Shown here: piece by piece, positions 1 to 64,000 of the stretch
Position numbering within the stretch: position 1 is the stretch's first letter
Layout: the number at the start of each line of letters is the position of its first letter
Source: an uncultured Pelagibacteraceae bacterium
GTDB lineage: Bacteria; Pseudomonadota; Alphaproteobacteria; Pelagibacterales; Pelagibacteraceae
Assembly (NCBI GenBank): GCA_902561155.1
Contig: CACEOY010000001.1
Location: 124,001-188,000, forward strand
Direction: 5' to 3'
DNA length: 64,000 nt
The notes under the pieces: model-generated
Database searches by the model: none
Seen by the model: the letters and a program-made list of their open reading frames with translations, nothing else
Told to the model about the DNA's origin: nothing
Made by a program: the position numbers and the translations under genes

Positions 1-1473
1 ATAATTTAGATTTACACCTGCAGAAAATTGCATACTTTCGTTTATTATAATTAGAGGTTTATCTGTAGCCTTTTTCAAAGCATCCATTGAATCATTATCT
101 AAAGCATTTGCTTTAGTGTTAAACTCAACAATATTAAAATCTTTAAATCTAAATATTTCTGCTGAGTCATTTTTATCTAATTTAATGACTGTTTTTTTAA
201 TCTTTCCTAATGTTTGTAAGTTAGTATATTTTTGTCGCTCGTCATAAAAACTTTCTGCTTTTTTTTCTTTTAAATCTTTTAAAAATTCATTGTGATTAAT
301 ATCTCCAATTTTTGAAAAGAAATTTTTCAATCCTATAGACTCTAACATTTCAAACGGGCCCATAGACCAATTAAAACCTAGTCTCAAAGCTTCATCTATG
401 TCATTATATTCATCAGTTATAGCTGGCACCAGTGAAGATGAGTACAAGATTATTTTTGAAATTACTGACCATGCATATTTACCATACTTATCATTTCTGT
501 TAATTAATTCTAAAAGGTTTATCTTATCTATTTTTAAATCTATCTTTTTAACTGGAAAGTATTCATTTTTATTTAAATTAAGAGCTTCAAGAGTCTTTTT
601 ATTCTCAGACTTATTCATCCTATAAAACCCTCCCTTACCTTTTCTACCCGTATAACCAGTTTCAATTAATTTTTTGATAATCGGTAAACCAGAAACAACT
701 TTTTGAAAATCATCTTCTTTGGGTAATTCTTTTTGAAAACTTTTGAGAACATCTGACATTAAATCAATACCTATCAAGTCATATAAAGCAAAAACTCCTG
801 TTTTAGGTATACCCATAGGTCTACCAAATACAGCATCAGCTTCTTCAATAGAAAGATCCATATCAACCGCTTCTGTCATCGCTACTTGCATAGCATATAC
901 TCCTATTCTGTTTCCTAAAAAACCAGGAGTGTCACCACAAACAATTACACCTTTACCTAATTTTTCTTCACTAAAATCTTTTAAATAATTAATTTTATTT
1001 TGGTCGTTCAGCTTATCTCTAACTATTTCTAGTAATCCCATATATCTAACTGGATTGAAAAAGTGTGTAATACAAAAATCTTTTTTGTCTTCTGCTTTTA
1101 ATTTTTTTGATAATACTTTTAAAGGAATAGTTGATGTATTTGACGAAACAATTGAGTCTTTTTTTCTTTTATCAAATATTTTTTTATAAATATTATGTTT
1201 GATATCAATTCTTTCAACAACTGCCTCTACAATCCAGTCTGCATCAGAAACATTTTCAAAATCATCGATAATATTGCCAACCTTCAAATTTTTAATTTTA
1301 TCTTTTTCAAATAATAACGGCGGTCTAGATTTTAGAATTCTTTCTTTAGCTTTTTCAGAAATTTCAGTTTTTAAATCTAATAATATGACTGGTATATTAG
1401 CATTGCATAAATGAGCAGCTATTCCACTCCCCATTGTTCCAGATCCTATTACAACTACTTTTTTAATATTCAT
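1..1473 (-). CDS. 3-hydroxyacyl-CoA dehydrogenase / enoyl-CoA hydratase fusion (FadB/FadJ-like), 3' end cut by window edge
   Basis: The frame is open from an ATG at 1473 to base 1, so it is missing from the ORF track; 491 codons are visible. The N-terminus carries a Rossmann nucleotide-binding motif (VIGSGTMGSGIA, residues 8-19), then the dehydrogenase block SSNTSTIPL and HFFNPVRYMGLLEI, and further on the HAD C-terminal segment (GYTGRKGKGGFY, and a second copy with WSMGPFEMLE). The last visible residues, FSAGVNL, are the start of a crotonase (enoyl-CoA hydratase) domain. The order dehydrogenase then hydratase is the one usual in alphaproteobacterial fusion proteins and is the reverse of E. 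coli FadB. It should act in fatty-acid beta-oxidation in the cytoplasm. The start lies only 7 bases past the tRNA-Pro 3' end. Function class is confident; chain-length specificity cannot be read. Confidence 0.9.
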   Translation of the reverse strand, partial: MNIKKVVVIGSGTMGSGIAAHLCNANIPVILLDLKTEISEKAKERILKSRPPLLFEKDKIKNLKVGNIIDDFENVSDADWIVEAVVERIDIKHNIYKKIFDKRKKDSIVSSNTSTIPLKVLSKKLKAEDKKDFCITHFFNPVRYMGLLEIVRDKLNDQNKINYLKDFSEEKLGKGVIVCGDTPGFLGNRIGVYAMQVAMTEAVDMDLSIEEADAVFGRPMGIPKTGVFALYDLIGIDLMSDVLKSFQKELPKEDDFQKVVSGLPIIKKLIETGYTGRKGKGGFYRMNKSENKKTLEALNLNKNEYFPVKKIDLKIDKINLLELINRNDKYGKYAWSVISKIILYSSSLVPAITDEYNDIDEALRLGFNWSMGPFEMLESIGLKNFFSKIGDINHNEFLKDLKEKKAESFYDERQKYTNLQTLGKIKKTVIKLDKNDSAEIFRFKDFNIVEFNTKANALDNDSMDALKKATDKPLIIINESMQFSAGVNLNY

Positions 1474-1480
1474 ATGATTT

Positions 1481-1557
<77 letters not shown>

Positions 1558-1633
1558 AAAGTCTATTTATATAGGTTATATATGACTTTTTGGCAATTGA
1601 AAGATTATTGTTATATTAGTAAAAAATAACTAA

Positions 1634-2806
1634 ATGATCCAATATATTTCAAAACCATTTAAATATTTCTTTAAATTAGAGTCAGCATCAGGATTGGTTC
1701 TTCTTTTTTCAGCGATCATTGCCTTGTTTATTAGTAATAGTAGTTTAGGTGAAAATTATTTCAGAATATTAGAAAGCTATTTTACGCTTGGAACTAAGGA
1801 CTTTGGATTAAAGTTAAGTGTTCTACATTGGATCAATGATGTCTTGATGGCCATCTTTTTTTTCTTAGTTTCTTTAGAAATAAAAAGAGAATTTGTCAAA
1901 GGAGAACTTTCAAATCCAAAACAAGCGATGTTACCAATTATTGGAGCTGTTGGGGGAATGGTTGTTCCTGCTGCTTTTTATATAATAATTAATATTGATG
2001 ACAGTACAAGGCTTAACGGTTGGGCAATACCGTCAGCAACTGATATTGCCTTTTCATTGGGAGTTTTATCATTACTTGGTAAAAGAGTTCCAATATCTTT
2101 AAAAGTTTTTTTAACCGCTTTAGCAATTATTGATGATCTCGGAGCAATAATAATAATAGCGTTCTTTTATTCAGGCAATATACAAATAACTTACCTAATA
2201 CTTATGGCTGTTGCGATAATATTGCTAATAATATTAAACAGATTAAATGTAAGATCATTCATTCCCTATTTAATAGTCGGAATATTTTTGTGGGAATTTA
2301 CTCATCAGTCAGGCATTCATGCGACGATTGCGGGAGTTTTATTAGCTTTAACTATTCCTCACGATACTAAAAAAGAGAAAAACTCTTTATTATTAAGGTT
2401 AGAACATGCAATATCCCCTTACGTAGCATTTGGAATTATGCCAATATTTGCTTTTGCAAACGCAGGAGTGTCTTTAGAGGGATTATCTTTTGCAACATTG
2501 TTAAATCCAGTACCTTTAGGAATAGTTTGTGGATTATTTTTTGGAAAACAAATCGGAGTATTTCTATTTTCCTATTTGTCTATCTATTTTAAATTTGCAG
2601 ATAAACCGAATAACTCAAACTGGACGTCACTTTATGCGGTCTCAATATTAACAGGTATCGGTTTTACTATGAGTTTATTCGTGGGCAATCTTGCCTTTGC
2701 AAATAACTTAGAATTTAGTGACGGTGTAAAGATTGGTGTACTTACAGGTTCATTATTGTCTACTTTATGTGGTTACTTCTTGTTATTACTTGCTAGTAAA
2801 AAATGA
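1634..2806 (+). CDS. nhaA: Na+/H+ antiporter NhaA
   Basis: Inner-membrane antiporter that expels sodium in exchange for protons, giving salt and pH homeostasis. The protein has 390 residues, close to the 388 of E. coli NhaA, and is a run of hydrophobic helices. The signature segments are visible: SATDIAFSLG around residue 137 (equivalent of Asp133) and AIIDDLGAI at 165-172, whose paired aspartates D167 and D168 match the Asp163/Asp164 ion-binding pair. The late helix GIGFTMSLFVGNLAF is also typical. The stop overlaps the start of the IscU-like gene by four bases (ATGA), so the two are probably translationally coupled. Confidence 0.97.
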   Translation: MIQYISKPFKYFFKLESASGLVLLFSAIIALFISNSSLGENYFRILESYFTLGTKDFGLKLSVLHWINDVLMAIFFFLVSLEIKREFVKGELSNPKQAMLPIIGAVGGMVVPAAFYIIINIDDSTRLNGWAIPSATDIAFSLGVLSLLGKRVPISLKVFLTALAIIDDLGAIIIIAFFYSGNIQITYLILMAVAIILLIILNRLNVRSFIPYLIVGIFLWEFTHQSGIHATIAGVLLALTIPHDTKKEKNSLLLRLEHAISPYVAFGIMPIFAFANAGVSLEGLSFATLLNPVPLGIVCGLFFGKQIGVFLFSYLSIYFKFADKPNNSNWTSLYAVSILTGIGFTMSLFVGNLAFANNLEFSDGVKIGVLTGSLLSTLCGYFLLLLASKK

Positions 2807-3189
2807 TCGATAAAAGATTATTGAAAATCGCTTCTAATACTAAATTTTATGGTTTAAAGAACAAATATTCTTATAAAACTAATCTCAAAAATTCAATTTG
2901 TGGCGACAAAATATCCATAGAAATTTTATTGAAAAAAAATACTATTCAAGAATTAAGATATGAAACTGAAGCATGTATTTTTTGTCAAGCTTCTGCGAGC
3001 ACATTGGCAAATATAGCAAAAAATACTAACTTGGGTGACTTAAAAAAAAATTTAAGTAAATATTTAAATTTTAGTAAAAAAGTGCCGAAAAAATTTAATA
3101 ATTTGACTTATTTGTTGAAAGATAAATATATGAATAGAAAAGATTGTATACTTTTACCTTTTAAAGCATTTTATAAAGCAATTAAATGA
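2803..3189 (+). CDS. IscU/SufU-like iron-sulfur scaffold (NifU N-terminal family)
   Basis: A 128-residue protein of the NifU N-terminal/SufU type that would assemble Fe-S clusters. The three expected ligand cysteines are in place: C33 in the SICGDK segment, the CIFCQASAST segment (C58 and C61, matching the family motif before the ASAS helix), and C115 in RKDCILLPF, which matches the SufU-type R-x-x-C-x-x-L-P-[WF] ending. The start overlaps nhaA by four bases and the stop is one base from the glutathione peroxidase ATG. No sufBCD or isc genes are nearby, so it stands apart from a Suf operon. It could be an accessory scaffold rather than the main one. Confidence 0.85.
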   Translation: MIDKRLLKIASNTKFYGLKNKYSYKTNLKNSICGDKISIEILLKKNTIQELRYETEACIFCQASASTLANIAKNTNLGDLKKNLSKYLNFSKKVPKKFNNLTYLLKDKYMNRKDCILLPFKAFYKAIK

Positions 3190-3190
3190 T

Positions 3191-3733
3191 ATGATAAGAA
3201 AAATAATATTTACAATTATGATCTTCAGTTTTTTTTCTAATTTATCTGCTGACTATCACAAACTAGCATATGATTTTAACTTTAGAGGATTAGATGGAAA
3301 TCAAATTAATCTAAAGGACTATGATAATAAAGTAATTGTCGTAGTAAATGTTGCTAGTAGATGTGGTTATACACCTCAATACAATGATTTACAAAAATTA
3401 TACACTGAATATAAAAATGAGCTTGTAGTTATAGGTATCCCTACAAATAATTTTAAGCAAGAACCAAAAAATAACGCTGAAATTAAAAAATTTTGTGAGG
3501 GTAACTTTGGTATAACTTTTCCGATGTCTGAAAAAGTAGATGTTATTGGAAATAATGCCCATGATTTCTTTAAATGGGCTAAAAAAAATCACGGTATAGC
3601 AGCAATACCAAAATGGAATTTTCACAAAATCATTATTGGAAAAGATGGTAAAATAGCCGATACTTTTGCATCCTTTACCAAACCTAGCTCAAGAAAATTT
3701 ATAAACGCAATCAATAAAGAAATTAAAAGTTAA
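3191..3733 (+). CDS. Exported glutathione peroxidase family protein (Cys type)
   Basis: The first 20 residues form a signal peptide (hydrophobic core IIFTIMIFSFFSNLSA), so this thiol peroxidase should act in the periplasm. The catalytic site is a cysteine, C58 in NVASRCGYTPQY, where selenoenzymes have selenocysteine. The downstream blocks FPMSEKVDV and KWNFHKIIIGKDG (with the Trp/Asn of the catalytic set) are family features, and the 180-residue length is normal. It reduces hydroperoxides, in Cys-type enzymes often with thioredoxin rather than glutathione; the actual donor is unknown. It is last in the nhaA, IscU-like, peroxidase run. Its end overlaps the end of the convergent MBL hydrolase gene by 11 bases. 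Confidence 0.92.
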   Translation: MIRKIIFTIMIFSFFSNLSADYHKLAYDFNFRGLDGNQINLKDYDNKVIVVVNVASRCGYTPQYNDLQKLYTEYKNELVVIGIPTNNFKQEPKNNAEIKKFCEGNFGITFPMSEKVDVIGNNAHDFFKWAKKNHGIAAIPKWNFHKIIIGKDGKIADTFASFTKPSSRKFINAINKEIKS

Positions 3734-4493
3734 AAGATAATCCGTCGTATGCTGGAATAATATTTTCTGGTAACTTTTTCCTTAGGCTTTGATAATCGAG
3801 ATCAACATGTAAATTAGTAAGAATTGTTTTTTTGGGAGCAAGTTTTTTTGCAATTTTAATTGTTTCATCAAAGTGGAAATGTGATGGATGTGGATTTTTT
3901 CTTAGACAATCTATAATGAGATAATTTAAATTTTTTAATTGGTTAAAAGATTTATTTGGTATCTTGTTGCAATCACTGAGATAAGCAATTTTGTTAAAAA
4001 CAAAGCCATTTGCCTTTATCATCCCATGCTGTAATTCTATAGCCTGTATTTTTAATAATTTATCATTTTTTTTTATAGTAAATTGATCATTAAAAGTGTT
4101 AGCACTCATTATTGGTTTATATCCAGATCTAGGAGAAAAGCAGAATGTGTATTTCTGTTTGAGTAATTTTGTTGTTCGTTTACTTCCGTATATAGGAATT
4201 TTTTTTTTATTTTTCCAAAAGAAAGGCCTTAACTCAAATATTCCTACAGTTTGATCAGCGTGTTCATGTGTATAAATAACAGCATCGATATTTTTTATAT
4301 TATTTCTTTTTATTTGCTCTTTTATATCTGGAGATGTATCGATAAGAATTGAAATATCTTGATACTGAATATGGGCACAACATCTAGTTCTTATGTTTTT
4401 TTTATTTTTTTTGTTTAATTTACCCCAATAGTTTGTAATCCAAGGAGCGCCCAAAGAGCTTCCACAGCCCAAGATTGTAAACTTATTCTTCAA
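3723..4493 (-). CDS. PhnP-like MBL-fold metallo-hydrolase
   Basis: A 256-residue metallo-beta-lactamase-fold hydrolase, probably acting on a phosphodiester or similar ester in the cytoplasm. The visible motifs are LGCGSSLGAPW at the start, IDTSPDIKEQ, and the metal motif THEHADQ (H76, H78, D80). The last histidine of the HxHxDH consensus is replaced by Q81. This position next to tatD and metG is conserved in Alphaproteobacteria and such proteins are usually annotated PhnP-like, but no phosphonate genes are here. Translation must start at TTG because the frame has no better upstream codon; it overlaps the tatD stop by four bases, which fits coupling. The substrate is not known. Confidence 0.85.
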   Translation of the reverse strand: MKNKFTILGCGSSLGAPWITNYWGKLNKKNKKNIRTRCCAHIQYQDISILIDTSPDIKEQIKRNNIKNIDAVIYTHEHADQTVGIFELRPFFWKNKKKIPIYGSKRTTKLLKQKYTFCFSPRSGYKPIMSANTFNDQFTIKKNDKLLKIQAIELQHGMIKANGFVFNKIAYLSDCNKIPNKSFNQLKNLNYLIIDCLRKNPHPSHFHFDETIKIAKKLAPKKTILTNLHVDLDYQSLRKKLPENIIPAYDGLSFNF

Positions 4494-5266
4494 CTTATCT
4501 TACCAAAAAGTTTAAAAAAATTATTTGTTGTACTTTCACAAAGATCATCAAATTCAATTTCTTTCAGTTTTGAGAGATATTTAGCGGTCAGAACTACATT
4601 TGATGGCTCATTTGATTTTCCTCTCAAAGGTTCAGGAGACAGATATGGAGAATCCGTTTCAATTAATATTTTATTAAGAGGTATTGACTTAAATGTTTCT
4701 TTAAGATCATTGGACTTTTTAAATGTTATAATGCCACTAGCCGAAAAAAAGGCATCTAATCCTAGAAGTTTATCTGCAAACTTTTTTGTTCCAGTAAAAC
4801 AGTGCATCAAAATCTTCAATTTATCTTTTTTTGAATATTTTGATAAAATATCGTAAGTAAGATCCTCTGCATCCCTTGAATGAATTACGAGTGGTAGTTT
4901 GCTTAAAATAGAAGCTTTAATATGTTCTTCAAATAATCTTATTTGCTCATCTTTGTCAGAATGATTATAATAAAAATCTAAACCAGTTTCTCCTATTCCA
5001 ATTATTTTCTTACTAATATTTAATCTTTCTAAAATTATGTCTTTGTTAATTTTGCTGTGATTTTTGGCCTCATGTGGATGAATCCCGTAAGTACCATAAA
5101 CGTTTGTATACTTATTCGTGATTTCTATAATATTATTATACTTTTTGTCAGCCACAGATATAGTTAACATAATTTTAACATTAGATTGATCCGCCCTTTT
5201 TATTACATTATCCAAGTTTGAAAACATGGGCTCATAATCAAGATGACAATGTGAGTCGATAATCAT
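4490..5266 (-). CDS. tatD: TatD family metal-dependent deoxyribonuclease
   Basis: TIM-barrel hydrolase of the TatD/amidohydrolase superfamily. The metal ligands are all visible: SHCHLD (H6, H8), GIGETGLDFYY (E93), VIHSRDA (H129), MHCFTG (H155) and ETDSPYL (D205). The 258-residue length is normal. TatD proteins are cytoplasmic 3'-5' DNases linked to DNA repair or turnover; despite the name they are not part of the Tat translocon found elsewhere in this window. The gene shares one base with metG upstream and four with the MBL hydrolase downstream, inside the conserved metG-tatD-MBL string. Confidence 0.95.
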   Translation of the reverse strand: MIIDSHCHLDYEPMFSNLDNVIKRADQSNVKIMLTISVADKKYNNIIEITNKYTNVYGTYGIHPHEAKNHSKINKDIILERLNISKKIIGIGETGLDFYYNHSDKDEQIRLFEEHIKASILSKLPLVIHSRDAEDLTYDILSKYSKKDKLKILMHCFTGTKKFADKLLGLDAFFSASGIITFKKSNDLKETFKSIPLNKILIETDSPYLSPEPLRGKSNEPSNVVLTAKYLSKLKEIEFDDLCESTTNNFFKLFGKIS

Positions 5267-6801
5267 TATTCTACCTTTTTAAATAAAATTTCAATATTTC
5301 CTAATTCTTTATCATAATTAAAGGATTTGTTACTATCTATTTCGTCTATATTTCTAAGTTCTTTTTTTACATTTATTATATCAAGAATTTTGTTAGCACT
5401 TATTGGCATTATAGGTAATAAAAGAATACTTATGTTTTTAATTTGTTCAACAATTGAATATAAAATAGAATTCATTTTTTTAACATCAGTTTTTTTGAGT
5501 GACCAAGGCTCAGAGTCATTAAAATATTTATTGGAGTCAAAAGAGTATTCTATAACCTGCTTTATGTAGTTGTTTAGATCTTGTTTATCAATAAATTTAT
5601 TTAATCTTTTTATGTCTTTTTTTAGTTTAGTAGTTAATGATTTTCCTTCATTTGTAATAGAGTTGCTTTTAGGAATTTTATTGTTACAATTTTTTTTTAA
5701 AAAAGCAAAAACTCTTTGACATAAATTTCCATAATTATTTGCTAAATCATTATTTATACAATTTTTCAAATTTTCCAACGATACATTTCCATCATTTCCT
5801 AATGAAACTTCTTTGATTAAATAATATCTAAGTTGATCAATCCCATAATTTTTAATTATGTCTAATGGATCAAGAATGTTTCCAAGTGATTTTGACATTT
5901 TTTTTTCATCAGAAAGTATCCATCCATGACCAAATATTCTTTTAGGCAAAGGTAATTTAGCAGCCATTAAAAATGCAGGCCAGTAAATTGCATGAAATCT
6001 TAAGATATCCTTACCTATAATGTGTAAATCAGCAGGCCAATAGTTTTTATATAAATCAGAAGAAACGTCTGGATAATTAAGTGCGCTTAAATAATTAGTT
6101 AGAGCGTCTAGCCATACATAAATAATATGCTTGTTATTTTTAGGCACTGGTATGCCCCACGAAAAAGATGTTCTACTTACAGATAAATCTTTAAGTCCCT
6201 TCTCAACAAATTTTACAACTTCATTTTTTCTTGCATCTGGAAGAATGAAAGAAGGATTAGATTTATAAAGATCTAGTAATTTTTTATTCCATGCAGAAAG
6301 TTTAAAAAAATATGACTCCTCTTCTACCCACTCAACTTTTGAACCAGATAATTTTGATATTTTCAAACCGTCCTTTTCTTCAATTTCATCATCATCGTAG
6401 TAAGCTTCATCAGAAACTGAATACCAACCTTTATATTTATCTAAATAAATATCACCAGATTGAACTAATTTATTCCATAAATCTTCTACCGACTTATGGT
6501 GTCTCTTTTCAGTAGTCCTTATAAAATCATTGTTTGAAAGATTTAAAATTTTTGTTAACTCTTTAAATTTTTCAGATAATTCGTCACAAAACTTTTGAGT
6601 ATCTTTTTTATTTTTTTCTGCTTCTCTCTGAATTTTTAAACCGTGTTCATCAGTACCTGTTAAAAAATAAACTTTGTATCCTTCTAATCTTTTATAGCGA
6701 GCAATAACATCTGCAACTATACTTGAATAAGCATGGCCCATATGAGGTTTGCCTGATGGATAATAAATTGGTGTAGTTATATAATAATTTTTTGTATCCA
6801 C
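5266..6801 (-). CDS. metG: Methionyl-tRNA synthetase
   Basis: Class Ia synthetase that charges initiator and elongator tRNA-Met. The nucleotide-binding signature is PHMGHAYSS (residues 19-27) and the KMSKS loop is at 301-305 (EKKMSKSLGN). At 511 residues it lacks the C-terminal EMAP-type tRNA-binding domain of E. coli MetG. The connective-peptide region (about 115-165) has no zinc cysteines, so it belongs to the metal-free short type. The start codon is GTG and the stop of holB overlaps it by one base (TAGTG). Confidence 0.97.
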   Translation of the reverse strand: MDTKNYYITTPIYYPSGKPHMGHAYSSIVADVIARYKRLEGYKVYFLTGTDEHGLKIQREAEKNKKDTQKFCDELSEKFKELTKILNLSNNDFIRTTEKRHHKSVEDLWNKLVQSGDIYLDKYKGWYSVSDEAYYDDDEIEEKDGLKISKLSGSKVEWVEEESYFFKLSAWNKKLLDLYKSNPSFILPDARKNEVVKFVEKGLKDLSVSRTSFSWGIPVPKNNKHIIYVWLDALTNYLSALNYPDVSSDLYKNYWPADLHIIGKDILRFHAIYWPAFLMAAKLPLPKRIFGHGWILSDEKKMSKSLGNILDPLDIIKNYGIDQLRYYLIKEVSLGNDGNVSLENLKNCINNDLANNYGNLCQRVFAFLKKNCNNKIPKSNSITNEGKSLTTKLKKDIKRLNKFIDKQDLNNYIKQVIEYSFDSNKYFNDSEPWSLKKTDVKKMNSILYSIVEQIKNISILLLPIMPISANKILDIINVKKELRNIDEIDSNKSFNYDKELGNIEILFKKVE

Positions 6802-7691
6802 TAAATATAGTTTTCTATTTCCACAAGCAAATTTGTGTGATTTAAATTTAATTTAATTGAATCATGTATTTTTCTAATAATCTTAATTCTTTTATTATTT
6901 ATATTATCAACTTTTGTACTATTTCTAGATATATTAAAATAATACTGATCTACCAAATATATTGCAAAACTCAGATAATCTTCATCTTTTTTAAGTTTAC
7001 TCAATTTAAATAATTTTTTTAAATTTGAAATTAAATCATCATTGACATTAATTTTATCATCTAAAAGTATCTTGTTATACCTCAAATAGTTTCCTGGCGT
7101 TAATTTTGAATTTCTTATAGCTATCTTATCTTCTATTTTGTGATCCAGCAGCAACTTTTTTATAATGTCTATCTTTAAAGAATTATTTAAAAAGAATATA
7201 AATTCAATTGATCTTGACTTTAAAGTTTCTAGAATATTTTGTCTTTGATTATTAATTAAAATAAAATAATTTGTAATAGACGGTTCTTCAATTGTTTTAA
7301 GAAGAGCATTTATACAGTTACCACTTAAGTATTCTACATCATCAAATATAACAAAGCGATTAAATTTATTTATTGAAGATTTTTGTAACGTTGATTTTAA
7401 ATTTCTTATTTCTTCAATTTTTATATTTTTTTTAATGCAATTAAAATAGATTACATTCCCATTAGAATTCTCTTTAATATTATGTAATTTATTCTCATTT
7501 AAAATGCTATTATCTTTTAAATTATAATTTTCTTTATCGAAAATATAACTCATTAAATGATTTACTAAAGTAAATTTTCCTTGACCCTTTTTTCCAGTTA
7601 ACATCATAACTTTAGGTAATTTATTATTATCAAATAATTCTATTAAATTTGATAAATACTTTTCTAGACCATATAATTTTTTTTCAATCAT
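6801..7691 (-). CDS. holB: DNA polymerase III delta prime subunit
   Basis: Clamp-loader subunit with an AAA+ fold. The P-loop is present but altered, GKKGQGKFT around residues 33-41, with Phe before the Thr, as expected for delta prime, which does not hydrolyse ATP. Blocks similar to RFVIFDDVEYLSGNCINALLKTIEEP (DnaX/HolB sensor region) and NILETLKSRSIEFIFF follow. The usual zinc cysteine cluster is not visible. The gene lies between tmk (4-base overlap) and metG (1-base overlap), as in other Alphaproteobacteria, which supports the call for a divergent protein of 296 residues. Confidence 0.88.
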   Translation of the reverse strand: MIEKKLYGLEKYLSNLIELFDNNKLPKVMMLTGKKGQGKFTLVNHLMSYIFDKENYNLKDNSILNENKLHNIKENSNGNVIYFNCIKKNIKIEEIRNLKSTLQKSSINKFNRFVIFDDVEYLSGNCINALLKTIEEPSITNYFILINNQRQNILETLKSRSIEFIFFLNNSLKIDIIKKLLLDHKIEDKIAIRNSKLTPGNYLRYNKILLDDKINVNDDLISNLKKLFKLSKLKKDEDYLSFAIYLVDQYYFNISRNSTKVDNINNKRIKIIRKIHDSIKLNLNHTNLLVEIENYI

Positions 7692-8332
7692 TTTAGGCCT
7701 ATTTTCCTTTTAATAATTTGAAATATTTTTTTTTGAAGTTCAGGTGTATTTTTCGAAGATTCTAAAATTATATGATCTTTTTTATTTTTAGATATTTTCA
7801 AAAAGGCGTTTTGAGCTTTAATATAAAATTTGGCAGGAAAATTATCATATCTGTTTCTAGACCTTCTTTTCTTTAACCTGCTTAAAAATGATTGCTTTTT
7901 AACCTTCAAAACAAATGTTATGTTTGGTTTAATTTTTCTAAGTATTTGTTTGTGAATATTATTTATAAAATTTAAAGATACTCTTTTTCCATAAACTTGA
8001 TATGCCAATGTTGAATCTACAAATCGATCACAAATTATAATTTTTTTATTTTTTAAAGCTGGTATTATTTTATTTTTCAGATGCTCATTTCTGGCTGCAA
8101 GATATAATAAAGTGTCTGTATATTTATCGAATTTTATCTTTTTGTTCTTTTCAAAGTAGTCTTTTAGAATTATTTTTCTAATTATTTCAGCACTTTTAGT
8201 ACCACCTGGTTCCCTAGTTAGAATTACGTTATTAATTAATTTTTTTAATTTTTTAAATAAAATCTTAGCTTGATAAGATTTTCCACTACCCTCAATACCT
8301 TCAAAAACAATAAAAAAACTCTTTTTATACAT
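7688..8332 (-). CDS. tmk: Thymidylate kinase
   Basis: Phosphorylates dTMP to dTDP for DNA synthesis. The P-loop EGIEGSGKS is at residues 11-19, followed by the DR-type substrate segment TREPGGTKSAEIIR, DRFVDSTLAYQ (residues that hold the thymine ring) and a LID-like stretch RLKKRRSRNRYD. The length of 214 is typical. It overlaps dacC by eight bases upstream and holB by four downstream. Confidence 0.97.
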   Translation of the reverse strand: MYKKSFFIVFEGIEGSGKSYQAKILFKKLKKLINNVILTREPGGTKSAEIIRKIILKDYFEKNKKIKFDKYTDTLLYLAARNEHLKNKIIPALKNKKIIICDRFVDSTLAYQVYGKRVSLNFINNIHKQILRKIKPNITFVLKVKKQSFLSRLKKRRSRNRYDNFPAKFYIKAQNAFLKISKNKKDHIILESSKNTPELQKKIFQIIKRKIGLK

Positions 8333-9476
8333 CTCCCCAAATCAAATAGTTCAATGACATAAATAAGCTCTTAAATACATTTACCTTATTTACATTTTCA
8401 GCAGCATATACGGGAACCTTTTTAATTAAATTGTCTTTTACAAAAATTTCTATATTTGCTATTTGTTGGTCTTTAGTAATTGGTGCTTTTATAGGGCCAT
8501 TATAATTTAAAAAAACTTTTAAATTTCTTGCCTCTTTTTTCTTAAGAGTTAAAAAAACATCTTCTTTTGTTACCCCGTCTATGTCAGTTTTTTTTCCCAG
8601 CCAAGTTTTTACAGGAAATATTGTTTCATTAGTCCTAGAAATTTCAAATGTGTCAGTATTTCTGAATCCCCAACTTAATATTTTTAAAGAGCCACTCGAT
8701 CTTAAATTTTTTGTTTGAAAACCACTTGCTACTGCAATAAGTCTTCGCTGATCTCTTTTCATTGTGCTGGCCAATGAATATTTTTCTACAGCTAGATAAC
8801 CCGTTTTTATACCATCTACTCCAACTCTTTTATATAATAATGGATTTCTATTACCTTGAGTAATTGGATCACCACCCGTTCTATCCCAAGTAAATGTTTT
8901 TTCTTTAAAAAGTTCGTAATATTCAGGATGATTTTTTATTAAATATTGTGACATGATAGCTATATCTCGAACTGTAGAGTAATTATCAGGATGATTTATA
9001 CCAGAAGAGTTTGCAAAACTAGTGTTGGTCATGCCAATCTCACTAGCTTTCTCGTTCATCATATCAGCAAAATTTTCCTCCGTACCGGCAATTCCTTCGG
9101 CTATTGCAATGCAAGCGTCGTTACCAGATGCTATGATTATTCCTTTTAAAAGATTTTCTACTGAAACCTCGTCATTTATCATCAAAAACATCGATGAGTA
9201 CCCACTTTGAGATAATCTCCAAGCTTTTTCAGATATTAAAAATTTATCGTCTAAAGATAGTTTTTCTTGTTCTAATAAATCAAAAACAATTATTGAAGTC
9301 ATGATTTTAGTCATAGATGCAGGATAAATACTCATATCAGGTTCTAGCTCAAAAATGATTTCATTAGAGTCGTAATCTAATAAAATAGCAGTCTTAACAT
9401 CTACCTTTGGATTTGAGTTAAGATTTATTGTAAGAAAAAAGTATAAAGTTAATATTTTTACTAAATATTTATTCAT
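8325..9476 (-). CDS. dacC: D-alanyl-D-alanine carboxypeptidase (penicillin-binding protein 5/6 family)
   Basis: Serine peptidase that trims the terminal D-Ala of peptidoglycan stem peptides in the periplasm. The three penicillin-binding motifs are complete: SMTK (S54-K57), SGN (117-119) and KTG (224-226). An N-terminal hydrophobic segment (residues 4-20) is the export signal, and a beta-rich C-terminal domain follows the catalytic domain (about 280-370). The length of 383 is normal. It sits between the SPOR lipoprotein gene and tmk with 8-base overlaps on both sides. The choice of dacC over dacA as symbol is by convention only. Confidence 0.93.
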   Translation of the reverse strand: MNKYLVKILTLYFFLTINLNSNPKVDVKTAILLDYDSNEIIFELEPDMSIYPASMTKIMTSIIVFDLLEQEKLSLDDKFLISEKAWRLSQSGYSSMFLMINDEVSVENLLKGIIIASGNDACIAIAEGIAGTEENFADMMNEKASEIGMTNTSFANSSGINHPDNYSTVRDIAIMSQYLIKNHPEYYELFKEKTFTWDRTGGDPITQGNRNPLLYKRVGVDGIKTGYLAVEKYSLASTMKRDQRRLIAVASGFQTKNLRSSGSLKILSWGFRNTDTFEISRTNETIFPVKTWLGKKTDIDGVTKEDVFLTLKKKEARNLKVFLNYNGPIKAPITKDQQIANIEIFVKDNLIKKVPVYAAENVNKVNVFKSLFMSLNYLIWGDV

Positions 9477-10203
9477 ATATTTTTATATCTACCTCATCAA
9501 AATTTATCTGTTTTAAAGCAATGTAATCATTTTTAATCATTTTAATAGTCTTATATGGGCCTAAAAAAACCTCAAAATTATGTTTATTTTTTTTGTCTAT
9601 GGAGATTTTCTTATTTCTTAATAATAACGACTCACTTTTGACCCTCTCTATCAAAAGTTTAGCAGACTCTTGTGAATAAAAATTGCCTAAAATAATAATA
9701 AATTTAGGTTTTTTATTAGACATTTTTATTTTTGTTTTGCTAATATTATCTATTTTCACTTTTTCAACGGGAGCTTTTACGCCTAATTGCTTTTCTTCTT
9801 CATAAGTTTCAGCTTTTTTTGCAATGAAAGATTTATTCTTTTTAATCTCTTCCACTTCTACATATGGAAAATTTTCATTTAAACCAATTTGATTTGAAAT
9901 AGGTTTAGTAATTAAAACTTTGTAAAAATCCGGATAATCCAGTCTAAAAGAGTTTTTTAATATTATGTTTTTTCCATTATTAGGGTTTGTAATCTTTAAT
10001 AAAGAACCCCTTTTTACTTTATTATGAGCAATTATTAATTCATCCGAATTAATTTTCTTTTTGATAAATTTATTTTCATAATCTTTGAGAGTATAAATAT
10101 ATGCAAATCCTTTGGAGTTTAAAACAGGCTTTTCATATTTGTTCATACTTGGAGATGTACAAGAACATAAGACAAAAAATATTAAAAAATAGTTATATCT
10201 CAT
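9469..10203 (-). CDS. RlpA-like SPOR-domain lipoprotein with degenerate barrel domain
   Basis: A lipoprotein signal (LIFFVLCSC, modified Cys at about 13 or 15) is followed by a region that aligns by pattern with the RlpA double-psi beta-barrel: GFAYIY, IIAHNKVKRGSLLKITNPNNGKNI and later IGLNENFPYVEV. The active-site block DRGPF of true RlpA reads NSFRLDYPDFY here, so the lytic activity is probably lost. The C-terminal 75 residues (KFIIILGNFYSQESAKLLIERV to FEVFLGPYKT) are a SPOR domain, which binds denuded glycan strands at the division septum. The gene lies between mltB and dacC, the normal place of rlpA in Alphaproteobacteria. The family is inferred from pattern and context; I am less sure of catalytic status. 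Confidence 0.75.
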   Translation of the reverse strand: MRYNYFLIFFVLCSCTSPSMNKYEKPVLNSKGFAYIYTLKDYENKFIKKKINSDELIIAHNKVKRGSLLKITNPNNGKNIILKNSFRLDYPDFYKVLITKPISNQIGLNENFPYVEVEEIKKNKSFIAKKAETYEEEKQLGVKAPVEKVKIDNISKTKIKMSNKKPKFIIILGNFYSQESAKLLIERVKSESLLLRNKKISIDKKNKHNFEVFLGPYKTIKMIKNDYIALKQINFDEVDIKIYE

Positions 10204-11197
10204 TTTTAAATTTATCTTTTAATGTACATACGGCTAAAGCAAATCTTAGTGACCTATTCCATTTAAGTATTAACTCATAGTTATTAAAAACTAAATACGC
10301 TGGTTTAAGTTTTTTTGATCCAGGTATAATGTCTTTATCTGGAGTAATTATTGCTGCTGTCATATTATCATAAGAAGAATATTTTTCCGGATTTCGTAAA
10401 TATTTTTTTAGGTGCTTAACTTTTTTTTTGTTTTTCAATTTCCTTGCTGAAGTGTTTAGGTATTTATCTGGAACTGTTTTTTCTAGATTAATGCTGACGA
10501 AACATGGTGAGTTTGTTTGCCATCCTATTTTTTTTATATAATTAGCAGCAGATGCAAATGAATCATCAATTTTTTTTAACTCTATATTGGAATTGTTGTT
10601 ATAATCAATTGCATAATTTTTTATAGTAGATGGCATAAATTGAAAGTTCCCAAAAGCTCCAGCCCATGATCCAAATAAAATGTCCTTTTGAATTATATTT
10701 TTATCAATTAATTTTAATAATGTTAACAATTCTTCTGTAAAAAAGGCACTTCTTCTTTTATCAAAGCTTAATGTTGCTAAAGATGACAAGATGTCCATTT
10801 TTCCAAGATATTTTCCAAAATTTGTTTCTATGCCCATAAGTGCTAGTAGCAACTCTTTTTCTACTAAAAATTTACTTTCAATTTTATTGATTAATTTTTT
10901 TTCTTTTGAATATAGAATCAAACCTTTTTTAACTTTATTGTTATTTGTTCTTTTTCTTATATATGAGTGTGTGTCTTCATAAAATTCTGGCTGATATCTA
11001 TCATACTCAATCACTTTAGGTAAAAATTTAATATTTTGAAGTGTGTCGGTAATAGTATTTTCAGATACACCTTCACTCCTAGCCACATTTTTAAAATTTT
11101 CAAGCCATGCTCCAAAGTTATGTTCTGCCGCATTTAAAAAAGTGTTAAATAACAAAAAATAAAATATAAAAATAAATTTAATTAAGAATTTAGCCAT
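10193..11197 (-). CDS. mltB: Membrane-bound lytic murein transglycosylase B family protein
   Basis: Cleaves glycan strands of peptidoglycan with formation of 1,6-anhydro ends. The catalytic Glu is in LLALMGIETNFGKYLG (E124 from the start used here), and GSWAGAFGNFQFMPSTI is the family SLT block. The ORF track opens at 11299, but the ATG at 11197 places a proper signal peptide (AKFLIKFIFIFYFLLFNTFLNA) at the N-terminus; another ATG lies at 11212. The longer version adds an unlikely leader and comes within four bases of tRNA-Ser. The length is 334 residues. The 3' end overlaps the SPOR lipoprotein by 11 bases. With dacC and the SPOR protein it forms a cell-wall remodelling group. Confidence 0.9.
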   Translation of the reverse strand: MAKFLIKFIFIFYFLLFNTFLNAAEHNFGAWLENFKNVARSEGVSENTITDTLQNIKFLPKVIEYDRYQPEFYEDTHSYIRKRTNNNKVKKGLILYSKEKKLINKIESKFLVEKELLLALMGIETNFGKYLGKMDILSSLATLSFDKRRSAFFTEELLTLLKLIDKNIIQKDILFGSWAGAFGNFQFMPSTIKNYAIDYNNNSNIELKKIDDSFASAANYIKKIGWQTNSPCFVSINLEKTVPDKYLNTSARKLKNKKKVKHLKKYLRNPEKYSSYDNMTAAIITPDKDIIPGSKKLKPAYLVFNNYELILKWNRSLRFALAVCTLKDKFKNEI

Positions 11198-11302
11198 TTT
11201 GTTAGTTATCATAAATAATTTATTTAAACTAGTATTTGCAAAATAAATAAGATTATTGTTATTTTTAACTAATAATAGTATTAGTTTGTACTGTTTCATA
11301 AA

Positions 11303-11392
11303 GGAGAGGTGGCTGAGCGGTTGAAAGCACTGGTCTTGAAAACCAGCAACGGGGCAACTCGTTCGTGGGTTCGAATCCCACCCTCTCCGCCA
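11303..11392 (+). tRNA. tRNA-Ser (anticodon TGA)
   Basis: A 90-base class II tRNA. The acceptor GGAGAGG pairs with CCTCTCC, the discriminator is G and CCA is encoded. The anticodon arm CTGGTCTTGAAAACCAG gives anticodon TGA. The long variable arm is AACGGGGCAACTCGTT, and the T arm holds GGTTCGAATCC. The CCA end directly abuts the TAA of the convergent sdhE gene with no spacer. Confidence 0.97.
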
Positions 11393-11647
11393 TTATAATT
11401 TAAATTTACTAAAAATTTCTACTACTTGATTTATTTTTATCTTTTTATTAATTTTTTTTGTTTGATAATAATTATAAATAATTTCATCCTCTAAATTCAA
11501 AAAGTCAAATAAGTCCTCAAGTTCCTTTTTCGAAAAAGTGTTAATATATTTATCAACAAATTTACTGAGTAGAATGTCCATCTCTTTAGTACCGCGATAA
11601 TTTGCTCTGTAAATTATTTTTTTCTTTAAAGTTTCTAATTCAATCAT
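11393..11647 (-). CDS. sdhE: SdhE-type FAD assembly factor for succinate dehydrogenase
   Basis: A small helical protein (84 residues) of the SdhE/Sdh5/YgfY family that promotes covalent attachment of FAD to the flavoprotein subunit of succinate dehydrogenase. The diagnostic RGTKEMDILLSKF segment (the RGxxE motif at residues 18-22) is present, followed by LEDLFDFLNLEDEIIYNYY, the typical acidic helix. The location next to recG, divergently transcribed, is common in Alphaproteobacteria. The stop codon touches the end of tRNA-Ser. Confidence 0.93.
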   Translation of the reverse strand: MIELETLKKKIIYRANYRGTKEMDILLSKFVDKYINTFSKKELEDLFDFLNLEDEIIYNYYQTKKINKKIKINQVVEIFSKFKL

Positions 11648-11672
11648 TTAATTAATGTATTATATATTATCT

Positions 11673-13730
11673 ATGACAATTTTTAAAAATAAAGATGATC
11701 TTTTTAAAAATATTTCTTTTTTAAAAGGAGTTGGTCCGAAACTTAGCAAATATTTAAAAAATAAGAAAATAGAAAGAATCAATGATTTGTTGTGGCATTT
11801 CCCTTACTCATCAACGGATAGATCGGATATGGTAACTCTTGATAGATTAGAAGTTGGTAAAATTCAAACTATTAAAGTACAAGTTTTAAAATATAATTTC
11901 CCAAGAGTTAGGAATTTGCCAAATAAAGTTATTTGTTCGGATAATTTTGGTAAAATTGATATTGTCTTTTTTAATAGCAGAGAGGGCTATATAAGATCTG
12001 TCTTACCAATCAATAAATTTGTTTTAATAAGTGGAAAAATTAATTTTTACAAAAATAAATATCAAATAACAAATCCAAGTTATATTACATCAATAGATAA
12101 AATTGATTATGTAAAAAAAAATATTCCAAAGTATTCATTAACTGAGGGTCTTAATGAAAAATCCTATAGAAAAATTATTGAAAAAGTAATTAATAATCTT
12201 CCCAATCTAAGTGAGTGGCACGACAAAGATATATTAGAAAAATTTGGTTTTTGTTCATGGAATGAGTCTATAGTAAAAATACATAGTTTGAATAATAGTA
12301 ATGTAAAAAATAGTAAATATTTACGTAGACTGGCTTTAGATGAAATATTGTCAAATTTAATAGTTCTCTCCAAAAATCGAAAAAAATTTAAAAAAATTAT
12401 AAAAGAAAGTAAAATATTTAATAATTCACTATCTAATAAGATATTAAATAATTTAAATTTTAAACTAACGAACAATCAAGAAGAAGTAATTAATGAAATC
12501 AATGATGATTTAAAATCTAAAAAAAAAATGTTTCGAATACTTCAAGGTGACGTTGGTTCGGGAAAAACTATTGTTTCTTTTTTAACAGCAGCAAATACTT
12601 TAGAGATTGGTTACCAAACAGCTTTAATGGCTCCGACAGCAATATTAGCAAAACAACATTATAATTTGGCAAAAAAAATATTTGATGGTACTAAAATTAA
12701 AATTAAACTTTTGACTGGTAAAACTGAGACAAAGTTAAGAAAAAAAATTCTTGAAGAGTTAAAAATTGGAGAAATCGATTTATTAATTGGAACACACGCC
12801 TTATTTCAAAAAAAAATTGATTTTAAAAACCTAGGTTACATTATTATAGATGAACAACATAAATTTGGAGTAAAACAAAGAATGTCATTGGCTAACAAAG
12901 GAGGGAAAAATTGTGATGTTTTGTTAATGTCGGCTACTCCAATACCTAGAACAATGATGTTAACAATTTATGGTGACATGGATGTTTCCAGGCTTATAGA
13001 AAAACCAAAAAATAGACTTCCAATTTTAACTTACTCTAAGCCAGAAAAAAAAATTGAAGAATTAATAAAGATAATTAAAAAAAATTTATCTCAAAATAAT
13101 CAGGTTTTTTGGGTGTGTCCTTTAATTAAAGACTCTAGGATCTTAGATTATTCGTCTGTTAATAAAAGATTTGACTGGTTAAAAAAAAAATTTCCAAATG
13201 AGACAAATATATTGCATGGAGAATTAAAACAAGATGAGAAAAACTTAGTATTAGAAAAATTTCTTAACAAAAAAACTAAAATATTGGTTTCAACAACGGT
13301 TATAGAAGTTGGAATTGATTTTCCGGATGCAAATTTAATAATTATTGAAAATGCTAATAAGTTTGGTTTGGCTCAGTTACACCAACTACGTGGGAGAGTT
13401 GGTAGAGGTCAAAAGCAAGGCAAATGTATATTATTATTTAAAGATAATTTATCAAAAAATAGTATTCAAAGAATAAAAATTTTGAAAAAGTCTAGTGATG
13501 GATTTTTCATTGCAGAGGAAGATATGAAAATGAGAGGTTTCGGAGATATTATTGGTTACCAACAAAGTGGAAGTAAATTCTTCAGAATTGCTGATCCTAT
13601 AGATCATAGTGATCTCTTTATTTATGCTGAAAATTACTTAAAAAAAATTGAGAATGAAAATTTAAATAGATTTGATTTTTTAGTAAAATTACATGATAGA
13701 GCAGAAATTATTTACTCTAAAGATGATTAA
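11673..13730 (+). CDS. recG: ATP-dependent DNA helicase RecG
   Basis: Branch-migration helicase that remodels stalled forks and Holliday junctions. The N-terminal wedge domain has an early helix-hairpin-like SFLKGVGPKLSKYL and HFPYSSTDRS. The helicase core shows motif I GDVGSGKTIVS near residue 290, motif II IIDEQHKFG (DEQH), motif III SATPIPRT, and the C-terminal QLRGRVGRG. At 685 residues from this ATG the length is normal. An upstream in-frame ATG at 11655 would add MYYILS; I prefer MTIFKN, but either is possible. Only 7-25 bases separate it from the divergent sdhE start. Its end overlaps the convergent DUF502 gene by four bases. Confidence 0.96.
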   Translation: MTIFKNKDDLFKNISFLKGVGPKLSKYLKNKKIERINDLLWHFPYSSTDRSDMVTLDRLEVGKIQTIKVQVLKYNFPRVRNLPNKVICSDNFGKIDIVFFNSREGYIRSVLPINKFVLISGKINFYKNKYQITNPSYITSIDKIDYVKKNIPKYSLTEGLNEKSYRKIIEKVINNLPNLSEWHDKDILEKFGFCSWNESIVKIHSLNNSNVKNSKYLRRLALDEILSNLIVLSKNRKKFKKIIKESKIFNNSLSNKILNNLNFKLTNNQEEVINEINDDLKSKKKMFRILQGDVGSGKTIVSFLTAANTLEIGYQTALMAPTAILAKQHYNLAKKIFDGTKIKIKLLTGKTETKLRKKILEELKIGEIDLLIGTHALFQKKIDFKNLGYIIIDEQHKFGVKQRMSLANKGGKNCDVLLMSATPIPRTMMLTIYGDMDVSRLIEKPKNRLPILTYSKPEKKIEELIKIIKKNLSQNNQVFWVCPLIKDSRILDYSSVNKRFDWLKKKFPNETNILHGELKQDEKNLVLEKFLNKKTKILVSTTVIEVGIDFPDANLIIIENANKFGLAQLHQLRGRVGRGQKQGKCILLFKDNLSKNSIQRIKILKKSSDGFFIAEEDMKMRGFGDIIGYQQSGSKFFRIADPIDHSDLFIYAENYLKKIENENLNRFDFLVKLHDRAEIIYSKDD

Positions 13731-14341
13731 TCAATATCCGATGTGCCAGCGGATACAATAAATTTAGATGCTTGTTCAAAAGTTATATTTAAGAAAATTA
13801 AGTTTTTTTTTGGCACCATTAACAAAAAACCACTCGTAGGGTTTGGGGTTGTTGGCACGAAAACATTTACAAGTTCGTTACCAATTTTATCGTTTATAAT
13901 TCCTTTGTTTTCTTTTGTTGCGAACCCTACAGCCCACACATCTTTTTTAGGATATTCAAGTAAAACTACACTTTTTTGTTTGTTATCACTTTTTGTTAAA
14001 CTTTCTGTCATTTGGTTAATTGCAGAATAAATAGTTCTTAAAATCGGAATTCTTTTTAAAATTCTATTGATTAATTCAAATATTTTTTTACCTAAAAATG
14101 ATAACGATAACCAACCTATAAATGTAATAATAATGATTGCAATTATAATTTCAATACCAGGTATCTCAAAAGGTAAATAGTTATTAGGATTTAATTCTTT
14201 AGGAAGAATGTTTGAAGATACTTTGATTATGAACAAAGACAAATAAAGTGTTATTCCGATTGGAATAAGAACTACAGCTCCAGCAAAAAAATTGTTTCTT
14301 AATCTTGATAAAATTGATGTTTTTTTTCCTTTTTGAGCCAT
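13727..14341 (-). CDS. DUF502 family membrane protein
   Basis: A 204-residue protein of the DUF502 family. Two transmembrane helices are visible, the first in FFAGAVVLIPIGITLYLSLFII (about 16-37) and the second in IEIIIAIIIITFIGWLSLSF (about 62-81). A soluble C-terminal part has the family pattern SVVLLEYPKKDVWAVGFAT and NVFVPTTPNPTSGFLLMVP. The molecular function is unknown; plant members affect membrane transport signalling, but that does not inform this one. The position beside recG is conserved in Alphaproteobacteria. Confidence 0.88.
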   Translation of the reverse strand: MAQKGKKTSILSRLRNNFFAGAVVLIPIGITLYLSLFIIKVSSNILPKELNPNNYLPFEIPGIEIIIAIIIITFIGWLSLSFLGKKIFELINRILKRIPILRTIYSAINQMTESLTKSDNKQKSVVLLEYPKKDVWAVGFATKENKGIINDKIGNELVNVFVPTTPNPTSGFLLMVPKKNLIFLNITFEQASKFIVSAGTSDID

Positions 14342-14416
14342 TAGTTATAACTTGAGTATATTATAAATATTAATATTAATATAAAAATTGCAATTAATAA
14401 TTTATTATTTAAAATC

Positions 14417-15262
14417 ATGAGTCATATGAAACATAACATAAATAGAAGAAAATTTCTTGGCTTATTTGGTGGTGGCTGTTGTTCAATATTAATGCCCTCT
14501 TGTGCGACTGTTCCTATCACGGAAAGAAAACAATTAAGCCTTATTCCTGAGGCTACAATAAATCGTCAAGCTGCGGCTGCATATGAAAATTTTAGAAGCA
14601 AAACCAAATTAATAACAAAAGGATCTCAATTAAAAGAAATTAAAGAAATAGGAAGAAAAATGGAAAATGCTGTAAGTGCTTTTTTTTTAAATAAAGGAGA
14701 GAAAGATCCTACAGCTAATTTTGGTTGGGATTATATTTTAGTTGATAATGACAAGGTAGTAAATGCTTGGTGCATGCCAGGAGGAAAAATTGCGGTTTAT
14801 ACAGGTCTACTTAAAGTAACAAAAAATACTGACGCTCTGTCAGTAGTAATGGGTCACGAAATAGCACATGCTGTTGCCAGACACTCTGTTGAAAGAGCTA
14901 GTCAAGCAATGACAATTAATATAGGCACTGCAGTTGCAGATATTTTTACTGGAGGCGCAGTAAGTCAAGCTAGGAATCAAGTTGGCAATACAACTGGTAT
15001 GGATATTTACAGAATAGGTATTATGAATCCATTTGGTCGAAAACAGGAAACTGAAGCAGATTATTTGGGATTAATTTTTTCATCTTTGTCAGGATATGAC
15101 ATTCGAGAATCAGTCAAGCTATGGGAAAGAATGGCAGAAAGAAACAAGGGTAAAGAACCACCTGTTTTTTTAAGCACACACCCATCAAGCACAAAAAGAA
15201 TTGAAAACTTAGAAAATTGGATAACAGAAGTGATTTTAAAGTATCCACCAATATCAACTTAA
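14417..15262 (+). CDS. M48 family metallopeptidase, predicted Tat-exported lipoprotein
   Basis: Zinc peptidase with HEIAH at residues 147-151 and the third ligand E213 in QETEADYLG, the standard M48 layout of LoiP/YcaL/BepA-like proteins. The N-terminus NRRKFLGLFGG carries a twin-arginine motif, and MPSCA at 26-30 looks like a lipobox with C29. The protein is therefore probably exported folded through Tat and lipid-anchored; tatABC is encoded about 14 kb away in this window. Such enzymes usually degrade misfolded envelope proteins. A second in-frame ATG at 14426 is an equally good start. The length of 281 is usual. Confidence 0.9.
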   Translation: MSHMKHNINRRKFLGLFGGGCCSILMPSCATVPITERKQLSLIPEATINRQAAAAYENFRSKTKLITKGSQLKEIKEIGRKMENAVSAFFLNKGEKDPTANFGWDYILVDNDKVVNAWCMPGGKIAVYTGLLKVTKNTDALSVVMGHEIAHAVARHSVERASQAMTINIGTAVADIFTGGAVSQARNQVGNTTGMDIYRIGIMNPFGRKQETEADYLGLIFSSLSGYDIRESVKLWERMAERNKGKEPPVFLSTHPSSTKRIENLENWITEVILKYPPIST

Positions 15263-15270
15263 AGCTGATT

Positions 15271-15346
15271 TGGTGAGCCCTGATGGACTCGAACCATCGA
15301 CACCCTCCTTAAAAGGGAGGTGCTCTACCAACTGAGCTAAGGGCCC
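15271..15346 (-). tRNA. tRNA-Lys (anticodon TTT)
   Basis: A 76-base tRNA on the reverse strand. The acceptor GGGCCCT pairs with AGGGCTC (one G-U), the discriminator is A and CCA is encoded. The D arm is GCTCAGTTGGTAGAGC, the anticodon arm CTCCCTTTTAAGGAG with anticodon TTT, and the T arm has GGTTCGAGTCC. It lies 8 bases past the stop of the convergent M48 peptidase. Confidence 0.97.
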
Positions 15347-15394
15347 AAAGAAATTTCTTTTACATATAAATGGTTAAAAATTCAATAAGATTTA

Positions 15395-16510
15395 TTAATT
15401 AAAAAATTTGATATATTTGTTATAGAATTTAGCGAATGTGCGACTCTTAATACTTTTTCTTATTTCGCTCATAAATTGTTGATAAAAATTAATATTATGT
15501 AAAGAAATCAACATAGATGCCAATAACTCGTTTGTCCTAATTAAGTGATTTAAATAGCTTTTTGAATATTTATTTAAATTTCTAAGGCTACACCTTTCAT
15601 CTAATGGAGATTTATCATCTTTGTATATAGAATTTTTAAGATTTATTTTACCTTTCCAAGTAAAAGCCAAACCTGTTCTTCCTGATCTAGTTGGCATAAC
15701 GCAGTCAAACATGTCTACACCTTCGTTTATTGCGCCTAACATATCTGAAGGTGTTCCTACGCCCATTAAATACCTAGGTTTATTTTCTGGCATTTTATCT
15801 GTAATATTTTTTACTGTTTCAAACATTTCTTGTTGGGTCTCACCTACTGCTAAACCTCCAATCGAGTACCCATCAAAGTTTATATCTAATAATTTTTGTA
15901 AGCTCTCTACTCTTAAGTCTTTATACAAACCTCCTTGGATTATGCCGAATAGAGCTTTTTTTTTATTATTCCCAAATTCAACTTTACATCTTTTGGCCCA
16001 CTTTGTTGATGTTTCAATAGCTCTTTTTAATTTCTCTCTATTGTTTGTTAATTTTGGGCACTCATCCAAAACCATCAAAATATCTGAATTTATTGATTTT
16101 TGAATTCTAATACTTTGCTCGGGACTCAAAACTATTTTTTTGCCATCAATGTGAGATCTGAAAGTCGCTCCAATATCTTGATCAATTTTATTTAATTTTG
16201 ATAGTGACATTATTTGAAACCCACCAGAATCGGTTAATATCGGTTTATCCCAATTCATAAATTTGTGTAGACCTCCAAATTTATCTAAAATTTTAGAGCC
16301 AGGTCTTAACATTAAATGGTAAGTATTTCCCAAAATAATTTGAGATCCAGTTTTCTTGATATCTTCCACAAACAAACCTTTAACTGTACCAAGAGTACCT
16401 ACAGGCATAAATGCAGGCGTATCTATTATACCTCGAGATGTTTTAATCCTACCTAGCCTAGCTTTTTTGTATTTTTTAATTACACTAAAAGAAAACTCTT
16501 TTTTTTTCAT
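15395..16510 (-). CDS. tgt: tRNA-guanine transglycosylase with altered zinc site
   Basis: Exchanges the wobble guanine of GUN-anticodon tRNAs for preQ1 in queuosine synthesis. The catalytic block DSGGFQIMS (D94), the preQ1-binding SIGGLAVGE (217-224) and the nucleophile region MFDCVMPTRSGRTG (D269) are intact, and the 371-residue length is right. The zinc motif is unusual: the normal CxCxxC reads C307-S-L-R-N-L, so two of the three cysteines are leucines, while the histidine (H338) is kept. The gene follows ppi in the gyrA-coaD-ppi string; queA, often between ppi and tgt in Alphaproteobacteria, is not there. The family is certain; whether zinc is bound is in doubt. Confidence 0.95.
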   Translation of the reverse strand: MKKKEFSFSVIKKYKKARLGRIKTSRGIIDTPAFMPVGTLGTVKGLFVEDIKKTGSQIILGNTYHLMLRPGSKILDKFGGLHKFMNWDKPILTDSGGFQIMSLSKLNKIDQDIGATFRSHIDGKKIVLSPEQSIRIQKSINSDILMVLDECPKLTNNREKLKRAIETSTKWAKRCKVEFGNNKKKALFGIIQGGLYKDLRVESLQKLLDINFDGYSIGGLAVGETQQEMFETVKNITDKMPENKPRYLMGVGTPSDMLGAINEGVDMFDCVMPTRSGRTGLAFTWKGKINLKNSIYKDDKSPLDERCSLRNLNKYSKSYLNHLIRTNELLASMLISLHNINFYQQFMSEIRKSIKSRTFAKFYNKYIKFFN

Positions 16511-16516
16511 CTAAAG

Positions 16517-17068
16517 TTATTTTAACTTTAAACTAATAATTTTATCAGGACTTCTAACAGAACCGTTAGGACCTTCTCCTTTTTTAATTTTATCTATGAA
16601 CTCCATTCCTTTTATTACTTTTCCGAAAACAGTATATTGTCTATCTAAATGAGGAGCGGGTTGAAAACAAATAAAAAATTGACTATTAGCACTGTTAGGA
16701 TCTGATGATCTTGCTGCAGAAAGAACACCTCTATCGTGTGGTATATCCGAGAACTCTGATTTTAAATCTGGCATGTTAGAGCCACCTGTTCCGGCCAAAG
16801 ATAAATTGAAATCTTTAGAATTAGAATTTCCAAATTTAACATCTCCAGTTTGCGCCATAAAACCTTCTATAACTCTATGGAAAACTACTCCATTGTATAA
16901 TCCTTTTTTTGCAAGATCTTTAAATCTTTCAACATGATTAGGTGCAATGTCTGAATAAAGTTCAAGTTCTACAACACCATCTTTAAGTTCCATTATCATA
17001 ATTTCCTCCGAGTAAAGTTTATTAAAAATTAAAAAGAAAAATAATAATAAGATATATTTTTTTTTCAT
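16517..17068 (-). CDS. Exported cyclophilin-type peptidyl-prolyl cis-trans isomerase
   Basis: Catalyses proline isomerisation during folding of periplasmic proteins. A signal peptide (KKKYILLLFFFLIFNKLYS) precedes the cyclophilin domain. Catalytic and binding segments visible are VVFHRVIEGFMAQTGD, NSQFFICFQPAPHLDRQYTVFGKV and the start motif VELELYSDIAPNHVERF. The length is 183. Alphaproteobacteria often carry two tandem cyclophilins here (exported and cytoplasmic); only the exported one is present. It overlaps coaD by four bases. Confidence 0.95.
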   Translation of the reverse strand: MKKKYILLLFFFLIFNKLYSEEIMIMELKDGVVELELYSDIAPNHVERFKDLAKKGLYNGVVFHRVIEGFMAQTGDVKFGNSNSKDFNLSLAGTGGSNMPDLKSEFSDIPHDRGVLSAARSSDPNSANSQFFICFQPAPHLDRQYTVFGKVIKGMEFIDKIKKGEGPNGSVRSPDKIISLKLK

Positions 17069-17559
17069 TCCAATTTATTTTTTAATTTTTTTACTATAGA
17101 TTTTGTTAAAAATCTGTCAATTTTTCCATCTAATCGGGCTATTTCCTTAACAAATTTTGATGAAATAATTTGATTTTCAACATCAGACATCATAAATATC
17201 GTTTCAATTTTTTCATTTAATTTTTTGTTCATTCCAGCAAGTTGAAATTCATATTCAAAATCTGATACAGCTCTGAGACCTCTTATAATTACATTTGCTT
17301 TATATTTATTGCATAGATTTATCGTCAGAGTATTAAAAGGTATAACTAAAATCCTTTTACTACTTAGTTTTAAATCTTTAAATAATGAATCCTTAATTAT
17401 TTCAACTCTTTCATCTATGGTAAAAAGATAATCTTTATTTATATTTTCTGCAGCTGCTACCACAACTTTATCGAAGATTTTTAGAGACTTTTTAATTACA
17501 TCTATATGACCAAAAGTAATTGGATCAAATGTTCCTGGGTAAATGGCAGTGTTTCTCAT
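17065..17559 (-). CDS. coaD: Pantetheine-phosphate adenylyltransferase
   Basis: Transfers AMP from ATP to 4'-phosphopantetheine in coenzyme A synthesis. Hallmarks are YPGTFDPITFGHIDVI (residues 7-22, with the T/HxGH nucleotidyltransferase motif), IIRGLRAVSDFEYEFQLAGMN, and ISSKFVKEIARLDG near the end. The length of 164 matches the hexameric bacterial enzyme. It shares one base with gyrA upstream and four with ppi downstream, in a conserved alphaproteobacterial order. Confidence 0.97.
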   Translation of the reverse strand: MRNTAIYPGTFDPITFGHIDVIKKSLKIFDKVVVAAAENINKDYLFTIDERVEIIKDSLFKDLKLSSKRILVIPFNTLTINLCNKYKANVIIRGLRAVSDFEYEFQLAGMNKKLNEKIETIFMMSDVENQIISSKFVKEIARLDGKIDRFLTKSIVKKLKNKLE

Positions 17560-20132
17560 TAATGAATATTATCTTCTATTTTAATAACCGAGACAACCTT
17601 TTCTTCACCTTTAAGTTTTTTTATTCTAACACCTTGCGTATTTCTTCCAGCAACTCGTATTTCTTTAACTGCACATCTCATTATACTACCCTTATCAGTA
17701 GATAAAATTATTTCATCTTCTTCTCCAACTACCAAACTGCAAGCAATGTTCCCATTTCTAGATGAGTTAATTATGCCAATAATTCCTTTTCCTCCTCTAT
17801 TTGTAACCCTGTAATCAAAATAAGATGATCTTTTTCCATAACCATTTTCTGATACTGAAAGAATATATTTTTCCAAACCTTTTTTAATTTTAGGATCTTT
17901 ATTAATTTTTTTGTTATCAATTTTACTATTATCAAGAATCGATAAAGAAATTATCTCATCTCCATCAGTAAGTTGCATACCTCTAATCCCTTTTGACGAT
18001 CTTCCCTTAAAAAGTCTTAATTTTTTTGACATAAATCGTATGCATTTGCCGTATTTAGTACTCAATAATATATCTTGGTCCTCGCTACATATTTTAACAC
18101 CAATAATTTTATCATTCTCAGATAATTTCATAGCAATTTTACCAGATGCATTTATATTTATAAAATCTTCTAATGAATTTTTTCTAATGTTTCCTTTTGA
18201 AGTTACAAAAATAATTTGAAGGTTTTTCCACTCATTTTCATCTTCTGGTAATGGCATTATTGAACTTATAGAATGATGATTTTTAAGAGGTAAAATATTA
18301 AATATAGATTTGCCTTTTGAAGCAGAAGTTCCCTCAGGAATTTTATATGCCTTAATTTTATAAACCAGCCCTTGAGTTGAAAAGAATAGCATGGGTGTAT
18401 GAGTATTAGCTGTAAAAATTTGAACAACAAAATCTTCTTCTCTGGTCGTAATACCTGTTTTACCCTTTCCTCCTCTTTTTTGTGCCTTCAAAGATGTAAG
18501 AGGACTACGTTTAATGTAACCTTTATTGGTAATATTAATTACAACGGACTCTTTTTGAATTGTTTCCTCAATATTATAATTTAAAACTGCATCAATAATT
18601 TTAGTTCGTCTAGGAACTGCATACTTATCTTTAATATTATTTAGTTCATTTTTAATTAAATTATATAACTCTTTTTTTGAATTGAGAATTTTGTTTAAAT
18701 CAATAATAAGTTTTGCGAGCTTACTTATTTCTGTTTCAATTTCAGATATTCCAAAAGCAGTTAATTTTTGCAATCTTAATTCTAAAATTGCTATAACCTG
18801 TTCATTTGTTAAAGAATAAGATTGAACATTTTTTTTCTTTTCTATAGTAGATATTAATTTCGAACTTTTTTTTATTTTCCATTTTTTGCTTAATAAATTT
18901 TTTTTAGCTTCTTCGTTATTTTTTGAATTTTTAATTATCTTAATTACTGCATCAATATTTTCTACTGCAGTTGCAAGTCCTATTAAAATATGTGCTCTCT
19001 CCTCTGCCTTTTTTAAATCAAACTTTACTCTTTTAAGGACAGTTGTTTCTCTAAATTTTATAAATTCAGAAATAAATTCTTTTAAATTAAGTAACTTCGG
19101 TCTGTTATCTACTAATGCTAAAGAATTAAAACCAAAAGAACTCTCAATATTGGTCAGCTTGTATAATTGCCTTCTGATTGTTTCTGGTTCAACACCTCTT
19201 CTTAATTCAATTACTATCCTTATTCCCTCTCTATTAGACTCATCTCGGATGTCACTAATTCCTTCTATTTTCTTATCTCTGGCTAATAAAGCAATTTTCT
19301 CATTTAAAATGGATTTATTTACTTGATAAGGAATAGATTTAATGACTAAAATTGATCTTCCGTTTTTCTTTTCCTCGAATTCAATTTCACCTCTTATTTT
19401 GAATGAGCCGCGGCCTTTATTATAGCCTTGTTTAATAAAATCTTTTCCAATTATAAGTCCGCCTGTTGGAAAATCTGGACCAGGCACATATTTCATAAGT
19501 TGAGAAATTGTAATATTTTGGTTTTCTATAAATGCGGTTGTAGCATTAATAACCTCACCTAAATTATGTGGCGGGATACTTGTTGCCATTCCCACAGCTA
19601 TTCCTCCAGCTCCATTCACTAACAAGTTTGGATATTGAGAGGGTAATACCGTGGGTTCTTTTTCAGTCTCATCATAATTATTTCTAAAAGAAACTGTATT
19701 TTTTTCTAAATCCTCTGTTAAGTATTGAGAGATTCTTCCTAACTTTGTTTCAGTATATCTCATCGCAGCTGGAGGATCTCCATCTATAGATCCAAAGTTA
19801 CCTTGTCCTTTTAAAAGTGGTAAGCTCATAGAAAAATCTTGAACTAATCTGACTAAAGCATCGTACACAGCTTGATCACCGTGGGGGTGATACTTACCAA
19901 TTACATCACCTACAATTCTAGCAGATTTTCTGAAATTCTTTGACCAGTCATAACCACCTTTATACATTGCAAAAATTATTCTTCTATGAACAGGTTTTAA
20001 TCCGTCTCTTACATCAGGCAATGCCCGGCTAACAATTACACTCATTGCATAAGAAAGATATGATGAACTCATTTCATTTCTTACTAATATAGGTTTTGAA
20101 TTATTATTTTGTTTGATGTTTTGTTTTTCCAT
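17559..20132 (-). CDS. gyrA: DNA gyrase subunit A
   Basis: Breakage-reunion subunit of gyrase. The catalytic tyrosine is Y126 in AAMRYTETKL. The C-terminal half contains the beta-pinwheel repeats with the GyrA box QKRGGKGKTG, which separates it from ParC. The quinolone-determining helix reads HPHGDQAVYDALV, with Gln at the position of E. coli Ser83 and the Asp87 equivalent kept (D91). The length of 857 is normal. It is preceded closely by ssb (3 bases) and followed by coaD (1-base overlap). Confidence 0.97.
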   Translation of the reverse strand: MEKQNIKQNNNSKPILVRNEMSSSYLSYAMSVIVSRALPDVRDGLKPVHRRIIFAMYKGGYDWSKNFRKSARIVGDVIGKYHPHGDQAVYDALVRLVQDFSMSLPLLKGQGNFGSIDGDPPAAMRYTETKLGRISQYLTEDLEKNTVSFRNNYDETEKEPTVLPSQYPNLLVNGAGGIAVGMATSIPPHNLGEVINATTAFIENQNITISQLMKYVPGPDFPTGGLIIGKDFIKQGYNKGRGSFKIRGEIEFEEKKNGRSILVIKSIPYQVNKSILNEKIALLARDKKIEGISDIRDESNREGIRIVIELRRGVEPETIRRQLYKLTNIESSFGFNSLALVDNRPKLLNLKEFISEFIKFRETTVLKRVKFDLKKAEERAHILIGLATAVENIDAVIKIIKNSKNNEEAKKNLLSKKWKIKKSSKLISTIEKKKNVQSYSLTNEQVIAILELRLQKLTAFGISEIETEISKLAKLIIDLNKILNSKKELYNLIKNELNNIKDKYAVPRRTKIIDAVLNYNIEETIQKESVVINITNKGYIKRSPLTSLKAQKRGGKGKTGITTREEDFVVQIFTANTHTPMLFFSTQGLVYKIKAYKIPEGTSASKGKSIFNILPLKNHHSISSIMPLPEDENEWKNLQIIFVTSKGNIRKNSLEDFININASGKIAMKLSENDKIIGVKICSEDQDILLSTKYGKCIRFMSKKLRLFKGRSSKGIRGMQLTDGDEIISLSILDNSKIDNKKINKDPKIKKGLEKYILSVSENGYGKRSSYFDYRVTNRGGKGIIGIINSSRNGNIACSLVVGEEDEIILSTDKGSIMRCAVKEIRVAGRNTQGVRIKKLKGEEKVVSVIKIEDNIH

Positions 20133-20135
20133 AAA

Positions 20136-20594
20136 TTAAAATGGAATTTCGTCGTCTAAATCGTTTTTGTCTTGACTCAAATTTTCATCAGGTAAAGAGC
20201 TTTTATTCTCAGAGACTAAGTTGGAATTTTCATTTTTATTTCTTCCGTCTAACATTGTTAGGTTTGAATTATATCCCTGCAATATTACTTCTGTAGAATA
20301 TTTATCTTGACCTGTGCTTTCATCTTTCCACTTTCGAGTACTTAATTGTCCCTCAATATAAACGTTAGCTCCCTTTTTAAGATATTGTTGTACTACCCCT
20401 ATAAGGCCTTCATTAAAAATTACTATTCGATGCCATTCAGTCTTTTCTTTTCTTTCTCCTGAATTCTTATCTTTCCATGATTGGCTTGTAGCAATACTAA
20501 GTCTTGCGACGTTTTTGCCGTTAACCATTTGTTTAATCTCAGGATCTGCCCCTAATCTGCCTATTAATTGAACTTTATTTAGACTTCCGGCCAT
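20136..20594 (-). CDS. ssb: Single-stranded DNA-binding protein
   Basis: OB-fold protein that coats single-stranded DNA. The N-terminal 115 residues form the OB domain (SLNKVQLIGRLGADPEI, EWHRIVIFN, VYIEGQLSTRKW), followed by a polar linker and the acidic tip DLDDEIPF, which recruits repair and replication proteins. The length of 152 is usual. It is divergent from uvrA, with about 100 bases between them, the arrangement also found in E. coli and many Proteobacteria. Confidence 0.97.
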   Translation of the reverse strand: MAGSLNKVQLIGRLGADPEIKQMVNGKNVARLSIATSQSWKDKNSGERKEKTEWHRIVIFNEGLIGVVQQYLKKGANVYIEGQLSTRKWKDESTGQDKYSTEVILQGYNSNLTMLDGRNKNENSNLVSENKSSLPDENLSQDKNDLDDEIPF

Positions 20595-20695
20595 ATAAAT
20601 TTTTTGAATACTTGTTGATTTCTAATTATATTGTTAAAAATTATATCATAAATGTATGTTATTTATAAGCTCATTATTAATTGTGTTAACAAAAA
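20595..20695. promoter_or_regulatory. ssb/uvrA divergent intergenic region
   Basis: A very AT-rich 101-base region must hold the promoters of both ssb and uvrA. I looked for an alphaproteobacterial LexA box (GTTC-N7-GTTC) and did not see one, so SOS control as in E. coli is not supported by the sequence. Confidence 0.4.
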
Positions 20696-23575
20696 ATGCT
20701 TAAAAAAATCGTTATAAAAGGCGCAAAAGAACATAACTTAAAAAATGTTTCTTTAGAAATTCCAAAAGACAAATTAGTTGTGATAACTGGTTTATCTGGA
20801 TCAGGAAAATCTTCTTTAGCTTTTGACACAATTTATGCGGAAGGACAAAGAAGATATGTCGAAAGCTTATCTGCATATGCACGTCAATTCTTAGATAAAA
20901 TGAAAAAACCAAATGTAGATTTTATTGAAGGTTTGAGTCCAGCTATTTCAATTGAACAAAAAAACACATCGAAAAATCCTAGATCAACTGTTGCCACTGT
21001 AACTGAGATCTATGATTATATGAGAGTTCTTTTTGCTAGAGCTGGCGTACCTTATTCACCATTTACGGGAAAGCCAATTGTTTCTCAATCAGTCAGTGAA
21101 ATGGTTGATAAAATAAAGACTCTTCCAAAGAGTAGCACTATCCATTTACTTGCGCCAATTGTCCGAGGAAGAAAAGGTGAATATAAAAAAGAAATCTTAA
21201 ACTATAAAAAAAGGGGTTTTCAAAAAATTAAAGTAGATGGAAAATACTACCAAATTAATGACTTTCCAAATTTAAATAAAAAGGTAAAACACGATATATC
21301 AATTATTGTAGACAGAGTAGTGCTCAGCTCTTCAATAGGAAACAGACTTGCCGATAGTGTTGAAACAGCCTTAAATTTGTCAAATGGGCTACTAAATGTT
21401 GAATATGAAAATGAAAGTTTGCCTAAAAAGTTTAGAAAAATTGAGTCTATTACCTTCTCTTCAAAATTTTCATGTCCTGAAAGTGGTTTTACGATTGAAG
21501 AAATTGAACCTAGATTATTTTCTTTTAACTCACCGTACGGTGCCTGTGAAGAATGTGAGGGTATTGGTAGTAATCTAAACGTTGATCCAAAATTAGTTGT
21601 ACAAGATGATAGCAAATCACTACAAGATGGAGCTATTGTACCTTGGTCTAAAAGTTCAAGTTTGTATTATGCTCAAACTTTAGCTTCATTGGCTAAGCAC
21701 TATAAATTTTCTTTAACAGATAAATGGAAAAAAATTCCAAAAAAAATTCAGGAAATTATTTTGTACGGGTCTGATGATGAAGAAATCAAATTTTCTTATG
21801 ATGATAATTATGAAACATATACAACAAAAAAACCATTTGAAGGTGTTATTAATAATTTAGAAAGAAGGTATTTAGAAACTGATAGTGAGTGGAAAAGAGA
21901 AGAGATATCACAATATCAATCTGAGTCTAATTGCGATAAATGTAAGGGGTTAAGACTAAAAGATGAAGCTTTATGCGTTAAAATTAATGATTTAAATATA
22001 AGTCAGATAACTCATAAATCTATTGAAGATGCAAAAAAATGGTTTGATAAATTACCAACCTTTTTAAATGATAAACAAAACAAAATTGCTCAACACATTC
22101 TAAAAGAGATAAATGAAAGACTTACATTTTTACTAAATGTAGGTCTAAACTATCTTACTCTTTCAAGAGAGTCTGGTACTTTATCAGGTGGTGAATCTCA
22201 ACGAATAAGATTGGCATCACAAATAGGATCTGGATTAACTGGTGTTTTATATGTTTTAGATGAACCCTCTATAGGATTGCACCAGCGTGATAATAAAAAA
22301 TTAATTACTGCTTTAAAGAAACTAAGAGATTTAGGAAATACAGTTATCGTTGTTGAACATGATATTGAAACAATGGAAAGTGCAGATCATATAATAGATA
22401 TAGGTCCCGAAGCAGGACTTCATGGTGGTAAAATTATTGCAGAAGGACAAATTAAAAATATTATTCAAGAAAAACAAAGTATTACAGGAACATATTTATC
22501 TGGTGAAAAAAATATCACCATTCCAAAAAAAAGACGTATGGCCAAAAATGGTCGCTTCTTAGAAATAAATGGAGCAACAGGTAATAATCTTAAAAATGTT
22601 GACTTAAAAATTCCTATAGGAACTTTTACTTGCGTAACAGGAGTGTCAGGTAGTGGGAAATCTACTTTAGTTTTGCACACTCTTTATAATGCCTTAAATT
22701 TAATTTTAAATAATAATAAATCAAGAAAGTTACCAAAATCTTTTAAAAATTATAAAGGAACTGAATTGATTGATAAAATTATAGATATTGATCAATCACC
22801 TATTGGAAGGACGCCAAGATCTAATCCAGCAACTTATACAGGAGCTTTTGGACCAATAAGAGATTGGTTTGCAAACTTACCCGAGTCTAAAGCTAGAGGT
22901 TATAAAGTTGGAAGATTCTCATTCAATGTTAAAGGTGGAAGATGTGAAACTTGCGAAGGCGATGGTGTATTAACTTATGAAATGCATTTTTTACCTGATG
23001 TGTTTATTCCATGTGATACATGCAAAGGAGCGAGATATAATAGAGAGACTTTAGAAATTAGATTTAAAAATAAAAACATAGCTGACATTTTAGATATGAC
23101 AGTAGAGGAAGGTTGTGATTTTTTTGAAAATATACAATCAATTAGATCAAAACTGATAACTTTAAAACATGTTGGCCTTGGATATATGAAAATAGGACAA
23201 CAAGCTACCACTTTGTCTGGAGGTGAAGCACAAAGAATTAAACTGGCTAAAGAACTATCAAAAAGATCAACGGGAAGAACTTTATATATTTTAGATGAAC
23301 CAACTACAGGTCTTCACTCGCATGATATAAAAAAACTTCTTGATATTTTGCAGGCATTTGTAAATACTGGTAATACAGTCGTTGTAATTGAACATAATTT
23401 AGATGTAATTAAAACAGCTGACCATATAATTGATATGGGTCCGGAGGGTGGAGAATCAGGGGGTGAAATTATAGCTCAAGGGACACCAGAAAAGGTCTCA
23501 TCTGAAAAAAGTAGTTTCACTGGACAATTTTTAAAGGAAATTTTAAGCACTCCAAAAATGAAAAAAACTGCATAA
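20696..23575 (+). CDS. uvrA: Excinuclease ABC subunit A
   Basis: Damage-recognition ATPase of nucleotide excision repair. It has two ABC modules: the first P-loop [14 protein letters not shown] near residue 31, the first signature [12 protein letters not shown], the second P-loop [11 protein letters not shown] and the second signature [12 protein letters not shown], each followed by a Walker B ([22 protein letters not shown]). The second zinc module CETCEGDG...[10 protein letters not shown] is complete. In the first, [16 protein letters not shown] replaces the second Cys by Ser, a change I associate with alphaproteobacterial UvrA. The length is 959. It is divergent from ssb. Confidence 0.98.
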
Positions 23576-23601
23576 TTATTATTATTATGATATGATTAAT
23601 T

Positions 23602-24204
23602 ATGGTTAATATTTTACAATCTTTATCCAAAACAGTTCATCTTTCGCTTGTCATAGCAGTTTTACTATTTATTGGTTTATATTTTGGAGCGGATGGATTT
23701 GCTTTTGATCAATATTTTTTCAGTTGGTTGTTTAGGTATTTACACGTTTTAGCTGGAATAATGTGGATAGGCCTACTTTGGTATTTAAATTTCGTTCAAA
23801 TTCCGAGCATGCCTAACATTCCAGATGAACAAAAACCAGCTATAAGCAAAGTAATTGCTCCAAAAGTTTTGTTTTGGTTTAGATGGGCGGCGTTCGCAAC
23901 AATATTAACTGGATTAATTGTAGCTTATCTTAATGGATACTTGCATGAGTCAATGACACTAGGAATAGGTAGTGGAGGTGGAAAAAATACAGCCATTGGT
24001 ATAGGCATGTGGTTAGGAATTATAATGGCATATAATGTATGGTTTATTATTTGGCCTAATCAAAAAAAAGCTTTAGGTATCGTAGATGCCTCGGCGGAAG
24101 AAAAACCAATTGCAGCGAAGAAAGCGATGTTAACATCTAGAGTAAACACTCTTTTATCGATTCCAATGCTTTTAACAATGGTAGCTGCTCAGAATCTTTA
24201 TTAA
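23602..24204 (+). CDS. PuuD-like (urate oxidase N-terminal domain) membrane protein
   Basis: A 200-residue membrane protein matching the N-terminal membrane domain of the PuuD urate hydroxylase family. The family pattern FRYLHVLAGIMWIGLLWYLNFVQIPSMP is clear, as is GIGMWLGIIMAYNVWFIIWPNQKKALGI. About five transmembrane helices are visible. True PuuD proteins carry a C-terminal cytochrome c; no CxxCH occurs here and no purine-degradation genes are nearby, so urate oxidation is doubtful. The conserved His and Trp suggest a heme-binding or redox role, but this is inference. Its end meets the convergent secF end with no spacer. Confidence 0.75.
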   Translation: MVNILQSLSKTVHLSLVIAVLLFIGLYFGADGFAFDQYFFSWLFRYLHVLAGIMWIGLLWYLNFVQIPSMPNIPDEQKPAISKVIAPKVLFWFRWAAFATILTGLIVAYLNGYLHESMTLGIGSGGGKNTAIGIGMWLGIIMAYNVWFIIWPNQKKALGIVDASAEEKPIAAKKAMLTSRVNTLLSIPMLLTMVAAQNLY

Positions 24205-25113
24205 TTAAGGTACAATTTTATCTTCTTTTTTTTCAAGCGTCTTCGATGAAACTCTTAGATGCTTAAGAACAGGAGATGCTACAAAAATTGAAGAATAAGT
24301 TCCAATTATTACACCCAAAATCATAGCGAAAGAGAAACCTTTTAGTATTTCACCACCAAGTATGAAAATTGAAAACAAGGCTAATAAAGTTGTTACTGAA
24401 GTTATTAAGGTTCTAGATAAAGTTTCATTAACTGATAAATTGGAAACTTGATCAATTTCAAGCTTATTAAACTTAGATAGATTTTCTCTAATTCGGTCAT
24501 AAATTACTACTGTGTCGTTCATAGAATAACCGACTATAGTTAATACAGCTGCTACTATTGATAAGTTTATTTCAATAGATAAAATTGAAAAAATTCCTAA
24601 GGTAATAATTACATCATGAAATAAAGCGATAATAGAACCCAAACTAAACTGCCATTCAAATCTAAACCAAATATAAAATAACATCATCAATAAAGCTAAA
24701 CCTATAGAAATAATACCTGATTTCAACAATTCGGAACTTACTTTTGGCCCAACACTTTCGACTCTTCTGTAATTTACTTCTTCATTAAGATCTTGATTAA
24801 GGGAAGTTTTAATTTCAGATATCAAAGAGTCATTATTATTTAGTTTTTGTTCAATTTTTATTAAGTAATCACTTTTTTCCCCAAAATTTTTTACATTTAC
24901 ATCACCTAAATTCAACTTATTAAGAGAGTCTCTAATATCTGAAACTCTTATATCATTATTTTGAATTCTTATTTCAATAAGTGTTCCACCTTTAAAATCT
25001 ATTCCGTAGTTAAGACCTTTAAAAAGTACAAAAAATAAACTCAATAAAACTAATATCAATGATATAAAATTAAATTTCTTAAAATAATTTACAAAATTAA
25101 AATTGTACTTCAT
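24205..25113 (-). CDS. secF: Protein translocase subunit SecF
   Basis: Works with SecD in the inner membrane, using the proton gradient to help proteins leave the SecYEG channel. Motifs visible are GIDFKGGTLIEIR after the first helix, VGPKVSSELLKSGI, and the transmembrane block ALFHDVIITLGIFSI...VGYSMNDTVVIYDRIRENL. The length of 302 is typical. It overlaps secD by four bases. Confidence 0.97.
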   Translation of the reverse strand: MKYNFNFVNYFKKFNFISLILVLLSLFFVLFKGLNYGIDFKGGTLIEIRIQNNDIRVSDIRDSLNKLNLGDVNVKNFGEKSDYLIKIEQKLNNNDSLISEIKTSLNQDLNEEVNYRRVESVGPKVSSELLKSGIISIGLALLMMLFYIWFRFEWQFSLGSIIALFHDVIITLGIFSILSIEINLSIVAAVLTIVGYSMNDTVVIYDRIRENLSKFNKLEIDQVSNLSVNETLSRTLITSVTTLLALFSIFILGGEILKGFSFAMILGVIIGTYSSIFVASPVLKHLRVSSKTLEKKEDKIVP

Positions 25114-26657
25114 AACTTAATATTCTCTCTATTTCTTAAAACAAAAGAAGAGGTTAAATGTCTTGCTATAAAATATGCTGAAAAAAGTGTTGTTATTATT
25201 CCTATTCCTAAAGTAACAGCAAACCCTTTAACTGGTCCAGTTCCAAAAATAAACAAAATTACAGTAGCTAGCAAAGTAGTAATGTTTGCATCTAAAACTG
25301 TAATTTTAGCTCTACTGTAACCCATATCAAAAGCGTGAATTATTGATTTTTCAGTTCGTAGTTCCTCTTTAATTCTCTCAAAAATTAAAACATTTGCATC
25401 AACTGCCATTCCTACTGTTAAAATTATTCCTGCAATTCCTGGGAGTGTTAAAGTCGCTTCCAAGATAGTTAAAACACCTACAAGCATTAATAAATTTGAA
25501 ACTAATGAGATGTTGGCTATTAATCCAAAAATCCTATACTTATAAAACATATATAAAACTACAAGCGCAAAACCGATTATCAAAGAAATTGCTCCAGAAA
25601 TAATTGAGTCTCTACCTAAATCTGGTCCGACTGTTCTCTCTTCAACAATATTGATTGGTGTAGGCAAAGCTCCAGATCTTAATAAAAGAGCTAAATCTGT
25701 AACTTCCTGAAATGAAAAATTTCCTGAAATAGTTCCACTACCTCCAGTAATAGACTCTCTTATAACTGGAGCGCTAATAATTTTGTTATCTAATACAATT
25801 GCTAATCGTTTACCGATATTATTTGTTGTTACTTTACCAAATTTTTGAGCACCATACCTATCTAGAGTAAAAGCGACCATTGGATTACTAGATTGATTAT
25901 CTACTCTTGGCTGGGCGTCAATAAGGTTTTCACCACTCATAATAATTTTTTTATTTACAATTACTTCTTCCCCATTTTCTGAGATCATTTTTTCTGATCC
26001 AAAGTCGTCTTTTTTATCTGTTATTAATCTAAAATTTAATTGGGCTGTTTTTCCTAATAAATCTTTTATTCTAGAAGGATCTTTTAAACCTGGAAGCTCA
26101 ACTACAATTCTTTTTTCACCTCTTTGTATAATAGTTGGTTCTTTTGTGCCTAAATCATCTATTCTTCTTCTTACTATTTCAATAGATTGATTAACTGCAG
26201 AATTATTTAAAGTTAATAAACCGTATTTTGAAAACTTTATGAGGTAATTATCATTTTTAATTTCCAAATCAAATTGATGTGTTCGGTACTGATCAATATA
26301 CTGGTTAATTGTATTATCTTTAGTTGAAAAGAATAAATTTTGAAATTTTTTATTATTGTCATTATCAATTTTAAAACTTATTGAATTTTCGTTTATAAGA
26401 AATGAATTATATTTAAAGTTATTTTTTTTTAAGAATTTCTTAATTTCAATTACCTTGTCTTGTAATCTTTCTTTTATTAAAGGTTTGGTATCAATCTCTA
26501 GTAGTAAATAAGAGCCTCCCTGCAAATCTAAACCTAAATTTACCTTTTTTTTAAAAATAGAATTTTCATCATAAAAAAGATTAAGTGATGCAAAGGACGT
26601 TAACAAAAACAAAATTAAATAGATTATAATTATTTTTATTTTTGTGAAATTAAGCAC
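25110..26657 (-). CDS. secD: Protein translocase subunit SecD
   Basis: Partner of SecF. It has the first helix, GLDLQGGSYLLLEID, a periplasmic P1 domain with VELPGLKDPSRIKDLLGKTAQL, and a C-terminal six-helix RND-type part with GIAGIILTVGMAVDANVLIFERIKEE. The length of 515 is standard. The start codon is GTG, preceded by AAAGG. It lies 9 bases after yajC in the usual yajC-secD-secF order. Confidence 0.97.
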   Translation of the reverse strand: MLNFTKIKIIIIYLILFLLTSFASLNLFYDENSIFKKKVNLGLDLQGGSYLLLEIDTKPLIKERLQDKVIEIKKFLKKNNFKYNSFLINENSISFKIDNDNNKKFQNLFFSTKDNTINQYIDQYRTHQFDLEIKNDNYLIKFSKYGLLTLNNSAVNQSIEIVRRRIDDLGTKEPTIIQRGEKRIVVELPGLKDPSRIKDLLGKTAQLNFRLITDKKDDFGSEKMISENGEEVIVNKKIIMSGENLIDAQPRVDNQSSNPMVAFTLDRYGAQKFGKVTTNNIGKRLAIVLDNKIISAPVIRESITGGSGTISGNFSFQEVTDLALLLRSGALPTPINIVEERTVGPDLGRDSIISGAISLIIGFALVVLYMFYKYRIFGLIANISLVSNLLMLVGVLTILEATLTLPGIAGIILTVGMAVDANVLIFERIKEELRTEKSIIHAFDMGYSRAKITVLDANITTLLATVILFIFGTGPVKGFAVTLGIGIITTLFSAYFIARHLTSSFVLRNRENIKL

Positions 26658-26666
26658 AAAGACCTT

Positions 26667-26951
26667 TTATTTTTTTTGAGCTTCTTTTTTTAATAAACTT
26701 GTTATAGTGGACTTAATTACTTGAACTTTTACGTTGTCACATAATACTACATCAATTTTGTCATCATCATAAACTTTATCAACAATTCCAATTATTCCTC
26801 CTGATGTAATAACTTCATCTCCCCTTTTTAAGCCTTGTACCATCGCTCTGTGATCTTTCACTCTTTTTTGTTGAGGTCTGATTAAAAAAAAGTAAAAAAT
26901 TACAAATATAAGTATTAGAGGTATAAATTGTGCAAATCCAGAAGAATTCAT
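26667..26951 (-). CDS. yajC: Preprotein translocase accessory subunit YajC
   Basis: A single-helix membrane protein that joins SecDF. It has 94 residues, the helix IPLILIFVIFYFFLI (about 9-23) followed by the invariant RPQQKR, then GDEVITSGGIIGIV. Next genes are secD and secF. Confidence 0.95.
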   Translation of the reverse strand: MNSSGFAQFIPLILIFVIFYFFLIRPQQKRVKDHRAMVQGLKRGDEVITSGGIIGIVDKVYDDDKIDVVLCDNVKVQVIKSTITSLLKKEAQKK

Positions 26952-27001
26952 ATTATGTGAATAATTATATTAAAAGACATTTTTAAACAAGAAAATTATA
27001 A

Positions 27002-28243
27002 TTAAATTTTTTCTATATTATCCATGTATTTTTTTAATGGAGCCGGTATTGTTACAGAACCGTCAGAATTTTGATAATATTCCATCAACGCTATCATTAA
27101 TCTGCCTGTCGCAAGTCCTGAGCCATTAAGTGTGCCGATAAAATCAGATGAACTACCAGATTTAAATTTAGTCTTCATTCTCCTGGCTTGAAACATGCCG
27201 CATGAAGAACAGCTAGAAATTTCTCTAAATTTATTTTCAGAAGGTATCCAAGTTTCTATGTCAAAAGTTTTTTCTGCACTAAAACCCATGTCACCAGAAG
27301 ACAGAAGAACTATTTGATATGGCAGCTCTAACATCTTTAATATTTCTTCTGCGCAATTTAACATTCTATTTAGTTCGTCGTTACACTTACTTGGTTCCAC
27401 TAAACTAACTAATTCAACTTTATAAAATTGATGTTGTCTCATTATACCTTTAGTATCTTTACCATAACTACCAGCCTCACGTCTAAAACAAGGAGTTCCA
27501 GCAACAAATCTTAAAGGAAGTTTTTTTTGATCTATCGTAGAATTATTAAATAAATTTGACAGAGGAACTTCTGCGGTAGGTATTAAGAATTTTCGCTCTT
27601 CCTCTTTTTCAGAAAAAATTTCGTACTGATCTTTTTCAAATTTGGGTAACTGTCCAGTACCAAACATTATTTTTTCATTTACTATTAATGGCGGTGATAT
27701 TTCAACATATCCAAACTTTTTCGTATGAACATCTATCATAAAGTTTATTAGTGCTCTCTCTAAAAGCGCCAGTTTATCTTTTAATACAACAAATCTAGAA
27801 CCCGATAATTTTGTAGCAGTTTCAAAATCCATATAATTCTTACTTAATTCAGTATGTGACTTTATTTTAAAATTAAATTTTTTAATTTCAGAGGATTTTT
27901 TTATAATTTTATTTGATTTTTCATCGTTACCGATTGGAACGTCGTCCAAAGCTAAATTTGGTATTGAATAAAGAATAATATTAATTTTTTCCTGTATTTT
28001 TTTTTGAGAGTTTTCTAATTCTTCAATTTGGTTTGTTAAATTTTTTGATTCATTAAAATTATTTGGGTCTTTTTTTTTGGATAATAATTTTTTTTCTTGT
28101 TCTAGTTTTTCTTTTTTTTGTATTAGCTCTCTATTTTCTTTATCATGCTTAATTAGAGATTTTAAATCAACAGTTGAATTTCTTTCTTTAATTTTTTTTT
28201 CAAATAGTTCCGTGTTTTTTCTTATTTCTTTTATATTATGCAT
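27002..28243 (-). CDS. serS: Seryl-tRNA synthetase
   Basis: Class II synthetase. The N-terminal 100 residues form the Lys/Glu-rich coiled-coil arm that contacts the long variable arm of tRNA-Ser. The catalytic core shows TAEVPLSNLF, motif 2 FRREAGSYGKDTKGIMRQHQF and motif 3 GSGLATGRLMIALMEYYQ. The length of 413 is normal. It overlaps tatC by eight bases; the order tatABC-serS is conserved in Alphaproteobacteria. Confidence 0.97.
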   Translation of the reverse strand: MHNIKEIRKNTELFEKKIKERNSTVDLKSLIKHDKENRELIQKKEKLEQEKKLLSKKKDPNNFNESKNLTNQIEELENSQKKIQEKINIILYSIPNLALDDVPIGNDEKSNKIIKKSSEIKKFNFKIKSHTELSKNYMDFETATKLSGSRFVVLKDKLALLERALINFMIDVHTKKFGYVEISPPLIVNEKIMFGTGQLPKFEKDQYEIFSEKEEERKFLIPTAEVPLSNLFNNSTIDQKKLPLRFVAGTPCFRREAGSYGKDTKGIMRQHQFYKVELVSLVEPSKCNDELNRMLNCAEEILKMLELPYQIVLLSSGDMGFSAEKTFDIETWIPSENKFREISSCSSCGMFQARRMKTKFKSGSSSDFIGTLNGSGLATGRLMIALMEYYQNSDGSVTIPAPLKKYMDNIEKI

Positions 28244-28997
28244 TATCCTTTTTTTCTATTAATCTTACAGTTATAATAGATAATTCATATAACAATAATA
28301 AAGGTAATGCTAAACCTATTTGAGTAATTGGGTCTGGTGGCGTTAAGATAGCAGCTGCAGCAAAAATAATAACCACAAAATACTTTCTTCTTTCTTTAAG
28401 ATATTTTGAGTCTACTACCCCAATTCTTGCTAATAAGCTTAAAACCACTGGAAGTTGAAAACTTATTCCAAAAGCAAATATTAAGCGCATGACAAGAGAT
28501 AAATATTCATTAACTTTTGCCTCTAATTGTATTGCTAATGAACCAGAGTCTTGAATACTTTCAAATCCAAGAAAGAATTTTATCGCTAAAGGCATTATAA
28601 AATAATAAACAAGCATTCCTCCAAAAACAAAAAGTATTGGTGTAGCAATTAAATAAGGTAGCAAAGCTTTTTTTTCATTTGCATAAAGTCCTGGAGCAAT
28701 AAACTTCCAAATTTGACTTAAAAAAATTGGACTAGTAATAAAAATTGAAGCAAAGAACGCTACCTTAAGATAAGTTAAAAATGCCTCGTGTAAGGCAGTG
28801 AATATTAATCTTCGGTCAAGATTATTTTCTAAAACTGCATCTGAGTAAGGTTTTACTAAAAATCTATATATTTCTTCTGAAAAAAAATAACAAACTATAA
28901 ATGATATAATTAAAAAAATGAATGATTTTACCAATCTCGATCTTAACTCAGACAAATGACTAACAAAAGTATTTTGACTTTCTTGCTTTTTACTCAT
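28236..28997 (-). CDS. tatC: Twin-arginine translocase subunit TatC
   Basis: Six-helix receptor for twin-arginine signal peptides. Motifs are FVSHLSELRSRLVKSFIF near the N-terminus (the HLxELRxR signature), an FxxxLKVAF-like loop after the second helix, and GISFQLPVVLSLLARIGVV. The length of 253 is normal. It overlaps tatB and serS by eight bases each. The M48 peptidase at 14.4 kb is a likely substrate. Confidence 0.97.
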   Translation of the reverse strand: MSKKQESQNTFVSHLSELRSRLVKSFIFLIISFIVCYFFSEEIYRFLVKPYSDAVLENNLDRRLIFTALHEAFLTYLKVAFFASIFITSPIFLSQIWKFIAPGLYANEKKALLPYLIATPILFVFGGMLVYYFIMPLAIKFFLGFESIQDSGSLAIQLEAKVNEYLSLVMRLIFAFGISFQLPVVLSLLARIGVVDSKYLKERRKYFVVIIFAAAAILTPPDPITQIGLALPLLLLYELSIITVRLIEKKDNA

Positions 28998-29196
28998 CAG
29001 ATTTATCTTTCTTATTGTTGTCTTCCTCTAAATTTGTAATTTCATTGACGTTTTTTTGAACATCGGAAAAATATCTTTTAATAGACCCAACCCATGAGCC
29101 TATTTTCTTTAAAACAATCGGGAAATCTTTAGGTCCAATTACAAGAATTGCAACTATTATTATTACAAGTAATTCAAACCAACCAATCTGTGGCAT
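28990..29196 (-). CDS. tatB: Twin-arginine translocase subunit TatB
   Basis: A short (68-residue) TatB. The start MPQIGWFELLVIIIVAILVIGPKDFP carries the N-terminal helix with the Glu at position 8 typical of TatB and the GPKDFP hinge, followed by an amphipathic helix and an acidic tail. It is shorter than most TatB proteins (often 120 or more residues) because the tail is trimmed. It lies 5 bases after tatA. Confidence 0.93.
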   Translation of the reverse strand: MPQIGWFELLVIIIVAILVIGPKDFPIVLKKIGSWVGSIKRYFSDVQKNVNEITNLEEDNNKKDKSDE

Positions 29197-29201
29197 TTAA
29201 A

Positions 29202-29390
29202 TTAATTACTATTAGAATTATTTTTATCTTCTGTGTCTTTATTTGATGAGTCTGGATTTTCTGAAATACCTTTTTTAAAACTTTTAATACCTTTTGCAAC
29301 ATCTCCCATTAAATCAGAGATTTTACCTCGCCCAAATAAAAGGACCACTAGTACAACTACGATAGCAATTTGCCAAAAACCAATACTCAT
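29202..29390 (-). CDS. tatA: Twin-arginine translocase subunit TatA
   Basis: The pore-forming Tat subunit, 62 residues. The sequence [41 protein letters not shown] shows the N-terminal helix, the FGRGKI hinge and the amphipathic helix; Gln8 is typical of TatA. It heads the tatA-tatB-tatC-serS run and follows scpB after about 40 bases. Confidence 0.95.
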
Positions 29391-29430
29391 AACGATCTTA
29401 TATACAATAATTTAAGCTAAATAAATAACT

Positions 29431-30114
29431 TTATTCAGTCAATTTTTCACTATCATCTATGACACTTTCAATATCTGAGTATATATCCTCTTTAGTTTTA
29501 GATGATTGCTCTGAAAAAAACTTGCTAGTACCGAATATTGAAGAATTAACGGCTGAAGTATCAATTAATCCGGCAGTTCCTAATTCGTCAATAGTAGGTA
29601 AATCAGATAGTTTTTGAATATTAAAATGATTTAAAAAATTTTCAGTTGTTACGTACTGAATTGGTTTTCCAGGAATATTTTTTCGACCGGCGGGTCTCAC
29701 CCAATCCAACTCCATTAATATTTCAATGGTATTTGAACCAAATGCTACGCCTCGTATTTGTTCAATCTCAGATCTAGTAACAGGTTGATGATAAACAATT
29801 ATTGATAGTGTTTCTATTGTTGCTTTTGATAGTTTTTTTTGTGTTGATTTTTGCAGTGCCATTGTATTTGAAAGATCTGATGCTGTTCTAAATGACCATT
29901 TGTTTCTTATGCAAACCAAATTTATACCTCTTAATTTATAGTCATTTTGAATTTTTTCTAATATTTTTTTTATATTAGTTATATTTTGAAGCCTTTTTTC
30001 AATAGTTTCTAAATCTAAAGGTTCTGAAGCTGCAAACAAAATTGCTTCAACTTTTCTTTCAATCTTTGAAATAGAACTAGGAAATTTAATTATATTATTG
30101 TTTTTTTTTTTCAT
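29431..30114 (-). CDS. scpB: Segregation and condensation protein B
   Basis: The kleisin-associated winged-helix subunit of the SMC-ScpAB condensin. Motifs are KVEAILFAASEPLDLETIE, LSKATIETLSIIVYHQPVTRSEIEQIRGV and WVRPAGRKNIPGKPIQYVTTENFLNHF. The length is 227. It overlaps scpA by four bases. SMC itself is not in this window. Confidence 0.96.
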   Translation of the reverse strand: MKKKNNNIIKFPSSISKIERKVEAILFAASEPLDLETIEKRLQNITNIKKILEKIQNDYKLRGINLVCIRNKWSFRTASDLSNTMALQKSTQKKLSKATIETLSIIVYHQPVTRSEIEQIRGVAFGSNTIEILMELDWVRPAGRKNIPGKPIQYVTTENFLNHFNIQKLSDLPTIDELGTAGLIDTSAVNSSIFGTSKFFSEQSSKTKEDIYSDIESVIDDSEKLTE

Positions 30115-30851
30115 TTATTTTTTTTTACCAAGATATCATCAAAAGTTTTTTTTTGCATTAAATTGATAACTCCCTCTTTCGTAAGTTCTAAACTAGCAGC
30201 AAATATGCCTGACAAACCTGTTCTTTTTTTTTGAGAATTTTCTTTATAACTTTCAGGTATTAATTCAACGATATTTTTCCATTCATTAAGATTATCTAAT
30301 TGATTTTTAATACTATTTATTCCTTGCTCAGTAGTTAAAACTGGTAACTTAGGAATATTTACTCTTTGAAAGGATTTTTGAGCATTAATATTTGCATATG
30401 TCTTTAATAATTCATATAAACTTACTTCATAAACTGGAGTATAGATGGATTTTATTCCTCCACGCATTCCTCTAAAAAATATATCTTTACCTATTCTTTT
30501 TCTTTTTAGCAATTGATCTGAAAGAAGTCTTATTAGCTCAAGTTTTTTTAGTTGTAATTTCAAACGTTCAGCAACTTCAAAAGCTTTAAAATCGTCATCT
30601 TCGTCTTCTGGTAATAGTAATTTAGATTTTAAATAAGCTAACCAAGTAGCCATTAATAAAAATTCAGATGCTGTTTCCAAATTTAAATCTTTATTGTTTT
30701 TTACAAATTCTAAAAACTGATCAGCCAATTTAGTAATTGATATATTTGCAAGATCAACTTTTTGGTTTTTAGCTAAATCAAGAAGTGTTTCCAAAGGACC
30801 GCTATAATTCGGTATGTCAATAGAAAATGAATTGTTTAACTTCGACTCCAT
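30111..30851 (-). CDS. scpA: Segregation and condensation protein A
   Basis: Kleisin subunit of the SMC complex. The N-terminal YSGPLETLLDLAKNQKVDLANISITKLADQFLEFV and the following FLLMATWLAYLKSKLLLP are the hallmarks; a C-terminal winged helix ends with AASLELTKEGVINLMQKKTFDDI. The length is 246. It sits 8 bases after nagZ in the conserved nagZ-scpA-scpB order. Confidence 0.96.
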   Translation of the reverse strand: MESKLNNSFSIDIPNYSGPLETLLDLAKNQKVDLANISITKLADQFLEFVKNNKDLNLETASEFLLMATWLAYLKSKLLLPEDEDDDFKAFEVAERLKLQLKKLELIRLLSDQLLKRKRIGKDIFFRGMRGGIKSIYTPVYEVSLYELLKTYANINAQKSFQRVNIPKLPVLTTEQGINSIKNQLDNLNEWKNIVELIPESYKENSQKKRTGLSGIFAASLELTKEGVINLMQKKTFDDILVKKNK

Positions 30852-30859
30852 GCTAAATC

Positions 30860-31807
30860 TTATCTTAAAAATTTATAAAATTCTGAAGTTTTTTTCTTAG
30901 TAAATTCATCTATAGGTGGAATTTTTTTAAGTAATTTTAACGATTCTGCAGATCTTCCTTGGCAATACAGAGTTAAATTACAACCAGCTCTTAGAGCTTT
31001 TAAAGCATTTTTTGTGATATCATGTTTGAGTGATTTCATACTGATATCATCTGATATAATTACTCCTTTATAACCAATTTTTTTTCTAATGATATTTCTA
31101 ATTATTATTGGCGAATGTGTAGCACAATTTTTACTATCAATTTTTTTATATAAAATATGAGCAGTCATAGCAAATAATGATTTAGTGTTCTTAAAACACT
31201 TAAAATCGTTTTTAATTAGGTATTTTAAATCCTTGTTAACGATTGGTAATTTTTTATGTGAATCTATTTTGGCTAAACCGTGCCCAGGAATATGTTTAAT
31301 AACAGTTGCTATTTTATTTAATTTACAAATGTCTATACAAATATTTGAAAGTGTTTTGATGGTCTTTATTTTTGAAGAGTAAACTCTGCGTTTTAAAAAT
31401 TTATGTGTAAATTTATACAACCTATCCAAGACCGGAATAGTATTTATATTAATTCCCAGAAAATTTAAATTAATACAAATCTCTTTTAAGTAGTATTTAT
31501 ATATATTAGACCCAAATCTTTGATTTAAATCAAAAATCTCACCGAAATACTTTTGTGAAAAATTTTTATTGTTAATAATATTTTGTAGTCTGGAAACATC
31601 ACCGCCTTCTTCATCTATTAAAATTGGGTATTTTTTATCTCTGGTAATTTTCTTAATTGATAAAATTAACTTTTTTAACTGAAAAAAATCTTTTATATTT
31701 CTTTTAAAAAGTATAACTCCCCAAGGTATATACTTTTTAAAAATATTAATTTCAGTTTTTGTAAGTTTGTAACCACTTAAACTTATTATGATAGCTTTCT
31801 TGACCAT
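30860..31807 (-). CDS. nagZ: Beta-N-acetylhexosaminidase NagZ-like (GH3)
   Basis: Family 3 glycosidase that removes N-acetylglucosamine from cell-wall breakdown products in recycling. The signature KHIPGHGLAKIDSHKKLP is nearly canonical and includes the Asp/His pair used for catalysis by NagZ; IDEEGGDVSRL (substrate binding) and GVIISDDISMKSL (nucleophile Asp) are also there. The length of 315 is slightly short. It lies 2 bases after the small membrane gene and 8 before scpA. Confidence 0.93.
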   Translation of the reverse strand: MVKKAIIISLSGYKLTKTEINIFKKYIPWGVILFKRNIKDFFQLKKLILSIKKITRDKKYPILIDEEGGDVSRLQNIINNKNFSQKYFGEIFDLNQRFGSNIYKYYLKEICINLNFLGININTIPVLDRLYKFTHKFLKRRVYSSKIKTIKTLSNICIDICKLNKIATVIKHIPGHGLAKIDSHKKLPIVNKDLKYLIKNDFKCFKNTKSLFAMTAHILYKKIDSKNCATHSPIIIRNIIRKKIGYKGVIISDDISMKSLKHDITKNALKALRAGCNLTLYCQGRSAESLKLLKKIPPIDEFTKKKTSEFYKFLR

Positions 31808-31809
31808 TT

Positions 31810-32070
31810 TTATTTAAAAAGTTCCCAAAAACTTCTTTTAAAATTTTGTTCATTTGAGTTATCGAACCCTGAGTTAAATTCGATTACATCATTTGTGTCA
31901 TTTGGTAGAAGTGGTAAAACAGAGGTGTTTTTAAGTATTTTCGACTCTAAATTTTCTCTATTATTTTTCACAGTGCTTATGTTTTTGTCAGACACATAGT
32001 AATTGAATGTGAAAATAAAAAAAAAGATTATTATGATAGCTATCAAAAACGTTACTATATTATTCATCAT
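31810..32070 (-). CDS. Small single-helix membrane protein in the SPOR-gene position
   Basis: An 86-residue protein with one strong transmembrane helix (about 5-27, FLIAIIIIFFFIFTF) and a polar tail of 60 residues, rich in Asn and Ser, with no domain I recognise. In many Alphaproteobacteria the gene between argS and nagZ encodes a SPOR-domain protein with an N-terminal membrane anchor. This looks like the anchor with the SPOR domain lost or worn down. That is inference from position and topology. It shares one base with argS and is 2 bases from nagZ, so it is surely within the operon. Confidence 0.7.
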   Translation of the reverse strand: MMNNIVTFLIAIIIIFFFIFTFNYYVSDKNISTVKNNRENLESKILKNTSVLPLLPNDTNDVIEFNSGFDNSNEQNFKRSFWELFK

Positions 32071-33785
32071 TACATTTTATCAGGTAAGGAAACATTTAAA
32101 ATACCCATTCCATTTTTAAGCACTAAAAGTAAAAGACTTGTAATTGTCAAAATATTACTAGCTATTTTCCCATTTTTTATAAATTTATATTTTTCGTCTT
32201 CATTACCTTTGCTCCAATAGGAATGAAAAAGAGTAGCTAACTCATATAGATAAAAAGGTATTCGGTGAGGCTCATATTTAAGCGAAGAAATCTTTACAAC
32301 TTTTGGCCATTCAAAAATTTTTCGTAATATATCTCTTTCATACTTATTAAAATCTTTATCTATTTTTACAATCTTTTGTTTAAGCGTGGTATTATTAGTT
32401 GATCTCAATAGAGATTGAATTCTAGCATGACAATACTGGACGTAATAAACTGGATTATCTTTACTTTTTTCCAAAACTTTATCAAAATCAAAATCGAGTT
32501 CAACGTCATTACTCCTATTCAGCATCATAAATCTAATAGAATCTTTATTAACTTCAGACAATAAATCATTTACTGAGATAAATTCTCCAGATCTTTTCGA
32601 CATCTTAAAAGGCTCTCCCTTTTTAAATAATTTAACAAGCTGACAAACTTTACATTCTAAAATTATTTTATTTTGAGAAAGTGCTTTAACAGCACTTTCA
32701 ATCCTTTTAATATAACCCGTGTGATCTGCTCCCAAAATATTAATTAATTTATCGTAATTTCTTGAAACTTTATTAAAGTGATAAGCTATATCATTTGCAA
32801 AGTATGTCCATGATCCATTATTTTTCTGTAAAGCCCGATCAGAATCATCGCCAAATAAAGTTGACTTAAATAAAAGTCTTTTAGTCTTTTTCCAATTTTT
32901 TATTTCTTCACCTTTTGGAGGATCTAAATAACCTTCATCGACGTAATTTATTTTTTTGAGGAGATTAATTGCTTTATCTAGTGTTTTTGACTCAACTATC
33001 GATTTTTCTGAAACAAAATTGTCATGAGATATTCCAAGCATGCTCAAATCAGATTTGATCATTTTCATCGAAAGATTTAAAGCTTCCTTGTGCAAAAATT
33101 TATATTCATCATCAAAGTTTTTAAATTCAGATTTTCTTTTCTTCTGTATACTATCAGCAATCTCAATAATATATTCCCCGGGATATAATGATTTGTCATT
33201 TGGAAATTTTTCGTTGTACTTTATTTCCCTTATTCTTAAATAAACAGATTTTAAAAAATTTGTAATCTGACCTCCATAATCATTAATATAATATTCTTTA
33301 GTTACTTTATTGCCATTAAACTTCAAAAGATTTGATAATGTGTCACCAAATACTGCCCCTCTACAATGACCTACATGCATAGGACCTGTAGGGTTCGCAG
33401 AGACAAATTCTATGTTGTAATTTTTGCTGTCTTTCTGAGATCCAAATTTTTCATTTTTTTTTAATATATTATTTATAATTAAAGTTATTGCATCATTTTT
33501 AAGGGTAATATTTAAAAAACCAGGGCCTGCGATTTCAATGTCTTTAAAGTCTTTTATGTTTTTTTCTAACAGTTTTTTTATATTATTTCCTAACTTAATA
33601 GGATTACATTTGTTTTGTTTAGCTAAAATCAAAACTACATTACTTGAGATATCACAGTCAAAATTTGATGGAGGCTTTTCTAAATTAATCCCTTTATAGT
33701 TTTCTATCTTATTGATGCCCAATTCTTTGTAATGATGATTAATATTTTTTAGTATGGATTTAAGATAATTTTCAAAAATGTTCAT
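32070..33785 (-). CDS. argS: Arginyl-tRNA synthetase
   Basis: Class Ia synthetase. It has the N-terminal Add-1 domain, then EFVSANPTGPMHVGHCRGAVFGD with the HVGH signature, YINDYGGQ, and FKMSKRSGEFISV as the KMSKS-like loop. The DALR anticodon domain includes YVQYCHARIQSLLR. The length of 571 is normal. It overlaps dgt by four bases and the small membrane gene by one. Confidence 0.97.
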   Translation of the reverse strand: MNIFENYLKSILKNINHHYKELGINKIENYKGINLEKPPSNFDCDISSNVVLILAKQNKCNPIKLGNNIKKLLEKNIKDFKDIEIAGPGFLNITLKNDAITLIINNILKKNEKFGSQKDSKNYNIEFVSANPTGPMHVGHCRGAVFGDTLSNLLKFNGNKVTKEYYINDYGGQITNFLKSVYLRIREIKYNEKFPNDKSLYPGEYIIEIADSIQKKRKSEFKNFDDEYKFLHKEALNLSMKMIKSDLSMLGISHDNFVSEKSIVESKTLDKAINLLKKINYVDEGYLDPPKGEEIKNWKKTKRLLFKSTLFGDDSDRALQKNNGSWTYFANDIAYHFNKVSRNYDKLINILGADHTGYIKRIESAVKALSQNKIILECKVCQLVKLFKKGEPFKMSKRSGEFISVNDLLSEVNKDSIRFMMLNRSNDVELDFDFDKVLEKSKDNPVYYVQYCHARIQSLLRSTNNTTLKQKIVKIDKDFNKYERDILRKIFEWPKVVKISSLKYEPHRIPFYLYELATLFHSYWSKGNEDEKYKFIKNGKIASNILTITSLLLLVLKNGMGILNVSLPDKM

Positions 33786-34912
33786 TTTATTTTATTATAT
33801 AGATTTATTGCATATCTATCAGTCATTCCAGCTATAAAATCACATATTGATCTTTCTATATCAGCATTGTTTGGTTTATCAATTTTAATATATTTTTTTG
33901 GGTTTTTTTTAATTATAAAAAACAATTTTTCTACAATTTTTTTCCCTAAATTAGTTTTGTGGATAACATTTTTATTATAGTACATATTTTTTTTTAAAAA
34001 TTTTTTGATGTTTGTATCAAATTTTTTCATCTTATTAGAAAAACAAACTATAGGGTATTTTGATTTATAAATGTCCTTTACCGATTTTATTCTATTTTTT
34101 TTAATATTTTTTTGTGTGTTTAAAATGACATCTCTTACCATTTCATCAATTATTTCTCTTACTATTTGTCTTAAAACAATATCATAAGGATATTTTTTTA
34201 TTTTATTAATGTGTTTTTTTAATAAAACATTTAAAATCGGAATTCTTTTAATATCATTTAATTTGAACAAATTTGCCTTTAACCCATCCTCCAAATCATG
34301 GCTATTGTAAGCTATATCATCTGAAATAGAGGCTATCTGTGCTTCTAAACTAGGGCTGTTATTAAAATTAATTTTTTGTTTGAAAAAGTTTTTTCCTAAA
34401 ATCTGATTATATTTTATTTTGTTTTTTACAGGGCCATTGTGCTTAACAAGTCCATCTAGAGTTTCAATTGATAAATTTAACCCCTTAAAATTATAATATC
34501 TGTTTTCAAGAAGCGTTACTATTCTTACAGTTTGTATATTATGGTCAAAACCACCGTTTCTTTTCATGCATTCATTTAAAGCTTCTTCACCAGCATGGCC
34601 AAAAGGTGTGTGGCCTAGATCATGTGCTAAACTTAATGTTTCAGCTAAATCCTCGTTTAGGTTAAAATATTTTGCGAGAGTTCTGGCTATCTGAGATACT
34701 TCAAGAGAATGTGTAATTCTTGTTCTGTAATGATCTCCTGTTGTATTAACAAATACTTGGGTTTTATGTTTTAGTCTTCTGAAAGCTGTGGAGTGTAGTA
34801 TTCTATCTCTATCTCGTTGGTATGGTGACCTCAATTTACTCTTATTTTCAAAATAGAATCTTCCTTTAGATTTGATAGAGATCGATAAATTTGAGATTGT
34901 ATTACTTTGCAT
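33782..34912 (-). CDS. dgt: dGTP triphosphohydrolase-like protein (HD domain)
   Basis: Hydrolyses dNTPs to the nucleoside and triphosphate, moderating nucleotide pools. HD-domain metal ligands are seen in TRITHSLEVSQIARTLAK, LAHDLGHTPFGHAGEEAL and ASISDDIAYNSHDLEDGL. FRRLKHKTQVF near the N-terminus is typical of the short dGTPase-like type. The length is 376. It is divergent from erpA across only 31 bases, and its 3' end overlaps argS. Confidence 0.94.
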   Translation of the reverse strand: MQSNTISNLSISIKSKGRFYFENKSKLRSPYQRDRDRILHSTAFRRLKHKTQVFVNTTGDHYRTRITHSLEVSQIARTLAKYFNLNEDLAETLSLAHDLGHTPFGHAGEEALNECMKRNGGFDHNIQTVRIVTLLENRYYNFKGLNLSIETLDGLVKHNGPVKNKIKYNQILGKNFFKQKINFNNSPSLEAQIASISDDIAYNSHDLEDGLKANLFKLNDIKRIPILNVLLKKHINKIKKYPYDIVLRQIVREIIDEMVRDVILNTQKNIKKNRIKSVKDIYKSKYPIVCFSNKMKKFDTNIKKFLKKNMYYNKNVIHKTNLGKKIVEKLFFIIKKNPKKYIKIDKPNNADIERSICDFIAGMTDRYAINLYNKIK

Positions 34913-34943
34913 AAAACTATATTAAAATATATACTACATAATA

Positions 34944-35261
34944 ATGACAAAAAAAATTGTATTTACAGATAAAGCTAAAGATCAAATTCAAAAAATAACT
35001 AGTGAATCTAAGTCTAAAAAGTATTTTAGAATTTCTGTTAAAGGTGGTGGGTGCTCTGGATTTAAGTATAGTTTTAGTTTTGACGACTCGAAAAAAGATG
35101 ATGATGTAGAGTTTGAAAATGCATTAATTGATAAGACTTCATTGGACATTATCAATGGTTCAACTATTGATTTTAAAGTTGAGATGATTGGTGAGTCATT
35201 TGTGATAAACAATCCTAAAGCTACGGCTTCCTGCGGTTGTGGTTTGTCATTTTCTGTCTAA
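34944..35261 (+). CDS. erpA: A-type iron-sulfur cluster carrier ErpA/IscA
   Basis: Small Fe-S carrier (105 residues) that delivers clusters to apo-enzymes. The three ligand cysteines are present: KGGGCSGFKYSF and the terminal ASCGCGLSFSV. The neighbourhood dgt / erpA / xth is conserved in Alphaproteobacteria, which favours ErpA over SufA, though sequence alone does not decide. The stop overlaps the xth start (TAATG). Confidence 0.92.
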   Translation: MTKKIVFTDKAKDQIQKITSESKSKKYFRISVKGGGCSGFKYSFSFDDSKKDDDVEFENALIDKTSLDIINGSTIDFKVEMIGESFVINNPKATASCGCGLSFSV

Positions 35262-36037
35262 TGAAAATTATCTCGTGGAATGTAAATTCTGTAAGAGCAA
35301 GAATAAACAATATTACAAATTATATAAAAGACGACAAACCAGATATACTTCTTCTTCAGGAAATTAAAACTCAAGATGAAAATTTTCCTTATGAGAGTTT
35401 TGAAAATATTGGTTATAACTCTTATATTTTTGGTCAAAAAAGCTATAACGGCGTAGCAATTATTTCAAAATTACCTATAAAAAGTATTTCAAAAGATTTT
35501 ATAAAAGATGAAAAAAAACAAGCTAGAGTTATAAATGGTGAAATCCAATTAAAGAAAAAAAAGATAGAAATTATAAACATCTATGTACCTAATGGAAATC
35601 CTATTGATACAGAAAAGTATGAATATAAAAAAAATTGGTTAAAAAAATTCATAGAACAAGTTAAAAAAAAGATTTCGTCGGGTTCAAATATTATTATTGC
35701 TGGTGACTTCAATATTATTCCCGAAGAAATAGATGTATATGATTTTAAAAGATACGAAAACGACGCTTTAGGAAAATTAGAAATTAGAAAAAAATTTAGG
35801 GAATTATTGAATATTGGTTTTGTTGATGTTTATCGAATTAAAAATAAGAAAAAACAAGAATATACGTTTTGGGACTATTTCGCTGGATCTTGGCAAAAAA
35901 ATTATGGAATGAGAATTGATCATTTTTTGTTATCAAATAATTTAATAGAAAATATTTCATCAATTAATATAAATAAAAAACCTAGGTCAAAATTAAAACC
36001 GTCTGATCATACACCAATAGAACTTATAATTAACTAG
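35261..36037 (+). CDS. xthA: Exodeoxyribonuclease III (AP endonuclease)
   Basis: Base-excision repair AP endonuclease and 3' exonuclease. MKIISWNVNSVRARI, LLLQEIKTQDENFP (catalytic Glu), IIIAGDFNIIPEEIDVYD and the closing RIDHFLL...KPSDHTPIELI are the exonuclease/endonuclease/phosphatase motifs. The ORF track starts earlier (35237), but the family always begins at MKI(I/A)SWNVNS, so I use the ATG at 35261, giving 258 residues and a one-base overlap with erpA. Confidence 0.96.
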   Translation: MKIISWNVNSVRARINNITNYIKDDKPDILLLQEIKTQDENFPYESFENIGYNSYIFGQKSYNGVAIISKLPIKSISKDFIKDEKKQARVINGEIQLKKKKIEIINIYVPNGNPIDTEKYEYKKNWLKKFIEQVKKKISSGSNIIIAGDFNIIPEEIDVYDFKRYENDALGKLEIRKKFRELLNIGFVDVYRIKNKKKQEYTFWDYFAGSWQKNYGMRIDHFLLSNNLIENISSININKKPRSKLKPSDHTPIELIIN

Positions 36038-37235
36038 CTCTACCGTAAATATCCTCAAATCTAACTATATCACTTTCTTTAAGAATTGAGCCTAATTGAG
36101 CTTCCATAACTTTTGCTAACTTTTTATCTGGATTTTGAATTCTATGAACTGCTCCCCTAGGAATAAAAATTGTATCATTCTTTTTTTTGGAATAAAATTT
36201 TTTATTTAGTTCAATCTTTGGATTTCCTTTTGTTATAACCCAATGTTCCGATCTATGAAAATGTTTTTGTAAACTTAAAATTCCTTTTGGTTTAATAAAT
36301 AATTCTTTTATTAAAAAATTGTTTCCTTTATATAAGTTAGTATAACCACCCCAAGGTCTAAAAAAAGTATTATTTCTTTTGTAGTATTTTTTTTTATTCT
36401 TATTAAACATTAAAAGAATTTCTTTCCAACTGCCCATGTCTGACCAAACTATATCAAGTTTAATTGCTCTGATATCTTTTGTTTGTTCTAAAATAGCGAA
36501 ATCAAAAGATTTTGATGAATTTTTATTAAATTTTTTTTTACTTAAATAATAAGTATTTTTTTTAATTTTTGCTTTTTGAACAGCTTGAGACGTATTTAAA
36601 AACATTTTTTTTTGGTATTTTTTAAAATTATTTATGACTGAATCTTTTCTAATTAAAAACATACCTGAATTCCAATATCCACCTAGATTAATAAGTTGCT
36701 TAGCTTTTTTTATATTTGGTTTTTCTATAAATCTATTTACTTTATTTTTCCCTCCTTTTAATTTTGAGGTTATAAAATATCCATATTGATCTGATGGTGA
36801 ATTAGGTTTAATCCCAAAAATAAAAATATTATTTTCGTTTAAATTCTTTAAGTTTTGCTTAATTTTTTTGTTAAATTCATTTGAATTTTCTATTAAATGA
36901 TCTGCCGATAAAAAAATTATCGGTTGTTTATTTGGAATGTCCTCTATTAGAGAGGCTGAGAGAATAGCTGGAGCTGTGTTTTTTTTAATTGGTTCTAAAA
37001 TAATACTGTATTTTTTAAAATTTTTCTTTCTTAGGTGTTTTTTCACTTCTTTTAGATATTTTGAATTTGTGCTTATTATTGGAGCATCAAATATTGGTGA
37101 CTTAATTCTGTCCAACGTTTTTCCTAATAGTGTCCATCCTCCGAAGTCAATAAACTGTTTAGCTTGATTTCTAATTTCATCAGGCCATAGTCTGGTCCCT
37201 GCTCCACCACATAAAATAACTGGTCTGATTTTCAT
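36030..37235 (-). CDS. manC: Mannose-1-phosphate guanylyltransferase / mannose-6-phosphate isomerase-type
   Basis: Makes GDP-mannose for surface polysaccharides. The N-terminal nucleotidyltransferase begins RPVILCGGAGTRLWP and has IIFLSADHLIE and FIEKPNIKKA; the C-terminal cupin domain has RPWGGYTNL, LQKHFHRSEHWVITKG and FIPRGAVHRIQNP. With 401 residues it is shorter than the common 470-480 form, with the loss in the region between the domains. No other polysaccharide genes are near. Its end overlaps xthA (convergent) by eight bases and its start shares one base with ilvD. Confidence 0.92.
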   Translation of the reverse strand: MKIRPVILCGGAGTRLWPDEIRNQAKQFIDFGGWTLLGKTLDRIKSPIFDAPIISTNSKYLKEVKKHLRKKNFKKYSIILEPIKKNTAPAILSASLIEDIPNKQPIIFLSADHLIENSNEFNKKIKQNLKNLNENNIFIFGIKPNSPSDQYGYFITSKLKGGKNKVNRFIEKPNIKKAKQLINLGGYWNSGMFLIRKDSVINNFKKYQKKMFLNTSQAVQKAKIKKNTYYLSKKKFNKNSSKSFDFAILEQTKDIRAIKLDIVWSDMGSWKEILLMFNKNKKKYYKRNNTFFRPWGGYTNLYKGNNFLIKELFIKPKGILSLQKHFHRSEHWVITKGNPKIELNKKFYSKKKNDTIFIPRGAVHRIQNPDKKLAKVMEAQLGSILKESDIVRFEDIYGRAS

Positions 37236-38953
37236 TAAATTTTTGAATATTCTTTGACCTCTTTTTTCTTACCTGGGTGTGTGGGTGCACCTAAATATGC
37301 TGGGCCAACAGTTTGAGCATACTTCCATAAAGTACCAGATCCGAATGAAGATTTTTTTTCTTTCCATTTTTTCTTTCTTGCTGATAATTGAGCTTTAGTT
37401 AATCTAACATTAATTTTTCCCTTTTTTGCATCTATATCAATTACGTCGCCATTTTTAAGTAATGCTATTGGACCTCCCAGTGCTGCTTCGGGACCTACAT
37501 GTCCAACGCAGAATCCTCTTGTAGCACCTGAAAACCTTCCATCTGTAATTAATGCAACTTTTTCTCCTTTGCCTTGTCCATATATTGCTCCAGTAGTTGA
37601 AAGCATTTCTCTCATACCAGGGCCACCTCGTGGACCTTCATATCTAATTATGATTACATCGCCATCATTATATTTTTTTGATTGTACTGCTTTCATTGCA
37701 GCTTCTTCATTATCAAAACATCTGGCTTTGCCTGAAAATTGTAATTTTTTTAGCCCGGCTATTTTAACTATCGCTCCGTCTGGTGCCAAGTTTCCTTTTA
37801 AACCAACTACACCTCCGTCTGGAGATAAAGGATTACTAAATTCTCTTAATACTTTTTGATCAGTATTAAATTTTACATCTTTAAGATTTTCACTCATCGT
37901 TTTACCTGTAACTGTCATGCAGTCTCCGTGAATAAATCCTCCATCAAATAATGTTTTCAATAACATTGGTACTCCGCCTGCTTCCCACATGTCTTTAGCA
38001 ACATATTTTCCGCCAGGTTTTAAATCCGCAAGGTATGGTGTTTTTTTAAAAATTTTTGCTACATCCATCAAATCAAACTTAACACCAATTTCATTTGCTA
38101 AAGCTGGTAAATGCAAAGCGGCATTAGTCGAACCACCAGTTGCAGCAACAATAGTGGCAGCATTTTCTAAAGATTTTTTTGTAACTATATCCCTAGGTTT
38201 TATATTTTTTTCCAATAAATCCATGACAGTTTTACCGCTTTCATAAGCATACTTGTCTCTCTCCTCATATGGTGCTGGAGTACCTGCTGAATAAGGTAGA
38301 GCAAGACCAATAGCTTCCGAAACACAAGCCATTGTATTGGCGGTAAATTGTCCGCCACATGCACCGGCACTTGGGCATGCAACTAATTCTAGTTCCCTTA
38401 ACTCGTCTGAAGACATTTTGCCTGAGGAATGTTTTCCAACGGCCTCAAAAACATCGACAACAGTTACGTCTTTTCCTTTGTATTTACCTGGAAGGATTGA
38501 ACCTCCATAAATAAAAACACTAGGCACGTTTAGTCTTAGCATTGACATCATTAATCCTGGTAAAGATTTATCACATCCAGCAATTCCAACTAAGGCATCA
38601 TAACAATGACCTCTTACTGTAAGTTCTGCTGAGTCAGCAATAATTTCTCTAGAAATTAAAGATGATTTCATTCCCTCATGACCCATAGCTATGCCATCTG
38701 TAACTGTGATTGTACAAAATTCTCTTGGAGTTCCCCCAAATTGTTTTACGCCTTTTTTAACTGATTGAGCTTGTCTCATTAATGCAGTATTACATGGAGC
38801 AGCTTCATTCCAGGTTGATACTACACCAACAAATGGTTTGGCTACGTCTTGTTCTGTTTCTCCCATTGCATAATAGAATGAGCGATGTGGGGCTCTATCA
38901 GGACCTAACGACGTATGTCGACTGGGTAATTTTTTTTTATTTATTTTTGACAT
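37235..38953 (-). CDS. ilvD: Dihydroxy-acid dehydratase
   Basis: Fe-S dehydratase of branched-chain amino-acid and pantothenate precursor synthesis. Cluster cysteines are visible in [25 protein letters not shown] and [17 protein letters not shown]. Substrate/metal segments [14 protein letters not shown] and [20 protein letters not shown] follow. The length of 572 fits the [2Fe-2S] plant/actinobacterial-like type. The upstream valS stop is 2 bases away. Confidence 0.96.
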
Positions 38954-38955
38954 AT

Positions 38956-41604
38956 TTAATTAATACTTAATACAATACTTCTTAATTTTTTATCTTCAAC
39001 AGTTAATTCTTTAATAAGGTTTTTATCATTATTGACTATATCTTTAGGAGCTTTTTTTACATAAGACTTATTCTTAAGCTTATTTTTTAAGTTAGATATT
39101 TGATTATTTATACTTTCAATCTTTTGTAAAATTCTTTCTTTCTGAGAGGTTAAATTTACATTCTCATTGAAACCTAAAGAAATTTTTTCTTTTAATACTA
39201 AGATATCAATAGAATTCTTATCATTTACCTGTGTTTTAACGATATTATTAATCCTTCCAACTTGTTTTATTAAATTCAAATTTTTATTGATTAAATTTTT
39301 AAGTTTTTTTGATTTATCTGCAAAGGAAATATCACAAAATAATTTAGGTGTGATTTTTAATTCAGCCTTAGTTGATCTTATACTTGATATTAACTCAATT
39401 AAATTATTAATATCTATTTGATTTTTATTAAATTTGGTTGATATTTTGTAATTAGGCCAATCTGACGATATGAGGTTATTTTTAAAAATTGTACTAAATT
39501 TATTTTTCGACCAAACTGCTTCTGTAAAAAAAGGTATAAAAGGATGCAAAATTTTCAAAATATTAGCCATCATAAAAGAAGAAAAAGCTTTAGCTTCTTT
39601 TATATCAGATTTATTTTTTGAATTAAAAATTGGTTTTAAAAATTCTAAATACCAATCACAATATGAGTGCCATACAAATTGATATGCATATTTCGCTGCT
39701 TCGTCAAATCTAAAAACTTCTATATTTTTTGCTATTAAATCTTTAGCTTTTATAAACTCATTAAAAATCCATTGATTAATTGGGAGTCTTATATTCAATA
39801 AATTAATTTTTTTATCTAATTTACAACTATTTAATTTTAGAAAATTATTTGCACTCCATATTTTAGTAATAAAATTTCTATTCCCTTTTATTCTGTCTTT
39901 TGATAATTTTACATCTCTCCCAGGTGATGCCATAGAAATTAAAGTAAATCTTAAACTGTCAGCGCCATATTCATTTATAAGTTCGAGAGGATCAATTACG
40001 TTACCTTTGGACTTAGACATTTTTTGTCCTTTTTCATCTCTAACTAATGCATGAACATAAACTTTATTAAATGGAGTTTGTTTATTAAAGTAGTTTCCCA
40101 TCATAAGCATTCTTGCTACCCAAAAAAATATTATGTCAAAACCCGTAACTAGTACTGATGTAGGATAAAATTTTTTTAATTCCAAAGTTTTTACTGGCCA
40201 ACCTAGAGTAGCAAATGGCCATAATGCAGACGAAAACCAGGTATCTAAAACATCTGTTTCTTGTCTTAGGATACAATCTTTGTTTTTATTTTTTTTCTTA
40301 GCCTGATTTAAAGCTTCAGTTTTATTTTCTGCTACAAAAAGATTATTATTATTATCGTACCACGCTGGAATTCTATGGCCCCACCAAATTTGACGAGATA
40401 TACACCATGGTTCTATGTCTTTCATCCATTGAAAAAAAGTCTTTGTCCAATTGTTAGGAAAGAAAGAGGTTTTGCCTTCGTTAACAACTTTAATTGGTTT
40501 TTTGGATAATTTCTTTGCGTCTACAAACCATTGTTCAGTTAAAAGTGGTTCAATAATAGAATTTGATCGATCTCCATAAGGTACTTTATTTTTAATTGAC
40601 TCAATTTTAACTAGACTTCCATTTTCTTTTAATTTGGAAATTAAGAGGTTTCTAGCTTCAAATCTATCTAGGCCAATAAAATCCTTTATACCATTTTTAT
40701 TTATTTTACCGTTTTTTTCAAAAATATTGATTGTTTCTAATTTGTTTCTTTTTCCTACGTCATAATCATTAAAATCATGAGCTGGTGTTATTTTTACAGC
40801 TCCAGAGCCCTGATCAGGATCTGCGTAATGATCAGCAATTATTTTTATTTTTCTATTTACTATTGGAATAGTAACTATTTTTCCAATCAAATTTTTATAT
40901 CTTTTATCCTTTGGATTAACTGCGACCGCTGTATCCCCCATCATAGTTTCGGGTCTAGTTGTGGCAATAGTAATTTTTACATCAGAACTTTCCAGTTGAT
41001 AGTTAATATAATACAGATGCGATTGTACCTCTTTTTGAATAACCTCTAAATCTGATATAGCAGTTTGAAGCTTCGTATCCCAATTAACAAGTTTTTTATC
41101 TTTGTAAATTAATTTATCATTATATAAATCTACAAAAACCTTGATAACTGCTTTAGATAAATCTTTATCCATTGTAAATCTGGTTCTTGACCAGTCACAT
41201 GAACATCCTAATTTTTTAAGTTGATCTAAAATTATTCCTCCAGACTCCTCTTTCCAGGCCCATACATTTTCAATAAACTTTTCCCTTCCTAAATCTTTTT
41301 TTTTAATACCCTCTTTTTCTAAATTTTTCTCAACAACGGCTTGGGTTGCTATCCCAGCATGATCGGTTCCTGGTTGCCATAGGGTTTCGTATCCCCTCAT
41401 ACGATTAAATCTAACAAGCACATCTTGTAAACTGTTATTCAAAGCATGACCCATATGTAATTTTCCAGTTATATTTGGCGGTGGAATTACTATAGAGAAT
41501 TTTTTTTTCAACTTATTTTTTTTGGGTTTAAATAAACCTTTTTTTATCCAAAAATCTGAGATTTTTTTTTCTTCTAACAGATGATTATATTTTTTAAATT
41601 CCAT
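38956..41604 (-). CDS. valS: Valyl-tRNA synthetase
   Basis: Class Ia synthetase. The signature [16 protein letters not shown], the editing-domain segment [17 protein letters not shown], the [17 protein letters not shown] block, [16 protein letters not shown] and the C-terminal coiled-coil arm (about 815-870, Lys/Asn-rich) are all present. The length of 882 is normal. It is followed after 2 bases by ilvD, so charging of valine and synthesis of valine are encoded together. Confidence 0.97.
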
Positions 41605-41703
41605 TTTTTATGATTTATATAGTTTATATCAAATGGAGAAAAACCTAAAAGACTTAGATTTTGCTTTATTGAAGCTATTAAATGATTTAAAAGAAGCATT
41701 ATT

Positions 41704-41777
41704 GGCCACGTGGCGGAATGGTTACGCAGAGGATTGCAAATCCTTTTATCCCAGTTCGATTCTGGGCGTGGCCTCCA
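41704..41777 (+). tRNA. tRNA-Cys (anticodon GCA)
   Basis: A 74-base tRNA. The acceptor GGCCACG pairs with CGTGGCC, the discriminator is T (typical of tRNA-Cys) and CCA is encoded. The anticodon arm AGGATTGCAAATCCT gives GCA, and the T arm has AGTTCGATTCT. The 100 bases upstream are the only place for its promoter; TTGCTT and GATTTA spaced 17 bases apart are a possible pair. Confidence 0.97.
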
Positions 41778-41824
41778 AAAATTTGGTTGTTTTATTATTT
41801 TAAAAAAAGTATGGTCTTTTTCAT

Positions 41825-41900
41825 TCCTCGGTAGCTCAGTTGGTAGAGCAGTTGACTGTTAATCAATTGGTCGCAGGTTCGAGTCCTGCCCGAGGAGCCA
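41825..41900 (+). tRNA. tRNA-Asn (anticodon GTT)
   Basis: A 76-base tRNA. The acceptor TCCTCGG pairs with CCGAGGA, the discriminator is G and CCA is encoded. The D arm is GCTCAGTTGGTAGAGC, the anticodon arm GTTGACTGTTAATCAAT with anticodon GTT, and the T arm GCAGGTTCGAGTCCTGC. Its last base abuts the stop codon of the convergent XRE regulator. Confidence 0.97.
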
Positions 41901-42266
41901 CTAACCAGTCTTTTCAAAAGATACTGTATTTTTAAGTATTTGAAGAATTTTTTCTTTTTGAGTTTTAGATAAAGATGAAAAAGTTTTACTCAAAAAAGAG
42001 TAATTTAAATCATCACTATCTTCTTGTAAGTTTTTATTATCGTTGAAATTTCTAAAATCTTCAAAAAAATAAGTAATTGGAACTTTTAAATAGTTTGATA
42101 GCTGCATTAATCTATTAGAGCTGACACCATTAGTTCCTTTTTCATATTTTTGGATTTGTTGGAATGTAACATTAATTGCTTCTGCTACTTTGGTTTGTGT
42201 GAGACCCAGAGATAATCTTCTCATTCTAAGTTTTTTTCCTAAATGCAGGTTAAAATTTTCTTCCAT
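41901..42266 (-). CDS. XRE-family transcriptional regulator
   Basis: A 121-residue DNA-binding protein with an N-terminal Cro/CI helix-turn-helix: LGKKLRMRRLSLGLTQTKVAEAINVTFQQIQKYEKGTNGV, then VPITYFFEDF, the usual end of the domain. The C-terminal 50 residues are polar and may form a dimer helix. The ORF track begins at a TTG (42284), but the ATG at 42266 has GGGAG about eight bases upstream and gives the normal N-terminus. Such proteins are frequent in Alphaproteobacteria as general regulators; the target is unknown. The stop touches tRNA-Asn. Confidence 0.88.
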   Translation of the reverse strand: MEENFNLHLGKKLRMRRLSLGLTQTKVAEAINVTFQQIQKYEKGTNGVSSNRLMQLSNYLKVPITYFFEDFRNFNDNKNLQEDSDDLNYSFLSKTFSSLSKTQKEKILQILKNTVSFEKTG

Positions 42267-42428
42267 CCCATCTCCCAATTTCAATTATTCAACATTAATT
42301 TATCTATTTATGCAACAACTAAGTTCAACTTGGGTTCGTTTTTTTTGAGTATTTTAGGGGTCAATAATGCGAAAAAAACATGAAAACACTATTGACATAT
42401 TAAAAAAAAAAACAGCTAAAAATACAAA

Positions 42429-43112
42429 TTAATTATGTTTTTTAAGTCTGTACTCCCAATTTCCCTGTTTAACAAATCTCGCTTTTAACCAAATTAATGT
42501 TTCAGCATCATACCATATATCAGTATTTAATTTTTTGTTATCAGGTAATGATTCATCTGATGATAAAAATTTAAAATGAAGTGCTTCATAGTTTTTCCCA
42601 TATAATTCAATTTGTTTTTTTCCTAGAAATTCGACTTTTTGCTCTATTATTCTTCCTGAAATTGCACTGATTTGTGCCTTTGCTTTAATAATTTCATGAT
42701 TCCACCAAGTCCCAACCATAGAATTTATATCTGCGTCACCTTTATAAGAGGATCCATCAATATAAAGTTTATTTTTATCTTTTTTTAAGTTTATATTTAC
42801 ATATTTTTCTTTTTTATTTTGAATAGTTTTTGAATTAAAAGATGAAAATACGTTTTTTTCGTAATTTTCAGTGCTTTCTGCAAAGTATTTATACAAATCT
42901 ATACCAAGCTTAGTAATTTTAAAATTTACAACACTTTTTACGGTCAAATTTTCATTATTTCTCAAAAATTCATATTTATGAGTTCCAATTAGATCATTAT
43001 TTCTAAATAAATCATATTCCAAATATTTTACTTTGGAATAATGTTCTAAATGACCAAAAGAATTTGTGCTTAAAAAAATGTATAAAATAATTGAAACTAA
43101 TATTTTTTTCAT
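42429..43112 (-). CDS. Predicted periplasmic protein (DUF6134/DUF3108-like)
   Basis: A 227-residue protein with a signal peptide (KKILVSIILYIFLSTNSFG) and a beta-rich body. The pattern FRNNDLIGTHKYEF, then IDGSSYKGDADINSMVGTWWNHEII, and IWYDAETLIWLKARFVKQG resembles outer-membrane-associated proteins of unknown function often labelled DUF6134 or DUF3108. The exact family is a guess. It is divergent from cysK across only 12 bases, so its promoter must lie inside cysK or between very tightly packed elements. Confidence 0.7.
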   Translation of the reverse strand: MKKILVSIILYIFLSTNSFGHLEHYSKVKYLEYDLFRNNDLIGTHKYEFLRNNENLTVKSVVNFKITKLGIDLYKYFAESTENYEKNVFSSFNSKTIQNKKEKYVNINLKKDKNKLYIDGSSYKGDADINSMVGTWWNHEIIKAKAQISAISGRIIEQKVEFLGKKQIELYGKNYEALHFKFLSSDESLPDNKKLNTDIWYDAETLIWLKARFVKQGNWEYRLKKHN

Positions 43113-43124
43113 ATAATTTTTAAT

Positions 43125-44120
43125 ATGGAATTAACAAATACTATTAATCGAATTGGTAATACACCATTAATTAAATTAAAACAAGTTTCAGAATTAACCG
43201 GTTGTAATATATATGGTAAGGCTGAATACTTTAATCCTGGAGAATCTGTTAAAGATCGAGCAGCTCTTTACATTGTAAAAGATGCATTCGAACAAAAAAA
43301 AATTGAAAAAGGTGGTATAATAGTAGAGGGTACTGCTGGAAATACAGGAATAGGTCTAGCTGTTGTTTGTAAAGAATTTGGTTTAGATTTAAAGATTGTT
43401 ATACCCAAAACCCAATCAATTGAAAAAAAAAACACTTTAAAAAGATTAGGAGCAGAACTTATTGAGGTTGAAGCAGTTCCATACTCAAATCCTAATAATT
43501 ATATTAAACAATCACAAAAGATTGCTGAAGAATTATCTAAAACACACAAGTTTGGGGTCGTTTGGGGAAATCAATTTGATAACGTAGTAAATACCAAAGC
43601 CCATGTTGAGACAACAGCTAATGAAATATGGTCACAAACTTCAGGTATGGTGGACGGTTTTACATGTGCAGTAGGAACAGGTGGTACTTTAGCAGGTGTA
43701 TCGATTGGTTTAAAAAATAAAAATAAAAATATTAAAATTGCCTTATCCGATCCAATGGGATCTTCATTATATTCTTACATAAAAAATAATAAATTAGAAA
43801 GCAAGGGTAATTCCATAACTGAAGGGATAGGAACTGGAAGAATTACTAAAAACTTTGAAAAAGCTATTATAGATGATGCTTTTCAAACTGATGATATAGA
43901 AGCTTTAAAAATTGTTTATAATTTAATTGAAAAACAAAATATTATTTTGGGAGGCTCTTCTGGTATCAATATTGCTGGTGCTATTAAATTGGCAAAAAAA
44001 TTAGGTAAAGGTAAAACAATTGTAACTATATTATGTGATGATGGTAGAAGGTATGCTAGTAAAATTTTCAATAAAGAATTTTTAAAAAGTAAAAATTTAC
44101 CAATACCTAAATGGTTATAA
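43125..44120 (+). CDS. cysK: Cysteine synthase family protein (PLP-dependent)
   Basis: PLP enzyme of the O-acetylserine sulfhydrylase family, making cysteine from O-acetylserine and sulfide. The Schiff-base lysine is K43 in [11 protein letters not shown], the carboxylate loop is [12 protein letters not shown], the phosphate-binding turn [10 protein letters not shown], and the C-terminal [11 protein letters not shown]. The length of 331 and the [12 protein letters not shown] ending suggest the longer CysK-like branch that also includes cystathionine-beta-synthase relatives, so substrate preference is not settled. SAR11 cells generally lack assimilatory sulfate reduction, so the sulfide would come from reduced sulfur compounds. 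Its end overlaps the convergent aapP gene by six bases. Confidence 0.88.
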
Positions 44121-44846
44121 TATTTGACTTAAAAACAATTTTGTCCTGTCAGATTTTGGATTTTCAAAAAAATCTTTAGTTTTAGCTTTTTCAACGATTT
44201 TTCCTTCATCCATAAAAATCATGTTATCTGCAACCTCTTTTGCAAAACCCATTTCATGTGTAACAACTATCATTGTCATTCCTGCTTTAGCAAGATCAAC
44301 CATTGCATCTAAAACTTCTTTAATCATTTCTGGATCTAGTGCAGATGTTGGTTCATCAAAAAGCATAATTTTTGGTTCCATACATAAAGCTCTGGCTAAA
44401 GCAGATCTTTGTTGTTGACCGCCTGATAATTGTCCAGGAAATTTTTTTGCTTGATCTGCAATTTGGACTCTTTCTAAGTTTTTCATTGCTAGTTCTTCAG
44501 CATCCTTTTTTGGCATTTTTTTTACCCATATCGGCGCTAAAGTGCAATTGTCTAAAATTGATAAATGTGGAAATAAATTAAACTGTTGAAATACCATTCC
44601 AACTTCAGCTCTAATTTTTTCAAGATCTTTTGTGTTTTCTGAAATTTCTTTTCCATCAACAATTATTTGACCATCTTGATGCTCTTCAAGCCTGTTAATA
44701 CATCTTATCAAAGTTGACTTACCAGATCCTGATGGTCCACAAATTACAATTTTTTCTTGTTGATTGACTTCAAGATTTATATCTTTAAGTGCTTGAAATT
44801 TATCAAACCATTTATTTACATTTTTCAATTCAATAATTTTACTCAT
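44115..44846 (-). CDS. aapP: Amino-acid ABC transporter ATP-binding protein
   Basis: ATPase of the polar amino-acid uptake system. The Walker [13 protein letters not shown], the Q-loop [11 protein letters not shown], the signature [15 protein letters not shown] and the Walker [15 protein letters not shown] are intact. The 243-residue length matches GlnQ/AapP. It follows aapM directly. Confidence 0.95.
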
Positions 44847-46103
44847 TTATCTTTCAGTTTTTAATTTCTTCTCTAAATTCTGGCTATATCTGCTCATAAC
44901 ATAACATATTACCCAAAATACTAAACCAGCAAATACATAGCCTTCCATGGCCATTCCTAGCCATTTTGGATTAGTTTTTGCTAAATTTACCATTCCAGCT
45001 AGTTCTAAAAGTCCAACAACAAATATCAATGGAGTGTCTTTTACCAATGCCAAAAATGTATTTGCTATTCCTGGAATTACTAATTTGAGAGCTTGGGGAA
45101 GAATTATTAAAAAATGCATTTTCCAATAACCCATTCCTAGTGATTTAGCTGCCTCGTATTGACCTTTAGGTAAAGCTTGTAAACCTCCTCTAACGACTTC
45201 AGCCATATAAGCAGCTTCAAATAACGTGATCGCAATTAAAACTCTTATCAATTTATCTACATAAGTTCCATCTGGTAAGAACATTGGAAACATGACTGCT
45301 GACATAAATAATACTGTGATTAATGGAACGCCTCTCCATAACTCTATAAATCCTATAGACGTATATCTTATAGCTGGAAGCTTAGATCTTCTCCCTAAAG
45401 CTAAAATAGTTCCTATAGGAAAACAAAGTATCAAAGCAAATGCTGATACTATAAATGTTAATGAAAGTCCGCCCCAAGCTCCAGTTTCAACATATTTTAG
45501 ACCAAAATCTCCACCTGATATAAGCTTAAGACCAATTATTGGATACACGAATAATAAAAAAATAATGATGTATTTTTTAAACTTTTGAGGAACAAAAAAT
45601 GAAGCTCCAACAAGTAGAAATAGCGTTAAAAAAGCCGTGTTTATACGCCATTGTTCTGTGTCAGGGTAAAGTCCATAAACAAATCTGTTTAACCAAACTT
45701 TAACAAATACCCAGCATGCTCCGCCACTAGTACAGTCTTCTTTTGTATTGCCTGCAAAATTAGCATCAAACACAAACCAATTTAATAAAGGTGGAATGTA
45801 TTTTATAAGAGCAAATATTACAAGAAGAGTTAATAAAGCGTTAAAATTTGATGAGTTAAAATTAGTATTAACTTTATCAAGTAGTTTATTTCCACTAAAT
45901 TCAATTCTTATTAAATAAAGGCCAAATAATCCAAATAATAAGGGAGTTAAATAACTTATTTTGTTGGGTAAAAATGCAGTTATATTTGTACTAAAAAAAG
46001 AACTTAAAATAATGTCTATAAAACCAACAAATATAAGGGCGCTTCCAGCACCAATGAAGGAATTTAGATTTTTTTTGTCAGATTTTAGTATTGATAGATT
46101 CAT
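44847..46103 (-). CDS. aapM: General L-amino acid ABC transporter permease AapM-like
   Basis: Permease of the HisMQ family with an extended N-terminal half, as in AapM/YhdY (418 residues against about 220-240 for ordinary HisM types). The C-terminal transport domain has IELWRGVPLITVLFMSAVM, VVRGGLQALPKGQYEAAKSLGMGY (the EAA loop contacting the ATPase) and IANTFLALVKDTPLIFVVGLLELAG. It is flanked by aapQ (1-base overlap) and aapP (adjacent). Confidence 0.94.
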   Translation of the reverse strand: MNLSILKSDKKNLNSFIGAGSALIFVGFIDIILSSFFSTNITAFLPNKISYLTPLLFGLFGLYLIRIEFSGNKLLDKVNTNFNSSNFNALLTLLVIFALIKYIPPLLNWFVFDANFAGNTKEDCTSGGACWVFVKVWLNRFVYGLYPDTEQWRINTAFLTLFLLVGASFFVPQKFKKYIIIFLLFVYPIIGLKLISGGDFGLKYVETGAWGGLSLTFIVSAFALILCFPIGTILALGRRSKLPAIRYTSIGFIELWRGVPLITVLFMSAVMFPMFLPDGTYVDKLIRVLIAITLFEAAYMAEVVRGGLQALPKGQYEAAKSLGMGYWKMHFLIILPQALKLVIPGIANTFLALVKDTPLIFVVGLLELAGMVNLAKTNPKWLGMAMEGYVFAGLVFWVICYVMSRYSQNLEKKLKTER

Positions 46104-47281
46104 TATTTTTCCTTTATAGCCATTTTTTTATTATACCAATTCATAAATACTGAAATAGAAAGACTTAATGATAAGTAAGTAAGCATTGTAATTGAAATAA
46201 TTTCAATCGCTCGTCCAGTTTGCATTAATGCAGTTCCCGCAAACACTAAAACAATATCTGGATACGCTATGGCAGCTGCTAAAGACGAGTTTTTTGTCAA
46301 ATTTAAATATTGGTTAGTAGTAGGTGGAATTATAATTCTTAAAGCTTGTGGCATTACTACAAGTTTTAAAATTTGTCCTTTTGTTAAACCAATTGAAGCA
46401 GCGGCTTCTTTTTGACCTTTGCTTACACCTAATATACCTGCTCTGACATTCTCAGCAATAAAAGTTGCGGTGTACATTGATAAAGCTAAGGCTAGAGAAA
46501 TTAATTCAGGGATAATACTTACTCCACCTCGATATACATAAACAGTTTTAGATAATTGAGTTAATTCAGGAATTTCAAATGAAAGGCTTACTCCGCCAAA
46601 TAAAAATGTTAATAGCGGTAAACCAAAAATTAATGAAATTGATATATATAAAGTTGGAATTTGTTTACCATACTTATCTCTTTGATTTTGCGCATATTTT
46701 GCTAAAAAATAAATTAAAATTAATGCAAATATTAAAGAATAAATAAATACAGAAAAATTTACCCAAACAAATTTCGGAACATACCATCCTTTTACATTCA
46801 AAAAACTAATATCATAAAAATTGATAGAGTCCACTGTCAAAGGTAAAGCTCTTAAAGCTGCGAAGTACCAGAAAAAAATTTGAAGAATTAAAGGTATGTT
46901 TCTAAATATTTCTACATACCATTCTGCTGATTTTGCTACTAAATAATTCTGAGAAAGTCTTGCTATACCAATTGTTACGCCTAAAATCGTGGCAAAGAAA
47001 ATTCCTATTGCAGAAACTAAAATAGTATTTAAAAGACCGACCAAAAACGCTCTTGCATATGAATGAGATCCATCATAATCTATAAGCGAAAAAGTTATAT
47101 CAAAAGAAGATTCTTGAGATAAAAAACCAAATCCAAACGAAATTCCTCTGTTGCCCATATTGTTTTGAGCGTTAATAGTGAAATAGATAACAACTAAAAT
47201 TAAAAATAAAATTGTTAAAATTTGAGGAATTAAATCTTTGTTTTTATTGCTTAAATTTAATTTAAGATTTTTAAAATTCAT
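46103..47281 (-). CDS. aapQ: General L-amino acid ABC transporter permease AapQ-like
   Basis: Second permease of the Aap system, 392 residues. It has YVEIFRNIPLILQIFFWYFAAL, the EAA loop NVRAGILGVSKGQKEAAASIGLTKGQ, and YLNLTKNSSLAAAIAYPDIV. It pairs with AapM to form the membrane channel. The start lies 59 bases after aapJ, separated by a strong hairpin. Confidence 0.95.
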   Translation of the reverse strand: MNFKNLKLNLSNKNKDLIPQILTILFLILVVIYFTINAQNNMGNRGISFGFGFLSQESSFDITFSLIDYDGSHSYARAFLVGLLNTILVSAIGIFFATILGVTIGIARLSQNYLVAKSAEWYVEIFRNIPLILQIFFWYFAALRALPLTVDSINFYDISFLNVKGWYVPKFVWVNFSVFIYSLIFALILIYFLAKYAQNQRDKYGKQIPTLYISISLIFGLPLLTFLFGGVSLSFEIPELTQLSKTVYVYRGGVSIIPELISLALALSMYTATFIAENVRAGILGVSKGQKEAAASIGLTKGQILKLVVMPQALRIIIPPTTNQYLNLTKNSSLAAAIAYPDIVLVFAGTALMQTGRAIEIISITMLTYLSLSLSISVFMNWYNKKMAIKEK

Positions 47282-47292
47282 TTTGTGCAGAA

Positions 47293-47321
47293 TAAAAAAA
47301 AGGGCTAGATAAATCCAGCCC
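47293..47321 (-). terminator. Hairpin with U-run between aapJ and aapQ
   Basis: On the minus strand AGGGCTGGA-TTTA-TCTAGCCCT forms a 9-base-pair stem (one G-U) with a four-base loop, followed by eight T. It has the form of an intrinsic terminator. Placed between the binding-protein gene and the permease genes, it would stop or attenuate most transcripts and protect the aapJ 3' end, giving more binding protein than permease. Confidence 0.85.
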
Positions 47322-47340
47322 TTTTTAATTTAATTAGCAA

Positions 47341-48387
47341 TTATCTTGCTGGTGGTACATAAAGAATTCCACCTTTTGTCCATAACTCATTTGGACCTCT
47401 ATTAGGTAAAATTCCAGTGTCTGCTATGTGTTTTTTATAGCTTTCACCATAATTTCCAACTTGCTCGATAATTCTCAAGCTCCAATCATTATCTAAACCA
47501 AAAGCAGCGCCTAATTCACCCTCAGCACCAACTAATCTTTTAATTGCTGGATTATCAGAGTCTTTTAAGCTTGAAGCGTTTGATGAATTAACACCATACT
47601 CTTCTGCTTCGATCATAGTATTTAGAGACCATCTAACAATATCTTCCCATACAGAGTCACCTTGTCTTACAACAGGTCCTAATGGTTCTTTTGAAATTGT
47701 TTCTGGTAATACTTTATGCTCATCTGGGTTACTCAACTTAGTTCTTTGAGCAGCTAATCCAGATTTATCTGTAGTATAAGTATCACATCTTCCAGCATCA
47801 TAAGCTTGAACAACCTCATCCGCTTTTTCAAACGCAATCGGTTCGTAACTTATGTTTTTGGAATTAAAGAAGTCTCTCATGTTAAGCTCTGTAGTAGTAC
47901 CTGTGTTTGTGCATGCAGATATACCATTTTTGAAATCATTCACTGAATTGATTCCAGAAGCTTTTCTAACCATGAAACCTTGACCATCATAAAAGTTCAC
48001 ACCAACAAATGTTAATCCAATGTCAGCGTCTCTTGATAATGTCCAAGTTGTGTTACGTGCAAGTACATCGATTTCACCTGAAGTTAATGCAGTAAATCTC
48101 TCTTTTGCACTTAATGGAGTATATTTAACTTTGTCAGCATCACCTAATACAGCAGCTGCAACAGCTCTACATACGTCCACGTCTATACCGGTCCAGTTTC
48201 CTGCTTCATCAGCATTTGAAAACCCTGGAAGTCCTTGTGAAACTCCACATTTTACAAAACCAGCTTTTTTAGTGTTGTCTAAAGTCTTAGATTTTTTAGA
48301 ACCAGCGCCACCACCACTTTGGCCACAAGCCACAAGTAACAGAGATGCAAATCCAACTAAAATCCAAGTTTTGATTGATTTAATCAT
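47341..48387 (-). CDS. aapJ: Amino-acid-binding protein AapJ-like, predicted lipoprotein
   Basis: Solute-binding protein of the general amino-acid ABC system. The N-terminus IKSIKTWILVGFASLLLVACGQSGGG has a lipobox (L-V-A-C, C21) and a flexible Gly/Ser linker, so it is predicted to be lipid-anchored, not free in the periplasm. The mature domain has VKCGVSQGLPGFS, GIDVDVCRAVAAAVLGD, ALTSGEIDVLARNTTWTLSRD and CDTYTTDKSGLAAQR, characteristic of AapJ. The length is 348. It begins the operon aapJ-aapQ-aapM-aapP. GAGGGA lies nine bases before the ATG. Confidence 0.95.
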   Translation of the reverse strand: MIKSIKTWILVGFASLLLVACGQSGGGAGSKKSKTLDNTKKAGFVKCGVSQGLPGFSNADEAGNWTGIDVDVCRAVAAAVLGDADKVKYTPLSAKERFTALTSGEIDVLARNTTWTLSRDADIGLTFVGVNFYDGQGFMVRKASGINSVNDFKNGISACTNTGTTTELNMRDFFNSKNISYEPIAFEKADEVVQAYDAGRCDTYTTDKSGLAAQRTKLSNPDEHKVLPETISKEPLGPVVRQGDSVWEDIVRWSLNTMIEAEEYGVNSSNASSLKDSDNPAIKRLVGAEGELGAAFGLDNDWSLRIIEQVGNYGESYKKHIADTGILPNRGPNELWTKGGILYVPPAR

Positions 48388-48577
48388 ATTTATGATTCCC
48401 TCATTTTATTGTTAACAATATTTTGAAAATTAAATTTCAAAGATCAAATTATGTATAATCTATTACTTAATTTCAATCTGATTAAATAAACACAATATAT
48501 AGACTCAATATAATAAAAATACCAAATATACGAATATACACCTCTTTAATTAGACATGTTCTAAGATATAATTTGTT

Positions 48578-49018
48578 ATGCCAACATACTTTGTAAACTC
48601 ATCAAATGTAAAACTTTCAAAACTAATAAAAGAAAAATTAGCAAAACAAATTACAAAAATTCATAACAAAGCTACTGGGGCAAATAAGTATTTTGCTCAA
48701 GTAATTTTTAATGACACAAAAAAAGGAAACCATTTTATGGGCGGAAAAATAGTCACTAAATCTGAAATTTTTATATATGGTCACATTAGATCAGGCAGAA
48801 CTTCGAAAGTTAAAAATAAATTAATTAAAGGTTTAAGAGAAATGGTTAAAGAGAATACAAAATTAGAAAAAGATAATATTTGGGTATATTTATTAGATTT
48901 AAAGTCCAATCAAATGATAGAGTACGGTGAAATACTACCAAAATCTGGTAGTGAAAAAAAATGGTTTAAAAATTTACCAATAAAATTAAAAATAAGATTA
49001 AATAAAATTGATAATTAA
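48578..49018 (+). CDS. Tautomerase-superfamily protein (cis-CaaD-like)
   Basis: A 146-residue protein beginning MPTYFVNSS, with Pro2 available as the catalytic N-terminal proline. The beta-alpha-beta pattern IKEKLAKQITKIHNKATGANKYFAQVIFND, and a second such half from about residue 68 (FIYGHIRSGRTSKVKNKLIKGL), matches the fused tautomerase type related to cis-3-chloroacrylate dehalogenase and malonate semialdehyde decarboxylase. The arginines in RSGRTS are plausible substrate residues. The real substrate is unknown, and dehalogenation should not be assumed. It stands alone, divergent from aapJ, with its end overlapping trmB by four bases. Confidence 0.75.
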   Translation: MPTYFVNSSNVKLSKLIKEKLAKQITKIHNKATGANKYFAQVIFNDTKKGNHFMGGKIVTKSEIFIYGHIRSGRTSKVKNKLIKGLREMVKENTKLEKDNIWVYLLDLKSNQMIEYGEILPKSGSEKKWFKNLPIKLKIRLNKIDN

Positions 49019-49635
49019 TATTTAGAAAATAAAAGTGAATTTATTTTATTGCCTTTTTTCTCTGCTTTTAAATAAAACTTAGTTTTAATTGTCACAATTT
49101 TATTAACTTTTTTTACCTTAACATAAGGGAGTTTTTTCATAATAGTTTTAACATTTTTAAAATAATCTATATTATCTGTACTAAAAAAAACTTTCCCTTT
49201 TTTTTTCAAAATTATAAAGATTTTCTTTAAAAATTCTTCATTTATAATTCGTCTCTTCTTATGTCTTTTTTTTGGCCACGGATCAGGAAATAAAACATAT
49301 ATTATATCAAAACGAAGTTTTTTAAATTTATTGATAAATTTTTGAAATACATAAGGATAAAGATAGATATTTTTTATATTATTATTAATACAGTAATCTG
49401 AAACATTTACCATTCCATTCTTAAAAGGATCAACGCCAATTATATTTTTTGTGATATTTTTTTTAGATAAATAAATTAGATTTTCACCCATTCCGATACC
49501 TACCTCTAATAATAGTTTTTTTTTTAAATTAAGTTTATTGATATTGTTTTTCTTGAGAAAATATTTAAAGTTTTTTTCTTTTATTTTTGATATTTTTCTT
49601 GATTTTATTCTTCCAAAATAAAGTTTTTTTTTCAT
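49015..49635 (-). CDS. trmB: tRNA (guanine-N7-)-methyltransferase
   Basis: SAM-dependent enzyme that makes m7G46 in tRNA. LLLEVGIGMGENLIYLSKK is the SAM-binding segment and LFPDPWPKKRHKKRRI the TrmB signature. The ORF track starts at TTG (49650); the ATG at 49635 gives MKKKLYFGRIKS, the more likely start, and a 206-residue protein. It is 27 bases downstream of the SGNH gene. Confidence 0.95.
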   Translation of the reverse strand: MKKKLYFGRIKSRKISKIKEKNFKYFLKKNNINKLNLKKKLLLEVGIGMGENLIYLSKKNITKNIIGVDPFKNGMVNVSDYCINNNIKNIYLYPYVFQKFINKFKKLRFDIIYVLFPDPWPKKRHKKRRIINEEFLKKIFIILKKKGKVFFSTDNIDYFKNVKTIMKKLPYVKVKKVNKIVTIKTKFYLKAEKKGNKINSLLFSKY

Positions 49636-49662
49636 TTGATAAGATCGCAATAAAGATGAATT

Positions 49663-50817
49663 TTATTCTAATGAACTAATTTCATTAAAAATACCCCTTT
49701 TGTTTAAACCTTCAAGAATTTTTATTGTACCATCTTTATTCCAATGAATATCACCTAAAATAAAATTATTTAAAATGAATTTTCTTTTATTATCGTTTTG
49801 AAATTGATCGTACAAACTAATGAAATTTATATTATTTCTTTTTGAAAATTTTTTCCAATAGGTTTCATGCTTATCATCGCCATAAAATATTTGAGTTGGC
49901 CATGGATAAACAATTAAATAGGACTTGATATTATTTTTTTCAAAAAGCTCATATAAATTTTTTAAAAAATAGTCTGATTTTTTGAGTCCATTTTTTACTT
50001 TAAAATAAGTTTTTACGTTAAAAGTCCAATAACCTCTGTCAACCGTAAGCATTCTAAAAAACAAGGTATCTTCTTTCGTAGTTTTAAAAAAAGGTTTATT
50101 GAATTCATTTGAAGCTTTATATTTTAACTTGATATAATTTTTTAAAACCTCTGTTCGATCAGATAACAATAAAAGAGATCTAAACAAAAGTGTATTGGTT
50201 GATAAAAATTCACCGACTTTGTAGAAATACCTTTTATAAATTGGTTTGGTAGAATAATAATTAATTATTTTGGACTTGTCTTTTGAATAGTCTAAAAATA
50301 ACTCATCATAAATGTCTGAGACATCTAGAAATACTAAGGCATAATCAAATTTATATCCTTGATCGATATAATGTTTTGTCTTTAGATAATAAATTCCTGG
50401 TGAATATGAGCCTACTGCACTATTAAGAACCTCAAATCTATCACCCAATTTATTTTGTATCAATCCACCAATAGTATATTTATAGTCGTAACCAGATCCC
50501 TCTATAAAAGAATCTCCTATAAGCAAAACTCTTTTTTGTTCTTTATTTTCTTTTTCTATTTTCTTTTTTTCAAAATCTCTAAATCCAATAGAATTGGTCA
50601 CGAATCTTAATTTAAATTTTTGCCAATTCTCTACAACATCAATGTTTGGCATTAAATCATGGTGATAAATTTCTGATTTAATCCTCCAATAATGATCAAC
50701 TTTATTTGTGTTTTTCCAAAATTGAGTTTTTTTAAATATAAAATTTGTAAAAAATAGATCTAAAACAAAATAAATGGCAATTATAACAAAAATTATTTTA
50801 AACTTTGATTCTCTCAT
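49663..50817 (-). CDS. Membrane-anchored SGNH/GDSL-type hydrolase-like protein
   Basis: A 384-residue protein with one N-terminal membrane helix (FKIIFVIIAIYFVLDLFFTNFIF, about 6-28) and a periplasmic domain. Block I appears as VLLIGDSFIEGSGYD with the catalytic Ser; the C-terminal GDIHWNKDGTIKILEGL supplies the Asp-x-x-His pair. This layout resembles AlgX/DltD-like SGNH proteins that acetylate or deacetylate surface sugars. No sugar-modification genes are adjacent. The substrate is unknown. It lies 10 bases after tRNA-Arg on the same strand. Confidence 0.75.
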   Translation of the reverse strand: MRESKFKIIFVIIAIYFVLDLFFTNFIFKKTQFWKNTNKVDHYWRIKSEIYHHDLMPNIDVVENWQKFKLRFVTNSIGFRDFEKKKIEKENKEQKRVLLIGDSFIEGSGYDYKYTIGGLIQNKLGDRFEVLNSAVGSYSPGIYYLKTKHYIDQGYKFDYALVFLDVSDIYDELFLDYSKDKSKIINYYSTKPIYKRYFYKVGEFLSTNTLLFRSLLLLSDRTEVLKNYIKLKYKASNEFNKPFFKTTKEDTLFFRMLTVDRGYWTFNVKTYFKVKNGLKKSDYFLKNLYELFEKNNIKSYLIVYPWPTQIFYGDDKHETYWKKFSKRNNINFISLYDQFQNDNKRKFILNNFILGDIHWNKDGTIKILEGLNKRGIFNEISSLE

Positions 50818-50827
50818 CTAAAAATTA

Positions 50828-50904
50828 TGGCGCGCCCTGAAGGATTCGAACCTACGACCCTCGGTTTAGAAAACCGATGCTCTATCCAACTGAGCTAAGG
50901 GCGC
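50828..50904 (-). tRNA. tRNA-Arg (anticodon TCT)
   Basis: A 77-base tRNA on the reverse strand. The acceptor GCGCCCT pairs with AGGGCGC, the discriminator is G and CCA is encoded. The anticodon arm TCGGTTTTCTAAACCGA gives TCT, and the T arm is GTAGGTTCGAATCCTTC. It is inserted between two same-strand genes, one base after the stop of the GcvT-like gene and 10 bases before the SGNH gene. Confidence 0.97.
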
Positions 50905-50905
50905 T

Positions 50906-52315
50906 TTAAGAAACTTCTCTAGTATTAGCATTATATGACTGAGTAAATGGAACTTTAACTACTACAGCATCAACTGCTTTACTTGAATATTTCTTTGGTA
51001 AATGCACCTTATATTTTTTTCCTAAATTACCTATCGGAAAACCTGTTGCACTCAGATGACCCTCATACGGCACATATCCCATTGCAATATTGGTTCCTTT
51101 TTCTGGATGATACCATGGAGATGTAACATATCCAACTGGTTTGCCACCATCACTATTAGATATTAAATAAAAATCATTAGCGTAATCTTCTATAGGCTTT
51201 CCACCAAGTTCCAAACCAACTAGCTGCAACTTATATGGTTTTTCTCCATTTCTCAATTGTGCTTTCATCTTTTCTAAAGCTGCTTTACCCACGTAATCAG
51301 TTTGTTTTTCCCAAACTCCTTTTCCTGATAGAGATACTTGATATCCTAAATTACATTGGAAAGGATTTGTTTCTTGATCTAAATCTTGACCCCATGAAAG
51401 TATTCCTGCTTGTATTCTTCTATGGTGAGCTGGTGCAATAACCATTAATTTATGTTTTTTGCCTGCCTTTAAAACAGCATTCCACATATCTTCGGCATAC
51501 AAAGTAGCATTTCTTAAATAAATTTCATAACCAGCTTCTCCGGAAAAACCAGATTGAGATATTACACAGCTCCGGCCACCTATTTTAGCTTCAGCTAAAC
51601 CGTAAAAAGGCATATTGTCGAAATCTACTTGATCACCTGCAAGATCGTTCATTAATGCTTTTGATTTTGGTCCTTGAATTTGAACTGGACATGCATCGAT
51701 CTCGTCTATTTCAACATTAAATCTTTTATCTGCGTTAACTCCTTGTAAATAAAGTCCAATGTCAGAATCAGATAAACTAAACCAAAATTCATCCTTTGAA
51801 ATTCTTAACAAAACAGGGTCATTTAGAACACCACCTTTATAATTACATAAAATAACATAACGACCTCTCATAGGTGAAATTTTTGTTGCGTCTCTTGTAA
51901 TTACATAATCTACAAATTTTTCCGCATCTACTCCTTTAACTCTTATTTGTCTTTCAACAGCTACGTTCCACATTGTTACATGATTTTTTATTGCATGATA
52001 TTCAACCATTGCTCCACCTTTTTCGGGTCTTACATAACCTCTTGGATGGTAGATTCTATTGTAAACCGTAGCTCTCCAGCAACCTGCTTTCATTGATAAA
52101 TGCCAATAAGGAGATTTCCTTACCCTAGTTGATATAAGCATTTCAACTTTTGTTGGACCACTTTGTCTTAAATTGTAAGGGACATGTCTATCTGATTGAT
52201 CAACAGAAGTCTCATGTCTAACTTTGTCATAATTAACTTTTTCGGTTTTTAAAGATATTAATTTAAATTTTTTTTTAGATTTTGAAGTCTTATTTTTTTT
52301 ACTTTTCTTCGGCAT
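50906..52315 (-). CDS. GcvT/DmdA-like tetrahydrofolate-dependent methyltransferase (demethylase)
   Basis: A 469-residue protein of the aminomethyltransferase fold, related to GcvT, DMSP demethylase DmdA and the O-demethylase LigM. Seen are TMWNVAVERQIRVKGVDAEKFVDYVITRD, GGVLNDPVLLRIS, VQIQGPKSKALM, SGFSGEAGYEIYL and the C-terminal GcvT domain starting about FIGKAALEKM-like YVGKAALEKM. It is about 100 residues longer than GcvT or DmdA, with a basic Lys-rich N-terminus. It should move a methyl group from a methylated compound to tetrahydrofolate. The substrate is not readable; glycine cleavage is unlikely because gcvH and gcvP are absent. The ORF track starts at TTG (52327); the ATG at 52315 is preferred. 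It overlaps the MetF-like gene by 17 bases. Confidence 0.85.
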   Translation of the reverse strand: MPKKSKKNKTSKSKKKFKLISLKTEKVNYDKVRHETSVDQSDRHVPYNLRQSGPTKVEMLISTRVRKSPYWHLSMKAGCWRATVYNRIYHPRGYVRPEKGGAMVEYHAIKNHVTMWNVAVERQIRVKGVDAEKFVDYVITRDATKISPMRGRYVILCNYKGGVLNDPVLLRISKDEFWFSLSDSDIGLYLQGVNADKRFNVEIDEIDACPVQIQGPKSKALMNDLAGDQVDFDNMPFYGLAEAKIGGRSCVISQSGFSGEAGYEIYLRNATLYAEDMWNAVLKAGKKHKLMVIAPAHHRRIQAGILSWGQDLDQETNPFQCNLGYQVSLSGKGVWEKQTDYVGKAALEKMKAQLRNGEKPYKLQLVGLELGGKPIEDYANDFYLISNSDGGKPVGYVTSPWYHPEKGTNIAMGYVPYEGHLSATGFPIGNLGKKYKVHLPKKYSSKAVDAVVVKVPFTQSYNANTREVS

Positions 52316-53036
52316 AGTTATTTTCAATTAACCATTTGTTAGTTTCCTTAAGTCCTCCAAAAGTATAAATATGAAAGTGCTGCGTTACTTTCTTTAAATT
52401 ATTTATTAATTCATTAGGATCTTTAGGCTTCAATAAATCTAATGCTTTAGATGTATTAGATTTAAGGAAATTTATAGAATTTTTTGCCCCAACAATACTC
52501 GCAAACTTCAATAAGCTGCTTATTTTTAAAGGACCGGTAATTCCAACATGAACTGGAAGTGATTGTTTAGAAATGAAATTAGCAATGGTTGATGGATCCA
52601 AAAGCCATTGTGTAACAATGTAATCGGCGAGAGGAGTTTTTTCTTTCATAGCTTTTTCTAATTCTGAATCGGATATATCAGGGGAACCCTCAGGGTGTCC
52701 AGCGATTCCTATCTTCATACCTTCGAATAATCCAGTTTCTAATAATTGCAACGAGCAGTGGTATTCACCTATTGGTTCTCTTCCCCCGCCTATTACTAAA
52801 GCTTGTTTTACGCCAGAATCTTTACACATTTTGGTATAGTCTTTTAATTCATTCAGATCTTTAATAGATCTAGCCGGAAAATGAGGGATTGGGTTATACC
52901 CAGATTTAATTAACTCGTCAGCTTTTTCTGCTACTTCTCTATAATCTGTACCAGGCAACATGGTTACATAAACATCTTTAAGACCAGGTAAAGTGGAAAG
53001 ATCTGTTTTAGAAGTAATTTCTAATGAAAATTTCAT
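52299..53036 (-). CDS. Methylenetetrahydrofolate reductase-like protein (short MetF)
   Basis: A 245-residue TIM-barrel protein with the MTHFR pattern: MKFSLEITSKTD (Glu6 in the place of the catalytic Glu), YVTMLPGTDYREVAEKADELIKSGYNPIPHFPAR, VKQALVIGGGREPIGEY, IGIAGHPEGSPDI, DYIVTQWLLDP and VHVGITGPLKISSLLKFA. It is about 50 residues shorter than E. coli MetF. Next to a THF-dependent demethylase, its likely job is to oxidise 5-methyl-THF to methylene-THF, feeding C1 oxidation. This direction is inferred from context. It lies 12 bases after fbpC on the same strand. Confidence 0.82.
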   Translation of the reverse strand: MKFSLEITSKTDLSTLPGLKDVYVTMLPGTDYREVAEKADELIKSGYNPIPHFPARSIKDLNELKDYTKMCKDSGVKQALVIGGGREPIGEYHCSLQLLETGLFEGMKIGIAGHPEGSPDISDSELEKAMKEKTPLADYIVTQWLLDPSTIANFISKQSLPVHVGITGPLKISSLLKFASIVGAKNSINFLKSNTSKALDLLKPKDPNELINNLKKVTQHFHIYTFGGLKETNKWLIENNYAEEK

Positions 53037-53048
53037 ATTTGTATATAA

Positions 53049-54119
53049 TTAAAAACAAACTAAATGGTCAATAAAAATAGGAGTTTTAATACCAAACTTT
53101 TCAGATTTTTCGTGTTGATGAATGTGATGTGAGTGAACGAAAACCGGTATATGTTCACCTTTTTGAGTTTTTAACGTGTATATAAAGTTTGTACCCCTAA
53201 ATTTTCTATCTACAACCTCAAGTTTGAGCTTACTTTGATCGTCATGAATTAGATCTTCAGGCTGCAATAGTAGCTTTACACTTTTGCCAGTTGGATAGTT
53301 TTTTAGAAGTTTTCCTCTTATCTCTCCTAGCTCTTTATGTTGTAAACTATGAACAGCACAATCATTTGTAACAACTTTTACATCAACAAAAACACCTTTA
53401 TTTAAAAATTTTGCTACCTCTAAAGAGTTGGGTTCGTGGTGTACGTTATAAGGGACATCGTATTGTTTAAGCTCCTGGTTAAGTATTATCCCACATCTGT
53501 CAGCAAGCGAAAATGCTTCGTAAGAGTCATGAGTAACAATTATAGTTGTAAGGTTTATTTTTTTTAATAATTTTTTTACTGAATATTGTATTTCCTCTTT
53601 TAAATTTTGATCAATATTAGAAAAAGGCTCATCTAATAATAATAAATCGGGTTTAGACATTAAGGATCTAGCTAAAGACACTCTTTGTGCTTCACCGGCA
53701 CTAATTTGATGAGGAAACTTTTCTAAAATAGGTTCAATATGAAGTAATTTTATTATATCTTCTGCTTCATAGGAAAAACCGTTACCATTAGATCTTTTTT
53801 TACCAAAATTTATATTGTCGATGACTTTGTAATTTGGGAATAGTGAATTATCTTGAAACGACAAAGCTATATTTCTTTTTTCAGGTTCAAGATGAACATC
53901 ATTAGAGGATATTAGTTTATCTTTTAAATAAATTTCACCTGCACTCAGTTTTTGCAATCCAGCAATAGTTCTTAGTATCGTTGTTTTACCTACGCCAGAG
54001 GGACCCAGCAAGGAAACAATTTCTCCTTTTTTTTCTATTTTAAGATTTACGTTATTAACTTTATTTTTTTCACTTGCAACAAAGTTACCATTTTTTATTT
54101 CAAAAAATCGATTTGACAT
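53049..54119 (-). CDS. fbpC: Ferric iron ABC transporter ATP-binding protein (FbpC-like)
   Basis: ATPase of 356 residues. It has a Walker A GPSGVGKTTILRTIAGL, a signature ISAGEAQRVSLARSL (in place of the commoner LSGGQ), and LLLLDEPFSNID. The C-terminal third is a TOBE-like regulatory domain, as in FbpC and PotA. Its location downstream of fbpA and fbpB gives the ferric iron assignment. Confidence 0.92.
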   Translation of the reverse strand: MSNRFFEIKNGNFVASEKNKVNNVNLKIEKKGEIVSLLGPSGVGKTTILRTIAGLQKLSAGEIYLKDKLISSNDVHLEPEKRNIALSFQDNSLFPNYKVIDNINFGKKRSNGNGFSYEAEDIIKLLHIEPILEKFPHQISAGEAQRVSLARSLMSKPDLLLLDEPFSNIDQNLKEEIQYSVKKLLKKINLTTIIVTHDSYEAFSLADRCGIILNQELKQYDVPYNVHHEPNSLEVAKFLNKGVFVDVKVVTNDCAVHSLQHKELGEIRGKLLKNYPTGKSVKLLLQPEDLIHDDQSKLKLEVVDRKFRGTNFIYTLKTQKGEHIPVFVHSHHIHQHEKSEKFGIKTPIFIDHLVCF

Positions 54120-54131
54120 TTTTTGATTATA

Positions 54132-55748
54132 TTAGTTTTTTTGTGAAAGTATATATTTCGAGGAAAATAATATGAGGATAGATGCCCAGCCAATAAGAAA
54201 TAAAGAAGGTAATGCCGCAGCCTCTAATAAATCTTGAGATGCATACACATAAGCCTGTGTTGCAAAAGTCTCAAAATTGAAAGGTCTTAATATCATTGTT
54301 ATTGGTAACTCTTTAATTATTTCTAATGATATAAGAACTACAATTAAGATTATATTATTTTTTAAATATGGAACATGGATTTTTGAAAAAGTCTTAATTT
54401 TAGAATATCCGAGTAAGTATGCGCTTTCATCAATTGAATTATTAATTTTTTCATAACTTGATTTGATTCCATTAAAAGAAAGAGAAAAGAATCTTATAAA
54501 ATATGCTAATATTAATCCAAATATAGAGCCAATAAATATTTTTTTTGTATTTCCTAAATTTGTATTTTCGTTTATTAAATCACTAAAATTCGAAAATAAA
54601 GTTATAAACGCTACAGCCAATATTACACCAGGAATAGCGTACCCTGAAATTGAAAAATTAGTTAAATAATTTAAAATTTTACTTTTTGATATTCTGCTTC
54701 CATAATTGATAAACAATGAAATAAAAACTAGTACTAAACTAGCCAGGCCGACCAAATACATGGTATTTAAATTAATTTTCAAAATATTTATATCTTGGAT
54801 GTATTTAGGAAATTTTAAAGTCCAATAAATCATCTGTGAAACTGGAAAGATAAAACTTATAAAAAAAACCAAAAAGCAAAAAGAAAATGCTAATAAAGAT
54901 TTTTTCCCGCTAAGTTTAATTTTATTAATTGGTTTGAATCCTCTGCCTGGCTGGTGGTATCTTGCTTCTTTTCTAGAATAAATTTCAATTGATAATAAAG
55001 CAAATATAAATATCAAAAGAATAAATGAAATCTGATTGGCTGAGTTAAGATCATCAAAAGATAGCCATGAATTATAAATCCCTGTAGTTAAAGTTGAGAC
55101 ACTAAAAATTGAAACTGTTCCAAAATCGGATAAACATTCCATTGCAACTAAAGCTAAGCCAGCAATAATAGCTGGTCTGGCTGAAGGTAAAATAATCTTA
55201 AAGAGAGTTTCTTTCTCAGATAAACCTAAATTTTGTCCAACTTCTATATAATTATTTGATTGAAAGAAAAATGACGATCTTGTTAATACGTATACATAAG
55301 GGAACAAAGAAAAACTAATAGCTATAATTGATCCTAATATTCCATCTAATTTAGGTATATGCGGGTTATAATTATATTCACCAAATATATTCGTGAGTAT
55401 CGTATAGGCAGTTCCATAGTTTTCAAAAAAAGAAATTATAGAAAAAGCAAATATATATCCAGGTATTGCAAACGCTAAAATTAAAGCCCAACTAAAAAAG
55501 TTACATAATGGAAATTCATAAAATGATATGAAATAAGCTGAAATAACACCTAATAAAAGCGTTATAAACAAAACTGAAATTAAAATTATTAATGAATTAT
55601 TTATATAATCAAATAGAAACGTATTTTTTAATACGGTAAAATAATTACTAGTTTCAGAAAAAAAACTAAAAAATACAGTGATAATTGGCATTGCAACTAC
55701 CAATGCAATTATTAATGAGCTAAAAAACCAAAAGTTGTATTTAGTCAT
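54132..55748 (-). CDS. fbpB: Ferric iron ABC transporter permease (fused FbpB/SfuB type)
   Basis: A 538-residue inner-membrane protein with two fused permease domains of about six helices each. The EAA-type loops are NYIEVGQNLGLSEKETLFKIILPSARPAI in the first half and SIDESAYLLGYSKIKTFSKIHVPYL in the second. A cytoplasmic linker near residues 255-285 joins them. This fused layout is characteristic of FbpB/SfuB iron permeases. The start codon directly abuts the stop of the 54-residue ORF, and fbpC follows 12 bases on. Confidence 0.94.
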   Translation of the reverse strand: MTKYNFWFFSSLIIALVVAMPIITVFFSFFSETSNYFTVLKNTFLFDYINNSLIILISVLFITLLLGVISAYFISFYEFPLCNFFSWALILAFAIPGYIFAFSIISFFENYGTAYTILTNIFGEYNYNPHIPKLDGILGSIIAISFSLFPYVYVLTRSSFFFQSNNYIEVGQNLGLSEKETLFKIILPSARPAIIAGLALVAMECLSDFGTVSIFSVSTLTTGIYNSWLSFDDLNSANQISFILLIFIFALLSIEIYSRKEARYHQPGRGFKPINKIKLSGKKSLLAFSFCFLVFFISFIFPVSQMIYWTLKFPKYIQDINILKINLNTMYLVGLASLVLVFISLFINYGSRISKSKILNYLTNFSISGYAIPGVILAVAFITLFSNFSDLINENTNLGNTKKIFIGSIFGLILAYFIRFFSLSFNGIKSSYEKINNSIDESAYLLGYSKIKTFSKIHVPYLKNNIILIVVLISLEIIKELPITMILRPFNFETFATQAYVYASQDLLEAAALPSLFLIGWASILILFSSKYILSQKN

Positions 55749-55913
55749 TTATTTTTTCAACTTGATTTTATCTTTAAGTGGAGAAAATATTTTTTTTGCC
55801 TCTTCAAATTTTAATTCTTTTGGTTCTCTGTTTTTAAGCTGAATTTGCATGATTTTAGCATCATTATTACAGGTACTACAACACTTATTAAAGTAATTTA
55901 ATTTATTTTTCAT
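55749..55913 (-). CDS. Small Cys-rich protein, 54 residues, between fbpA and fbpB
   Basis: Too short for the ORF track. ATG at 55913 to TAA at 55749-55751 encodes 54 residues. The stop is immediately next to the fbpB ATG. The N-terminal part has KCCSTCNNDAKIMQI with three cysteines in a CCxxC arrangement, followed by a charged, Lys-rich tail (EPKELKFEEAKKIFSPLKDK) with no membrane segment or signal peptide. The operon position and exact abutment suggest a real gene co-expressed with iron uptake; metal binding is a guess from the cysteines. I do not recognise the family. Confidence 0.6.
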   Translation of the reverse strand: MKNKLNYFNKCCSTCNNDAKIMQIQLKNREPKELKFEEAKKIFSPLKDKIKLKK

Positions 55914-55921
55914 AGTTTAAT

Positions 55922-55948
55922 ATTCATGGCGCTTTTAACGCCATGAAT
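55922..55948 (-). terminator. Perfect 10-base-pair hairpin between fbpA and the small Cys-rich ORF
   Basis: ATTCATGGCG and CGCCATGAAT form a perfect inverted repeat around a seven-base loop, 13 bases after the fbpA stop. It has no long U-run, so it is more likely an mRNA 3'-end stabiliser or weak terminator that raises fbpA mRNA over the downstream permease genes. Confidence 0.65.
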
Positions 55949-55961
55949 TATTAATTAACAA

Positions 55962-56972
55962 CTATTTCCAACCTGCTGCTGTCATTACTTCTAATGCATC
56001 AGCTTGTCTTTTTCCGTAATTAACAACTTTAGTTTTAAGATCTTGTTTAAAATCTAAACCCATATTAACTACTAACGGATGAGGTGAAACACCTGTTATC
56101 ATTGGATATTCAAAAGTATTGTTAACAATATGCTCCTGTGCTTCCTGACTTAATAAGAACTCTACAAGCTTAATTGCGTTAGCTTTGTTAGGAGCTCCCT
56201 TTACTAAACCTGCACCACTGATATTCATGTGTGTTCCTCTACCATCCTGATTAGGGAAGAAAGGTTTTACTTTTTTTGCTGCTGCTTGTTGCTCAGCACC
56301 TTTTTTACCTGATAACATAAGAGCTAAGTAGTATGTATTAGCTACTGCAATATCAGCCTCTCCTGCTGCTACTGCTAATATCTGTGCTCTGTCATTACCT
56401 TTTGGAGATCTAGCCATATTCGAAACCATACCTTTTGACCAATCTGCGACTTTACCTTTTCCATTATTTTTTATTAATGAAGCAACAAGTGATTGGTTAT
56501 AAATATTGTTAGAAGCTCTTATTACCAATCTACCTTTCCATTTTGGATCAGCTAAACTTTCATATGTTAACCCTCTTAACTCTGCGCCAGTAACCCTCTC
56601 TGGAGCGAAGTATACTATTCTTGCTCTTTTAGCTATTCCAACCCATTTAGATGTTCTAAAATTACTTGGAACTGCTGACTTGATTGAATTGCTAGTTAAA
56701 CCGCCTTGTAAATTTGCTGCAAATGCGCCAAGTCTGCCAGCATCAGCTGTTATATATAAGTCTGCTGTGCCACCCTCTGCGATTATTCTTTTCTCTAATG
56801 CACCTGATTTTCCAGATACAACATTTACTTTTATTCCTGTTTTAGCTGTAAATTTTTCATACAATTGAACATCTGAATCGTAATGTCTTGCACTGAATAT
56901 ATTTACTTCGTTAGCTAAAAGATTTCCAAAAATAAAAAATAATGCCGTAACCGTTAATATTATTTTTCTCAT
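55962..56972 (-). CDS. fbpA: Ferric iron-binding periplasmic protein (FbpA-like)
   Basis: Periplasmic Fe(III)-binding protein of 336 residues. The signal peptide MRKIILTVTALFFIFGNLLA precedes NEVNIFSARHYDSDVQLYEKF, the typical mature start. The di-tyrosine iron ligands are in ANTYYLALML (Y214, Y215). GAGGGAG stands about six bases before the ATG, and a Fur-box-like sequence lies 46 bases upstream. The operon fbpA - small ORF - fbpB - fbpC follows. Confidence 0.94.
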   Translation of the reverse strand: MRKIILTVTALFFIFGNLLANEVNIFSARHYDSDVQLYEKFTAKTGIKVNVVSGKSGALEKRIIAEGGTADLYITADAGRLGAFAANLQGGLTSNSIKSAVPSNFRTSKWVGIAKRARIVYFAPERVTGAELRGLTYESLADPKWKGRLVIRASNNIYNQSLVASLIKNNGKGKVADWSKGMVSNMARSPKGNDRAQILAVAAGEADIAVANTYYLALMLSGKKGAEQQAAAKKVKPFFPNQDGRGTHMNISGAGLVKGAPNKANAIKLVEFLLSQEAQEHIVNNTFEYPMITGVSPHPLVVNMGLDFKQDLKTKVVNYGKRQADALEVMTAAGWK

Positions 56973-57018
56973 TATCTCCCTCGTTAGTTTTGCGAATGGT
57001 TCTCAATTACATGAGAAT

Positions 57019-57037
57019 GAGAATAATTATCATTATC
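57019..57037 (-). promoter_or_regulatory. Fur box upstream of fbpA
   Basis: The 19-base sequence GAGAATAATTATCATTATC matches the classic Fur consensus GATAATGATAATCATTATC at 16 of 19 positions. It is centred about 55 bases upstream of the fbpA start, where it would cover the promoter. Further GAGAAT-type hexamers extend it on one side. Iron repression of the operon is the expected outcome. Confidence 0.8.
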
Positions 57038-57076
57038 AATAATGTCGCACCTGATACGGGAAAATTATTTGATTAA

Positions 57077-57217
57077 TTATTTTTTGATTAAAGTTTTTTT
57101 CTTGAAGAGATAGTAGAAGTCTGACTGAAGATTATTTTTTGGCTTTAGTATACTAGTTTTTAGCCTACCGTACTTTAGCTCTTTAGCATTTTTAATTCTT
57201 GAAGCTAAGATTCTCAT
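57077..57217 (-). CDS. Possible 46-residue ORF between fbpA and the BASS gene
   Basis: The 341-base gap 56973-57313 holds the Fur box, this frame, and the Zur-type box. The frame (MRILASRIKNAKELKYG...) is basic and has no signal or motif I recognise. There is no clear Shine-Dalgarno site. It may be chance, and I list it only because the gap is otherwise long for this genome. Confidence 0.2.
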   Translation of the reverse strand: MRILASRIKNAKELKYGRLKTSILKPKNNLQSDFYYLFKKKTLIKK

Positions 57218-57286
57218 GAGACTATACTATCATAAGTTGAGTTTAACACAACCCAAGATTGTTTCATTTTGGGCCCTTTTTATATA

Positions 57287-57301
57287 TGTTATATTATAAC
57301 G
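57287..57301 (+). promoter_or_regulatory. Zur-type operator upstream of the BASS transporter
   Basis: TGTTATATTATAACG differs at one position from the perfect palindrome TGTTATATTATAACA found between znuA and znuC in this window. It ends 12 bases before the GTG start and contains a plausible -10 element (TATATT), so a bound repressor would block transcription. The identity of the regulator is inferred. Confidence 0.6.
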
Positions 57302-57313
57302 TCAGAGGAATAA

Positions 57314-58159
57314 GTGGAAATTGCAAAAAGTATAGCGCCAATATGTTTGGCTATAATAATGTTCGGTCTTGGACTAGGTTTAACAGCTCAAGATTTTTTA
57401 AGGGTAATTAAAAATCCTAAAGATTTTTTTATTGGCTTTTTATCACAAGTAATTCTTCTTCCTATAGTGGCTATTATCTTAATAAGTTTAATTTCGTTAC
57501 CTCTTGAAATAGCTCTTGGTGTTATGATTATAGCTTCAGCACCAGGTGGCGTTACATCAAATATTTTAACAAAGTTTGCTGGCGGTGATGTTGCGTTATC
57601 AGTTAGTTTAACTGCTGTTGTAAGTTTACTCAGTATCTTAACAGTCCCTTTTATATTTTTTAATTCTGCTAATTTTTTAGGCTTAGAAATTACAAAAGAA
57701 ATATCGATGATTAATATTGCAGTAAAAATGTTTTTTGTTGTTACTGTGCCGGTTATTTTAGGCATGATAGTAAGAAGCTTAATGACGGAATTTATTGTCT
57801 CAAAAACTTTATTAATTCAAAGATTATCAGTCATTTTATTTTTAGTTGTGTTCATATCTATTTGGGTCGAGGAATGGGATAGAATAGTAAGTTTTATAAC
57901 CAGAGCGGGTCTAATAACTTTCATTCTCAATATTACAATGATTGTTTTAGGTTATTTTATCGCTAAAATTTTTGCTTCGGGTATACCGCAAAGAAAATGT
58001 ATTTCTCTTGAATGTGGTTTACAAAATGGAACTCTAGCGGTGTTTGTAGCAACTCAATTATTTGACGATATTGTATTTATGGTTCCTACGGCTGCATATG
58101 CTCTAATTATGTTTGTAACTTCAATAGTTTTTGTTCTTTTTGTAAGAAAAATTAATTAA
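57314..58159 (+). CDS. Bile acid:sodium symporter (BASS) family transporter
   Basis: A 281-residue membrane protein with eight to ten helices. The family segments are MFGLGLGLTAQDF near the N-terminus, IIASAPGGVTSNILTKFAGGDVALSVSLTAV in the sodium-binding crossover region (about 73-103), and LECGLQNGTLAVFVA. BASS proteins carry organic anions such as bile acids, pyruvate or pantoate with sodium; the substrate here is unknown. The start is GTG with AGAGGA four bases upstream. A Zur-type palindrome overlaps the probable promoter. The end is one base from the convergent proW stop. Confidence 0.9.
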   Translation: MEIAKSIAPICLAIIMFGLGLGLTAQDFLRVIKNPKDFFIGFLSQVILLPIVAIILISLISLPLEIALGVMIIASAPGGVTSNILTKFAGGDVALSVSLTAVVSLLSILTVPFIFFNSANFLGLEITKEISMINIAVKMFFVVTVPVILGMIVRSLMTEFIVSKTLLIQRLSVILFLVVFISIWVEEWDRIVSFITRAGLITFILNITMIVLGYFIAKIFASGIPQRKCISLECGLQNGTLAVFVATQLFDDIVFMVPTAAYALIMFVTSIVFVLFVRKIN

Positions 58160-58160
58160 A

Positions 58161-59027
58161 TTATCTAGATTTTATATTATCTTGTGGAATAATTTTTTGG
58201 GTTATTCGATCTAATATAATTGCTAAAATTACAATACCTGTTCCGCCTATTACAGCACCTCCTATGTCTAATCTACCTAAAGCGACATAAACTGTTAATC
58301 CTAACCCGCCTGCCCCAATTAAGGCTGCAATAACAACCATTGATAAAGCTAACATTAAAGTTTGATTTACTCCAGCCATTATAGTTTTCATTGCTAAAGG
58401 AATTTCTATTTTTCTTAAAATTAAAAACCTAGTTAATCCTAAACTTGCACCTGCTTCCTTAAATCCTTTGCCTACTTGTCTAATACCTAGATTAGTTAAT
58501 CTTACAATTGGTGGTAATGCGAATATAATGGTTGCAATTACTCCCGGTGTTAAGCCAACACCAAATAACATTACAACTGGAATTAAATAGACAAAACTTG
58601 GAATAGTTTGCATTATATCAAGTACCGGTCTTAAAATTGCTTCAAATAAGTTACTTCTTGATGCAACAATGCCTAATGGAATACCAATTAACATACAAAA
58701 AATCACCGCTGTAAAAATCATGGCTAATGTTGTCATTGTTTCTTGCCATAAATCTACTAGATCAATAAAAATTAAACTTAGTGCTGAAAGAATTGCAAGT
58801 TTTATTCCATTTGTTTTAAATGCAAATGCCATGAAAATTAAAATGACTATTGGAAATGGTATAAAGTTAAAAAGAGTGTCTAAACCGTTAAGAACTGAGT
58901 CAATTGGTGCAGATAATTTTTTAAAGAGTGGTCGTTGCATAAACAACCACTCTTTAATATGTTTTTCAATCCATTCTGCTATCGGAATGTATACTTCATA
59001 GTCAGATGGTGAAAGTTTTAAGCTCAC
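58161..59027 (-). CDS. proW: Glycine betaine/proline-type ABC transporter permease (ProW/OpuAB-like)
   Basis: Inner-membrane permease of 288 residues. After a polar N-terminal part come about six helices, including the blocks GIPLGIVASRSNLFEAILRPVLDIMQTIPSFVYLIPVVMLFGVGLTPGVIATIIFALPPIVR and EAGASLGLTRFLILRKIEIPLAM (EAA loop), close to E. coli ProW. The start codon is GTG. It follows the first proX gene by 12 bases. No ProV-like ATPase gene is found in the cluster. Confidence 0.93.
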   Translation of the reverse strand: MSLKLSPSDYEVYIPIAEWIEKHIKEWLFMQRPLFKKLSAPIDSVLNGLDTLFNFIPFPIVILIFMAFAFKTNGIKLAILSALSLIFIDLVDLWQETMTTLAMIFTAVIFCMLIGIPLGIVASRSNLFEAILRPVLDIMQTIPSFVYLIPVVMLFGVGLTPGVIATIIFALPPIVRLTNLGIRQVGKGFKEAGASLGLTRFLILRKIEIPLAMKTIMAGVNQTLMLALSMVVIAALIGAGGLGLTVYVALGRLDIGGAVIGGTGIVILAIILDRITQKIIPQDNIKSR

Positions 59028-59039
59028 TTATCTTAAAGC

Positions 59040-59981
59040 TTACTTAATCCAACTATCGAACGTACTTTGGTTCGCTTTTATCCATTCTGCAGCATGCTTC
59101 TTGATGGCTCTTTCGCTTTTTTCACCCGCATTCATTTTCATGTTTTGCGCAGCGATATCCGCTAGTGGAATAGATGCTTTAGTAAGCATTTTTTTCACTT
59201 TTGGATTAGCTTTTAAGAAGTCTGAATTTGCCGCTGGACGAATGTCATCAGCACCAAAACCCATATTTATTTTAGATTTTGTTGCATTAGGAACGCTAAC
59301 TTTTTTAGTTTGGCTGTAAGGAACTTCTATCCAAACAACATCCTGTCCAAGTTTTAAAGCACCAACAGTCCAATTCGGAGTCCATGTATAAAATAATACA
59401 GGTTTTCCGTTTTTATATTTTGCTACTGCATCAGCCATAGAAGCTGAGTAGTCAGCTTTCACTGGATTAATAAAGTCACCTAAACCAAGTTCAGCAAAAT
59501 GTTTTGTAATTTGCTTCTCACAACCCCAACCTGGAGGGCAAGCAACCATGTCTGCTTTACCGTCGCCATTTGAGTCCCAAGCTTTAGCGTTTGCTTTAAT
59601 ATCCATTACGCTTTTGATACCGTATTTATCAGCTGATTTTTTATCAACTAGGTAACCTTGTAAGCCACCTTTTTTCATAACATAACCAACTTTTTTTACT
59701 TTACCTTTAGCTTCTTTCATATAACCGTCGTGAGTTCCAAACCAACCATTTACCCATAGGTCTAGATCTCCTGCTGCTGCTGCAACATAAAATACTGAAG
59801 GCTTGATTGCTTTAGGTTCAGTTACTTTGTAACCCATTTTTTCCAAAGCTTGTTTGTATATTTCAGCTTGGAAATAACCAGTATCCCAGTTTGCTTTAGC
59901 CATTTTTACTTCGTTTGCATTAACTGCGTTTGTTATAAACAAAGCGGCAATTAACGTTACTAGATGTTTAAAATGTTTCAT
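59040..59981 (-). CDS. proX: Glycine betaine-type binding protein ProX, copy 1
   Basis: Periplasmic binding protein of 313 residues from the ATG at 59981, which has AGGGGG five bases upstream; the ORF track start at 60014 lacks this. The signal peptide is MKHFKHLVTLIAALFITNAVNA. The mature protein is strongly E. coli ProX-like: WDTGYFQAEIYKQALEKMGYKV, LDLWVNGWF, a calcium-type loop DSNGDGKADM, CPPGWGCEKQITKH, and FYTWTPNWTVG with Trp residues of the betaine cage. Betaine or a related quaternary amine is the likely ligand. Confidence 0.93.
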   Translation of the reverse strand: MKHFKHLVTLIAALFITNAVNANEVKMAKANWDTGYFQAEIYKQALEKMGYKVTEPKAIKPSVFYVAAAAGDLDLWVNGWFGTHDGYMKEAKGKVKKVGYVMKKGGLQGYLVDKKSADKYGIKSVMDIKANAKAWDSNGDGKADMVACPPGWGCEKQITKHFAELGLGDFINPVKADYSASMADAVAKYKNGKPVLFYTWTPNWTVGALKLGQDVVWIEVPYSQTKKVSVPNATKSKINMGFGADDIRPAANSDFLKANPKVKKMLTKASIPLADIAAQNMKMNAGEKSERAIKKHAAEWIKANQSTFDSWIK

Positions 59982-60113
59982 GTAATCCCCCTTATTTTTA
60001 TAAAAAACTAGCATGTATAAAAGTTAAATGTAACCGTAATACAACTAAAAGGTGAGTCTTATTTCAAAAATGTAAGTAAAACGGGTGTTATTTAGGAATT
60101 TTTTAAATTTAAA

Positions 60114-61046
60114 TTAATTTATCCAGCTATCAAAAGTGCTTTGATTAGCTTTTATCCATTCTTCAGCGTGTTTCTTAATAGCTTTTTCACTTTTTTCACC
60201 AGCATTCATCTTAAGGTTTTGCTCAGCAATATCTGCTAGTGGTATAGAGGCTTTTTTTAACATTTTTTCAACTTTAGGATTTGCTTTTAAAAAATCAACA
60301 TTTGCTGCTGCTCTAATGTCATTTACACCAAAACCCATATTTAATTTAGATTTTGTTGCATTTGGTACTTTTACTTCTTTTGTATCGCTATAAGGCGCTT
60401 CAATCCAAACTACGTCTTTTCCTAATTTTAATGTTCCAACTGTCCAGTTTGGCGTCCAAGTATAAAATAAGATTGATTTTCCATTTTTGTATCTTGATAT
60501 CGTATCAGCCATAGATGCAGAATAATCAGCTTTTAATGGATTAATAAAATCCCCAAGACCAAGTTCTTCAAAATGTTTTGTAATTATCTTTTCGCATCCC
60601 CACCCTGGGTGACATGCTACTAAATCAGCTTTTCCATCGCCATTAGTGTCGAATTCTTTTGCATGTTTTTTGATATCCATTATTGATTTTATATTGAATT
60701 TGTCAGCTGTTTTCTTATCTATTAGATAGCCTTGTAAGCCACCTTTTTCTACAACATATCCTACTGGCTTAACTTTTCCCATTGCTTCGGTCACATAGGT
60801 ATTATGATTATCAAACCATCCGTTTACCCATAAATCCATATCACCTGCAGCGGCTGCCACATAAAAAACTTGAGGCTTCATTACTGTTGGTCCAGTTACT
60901 TTGTAACCCATTTTTTCAAGAGCTTTTTTATATATTTCTGCTTGAAAATAACCTGTATCCCAATCAGCTTTTCCCATTTTAATTTCTTTAGCATTTAAAG
61001 AAGTTAAGAAAAATAGAGCACTTATAATAGATATAATAAATTTCAT
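60114..61046 (-). CDS. proX: Glycine betaine-type binding protein ProX, copy 2
   Basis: A 310-residue paralogue of the next gene, with the same blocks: WDTGYFQAEIYKKALEKMGYKV, MDLWVNGWF, DTNGDGKADL, CHPGWGCEKIITKHF and FYTWTPNWTVG. The signal peptide is MKFIISIISALFFLTSLNA. The two copies are alike along their whole length and lie in tandem, so they come from a local duplication. The change CPPGWG to CHPGWG and others near the pocket could mean different ligands. No strong Shine-Dalgarno site is seen. Confidence 0.92.
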   Translation of the reverse strand: MKFIISIISALFFLTSLNAKEIKMGKADWDTGYFQAEIYKKALEKMGYKVTGPTVMKPQVFYVAAAAGDMDLWVNGWFDNHNTYVTEAMGKVKPVGYVVEKGGLQGYLIDKKTADKFNIKSIMDIKKHAKEFDTNGDGKADLVACHPGWGCEKIITKHFEELGLGDFINPLKADYSASMADTISRYKNGKSILFYTWTPNWTVGTLKLGKDVVWIEAPYSDTKEVKVPNATKSKLNMGFGVNDIRAAANVDFLKANPKVEKMLKKASIPLADIAEQNLKMNAGEKSEKAIKKHAEEWIKANQSTFDSWIN

Positions 61047-61105
61047 TTTTAAAGATTAAGATAATTTAGTAGATATTGAAAATTGAGATTTGTCGCAGTA
61101 TTGAA

Positions 61106-61504
61106 TTAACTTCTTTTACAGGTTGTACATAAACCATAAAATTCTAAATTATATTTTTTATAGATCATGCCGGTTTTGTCATGAAAATTTTTTAAATATT
61201 TAGAAAGTTTTTTGTCGCTAATTTCAGTTACCTTTTCGCATGTTTCACAAATTGAAAAAGCGGTAGCTTTTGATATTTCACAATTAGAACTTTTACAGGC
61301 TACGAATGCATTTTTACTTTCCACTTTATGAATTTTACCAAGCTTAATTAATTTTTCTAAAGCTCTATAAACTTGAGGAGGAGCTTTAATACCCTTTTTT
61401 TTTACATTAAATAGAATTGAGTAAGCTTTAACCGGTTCTCTAGATTTTTCGATAATATCAAAAACTATTTGCTGATTTTTTGAAAGATTATTTTCTTTAT
61501 TCAT
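61106..61504 (-). CDS. zur: Fur-family zinc uptake regulator Zur
   Basis: A 132-residue Fur-family repressor. The winged-helix part has APPQVYRALEKLIKLGKIHKVESKNAFVAC, the PPxVYRALxxLxxxGxIHxxES pattern being typical of Zur instead of Fur. Structural zinc cysteines are C86/C89 (CETC) and C126/C129 (CTTC), with C70 and C75 near the sensor site. It lies 24 bases after znuB in the order znuC-znuB-zur, which supports autoregulation with the zinc importer. Confidence 0.92.
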   Translation of the reverse strand: MNKENNLSKNQQIVFDIIEKSREPVKAYSILFNVKKKGIKAPPQVYRALEKLIKLGKIHKVESKNAFVACKSSNCEISKATAFSICETCEKVTEISDKKLSKYLKNFHDKTGMIYKKYNLEFYGLCTTCKRS

Positions 61505-61528
61505 TTTAGCTATTGTACTGATTCTCCA

Positions 61529-62332
61529 TCAATTTTTCAATTTAATCGATTGTTTAATTTTTAATAATGAAAGTATGAATAAAAATAAAGCAGCAGCTAT
61601 AATTGAAGGTCCTGAAGCTGTATTAAATTCTAAAGAAGTGAATAAACCTAAAATTACAGACAGCAATCCTCCAATCACTGAATAAATTACCATCATTTGT
61701 GGGCTCGAAGAAATATTTCTAGCCATTGCAGCTGGTATAATTAACATTCCTGTAATTAATAATAGTCCAACCATTTTTATTGAAATAGCAATGATGCCTG
61801 CCATTAAAATAGTAAATATAGCTTTAGCTCTATCAGGGTTTAAACCTTCAGCTTCTGCTAATTCGTAGTTTACTGTTGATGCAAATAAAGGTTTCCATAT
61901 CAATTTAAGAATTATTAATATTAACGGACCACCTATCCATATAATGAATATATCATCAGTTGTAACTGCTAATATGTCTCCAAATAATAATCCCATAATA
62001 TCGAACCTAATAAATGTTAAAAATCCAATAACAACTAGTCCAACTGCTAAGGATGAATGAGCTAAAAGTCCTAGTAAAGCATCGCCAGGAAGATTAGTTC
62101 TTTTTTGCAGATCTATTAGAATTAACGCAATTAAAGATGAAATTATAAAGACTGAAATGGCAATATTAAATTCCAAAGAATAGGCAAGTGTAACTCCAAG
62201 TAAAGCGGAATGAGCAAGAGTATCACCAAAATATGACAATCGTCTCCATATGACGAAACATCCAAGGGGACCTGTTACAATTGCAATACCAAGCCCAGCT
62301 ATTAAAGCTCTTATAAAGAAATCATCTAACAT
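61529..62332 (-). CDS. znuB: Zinc ABC transporter permease ZnuB
   Basis: Membrane subunit of the zinc importer, 267 residues with about seven to eight helices. GPLGCFVIWRRLSYFGDTLAHSALLGVTLAY is the ABC-3 family signature near the N-terminus, and KMVGLLLITGMLIIPAAMARN lies later. It is adjacent to znuC and zur. Confidence 0.95.
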   Translation of the reverse strand: MLDDFFIRALIAGLGIAIVTGPLGCFVIWRRLSYFGDTLAHSALLGVTLAYSLEFNIAISVFIISSLIALILIDLQKRTNLPGDALLGLLAHSSLAVGLVVIGFLTFIRFDIMGLLFGDILAVTTDDIFIIWIGGPLILIILKLIWKPLFASTVNYELAEAEGLNPDRAKAIFTILMAGIIAISIKMVGLLLITGMLIIPAAMARNISSSPQMMVIYSVIGGLLSVILGLFTSLEFNTASGPSIIAAALFLFILSLLKIKQSIKLKN

Positions 62333-63079
62333 TTAATTTTTTTTTATCTTTCCTTCATTTGTATGAATGTGATCGTGTCTGTGTTCGTATCTTGACAATA
62401 TTTGAGAAGCCTGTTCTCCGAATAAAGCTTTATATTCATTATTTTTTGCAACCTCTATTGGAGATCCTGAGCAACACACATGACCATTTAGGCAAACAAC
62501 GTGATCCGTAGCACTCATTACAGTATGCAAGTCGTGGGAAATTAATAAAATTCCACAATTTAATTCTTCAGAAATTTTCTTTATAAGTTCGTATAAGGCA
62601 ATTTCACCTGTAAAATCAACTCCCTGTACCGGCTCATCAAGAACTAGTAATTCTGGTTTTTTTGAAATCGCTCTTGCAAGCAGAACTCTTTGAAATTCTC
62701 CACCTGATAAGTCTCCTAAATTTTTATCTTTAAGATGTATAACGCCCGTTAATGATAAAGCATCGTTAATAGTTTCCTCTTTAAGATTTTCAGTAAGTAC
62801 CATGAAATTACTTACTCTTAGTGGTAATGTCCAATCAATTGAAATTTTTTGAGGAACATACCCAACTTTATTTGTATATTTTTTAGCTTCCCCATTAATT
62901 TTTTTATAGATACCAAGTGCAATTTTTGCGGTTGTGCTTTTTCCAGAACCATTCGGACCAATAAGAGTAACTATTTTACCTTTTTCAATCTGTAGAGATA
63001 CATCTTTAACAAGCCATTTATTATTTATACGAAGACCTGCTTGTTTTAATTTTACTAAGATATTTTGATTTGAGCTCAT
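62333..63079 (-). CDS. znuC: Zinc ABC transporter ATP-binding protein ZnuC
   Basis: ATPase with Walker A GPNGSGKSTTAKIALGIYKK, signature LSGGEFQRVLLARAI and Walker B LLVLDEPVQGVD. The C-terminal tail has the His-rich SRYEHRHDHIHTNEG typical of ZnuC. I use the ATG at 63079 (248 residues) because the longer ORF starts with GTG (63088). It is divergent from znuA with two Zur-type boxes between. Confidence 0.95.
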   Translation of the reverse strand: MSSNQNILVKLKQAGLRINNKWLVKDVSLQIEKGKIVTLIGPNGSGKSTTAKIALGIYKKINGEAKKYTNKVGYVPQKISIDWTLPLRVSNFMVLTENLKEETINDALSLTGVIHLKDKNLGDLSGGEFQRVLLARAISKKPELLVLDEPVQGVDFTGEIALYELIKKISEELNCGILLISHDLHTVMSATDHVVCLNGHVCCSGSPIEVAKNNEYKALFGEQASQILSRYEHRHDHIHTNEGKIKKN

Positions 63080-63100
63080 TTTTATCACTTGACTTTCAAA

Positions 63101-63115
63101 TGTTATATTATTACA
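63101..63115. promoter_or_regulatory. Zur-type box 1 in the znuC/znuA intergenic region
   Basis: TGTTATATTATTACA is a 15-base near-palindrome (one mismatched pair) matching the alphaproteobacterial Zur core TGTTATAnTATAACA. It is nearer znuC. Confidence 0.75.
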
Positions 63116-63118
63116 TAC

Positions 63119-63133
63119 TGTTATATTATAACA
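63119..63133. promoter_or_regulatory. Zur-type box 2 in the znuC/znuA intergenic region
   Basis: TGTTATATTATAACA is a perfect 15-base palindrome 18 bases (centre to centre) from box 1 and 19 bases upstream of the znuA ATG. Together they could bind two Zur dimers and shut both divergent promoters. Confidence 0.85.
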
Positions 63134-63152
63134 ACCTTAACATATCTATATT

Positions 63153-64000
63153 ATGAAAAACATTAAAAAATTACCGCTAATAGCATCATTATTATCTCTC
63201 TTAATTATTTTTACTCCGGCAAATGCTGATGTCAAAGTAGTTACTTCAATAAAACCTATACATTCATTAGCAAGTTATTTAATGGATGGAGTTGGTAAAC
63301 CAGATTTAATTGTAGATGGTTATGCATCTCCACATGGATTTGCTTTAAAACCATCACATGCAAAAATGTTACAAAATGCTGACTTAATATTCTGGGTTGG
63401 CGAAGACTTAGAAAATTTTTTAGAAAAACCATTAAAATCAATAGCAAAAAAAGCTGAAAAAATAGAATTAATGGAAATTAAGGGTTTAAAAAAATTAAAA
63501 TTTAGAGAAAGAAATATATTCGAAGGGCACGATGATCATGGGCATGATGAACATAAAGAACATGGTCATAAAGAAGATAAACATGATGATCATCACGAGC
63601 ATGCTCATGGTGAACATGATCCACATATCTGGCTTGATCCAATGAATGCAAAAGTAATTTTAAGTGAAATGGCAGAGCATCTAATTGAAAAAGATCAAGA
63701 AAACGCATCTAAATATAAAGCTAATTTAAAAAAAGCACACAAAGATTTAGATAAACTTACGAAAAAAGTAAAATCTGAATTAAATAAAGATTTTAAATCA
63801 ATTGTTTTTCATGACGCCTATCAATATTTTGAAAAAAGATTTGATGTGAATGTCTTGGGAGCTTTCACAGTAAATACAGATGTATTACCTGGTGCTGAAC
63901 AATTGTCTGAAATTAGAGAAGTGATTGAACATGAAAAAGTAAGTTGTGTATTTTCTGAACCTCAATTTAACCCAGATATAATCAAAGCAGTAGCAAAGGA
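63153..64000 (+). CDS. znuA: Zinc-binding periplasmic protein ZnuA, 3' end cut by window edge
   Basis: The frame is open from ATG 63153 to the window end (282 codons), so it is missing from the ORF track. It begins with a signal peptide (KKLPLIASLLSLLIIFTPANA). Zinc ligands are H61 in SPHGF, H158 in DPHIWLDP and the His of IVFHDAYQYF. A His/Asp-rich loop (about residues 126-155, with many HD/HGH repeats) is the flexible zinc-capturing loop of ZnuA. It is divergent from znuC, with two Zur-type boxes in the gap. Confidence 0.95.
   Translation, partial: MKNIKKLPLIASLLSLLIIFTPANADVKVVTSIKPIHSLASYLMDGVGKPDLIVDGYASPHGFALKPSHAKMLQNADLIFWVGEDLENFLEKPLKSIAKKAEKIELMEIKGLKKLKFRERNIFEGHDDHGHDEHKEHGHKEDKHDDHHEHAHGEHDPHIWLDPMNAKVILSEMAEHLIEKDQENASKYKANLKKAHKDLDKLTKKVKSELNKDFKSIVFHDAYQYFEKRFDVNVLGAFTVNTDVLPGAEQLSEIREVIEHEKVSCVFSEPQFNPDIIKAVAK

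Follow-up and report, generated by a model that had tools for sequence, protein, structure and literature searches.

Few cells in the ocean are as numerous as those of SAR11, whose small genomes encode few regulators. In its passages on zinc, the study of Hogle et al. 2016 (PMC4771312) presents zinc uptake as a function that SAR11 kept, a notable exception among trace metals. Families known to be regulated by Zur include COG0523 (PMC2770081) and ZrgABC (PMC6103462). The known substrates of BASS transporters are carboxylates, and in ASBT_NM, the family member from Neisseria meningitidis, the substitution Thr112Val raises the affinity for pantoate (PMC10645422).

The BASS promoter and the zur-znu cluster

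We analysed a window of 64,000 nucleotides (the whole stretch of DNA considered here) from the SAR11 (Pelagibacteraceae) genome G000, which comprises 967,102 bases in 20 contigs and is 83% complete. The genes of interest follow one another in the order fbpCBA(-), a small ORF of 46 aa (-), BASS(+), proW(-), proX(-), proX(-), zur(-), znuB(-), znuC(-), and znuA(+), with the following features:

57252..57273, + strand: terminator-like hairpin with an 8-bp stem and a T run behind it, shortly before the BASS operator
57287..57301, + strand: predicted Zur operator of BASS, TGTTATATTATAACG, a 7-1-7 dyad whose outermost pair is mismatched
57304..57309, + strand: likely ribosome-binding site, AGAGGA, from direct sequence reading
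57314..58159, + strand: BASS/SBF Na+-coupled organic-anion transporter, 281 aa, GTG start (PF01758, ASBT_NM match)
61106..61504, - strand: zur, Fur-family regulator of 132 aa that contains two CxxC motifs and has Zur PRK11639 as its best NCBIfam match
61529..62332, - strand: znuB, permease
62333..63088, - strand: znuC, ATPase
63101..63115, no strand assigned: second Zur-type dyad TGTTATATTATTACA, znuC/znuA intergenic region
63119..63133, no strand assigned: perfect Zur-type palindrome TGTTATATTATAACA (7-1-7, 15 bp), znuC/znuA intergenic region
63153..63998, + strand: znuA, zinc-binding protein, running off the window

According to a preliminary description of this DNA, the site before BASS is one base off the palindrome between znuA and znuC and lies 12 bases before the GTG start. 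Both readings were confirmed: TGTTATATTATAACG differs from TGTTATATTATAACA in its last base (14/14 core bases and 14/15 overall are shared), and 12 bases separate it from the GTG at 57314. It plausibly overlaps a candidate extended -10 element, TGT-TATATT (57287-57295). BASS is regarded as monocistronic because the next gene lies on the other strand.

The zur product matches Pfam PF01475 (FUR) with 28.8 bits against a cut-off of 23.1 and stays under the PRK11639 equivalog cut-off (73 vs 167 bits); judged by its context and best match, it is a Zur-like Fur-family regulator, and by PRK11639 it is not an equivalog of the E. coli Zur.

BASS and the promoters for iron uptake share one intergenic region, in which a Fur-box-like AT-rich palindrome, TGAGAATGAGAATAATTATCATTATC, precedes fbpA at 57005-57040 (minus strand) and is conserved in the clade. 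The small ORF between fbpA and BASS (57080-57217, minus strand) encodes a conserved basic peptide of 46 aa without any Pfam match, and relatives whose neighbouring BASS gene is a different one have it too. The hairpin at 57252-57273 is conserved even where the BASS gene is another paralogue, and for this reason it is probably outside the control of BASS as such. No riboswitch or small RNA exceeded the gathering thresholds in an Rfam scan of 56900-57400, a tRNA scan retrieved none, and the predicted fold of the 200-nt leader was not unusual (z = -1.0).

On the other side of BASS (58161-61046, minus strand), zur is followed by proW and proX in its own orientation; many SAR11 genomes share this arrangement, with one proX gene or two, and glycine-betaine uptake may be co-transcribed with zur and znuCB. 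In two genomes (G073 and G050), the corresponding place near zur is taken by a BASS paralogue that is distantly related (about 30% identity) and lacks the dyad (L092:7787-8620 and L093:6574-7407); this place looks like a gene-exchange site. Moreover, comparison of L074, L076, L078, L079, and L080 with the window shows that znuB, znuC, and znuA occur as two divergent types within a single BASS clade (znuB identity of about 99% vs 74%), and this points to recombination in the znu cluster.

Rarity of the dyad and its assignment to Zur

The preliminary description held that such a match was unlikely to recur by chance next to a start codon, and this was borne out by shuffling and by the number of sites in the genome. 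Allowing up to two mismatches, the window contains four matches (both strands of a palindrome being counted), while 100 shuffles gave a mean of 0.42 and a maximum of 2. In genome-wide pattern searches of G000, the exact 14-mer was found in two copies, one at BASS and one at znu, and the loose dyad YGTTANNNNNTAACR (YGTTA-N5-TAACR) was found only at BASS and znu, compared with nine occurrences of the reversed control pattern. When the upstream DNA of SAR11 is modelled as a first-order Markov chain, a genome should contain 6.4 loose dyads, and the 60 bp next to any one start should contain 4e-4; for the full dyad, the expectation is about 3e-5 per 60-bp promoter.

A second family of the same order (f2, Pelagibacterales) served as an outside calibration for the assignment of the motif. 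In this family, perfect copies precede znuC/znuA, an operon of ZrgA, ABC, FtsX, and DUF3299 genes directly behind zur, and lie between the CobW/COG0523 and DUF1636 genes; this placement before ZrgA, COG0523/CobW, and znu genes is our reason for assigning the motif to Zur. The Zur regulon of f2 is apparently wider, embedding the ZrgA operon, COG0523, and DUF1636 (L099:4411-12067, L100:6203-8205), and in a further genome (G181) the same palindrome is located before a TonB-dependent receptor gene.

A weight matrix was then built from the znu, zrg, and cobW sites only, leaving out the BASS sites. It gave the BASS site of the window a score of 20.4, compared with 21.3 for znu and 10.1 for the next unrelated site in the window; its background was one match of 12 or more in 896 kb. 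Scanned over the upstream regions of the BASS orthologues, the same matrix separated the 14 promoters with the dyad (10.9-21.3) from those without it (6.6 or less).

Distribution among BASS orthologues and an apparent independent gain

The upstream regions of 121 BASS orthologues from the genus were gathered and scanned. A zur-linked clade of 15 genomes, including G000, has in common the BASS-zur synteny and a promoter of the type found in the window. The palindrome proved to be present in most of this clade and absent from nearly all the other orthologues: GTTA-N5-TAAC is kept in 13/15 members, 25-50 bp before the start, and no dyad is found in 105 of the 106 orthologues outside the clade, three of which (G114, G020, and G026) are also linked to zur. 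This distribution implies that the regulation is specific to a lineage and not general to the BASS gene. The sole exception is G006.

The sites of the clade take the forms TGTTATATTATAACG (two genomes), TGTTACATAGTAACA (five), TGTTACATTATAACA (two), TGTTACAAAGTAACA, GGTTACAAAGTAACA, and CGTTATTTTGTAACG, with TGTTATAATATAACA at a shifted position in G098; the two remaining members, the close relatives G105 and G108, carry a degraded site. Positions 1 and 6 (T/C), which vary among the BASS sites, also vary in the znu sites of the clade genomes. A paired-change test on the nine distinct BASS sites was not significant; hence, the argument from conservation is that the core of the dyad is kept, and not that compensatory changes occurred.

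In G006 (AG-919-I13, contig CACMRM010000003.1; L184), BASS is located between an HTH gene and a tRNA-Leu gene and not near zur, i.e., at the ancestral, unlinked locus usual for the genus. A perfect TGTTATAATATAACA lies 25 bp before its ATG, in DNA absent from the closest relatives, and the genome harbors zur and two znu dyads. In the BASS tree, most inner branches of which are weakly supported, G006 falls among unregulated sequences, outside the zur-linked clade; to explain the dyad on this tree, two gains and a loss are needed, and starred branches force two of these three changes. From these sequences, the dyad seems to have been gained independently in G006, and this gain represents the strongest single argument that BASS itself is the target, and not linkage or the neighbouring small ORF.

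Operator identity, genome-wide rarity, position over the likely promoter, conservation, independent gain, and membership of the BASS family are the basis on which we consider it very likely that Zur controls BASS in a lineage-specific manner, in one clade and one independent lineage (G006). In this form, the suggestion of the preliminary description that zinc status regulates the gene is supported. That Zur binds, in which direction it regulates, and what BASS carries are inferred from the sequences and can be depicted as follows. Zur, a Fur-family repressor that senses zinc and whose gene lies 4 kb away, would have the palindrome at 57287-57301 as its operator. When zinc is sufficient, a dimer of Zn-Zur would sit on the 15-bp dyad, over the likely -10 element and transcription start, and would block the monocistronic transcription of BASS; upon zinc starvation, Zur would be released and BASS would be made together with ZnuABC.

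The transporter, the alternative readings, and the known systems

The BASS protein matches Pfam PF01758 (SBF) with E = 3.6e-31 and 108.8 bits against a cut-off of 24.3, and it stays below the cut-off of TIGR00841 (bass; 178.5 vs 326.3 bits). Its nearest solved structure is ASBT_NM (3zuy/8oyf; E = 6.5e-30), with which it aligns over residues 8-264. The Na+-site motifs S-N (Ser114-Asn115) and E-x-G-x-Q (Glu260...Gln264), whose Glu260 and Gln264 we take to be Na+ ligands, are conserved, and the equivalent of the pantoate ligand Asn265 is kept; the two proteins differ at Thr112-Ala113, which is Val-Thr in BASS. To our knowledge, there is no report of zinc regulation for ASBT_NM. Similarly, PanS, the ketopantoate/pantoate transporter of Salmonella, belongs to the same superfamily and is matched over residues 9-263, but BASS lies far under the equivalog cut-off (NF047939; 85 vs 400 bits). 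Furthermore, pantoate auxotrophy is unsupported as a reason for BASS, panB being present in G000, where no obvious demand for pantoate import is seen, and in 133/169 genomes of the genus.

The most likely substrate, to judge from these residues, is a small organic acid resembling pantoate or a keto acid. BASS was also considered as a dedicated partner of znu, and this was rejected, since the two are not associated: among genomes at least 80% complete, znuB is found in 32/38 with BASS and in 7/9 without it (Fisher p = 0.64). Moreover, the cross-over motif LECGLQN (LECGLQNGTLA) is identical in 80/80 regulated and unregulated orthologues. The lack of association with znuB, the pantoate- or keto-acid-like residues, and the constancy of LECGLQNGTLA favour a general organic-acid carrier over a zinc carrier. 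Of the two cargoes proposed in the preliminary description, the metabolite is more likely than the zinc chelate; an importer of metabolites that was recruited to the response to zinc starvation is the favoured prediction. BASS would then work as an elevator-type importer, coupled to sodium, and bring in a small organic acid, a carboxylate whose supply would matter when zinc enzymes fail, zinc itself not being carried. Metabolic compensation under zinc scarcity is a tentative proposal for its role, somewhat short of an even chance. We regard as evenly balanced the broader statement that, in some SAR11, zinc starvation turns on the import of a specific organic acid, either because the acid is made or used by a pathway that depends on a zinc enzyme or because the acid itself delivers zinc, and that Zur control of this import evolved at least twice.

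An alternative that differs on the role only, Zur control being common to both, is that BASS takes part in zinc acquisition proper, importing a small organic ligand that carries zinc or recovering an exported one. Co-regulation with znuABC and the Zur-controlled metallophore systems described in the relevant part of PMC6103462 speak for it. Nevertheless, it appears unlikely in view of the occurrence of BASS with or without znuB, of the cross-over motif shared with unregulated orthologues, of the carboxylates known as BASS substrates, and of the fact that no metallophore genes or outer-membrane receptor were seen next to BASS among the ORFs of the window and their Pfam matches.

Other readings concern the site itself. 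It might be merely a strong extended -10 (TGT-TATATT/TGT-TATAAT) and no operator, given that TGTTATAAT/TGTTATATT fits TGN-TATAAT and that the site is located where a -10 is expected in AT-rich SAR11 DNA. However, a genome that necessarily has hundreds of promoters contains just two sites with such dyads, so that the pattern is not spread over many unrelated promoters; the same dyad is doubled at znu, and the clade variants TGTTACATAGTAACA, CGTTATTTTGTAACG, and TGTTACAAAGTAACA lose their likeness to a -10 and keep the dyad, which makes this reading very improbable. Even less credence can be given to binding by another dimeric regulator: G000 encodes three Fur-family proteins, and one of the other two (C6:62237 and C6:46588) might be concerned, but the dyad matches the znu, ZrgA, and COG0523 operators, presumably differs from Fur- or Irr-type boxes, and lies about 280 bp from the distinct Fur-like box before fbpA. 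A chance match inherited by one clade, which the common ancestry of the 13 clade sites and the non-significant paired-change test would allow, has an equally slight probability when set against a dyad that arose twice, independently, at one and the same gene, against the divergence of the flanks around a core that stays, and against an expectation of about 0.003 full dyads across the 106 BASS promoters outside the clade.

The claim of Zur control is sharp, embedding one operator, one gene, and one small regulator, and the natural variants, degraded in G105/G108 and independently gained in G006, represent a built-in set of controls. The presence on BASS of the same switch as that of zinc uptake, together with its second gain, implies that zinc shortage probably changes what the cells take up. 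If this is true, a two-target Zur regulon couples zinc uptake with a carrier of organic acids that is driven by sodium, and the zinc concentration of surface waters would be tied directly to the uptake of dissolved organic carbon.

No BASS gene was found as a Zur target in the open-access literature searched; as far as this literature shows, with the SAR11 protein a Zur regulon would for the first time include a member of the BASS family, the type of regulon being known and the target family so far unreported. The znu-zur cluster is the same as the conserved SAR11 znuA region with a Fur-family gene described by Hogle et al. 2016 (PMC4771312), whose passages on zinc differ in mentioning neither the operator nor the BASS gene. 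Compared with the proteobacterial Zur boxes, i.e., 7-1-7 or longer palindromes before znuABC in the relevant part of PMC6103462, the predicted operator differs in its target, BASS being absent from the Zur targets listed there. It resembles them in being a 15-bp AT-rich 7-1-7 palindrome that lies over the core promoter and has zur and znu as neighbours; in related SAR11, this palindrome also precedes the ZrgA and COG0523 genes.
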